Origin: a bacterium
GTDB taxonomy: Bacteria > DYJV01 > JALVYZ01
Direction: 5' to 3'
Length of the DNA: 9,052 nt
Assembly (NCBI GenBank): GCA_027037705.1
Contig: JALVYZ010000289.1
Coordinates: 1-9,052, forward strand
The position numbers were made by a program, and so were the translations under genes. The notes under the pieces were generated by a model. That model made no database searches and was not told where the DNA came from. It saw only the letters and a list, made by a program, of their open reading frames with translations. Positions 1 to 9,052 of this stretch are shown one piece after another (position 1 is the stretch's first letter; every line of letters starts with the position of its first letter).

Positions 1-1444
1 TAATCTGTTTTTCTGTTCTGATTTTATTAAGTAAATCTGAGTAATTATTATCAAGAAAATCATATAACTCTTTCTCAAATCTCTGTAAAACTTCAACTGG
101 ATATTCATCTAAAAATCCATTTGTTGCGGCATAAATAATCATAACTTGTTTTTCAACTGGAAGTGGTTGGTACTGATCTTGTTTTAAAATCTCAACAAGT
201 CTTTGTCCTCTTGCTAATTGCATTTGAGTAGCTTTATCTAAATCTGAACCAAATTGTGCAAATGCTTCCAATTCTCTAAATTGTGCAAGTTCAAGTCTTA
301 ATCTTCCTGCTACCTGTTTCATAGCTTTTATTTGAGCATTACCACCAACTCTTGATACTGAAAGGCCAACATTAATAGCAGGTCTAACCCCTGAGTAGAA
401 TAAATCAGTTTCAAGATAAATCTGTCCATCAGTAATAGAAATAACATTTGTTGGAATATATGCTGAAACGTCACCAGCTTGTGTTTCAATAATTGGTAAT
501 GCAGTTAAGGAACCACCACCATGTGAATCATTTAATTTTGCAGCTCTTTCTAATAATCTTGAGTGTGTATAAAAAATATCTCCAGGATATGCTTCTCTTC
601 CAGGTGGTCTTCTAAGTAAAAGTGATAACTGCCTATAAGCTTGAGCTTGTTTTGTAAGGTCATCATAAATAATTAACGCATGCATTCCATTATCTCTAAA
701 ATATTCACCCATTGAACATCCAGAATATGGAGCAATATATTGCAATGGTGCAGGCTCACTTGCAGTTGCAGCAACCACTATAGTATACTCCATAGCTCCA
801 TACTCTTCAAGGGTTGCCACAACCTTTGCAACTGTTGATCTTTTTTGACCAATTGCAACATAAATACAATAACAATTATTACCTTTTTGATTTATTATAG
901 TATCTATAGCTATTGCTGTCTTACCTGTTTGCCTATCCCCAATAATCAACTCTCTCTGCCCTCTACCAATAGGAATCATTGAATCAATTGCTTTTAATCC
1001 AGTTTGTAATGGTTCGTGAACAGGTTGTCTTAAAACAATACCAGGAGCTTTAACTTCAACAACTCTTGTTTCTTCTGATTGAATGGGTCCTTTACCATCA
1101 ATTGGTCTACCTAACGGATCAACCACTCTTCCTAATAATGCTTTTCCCACAGGAACCTGGAAAATTCTACCTGTTCTTTTAACAGTATCGCCCTCTTTGA
1201 TGTGAATATCTTCACCCATAATTGCAACACCAACATTATCTTCTTCAAGATTAAGAACAAGTCCATATATTCCACCACCAAATTCAACAAGCTCTCCTGT
1301 CATAACCTTTTCAAGACCATAAATTCTTGCAATACCGTCACCAACACTTAAAACAGTTCCTGTTTCGCTAACATCAATCTTTTTTTCATAATCTTTGATG
1401 TGGGACTTTAATACACTGGTTATCTCATCAGCTTTTAATTGCAT
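1..1444 (-). CDS. atpA: F-type ATP synthase subunit alpha, 3' end missing
   Basis: Alpha subunit of the F1 head, the non-catalytic nucleotide-binding partner of beta in the cytoplasmic alpha3beta3 hexamer. 481 codons are present; the usual length is about 500-510, so roughly the last 20 are off the left edge. The N-terminus [20 protein letters not shown] is typical for alpha. The Walker A motif GDRQTGKT is at residues 169-176, the same place as in E. coli. The alpha signature [14 protein letters not shown] is present, with the arginine that reaches into the beta catalytic site at R365 (codon at 350-352). The ATG at 1444 follows the atpH stop by 4 nt, with the ribosome site AAGGGG overlapping the end of atpH, so the two are likely translationally coupled. 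No frameshift or missing key residue is seen. Identity is secure. Confidence 0.97.
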
Positions 1445-1448
1445 ATCT

Positions 1449-1991
1449 CTACCCCTTTAAGATTTTTTCTTTTATTTTTAATAAATGTGATTTTAAAGAA
1501 CCATCATAAATTAAACCTTCTGTTTTAACAATTAATCCTCCAATAATCTCAGGTTCAACTTTTGATTTAATTTCAATTTTTTTCCCAGTTTTTTCCTCAA
1601 GTTTTTTCTTGATATCATTAATTATTTTTGCATCAAGGTCAATTGCACTTATAACCTCATAATCTGCAATACCAACATAATCTCTATATTTTTTCCTAAA
1701 AACTTCTGTAATTGTAGTAATAAATTTAATTTTATTTTTATCAACTAATAATTTAAAAAAATTTATTGATAATGAATCAAAATTAAACTTTTTAGCAAGT
1801 TCCTCAATAATTGCTTTTTTTTCTTCACGAGAAACAGCACTTGTCTCCATAACAATTTTAAATTCTTTGCTTTTTGTAAAAATCTCTGAAAAAATTTCAA
1901 GGTCATTTAATAGCTTTTCAAGATTATTATTCTCTATTCCTACTTCAAATAATGCTTGAGAATATCTGTTTGCAACTTTATACTTAATCAT
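1449..1991 (-). CDS. atpH: F-type ATP synthase subunit delta (OSCP)
   Basis: Delta links the top of the F1 alpha3beta3 head to the peripheral b stalk and keeps the stator from turning. The protein has 180 residues, the usual family length. The N-terminal helical domain starts with [14 protein letters not shown], the typical 'YA.ALF' opening of the OSCP family. The C-terminal region holds the conserved stretch [18 protein letters not shown] (about residues 149-166), which matches the family signature of a Gly-Gly followed by an Asp-Gly-Ser. The ATG at 1991 shares its A with the stop of the upstream b gene (TAATG), a 1-nt overlap that suggests coupled translation. It lies between b and alpha, the normal operon position. 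The protein is rich in Lys and Ile, in line with the low-G+C genome. Confidence 0.95.
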
Positions 1992-2554
1992 TAGCTCACC
2001 ATCCTTTCAATAGTTTCTTTTATTAACTTTTGATGGTCATCTTTTGTAATATTTCTTTTTAACAATTCAGTTGCAAGATTAATAACCTTTTCAGTTGCTT
2101 GAACTTTCAATAATTCCTTTTCTTTTTCAAACTCCTGCTGAGCCAACACTTTTGCCTGTTCTATAATTTTTTTTGCTTTCTCTTCAGCTTCTCTTAATAT
2201 CCTTTCTTTTTCTGCCTGAGCTTCTTTTTTCATTCTTTCAATTATGTCAGTTTTCTCTTTTTCAAGATTTTTTATTTTTTCTTGGTATTCTTTAAACTTT
2301 TCTTCTGCTTTAATCCTTGCCTCTTCAGCTTCTTTTAGTGCAACTTCTACCTGTTCTTTTCTTGAATATAAAAATTCACTAATAGGTTTCCTTAAAACTT
2401 TATATAAGAAGAACACTAAAATACCAAAATTAATAATTCTCCATAAAAAGTCCCATAACATCTGCTTTGTAACTCCATGGGCACCATGTCCTTCTGCTGC
2501 AAAAAGAGAAGCAGAAAATAATAAAAAAATTATTACTGAAAAAAACTTTTTCAT
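1991..2554 (-). CDS. atpF: F-type ATP synthase subunit b with N-terminal signal peptide
   Basis: Peripheral-stalk b subunit (187 residues). I chose the ATG at 2554 because it has a strong ribosome site (GGAAGGGAG at 2563-2571, 8-nt spacer) and opens a classic signal peptide: MKK, a hydrophobic core to about residue 18, then a small-residue cleavage region near A19/A20. The open frame extends 11 codons further upstream, but that ATG lies inside the preceding gene and would bury the signal peptide. After a short His/Gly-rich segment (HGAHG) comes one membrane helix (about 31-50), then a long charged coiled coil rich in Glu, Lys and Ala. Signal-peptide b subunits paired with a b' subunit are known, as I recall, from deltaproteobacteria-like lineages. 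The gene starts 2 nt after the b' stop and overlaps atpH by 1 nt. Family assignment is firm; the signal peptide is read from its pattern only. Confidence 0.93.
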   Translation of the reverse strand: MKKFFSVIIFLLFSASLFAAEGHGAHGVTKQMLWDFLWRIINFGILVFFLYKVLRKPISEFLYSRKEQVEVALKEAEEARIKAEEKFKEYQEKIKNLEKEKTDIIERMKKEAQAEKERILREAEEKAKKIIEQAKVLAQQEFEKEKELLKVQATEKVINLATELLKRNITKDDHQKLIKETIERMVS

Positions 2555-2556
2555 CT

Positions 2557-2982
2557 CTAAATCTCCCTTCCAAGTAATGTAGAACAAATTGATTTCGCAA
2601 TACTTTCTACATCTTTTTCAAGCTCAGCTGAAATCTGGTTCTTATTTTTTTCTAATTGGGATTTAAATTCTTCTAAATATTTATTTGCTTCTTCTTTTGC
2701 ACGAGCTAACTTTTCATTTAAAATTCTAGTTGCTTCATCTCTTGCAGAAATTTTTATAGATGCTCCCTCATTTTTTGCTTTTTCAAGCTCTTTTCTATAC
2801 TGTTCATATCCTGTTTCTATTTTCTCTTCAAGTTCTTTTGCTTTTTCATAATCTGATTCGACTCTATTTTTCCTTTCATCAAGGACCTTTAACATTGGCT
2901 TGAATAAAAATTTATTCAAAAACCACATTAAAAATATAAAATTTATAATCTGGATAATTAAGGTAGCATTTAAGCTTATCAC
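2557..2982 (-). CDS. F-type ATP synthase subunit b' (second b-type stalk subunit), GTG start
   Basis: A second b-type subunit, 141 residues, likely pairing with the downstream b protein as a b/b' heterodimer in the peripheral stalk. The start is GTG (2980-2982), supported by GAGGTG at 2988-2993 with a 5-nt spacer; the next Met is at residue 19, inside the membrane helix, so GTG is the better choice. One N-terminal membrane helix (about residues 5-27, ending NKFLFKP) is followed by VLDERKNRVESD, the typical b/b' juncture (compare 'P....L..R...I..D'), and then a continuous Lys/Glu/Ala-rich coiled coil to the end. There is no signal peptide, unlike the next gene. It sits 22 nt after subunit c and 2 nt before b. 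It could equally be named atpF2 or atpX; I leave the symbol blank because usage varies. Confidence 0.92.
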   Translation of the reverse strand: MISLNATLIIQIINFIFLMWFLNKFLFKPMLKVLDERKNRVESDYEKAKELEEKIETGYEQYRKELEKAKNEGASIKISARDEATRILNEKLARAKEEANKYLEEFKSQLEKNKNQISAELEKDVESIAKSICSTLLGREI

Positions 2983-2987
2983 TTTTT

Positions 2988-2993
2988 CACCTC
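2988..2993 (-). promoter_or_regulatory. Ribosome binding site deciding the GTG start of b'
   Basis: On the minus strand GAGGTG stands 5 nt before the GTG at 2982. No ATG is available before the membrane helix, so this site fixes the start of the b' gene. Confidence 0.7.
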
Positions 2994-3004
2994 TCTAATT
3001 TTGA

Positions 3005-3271
<267 letters not shown>

Positions 3272-3997
3272 TTATTTAATAACAAAAAGTAACACAAGTG
3301 AAATAACCATTGCATATATACTTGTTGATTGGCTTACAGCTTGACCAATCAACATTGTTCTTAAAAGAACTGGAGACAATTCTTTATTTTTTCCTATCCC
3401 TTCAACAGCAGCACCAGCTGCAATACCTCCTCCAATTCCTGGGCCAACAGCTCCAAATCCCATTGAAATTCCCGCAGAAAAAACAGCAGCAGCAATTGTA
3501 ATTTTCATAGCAACTGAAAAATTCATAAATAATAATAATAATGAAACAAAAAGCGCAAAGATAGTTGGCGTCTGGTCAACAGCTTGACCAACTAACATTG
3601 CAGTCATTATTTTTCCAGAGACAGAAGGATTTCTTGCAAGAGTTTCACAAGCTTTTGCCCCTGGAAATCCACATCCAATCCCAGAACCTAATGCTCCCAT
3701 TCCCATACAAAAGCCAGTTGAAATCATTGCAGAAGCCTGAGTTATATTATTCCCAGAATATGTTTTAAAAAGTAAAAGTATAGCAATTACAAGGGAAAAT
3801 ATTGCTGCAGTTTCAGTAATTGCCTGACCAATTAACATCATTTTTAAAACATCACCAGACATTGCAGGCTGGCGGGAAATACCACGACTTGCACTTCCAG
3901 CAATAAAACCTTCACCAACTGCTGCACCAATTGCACCTAATCCCATACAAAGACCTGCACCAAAAAAACCACTTGCATTAATCCAAGATACGTCCAT
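3272..3997 (-). CDS. Fused triple-hairpin F-type c subunit with only one intact ion site
   Basis: A 241-residue proteolipid made of three c-type hairpins in tandem, so six membrane helices: about residues 8-78, 87-158 and 166-240. Each repeat has the Gly-rich helix 1 and the helix-2 motif M(L)xGQA. Hairpin 1 keeps both carboxylates, E29 (in VGEGF) and E62 (in AITETAA). Hairpin 2 has C109 and Q142 at these places, with an Asp at 141 next to Q142; hairpin 3 has G190 and Q223 (AVSQSTS). Only one third of the protein can therefore bind the ion in the usual way. The frame is open throughout, so this is not a decayed gene. The ATG at 3997 directly follows the atpB stop (TAAATG), with AGGTGA upstream. 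Duplicated c subunits with lost carboxylates are known in V-type ATPases and in Acetobacterium woodii c1; a bacterial triple with one site is unusual to my knowledge. It probably shares a ring with the 82-residue c, but that is inferred. Confidence 0.92.
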   Translation of the reverse strand: MDVSWINASGFFGAGLCMGLGAIGAAVGEGFIAGSASRGISRQPAMSGDVLKMMLIGQAITETAAIFSLVIAILLLFKTYSGNNITQASAMISTGFCMGMGALGSGIGCGFPGAKACETLARNPSVSGKIMTAMLVGQAVDQTPTIFALFVSLLLLFMNFSVAMKITIAAAVFSAGISMGFGAVGPGIGGGIAAGAAVEGIGKNKELSPVLLRTMLIGQAVSQSTSIYAMVISLVLLFVIK

Positions 3998-4672
3998 TTA
4001 TTCTTTCACCTGTAATGTAATATATACTAATGTTAACATTGCAAAAACAAATGCTTGAATTGTTCCATCAAAGAGACCAAAAAAAGCATATAGAAACGGT
4101 GGTAAAACTAAATTATGAACAAGATGGCTAACAACAATTATAATGATAGAGCCTCCCATAATATTTCCAAATAATCTGAATGAAATTGAAACTATTTTTG
4201 CAAGCTCCCCAATTAAATTTAATGGTGCCATTATAAAAAAAGGTTGTAAATATTCAGATAAATATTTTTTTAATCCTTTAACTTTTATTCCAGAATAATG
4301 AGCTATTACAAAACCCATTATTCCATATCCTAAAGGGGTATTTAAATCTTTTGTAGGTTCTTCGCAACCTGGAATAATTCCAATAATATTGCATAAAAAT
4401 AGAAAAATAAAAAGAGCTGTTATTAAAGCATAATATTTTCTATCATCAGTTTCAAGAGTATCTTTGACTAATTTATCAAATCCTTCAATGAGTGGTTCTA
4501 TAATAGTTTGAAGAGTATTAGGGATTAATGAAGCTTTTTTATACAAAATTAATGATAAAATCATTAAAAATGCCATAATGATCCAGCTCATAATTATTGT
4601 TTCAGTATTAACAGTTATATTATAACCAAATAGATGGAATGTAATTTTTACTATTTTACCAATCTCTTCCAT
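3998..4672 (-). CDS. atpB: F-type ATP synthase subunit a
   Basis: Stator membrane subunit that forms the two ion half-channels against the c ring. It has 224 residues, shorter than E. coli a (271) but normal for compact bacterial versions. Hydrophobic segments lie near residues 26-44, 82-101, 113-127, 145-165 (amphipathic) and 172-220, fitting the five or six helices of the family. The essential arginine is R166 in ISFRLFGNIMGG, and the conserved PLNLIGELAK run precedes it (150-159). The loop PTKDLNTPLG (106-115) is also typical. The ATG at 4672 overlaps the atpI stop by 1 nt (TAATG), with GGAGG 4 nt upstream, so coupling is likely. The next gene starts directly after the stop codon. Confidence 0.96.
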   Translation of the reverse strand: MEEIGKIVKITFHLFGYNITVNTETIIMSWIIMAFLMILSLILYKKASLIPNTLQTIIEPLIEGFDKLVKDTLETDDRKYYALITALFIFLFLCNIIGIIPGCEEPTKDLNTPLGYGIMGFVIAHYSGIKVKGLKKYLSEYLQPFFIMAPLNLIGELAKIVSISFRLFGNIMGGSIIIIVVSHLVHNLVLPPFLYAFFGLFDGTIQAFVFAMLTLVYITLQVKE

Positions 4673-5037
4673 TAGTCCTCCAACTTCCCTAATAATAATG
4701 AACAGAAAATAGAAAATTGCATTGACAATAATCCTAAAATCGTTCCACCTAACCCTATATAACTTTTTTTAAATGAAGCAATTATTGCAAATGCAAAGAG
4801 TAGATACCTTAAAAAAAACCATCTTTGAGAATAAGAAAAAAATCTATCTTTTAAAAAAATTATTTTTTCATTAGTTTTTGCTAATAAAAAAAAGTTAGCA
4901 AGACTAACAATTGCACCCAAAATAAAACCATTCGCTTCTTTTATCAAATTTAATGTATAAAAAAGACTTAATACAATTATTGAAAAGATTATATGATATT
5001 TGACTAATTTTCCTTTAAATTTTATGTAGGTTTCCAT
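4672..5037 (-). CDS. atpI: AtpI-like membrane protein, ATP synthase assembly factor
   Basis: A 121-residue protein with four predicted membrane helices (about residues 13-31, 35-52, 72-88 and 92-117) and no soluble domain. Sequence similarity is weak to the eye, as is usual for the AtpI family. The call rests on size, the helix pattern (including NGFILGAIVSLANFFLL, like the second helix of AtpI), and position directly before atpB at the head of the operon. AtpI is known to assist c-ring assembly, notably in Na+ enzymes such as those of Propionigenium and Acetobacterium. The frame is closed upstream by an in-frame TGA 21 nt before the ATG, so the start is constrained. The ribosome site is weak (GGGAAA just upstream). 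It overlaps atpB by 1 nt. Confidence 0.8.
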   Translation of the reverse strand: METYIKFKGKLVKYHIIFSIIVLSLFYTLNLIKEANGFILGAIVSLANFFLLAKTNEKIIFLKDRFFSYSQRWFFLRYLLFAFAIIASFKKSYIGLGGTILGLLSMQFSIFCSLLLGKLED

Positions 5038-5057
5038 TTTCCCAAAAATGCAACCTC

Positions 5058-5086
5058 ACTTAGCATACAACTATTTCTTATGTCAA
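5058..5086 (-). promoter_or_regulatory. Possible promoter of the atp operon
   Basis: On the minus strand a perfect TTGACA (5081-5086) stands 43 nt before the atpI ATG, in the 57-nt gap after the CheX-like gene. The -10 box is not clear: TATGCT comes after only 13 nt, and sequences at 16-18 nt match poorly. It could drive the operon from here, but read-through from cysS is equally possible because no terminator hairpin separates the genes. Confidence 0.35.
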
Positions 5087-5094
5087 GGATTTAA

Positions 5095-5571
5095 TTAATT
5101 TTTTTTAAAAGTAAATTCAACTATAAATTTACCTTTATCAGTGATAAAAGGTAAAACAATAATTGGTTTTGAAACTATATGTTGGATAGTGTGATTACTC
5201 CCAAAAAGTATTGATGGGCTTGTAGTTTCTATATTAATTCCATCCTTTCGTAACAGATTAACTGCATTTGCAGAAATTGAACTTATAAGTTCTTTTACAC
5301 TATTTTTTACTTCATCACTATCTAAATTATCAATTTCTTTTTCTAAAATTTTTGAAATAATATATTTTATTGTTTCTTCTTCAAAAGTTATACACATTGA
5401 ACCTGTTATATCTCCACTAATCATAATTATTCCAGATATAATCCCAAGAGCTAATTCATCTTTTTTAATATAAGGTTTTTCAGGATGAGATTTTAAAGAA
5501 TATTTATCTTTAAAAATATCGATTATAGAAGATAAGAATGGATTAATATATTTAACATCTATATAAGGCAT
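5095..5571 (-). CDS. CheX-like protein with altered phosphatase motif
   Basis: 158-residue soluble protein of the CheC/CheX/FliY family. The opening DVKYINPFLSSIIDIFK, the central Gly-rich strands (ALGIISGIIMISGDITGSM) and the helix ELISSISANAVNLL match CheX layout. CheX dephosphorylates the response regulator CheY-P; its active site is E-x-x-N on the long helix. Here E94 is present but the position of the Asn, residue 97, is Ser, so ordinary catalysis may be weak or absent; N102 lines up with the second, non-catalytic Asn of the helix. It follows cysS by 12 nt and precedes the atp operon; no other chemotaxis gene is in view. The start is fixed by GGGGTG upstream and by family fit. Many CheX-like proteins work outside chemotaxis, so its partner is open. 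Confidence 0.82.
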   Translation of the reverse strand: MPYIDVKYINPFLSSIIDIFKDKYSLKSHPEKPYIKKDELALGIISGIIMISGDITGSMCITFEEETIKYIISKILEKEIDNLDSDEVKNSVKELISSISANAVNLLRKDGINIETTSPSILFGSNHTIQHIVSKPIIVLPFITDKGKFIVEFTFKKN

Positions 5572-5583
5572 TTACACCCCATA

Positions 5584-7065
5584 TTAATATTCAAATTTCC
5601 ATATTGTACCACCAGGTGTATCTTCTAATTGAATACCAAGAGAAGATAATTCATTTCTTATTTCATCTGCTTTTTCAAATTGCTTATTTTTTCTAAATTC
5701 CTCTCTTTGAGAAATTTTATTTTCTATAAATTCCTCATCTAAATTATTCTTTTTCAAAAATTTCTTTTTTTCATTTAAAATAAAATCTTTAGGTGCAATT
5801 GAGAAAAGCCCAAGAATTTTTGATATATCTTTAAAAAATTCTTTTACCATCATCAATAATGTTAATAAATCTTCATTTAAATTTACATTTGGAGCATAAA
5901 TAATTTTATTTAAATCAGGGAGAAAATCAAAAATATATCCAATTGCTTGAGCAGTATTAAAATCATCATCCATTGCAGATATAAAATTTTCTTTTGTCTC
6001 ATTTAATTTGTTAAATAATTTTTTCTGTGCTTTTGTTAAGTTTTTTAAATTTATATCTTTTGATGATATATCTTTACCATTAAGAATTGCATAAAGTTTA
6101 TCAAGAGAATAATTTAATCTCATATAACCATTAGCAGCATTTTTTATGTTTTCTTCAGAGAAATCAATAGGACTTCTGTAATGCGATGTTAAAAGGAAAA
6201 ATCTTAAAATATCTGGATGAATTCTTTCTGTTACCTCTCTTATTGTGAGAAAATTTCCAAGAGACTTACTCATCTTTTCTTTATTAATATTTACAAAACC
6301 ATTATGAATCCAGTAATTAGCAAAAGTTTTTCCAGAAAATGCTTCAGATTGAGCTATTTCATTTTCATGATGAGGAAATATTAAATCTTTTCCTCCTCCA
6401 TGTATATCAAATGTCTCTCCAAGATATTTCATACTCATCACTGAACATTCAAGATGCCACCCAGGTCTACCTTTTCCCCAAGGACTATCCCAGAATGGCT
6501 CATTTTCTTTACTTTTTTTCCATAAAGCAAAATCAAGAGGATTTTTCTTCTTTTCACTAACCTCTATTCTTGCTCCAGCCATTAAATCATCTATATTTTT
6601 TTTTGATAATTTTCCGTAATCTTTAAATTTCTGAACTTCAAAATATACATCTCCATCAACTTCATATGCATAACCTTTATCAATTAATACTTTTACAAAT
6701 TCAATCATATCATTGATATGCTCTGTTGCTTTTGGCTCATAGGTAGGTTTTTTGATATTTAATTTGCCAATATCAATATAATATTCCTTTATATATTTTT
6801 CACTTATTTCATTGAAGGGGACACCAAGTTGATTGGCTTTATTTATAATTTTATCATCAATATCTGTAAAATTTCTAACAAATACTACATTATAACCTTT
6901 ATATTCAAGGTATCTAAATATAACATCAAATGCAATTATACTTCTTGCATGACCTATATGACAAAGGTCATAAACTGTAACACCGCAGGTATATATTCCA
7001 ATCTTACCAGGATTTATTGGTTTTAACTCTTCTTTCTTATTGGTTAAGGAATTAAATACCTGCAT
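5584..7065 (-). CDS. cysS: Cysteinyl-tRNA synthetase
   Basis: Class I synthetase that attaches cysteine to tRNA-Cys in the cytoplasm. The 493-residue length is slightly above the E. coli enzyme (461). The HIGH motif is HIGH at 36-39, and KMSKS at 263-267. The zinc ligands that recognise the cysteine thiol fit C27, C206 (WHLECS), H231 and E235 (HHENE). The start MQVFNSLTNKKEELKPINPG matches family N-termini. The C-terminal part (about 340-493) is the helical tRNA-binding region, with FEKADEIRNELSSLGIQLEDTPGGTIW near the end as in most CysRS. No Shine-Dalgarno is seen before the ATG; a TATAAT box ends 9 nt upstream, so the mRNA may have almost no leader. The gene lies 32 nt after the helicase stop and 12 nt before the CheX-like gene. 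Confidence 0.97.
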   Translation of the reverse strand: MQVFNSLTNKKEELKPINPGKIGIYTCGVTVYDLCHIGHARSIIAFDVIFRYLEYKGYNVVFVRNFTDIDDKIINKANQLGVPFNEISEKYIKEYYIDIGKLNIKKPTYEPKATEHINDMIEFVKVLIDKGYAYEVDGDVYFEVQKFKDYGKLSKKNIDDLMAGARIEVSEKKKNPLDFALWKKSKENEPFWDSPWGKGRPGWHLECSVMSMKYLGETFDIHGGGKDLIFPHHENEIAQSEAFSGKTFANYWIHNGFVNINKEKMSKSLGNFLTIREVTERIHPDILRFFLLTSHYRSPIDFSEENIKNAANGYMRLNYSLDKLYAILNGKDISSKDINLKNLTKAQKKLFNKLNETKENFISAMDDDFNTAQAIGYIFDFLPDLNKIIYAPNVNLNEDLLTLLMMVKEFFKDISKILGLFSIAPKDFILNEKKKFLKKNNLDEEFIENKISQREEFRKNKQFEKADEIRNELSSLGIQLEDTPGGTIWKFEY

Positions 7066-7074
7066 GTTTTATTC

Positions 7075-7101
7075 ATTATACTAAATTTCACAAATCGTCA
7101 A
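7075..7101 (-). promoter_or_regulatory. Promoter of cysS overlapping the helicase stop codon
   Basis: On the minus strand TTGACG (7096-7101) and TATAAT (7075-7080) are separated by 15 nt, a near-consensus sigma-70 pair with a short spacer. The -35 box contains the TGA stop of the helicase gene. The expected start of transcription falls about 2-3 nt before the cysS ATG. Confidence 0.65.
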
Positions 7102-8672
7102 TTCTTTTTTACAAATGGTTTTGCCTTTTCAACTAAAGGTTTTCTTCCATTTCTTACCTTTTTAAATTTATGTAAAATAACTTCTGCATCTATTTGAGAG
7201 ACTGTAAAGAAAGAAAAATTTTCAAATATTTCTATTCTTTCAATTGCTTCTTTTGAAACATTAGAATGAGATACAATAAAATCAATTAAAGTTTTTTTAG
7301 TTATTTTATCTGATTTACCTTTTGCAAAAAATAATCTTACTTTTTTTCTATTGTTATCTCTTATTTTTTCGGAAATTCTTTCATATCTTTTTTTATCAAA
7401 TTCATCTTTATAAAAACTCGACAAAATAGCAGAAATAACATTTTTAGGCTCGTCTAATTTCAATAACTCCTCAGCCCATTTATCAAAAAATATAGAAGCA
7501 TTATCAAAATTTTTTTCTATCTCTTCATTAATTTTTTTCTTCTTTAATTCGAAAAGCTCTTTTACTTCTGGAAATGATTCTCTTTTTATATCACATTTTG
7601 AAATTCTTTTAATAATTTCAAGCTTCCCTAATTCATCGTAATTTACAAAAGTTATAGATTTTCCATTTTTTCCAGCTCTTCCTGTTCTACCTATTCTATG
7701 CACATAAATTTCAGGGTTTTGCGGGATAGAATAATTAACCACATGAGTTAAATCATTTACATCAATTCCTCTTGCTGCAACATCAGTGGCAACTAAAATA
7801 TTTATTCTTCTTTTTCTAAATTTATTTAATGTTTTCTCTCTTTGAGCTTGAGATAAATCACCATGTAGACTTTCTGCGTTATATCCTCTTTCAATTAATC
7901 TACTTGCAACCCTATCAACTTCCACTTTTGTTTGACAAAAGATAAGACCGTAAAAATTTTCACCCATATCAATTACTCTACATAGAGCTTCAAATCTTTC
8001 TCTTTGACTAACTTCATAATAAACCTGTTCAGTTAAGTTTGTTGCTATTTGGGGACTTGCTTTTACAAACTTATAATTTTTCATATAATTTTCTGCTAAT
8101 TTTTGTATTCTTTTGGGCATTGTGGCAGAAAAAAGCATAACTCTTTTTTGTGGTGGGGAATAATTAAAAATAGCTTCAATATCTTCAATAAATCCCATAT
8201 TTAACATTTCATCTGCTTCATCTAAAATAAAATATTTTATATCCTCAATATTTAAAGTTTTTCTTTTTAAATGATCTAAAATTCTTCCTGGTGTACCAAC
8301 TACTATAGAAGGTTTTTTTCTTAATTTTCTAAATTGCACATCAATAGATTGACCTCCATATATTGGAATTACTGAAATACTTTTATTTCCTGATAATGAA
8401 TCTATCTCTTCACATACCTGAATCGCCAACTCCCTTGTAGGTGTTAAAATCAATGCTTGAATCTTGTTACTACTTTCAATTTTTTCAATAAGGGGCAATC
8501 CAAAAGCTGCTGTTTTTCCTGTTCCTGTTTGAGCCTGAGCTATTATATCCACATCTTCATTAATTAATATAGGAATTGTTAATTCCTGAATTTTTGTGGG
8601 CTCTTTAAAGCCCTTCTTTCTCAAAGGATACAAATTTTCCTCTGAAATTCCTAATTTTGTAAAGTTCTCCAT
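7098..8672 (-). CDS. deaD: DEAD-box ATP-dependent RNA helicase, DeaD/CsdA type
   Basis: 524-residue RNA helicase, likely acting on ribosome assembly and structured mRNA. All motifs are present: Q motif near 24-30, AQTGTGKT (47-54), PTRELA (78-83), GTPGR (126-130), DEAD (151-154), SAT (182-184) and HRIGRTGR (325-332). After the two RecA-like domains (to about 350) comes a charged linker, then a C-terminal domain (about 443-512; VRLFFAKGKSDKITKKTLID) matching the DbpA-type RRM RNA-binding domain, which sets apart the DeaD/CsdA/DbpA group. The tail is basic. I chose the ATG at 8672, supported by AGGAG with a 5-nt spacer; the frame runs 12 codons further to a TTG with no ribosome site. The mRNA leader is about 95 nt and carries an inverted repeat, which may take part in regulation. 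The gene ends 32 nt before cysS with its own promoter between them. Confidence 0.95.
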   Translation of the reverse strand: MENFTKLGISEENLYPLRKKGFKEPTKIQELTIPILINEDVDIIAQAQTGTGKTAAFGLPLIEKIESSNKIQALILTPTRELAIQVCEEIDSLSGNKSISVIPIYGGQSIDVQFRKLRKKPSIVVGTPGRILDHLKRKTLNIEDIKYFILDEADEMLNMGFIEDIEAIFNYSPPQKRVMLFSATMPKRIQKLAENYMKNYKFVKASPQIATNLTEQVYYEVSQRERFEALCRVIDMGENFYGLIFCQTKVEVDRVASRLIERGYNAESLHGDLSQAQREKTLNKFRKRRINILVATDVAARGIDVNDLTHVVNYSIPQNPEIYVHRIGRTGRAGKNGKSITFVNYDELGKLEIIKRISKCDIKRESFPEVKELFELKKKKINEEIEKNFDNASIFFDKWAEELLKLDEPKNVISAILSSFYKDEFDKKRYERISEKIRDNNRKKVRLFFAKGKSDKITKKTLIDFIVSHSNVSKEAIERIEIFENFSFFTVSQIDAEVILHKFKKVRNGRKPLVEKAKPFVKKN

Positions 8673-8677
8673 TTTTT

Positions 8678-8682
8678 CTCCT
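8678..8682 (-). promoter_or_regulatory. Ribosome binding site deciding the helicase start
   Basis: AGGAG on the minus strand, 5 nt before the ATG at 8672. It decides for this start over the upstream in-frame TTG at 8708. Confidence 0.8.
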
Positions 8683-8711
8683 AAATTTTTATTTGATTTT
8701 TTACGCAATGG

Positions 8712-8755
8712 AAAGATTTATTGACTGGCTTTTTTGACAGGTGCAATAAATCTTT
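8712..8755 (-). repeat. 12-bp inverted repeat in the helicase mRNA leader
   Basis: Arms AAAGATTTATTG (minus strand, 8744-8755) and CAATAAATCTTT (8712-8723) are perfect complements separated by 20 nt; CTG/CAG within the loop (8738-8740 and 8725-8727) could pair further. It would fold at the 5' end of the helicase transcript, roughly 10 nt after the predicted start of transcription. No U-run follows, so it is not a simple terminator. It could stabilise the mRNA or act as a binding site. Confidence 0.7.
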
Positions 8756-8771
8756 GCACTTTAAAGAGAAG

Positions 8772-8798
8772 TTTATAATATTTAAAAATAAAAGTCAA
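8772..8798 (-). promoter_or_regulatory. Promoter of the DEAD-box helicase gene
   Basis: On the minus strand TTGACT (8793-8798) and TATAAA (8772-8777) lie 15 nt apart in very A+T-rich DNA, directly after the terminator of the preceding gene. Predicted transcription start is near 8765, giving a leader of about 93 nt. Confidence 0.55.
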
Positions 8799-8803
8799 GT
8801 TTA

Positions 8804-8838
8804 ATAAAAGAGGTGCAGTTTAACTGCACCTCTTTTAT
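8804..8838 (-). terminator. Rho-independent terminator, potentially bidirectional
   Basis: A near-perfect palindrome: ATAAAAGAGGTGCAGT and ACTGCACCTCTTTTAT form a 16-bp stem with a 3-nt loop. The core GAGGTGCAG is G+C-rich, and each arm ends in an A/T run, so on either strand the stem ends with TTTT. It starts 9 nt after the stop of the minus-strand gene at 8848, so it most likely ends that transcript. Confidence 0.88.
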
Positions 8839-8847
8839 ATTAATAAA

Positions 8848-9052
8848 CTATTTTATATATGTTGTTCCCCAGATATAATAATCTTGTAATGGATCTGAAG
8901 CGTTAGCAGGACAAGCCAATAAATAAAAATAATATGTTCCTTCTGGAATAATTGAAACTGGAATTTGTCCAAAGATATTTTGTATTAAATTGCCTGATGT
9001 AAATTCCATCCATGGTTCTAATCCCTGAGTAACTGGAATTAATTCATTGCTT
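8848..9052 (-). CDS. C-terminal end of an unrecognised, possibly secreted protein (partial)
   Basis: 67 codons plus a TAG stop (8848-8850) are visible; the start is off the right edge. I do not recognise the family. The tail is rich in aromatic residues and alternates polar and hydrophobic positions (IIPEGTYYFYLLACPA, DYYIWGTTYIK), which suggests a beta-strand ending. The 'P.G.Y.FY....P...DPL' style resembles the C-terminal beta-rich segments of extracellular proteins in environmental bacteria, but this is a loose resemblance. Codon use matches the neighbours. The coding call is supported by an unbroken frame to the edge, plausible composition and the terminator directly downstream. Confidence 0.7.
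   Translation of the reverse strand, partial: SNELIPVTQGLEPWMEFTSGNLIQNIFGQIPVSIIPEGTYYFYLLACPANASDPLQDYYIWGTTYIK

What the first reader, a model, noticed from the sequence alone, without database searches (positions are those of the whole stretch)
3272..3997. Triple-hairpin c subunit with one ion-binding glutamate in six membrane helices
Three fused c hairpins are read directly from the frame. Only hairpin 1 keeps the carboxylates (E29, E62). Hairpins 2 and 3 have Gln at the key site (Q142, codon CAG at 3572-3574; Q223, codon CAA at 3329-3331) and Cys or Gly in helix 1. Known duplicated proteolipids with lost carboxylates occur in V-type ATPases and in A. woodii c1 (two hairpins, one site). 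One site per three hairpins in a bacterial F-type operon would be a more extreme case. If it enters the ring, the ion-to-ATP ratio drops and the enzyme would favour ATP-driven ion pumping.
Basis: partly seen in the sequence, partly recalled or inferred. Interest (0 to 1): 0.85.

Follow-up and report, generated by a model that had tools for sequence, protein, structure and literature searches.

The report
Rotor protein with mostly blanked ion sites
A bacterial ATP-making machine carries, beside its normal rotor protein, a triple-length rotor protein in which two of three ion-binding sites are blanked, and relatives in many little-known bacterial lineages (some with every site blanked) show that this is a conserved design, not an error.

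Summary
Window 3997-3272 (-) is an intact 241-residue frame with three ATP-synthase c hairpins. Hairpin 1 keeps E29/E62; hairpins 2 and 3 have Gln (Q142, Q223) at the key site. The gene lies between subunit a and an ordinary c gene whose residues match the two-carboxylate Na+ site of Fusobacterium.

It is not unique. Sampling several hundred genomes gave 47 fully read fused c proteins of 2-4 hairpins in many lineages. Wherever the downstream gene could be read, a single E/E c gene accompanies the fused one. Helix-2 patterns grade from EEE through EQE and EQQ (window) to SQQ, GQ and GQQQ (no carboxylate). Blank hairpins are under purifying selection, and Gln at the middle site is 26/29 conserved. 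N-terminal hairpins cluster across lineages. The nearest solved structure is A. woodii c1, the known two-hairpin hybrid-rotor subunit.

Best reading: a minority ring subunit that lowers ions per ATP, as in A. woodii c1, but with two or more adjacent blanks. Single c has the stronger ribosome-binding site in 36/41 loci, which fits a minority role. Ring entry, copy number and the energetic effect are unproven. Caveat: window hairpin 2 has D141 beside Q142. New variant of a known kind.

The parts
3272..3997 (-). Triple-hairpin c subunit, 241 aa, helix-2 key residues E,Q,Q
   Evidence: open frame; three PF00137 stretches; AF2 model mean pLDDT 94.6, six TM helices
3767..3991 (-). Hairpin 1 (residues 3-77), E29 (codon 3913-3911) and E62 (codon 3814-3812): site-bearing
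   Evidence: hairpin HMM
3527..3754 (-). Hairpin 2 (residues 82-157), Cys in helix 1, Q142 (3574-3572) at key site, D141 (3577-3575) beside it
   Evidence: Q at this site in 26 of 29 middle hairpins of triples
3284..3511 (-). Hairpin 3 (residues 163-238), Gly in helix 1, Q223 (3331-3329) at key site
3005..3253 (-). Ordinary single-hairpin c subunit, 82 aa, E32, V63, E65, S66, T67, Y70 as in the two-carboxylate Na+ site of F. nucleatum
   Evidence: PMC3692424
3260..3265 (-). Strong Shine-Dalgarno (AGGAGG) of the single c gene; the triple gene has only a weak one at about 3998-4012
   Evidence: -10.8 versus -3.8 kcal/mol
3998..4672 (-). Subunit a (atpB), with the stator Arg in FRLFGN
   Evidence: PF00119 E=5e-49
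4672..5037 (-). AtpI-like protein
   Evidence: PF03899 E=1.4e-6
2557..2982 (-). Subunit b
   Evidence: PF00430
1991..2587 (-). Second b-type subunit (b')
   Evidence: PF00430
1449..1991 (-). Probable subunit delta (by position and sequence; not scanned against a library)
2..1444 (-). Subunit alpha (cut by window end)
   Evidence: sequence; genome search

Best explanation
The 241-aa protein is a minority rotor subunit of a Na+-type F1FO-ATPase. One (or few) copies insert into a c ring otherwise built of the co-encoded single-hairpin c subunit. The triple contributes three hairpins to the ring circumference but only one full carboxylate site, so each turn carries two fewer Na+ per copy and the ions-per-ATP ratio falls. 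Gln mimics a permanently neutral (ion-loaded) Glu, so blank hairpins can pass through lipid and past subunit a without binding or releasing an ion; rotation across the two-hairpin gap must be carried by the neighbouring sites or by F1. Shown here: the sequence, the operon, the conserved pairing with an intact c, the selection on blank hairpins, the predicted fold. Inferred: ring entry, copy number, Na+ use, the lower ratio, the way the gap is crossed.
For: Gene order a / fused c / single c / b / b' / delta / alpha. The fused c is followed by a single c with helix-1 Glu, helix-2 Glu, then Ser/Thr and Tyr in 41 of 41 loci where both were read, matching the Na+ ligands in PMC3692424. Nearest solved structure is A. 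woodii c1, 4bem_J: sequence E=5e-26, fold Z 18.6, rmsd 1.8; c1 is likewise E,Q and lies in a solved ring with nine c2 chains (PMC7911925). Ring-packing glycines of blank helices are invariant and Q142 at least 90% conserved in 23 triples. dN/dS of blank hairpins in close pairs is about 0.01-0.2 wherever dS could be measured, like site-bearing ones. Single c has the stronger ribosome-binding site in 36 of 41 loci (Wilcoxon p 3.5e-7), fitting a minority role for the fused protein. Operons with fused c cluster in the subunit-a tree, and first hairpins cluster across lineages.
Against: No protein-level data: ring membership and copy number are untested. A single E56Q in a fused c10 ring of Bacillus PS3 abolished ATP synthesis (Mitome 2004 as cited in PMC8809890), so two adjacent Gln hairpins might stall an F-type motor. 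D141 might partly replace the carboxylate in hairpin 2. No Rnf/Nqr-type Na+ pump (PF03116) was found in this genome. Loci share ancestry, so the Shine-Dalgarno p value is not from independent trials, and translational coupling to subunit a could offset the weak site.
Confidence: 0.7

Rival explanations
1. Ring member without adaptive effect: fused, partly blanked hairpins became fixed by duplication and complementary loss (a neutral ratchet, as proposed for the fungal V-ATPase ring; from my own knowledge) and are now needed only for assembly.
For: Hairpin number and blanking change many times on the subunit-a tree, even within one genus (E,S,Q,Q versus E,E,Q,Q); all-intact EEE triples exist in Omnitrophota.
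Against: Middle-hairpin Gln is conserved in 26 of 29 triples, and blank states persist across many lineages rather than being reversed.
Confidence: 0.2
2. Not in the rotor: the fused c is an assembly scaffold or regulator of the ring; most plausible for the zero-carboxylate members.
For: Ten fully read relatives have no carboxylate (SQQ x7, GQ x2, GQQQ); weak ribosome-binding sites; a single Gln stalls the PS3 enzyme.
Against: Ring-packing Gly motifs and hairpin spacing are kept; closest solved relative c1 is a ring member; AtpI, a known ring-assembly factor, is already in the operon.
Confidence: 0.09
3. Artefact: frameshift, misassembly or pseudogene joining separate c genes.
For: Fragmented assembly of 496 contigs.
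Against: Same architecture in dozens of independent assemblies and low dN/dS.
Confidence: 0.01

Closest known systems
Acetobacterium woodii / Clostridium aceticum subunit c1 (AtpE1) of the F/V hybrid rotor (PDB 4bem chain J)
   Same: F-type operon, fused c gene accompanied by single c gene; Glu in hairpin 1 and Gln in the last hairpin; same fold (Z 18.6)
   Different: Two hairpins, one blank; helix-1 ligand Gln rather than Glu; here three hairpins with two adjacent blanks, and 2-4 hairpins with 0-3 Glu in relatives
Fusobacterium nucleatum two-carboxylate c ring (3zk1)
   Same: E32, V63, E65, S66, T67, Y70 of the co-encoded single c
   Different: That ring has one kind of c subunit; no fused blanked subunit
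V/A-type proteolipids (eukaryotic V-ATPase c, E. hirae K, Methanocaldococcus jannaschii triple, Methanopyrus 13-hairpin K)
   Same: Fused hairpins, often with lost ligands (PMC2359735)
   Different: Those belong to V/A-type enzymes; here an F-type operon with a separate intact single c

Membership tests
ATP synthase subunit c (PF00137) | PF00137 match over the curated cut-off, in each of the hairpins | tested here: met
   136.6 bits versus 24, three stretches
F/V hybrid rotor, c1 type (A. woodii) | Fused c gene beside a single c gene in an F1FO operon | tested here: met
F/V hybrid rotor, c1 type (A. woodii) | At least one hairpin without the helix-2 carboxylate | tested here: met
   Q142, Q223; D141 next to Q142 is a caveat
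F/V hybrid rotor, c1 type (A. woodii) | Exactly two hairpins (four helices) | tested here: not met
   three hairpins, six helices; so a variant of, not a member of, the c1 type as described
F/V hybrid rotor, c1 type (A. woodii) | Helix-1 Gln ligand in site-bearing hairpins (motif Q....ET) | tested here: not met
   Glu at this place in hairpin 1 and in the single c
F/V hybrid rotor, c1 type (A. woodii) | Fused protein present in the assembled ring | not testable with these tools
   needs purified enzyme
Two-carboxylate Na+ c ring (F. nucleatum type) | E32, V63, E65, S66, Y70 in the single c | tested here: met
   window 3005-3253 sequence against PMC3692424
Two-carboxylate Na+ c ring (F. nucleatum type) | Na+ is the coupling ion | not testable with these tools
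   needs Na+-dependent ATPase assay
V/A-type ATPase proteolipid | V/A-type operon (A, B, D, E, I subunits) | tested here: not met
   neighbours are F-type a, b, alpha

The most novel reading that the evidence does not exclude
A widespread class of natural F-type rotors carries arcs of two to four consecutive ion-free hairpins (including fused subunits with no carboxylate at all) beside intact single c subunits, so the motor must cross gaps as wide as the a/c contact, and bacteria tune ions per ATP by fusing and blanking hairpins rather than by ring size alone.
Probability: 0.5. Interest if true: 0.82.

Novelty: new variant of a known kind. Interest (0 to 1): 0.68.

Why it matters
Present models put two or three ionised carboxylates at the a/c contact, and one Gln in a PS3 ring stops ATP synthesis. 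A natural series running from no blanks to all blanks, beside an intact c, makes the question of how many empty positions an F-type motor can cross, and what that does to the ions-per-ATP ratio, directly testable. It also suggests that hybrid rotors are spread over many uncultured bacterial lineages well beyond the acetogens in which they were studied.

Tried and rejected
Frameshift, misassembly or pseudogene: rejected by conserved architecture and low dN/dS. Independent duplication in each lineage: not favoured, since first hairpins cluster across lineages, but the tree has only 74 columns and middle and last hairpins are unresolved, so the order of fusions is open. Assigning each hairpin to window h1/h2/h3 by similarity score was inconclusive because the conserved single c attracts many. 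Na+ circuit: PF03116 (Rnf/Nqr) not found in a 93% complete genome; other Na+ pumps not searched. Quadruples E,Q,E,D (L011, L055) look like a separate, divergent group and were left out of counts. Fragments at contig ends (L010, L053, L059, L071, L072) and the incompletely read L070 are not counted as complete proteins. Foldseek and VIA rows of designed repeat proteins were ignored as common helical arrangements. The Matthies 2014 paper is not held. Five searches with c-ring and hybrid-rotor terms returned no paper I recognised, by title or abstract, as describing a triple or quadruple F-type c; subscription papers, among them Brandt and Mueller 2015 on hybrid-rotor distribution, are not held, so prior description is not excluded.

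Full report
What is there. The window holds, on the minus strand, an F-type ATP synthase operon: AtpI-like protein, subunit a, the 241-aa fused c, an 82-aa single c, two b-type subunits, a probable delta, and alpha. The finding's coordinates, frame, three hairpins and residues E29, E62, Q142 and Q223 are all correct.

It is conserved. In the order-mate genome G001 the protein is 57% identical, with the same E,Q,Q pattern and the same following single c. In a spread of 386 genomes, 22 have a strong match. Within small related groups all members have one (12 of 12; 4 of 4), in another phylum 17 of 74. In the phylum of an Omnitrophota genome 15 of 285 genomes matched the profile of triples, but nine of these matches were single c genes only. 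Named hosts include Candidatus Theseobacter exili (Auribacterota) and an Omnitrophota bacterium.

A graded series. Parsing hairpins with a profile gave, for 47 fully read fused proteins, these helix-2 residues from N to C: EQE 13, SQQ 7, EQQ 6, EQ 4, EEE 3, EEQQ 2, EGS 2, EE 2, EG 2, GQ 2, and one each of ESQQ, ESSQ, GQQQ and EQH. Ten have no carboxylate at this site, and 23 have at least two blanks in a row. (The script's totals of 48, 24 and 11 include L070, whose third hairpin is incompletely read and which I left out.) The single c beside them is invariably the two-carboxylate type (41 of 41).

The blanks are maintained. In close pairs blank hairpins have dN/dS of about 0.01-0.2 wherever dS could be measured, in the range of the Glu-bearing ones. 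In the alignment of 23 triples several inner-helix glycines of each hairpin are invariant and Q142 is at least 90% conserved; the middle hairpin of triples is Gln in 26 of 29. Decay would not give this.

History. In a tree of subunit a, operons with a fused c fall together (49 rows including one single-c operon, support 95/68), across lineages that share only the domain, while the number of hairpins changes repeatedly. First hairpins cluster across lineages whatever the total number (97/82), pointing to one old extra-c gene. Middle and last hairpins are not resolved. Three genomes carry a separate single-hairpin blank c (Ser at the key site) in addition to an E/E c (L012, L112, L113), perhaps the unfused form.

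Structure. The AlphaFold2 model is confident (mean pLDDT 94.6). Its best match is A. woodii c1 (Z 18.6, rmsd 1.8 over 158 residues, 36% identity; also first by sequence). In C. aceticum and A. woodii, c1 has the Na+ site in one hairpin and Q....QT in the other (PMC7911925), and the A. woodii ring has 10 Na+ sites, 3.3 per ATP (PMC7793690).

Most likely mechanism. A minority of fused subunits enters a ring mainly of single c. Consistent with unequal synthesis, the single c gene has the stronger Shine-Dalgarno site in 36 of 41 loci (mean -10.2 versus -6.0 kcal/mol; window -10.8 versus -3.8); loci are related, so the p value is only a guide. As arithmetic only: a ring of 11 hairpins with one EQQ subunit would have 9 full sites, 3.0 ions per ATP instead of 3.67, and would need about 173 mV rather than 141 mV to make ATP at 50 kJ/mol. 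Ring size is unknown here. In the site between neighbouring hairpins one boundary would lack the helix-1 Glu (Cys of hairpin 2 or Gly of hairpin 3), so that site may bind Na+ less well; which one depends on handedness and was not modelled.

The tension. In a fused c10 ring of Bacillus PS3 a single E56Q stopped ATP synthesis, and two or three carboxylates are thought to act together at subunit a (PMC8809890). Either these natural motors tolerate wider gaps, or the fused proteins, above all the zero-carboxylate ones, do something else. This is what makes the family worth an experiment.

Verdict. Observation confirmed; interpretation partly supported. It works like A. woodii c1 but does not meet that type's two-hairpin definition: a new variant of a known kind.

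Noticed in passing
L094 7095-10693 (same genome, C142) and L095 5807-9432 (order-mate): A second FO cassette: two small AtpI-like proteins, subunit a, an H+-type c (Ile in helix 1, Glu in helix 2), then a NapC/NrfH-like multihaem cytochrome and a Rex-like regulator (named from sequence, not scanned). No b, delta, alpha or beta beside it, and each genome showed only one F-type alpha and one beta: possibly two exchangeable ion motors for one F1, under redox control.
   Followed up: partly
window 3575-3577: D141 beside the blank Q142; no other aligned triple has an acid there.
   Followed up: partly
L011 and L055: Quadruple c of 317 aa with E,Q,E,D in two genomes of about 1.2-1.3 Mb (one genus); no single c seen in the stretch read.
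   Followed up: no
L012, L112, L113: Separate single-hairpin c genes with Ser at the key site, on the same strand upstream of an intact c gene.
   Followed up: partly
L101, L102, L103: Triple c proteins with all three Glu sites intact in Omnitrophota: same fusion without blanking.
   Followed up: partly
window 5095-5571: CheX-like chemotaxis phosphatase gene directly upstream of the ATP synthase operon.
   Followed up: no
window 1991-2587: The second b subunit begins with a signal-peptide-like stretch (MKKFFSVIIFLLFSASLFAAEG) before its membrane helix.
   Followed up: no
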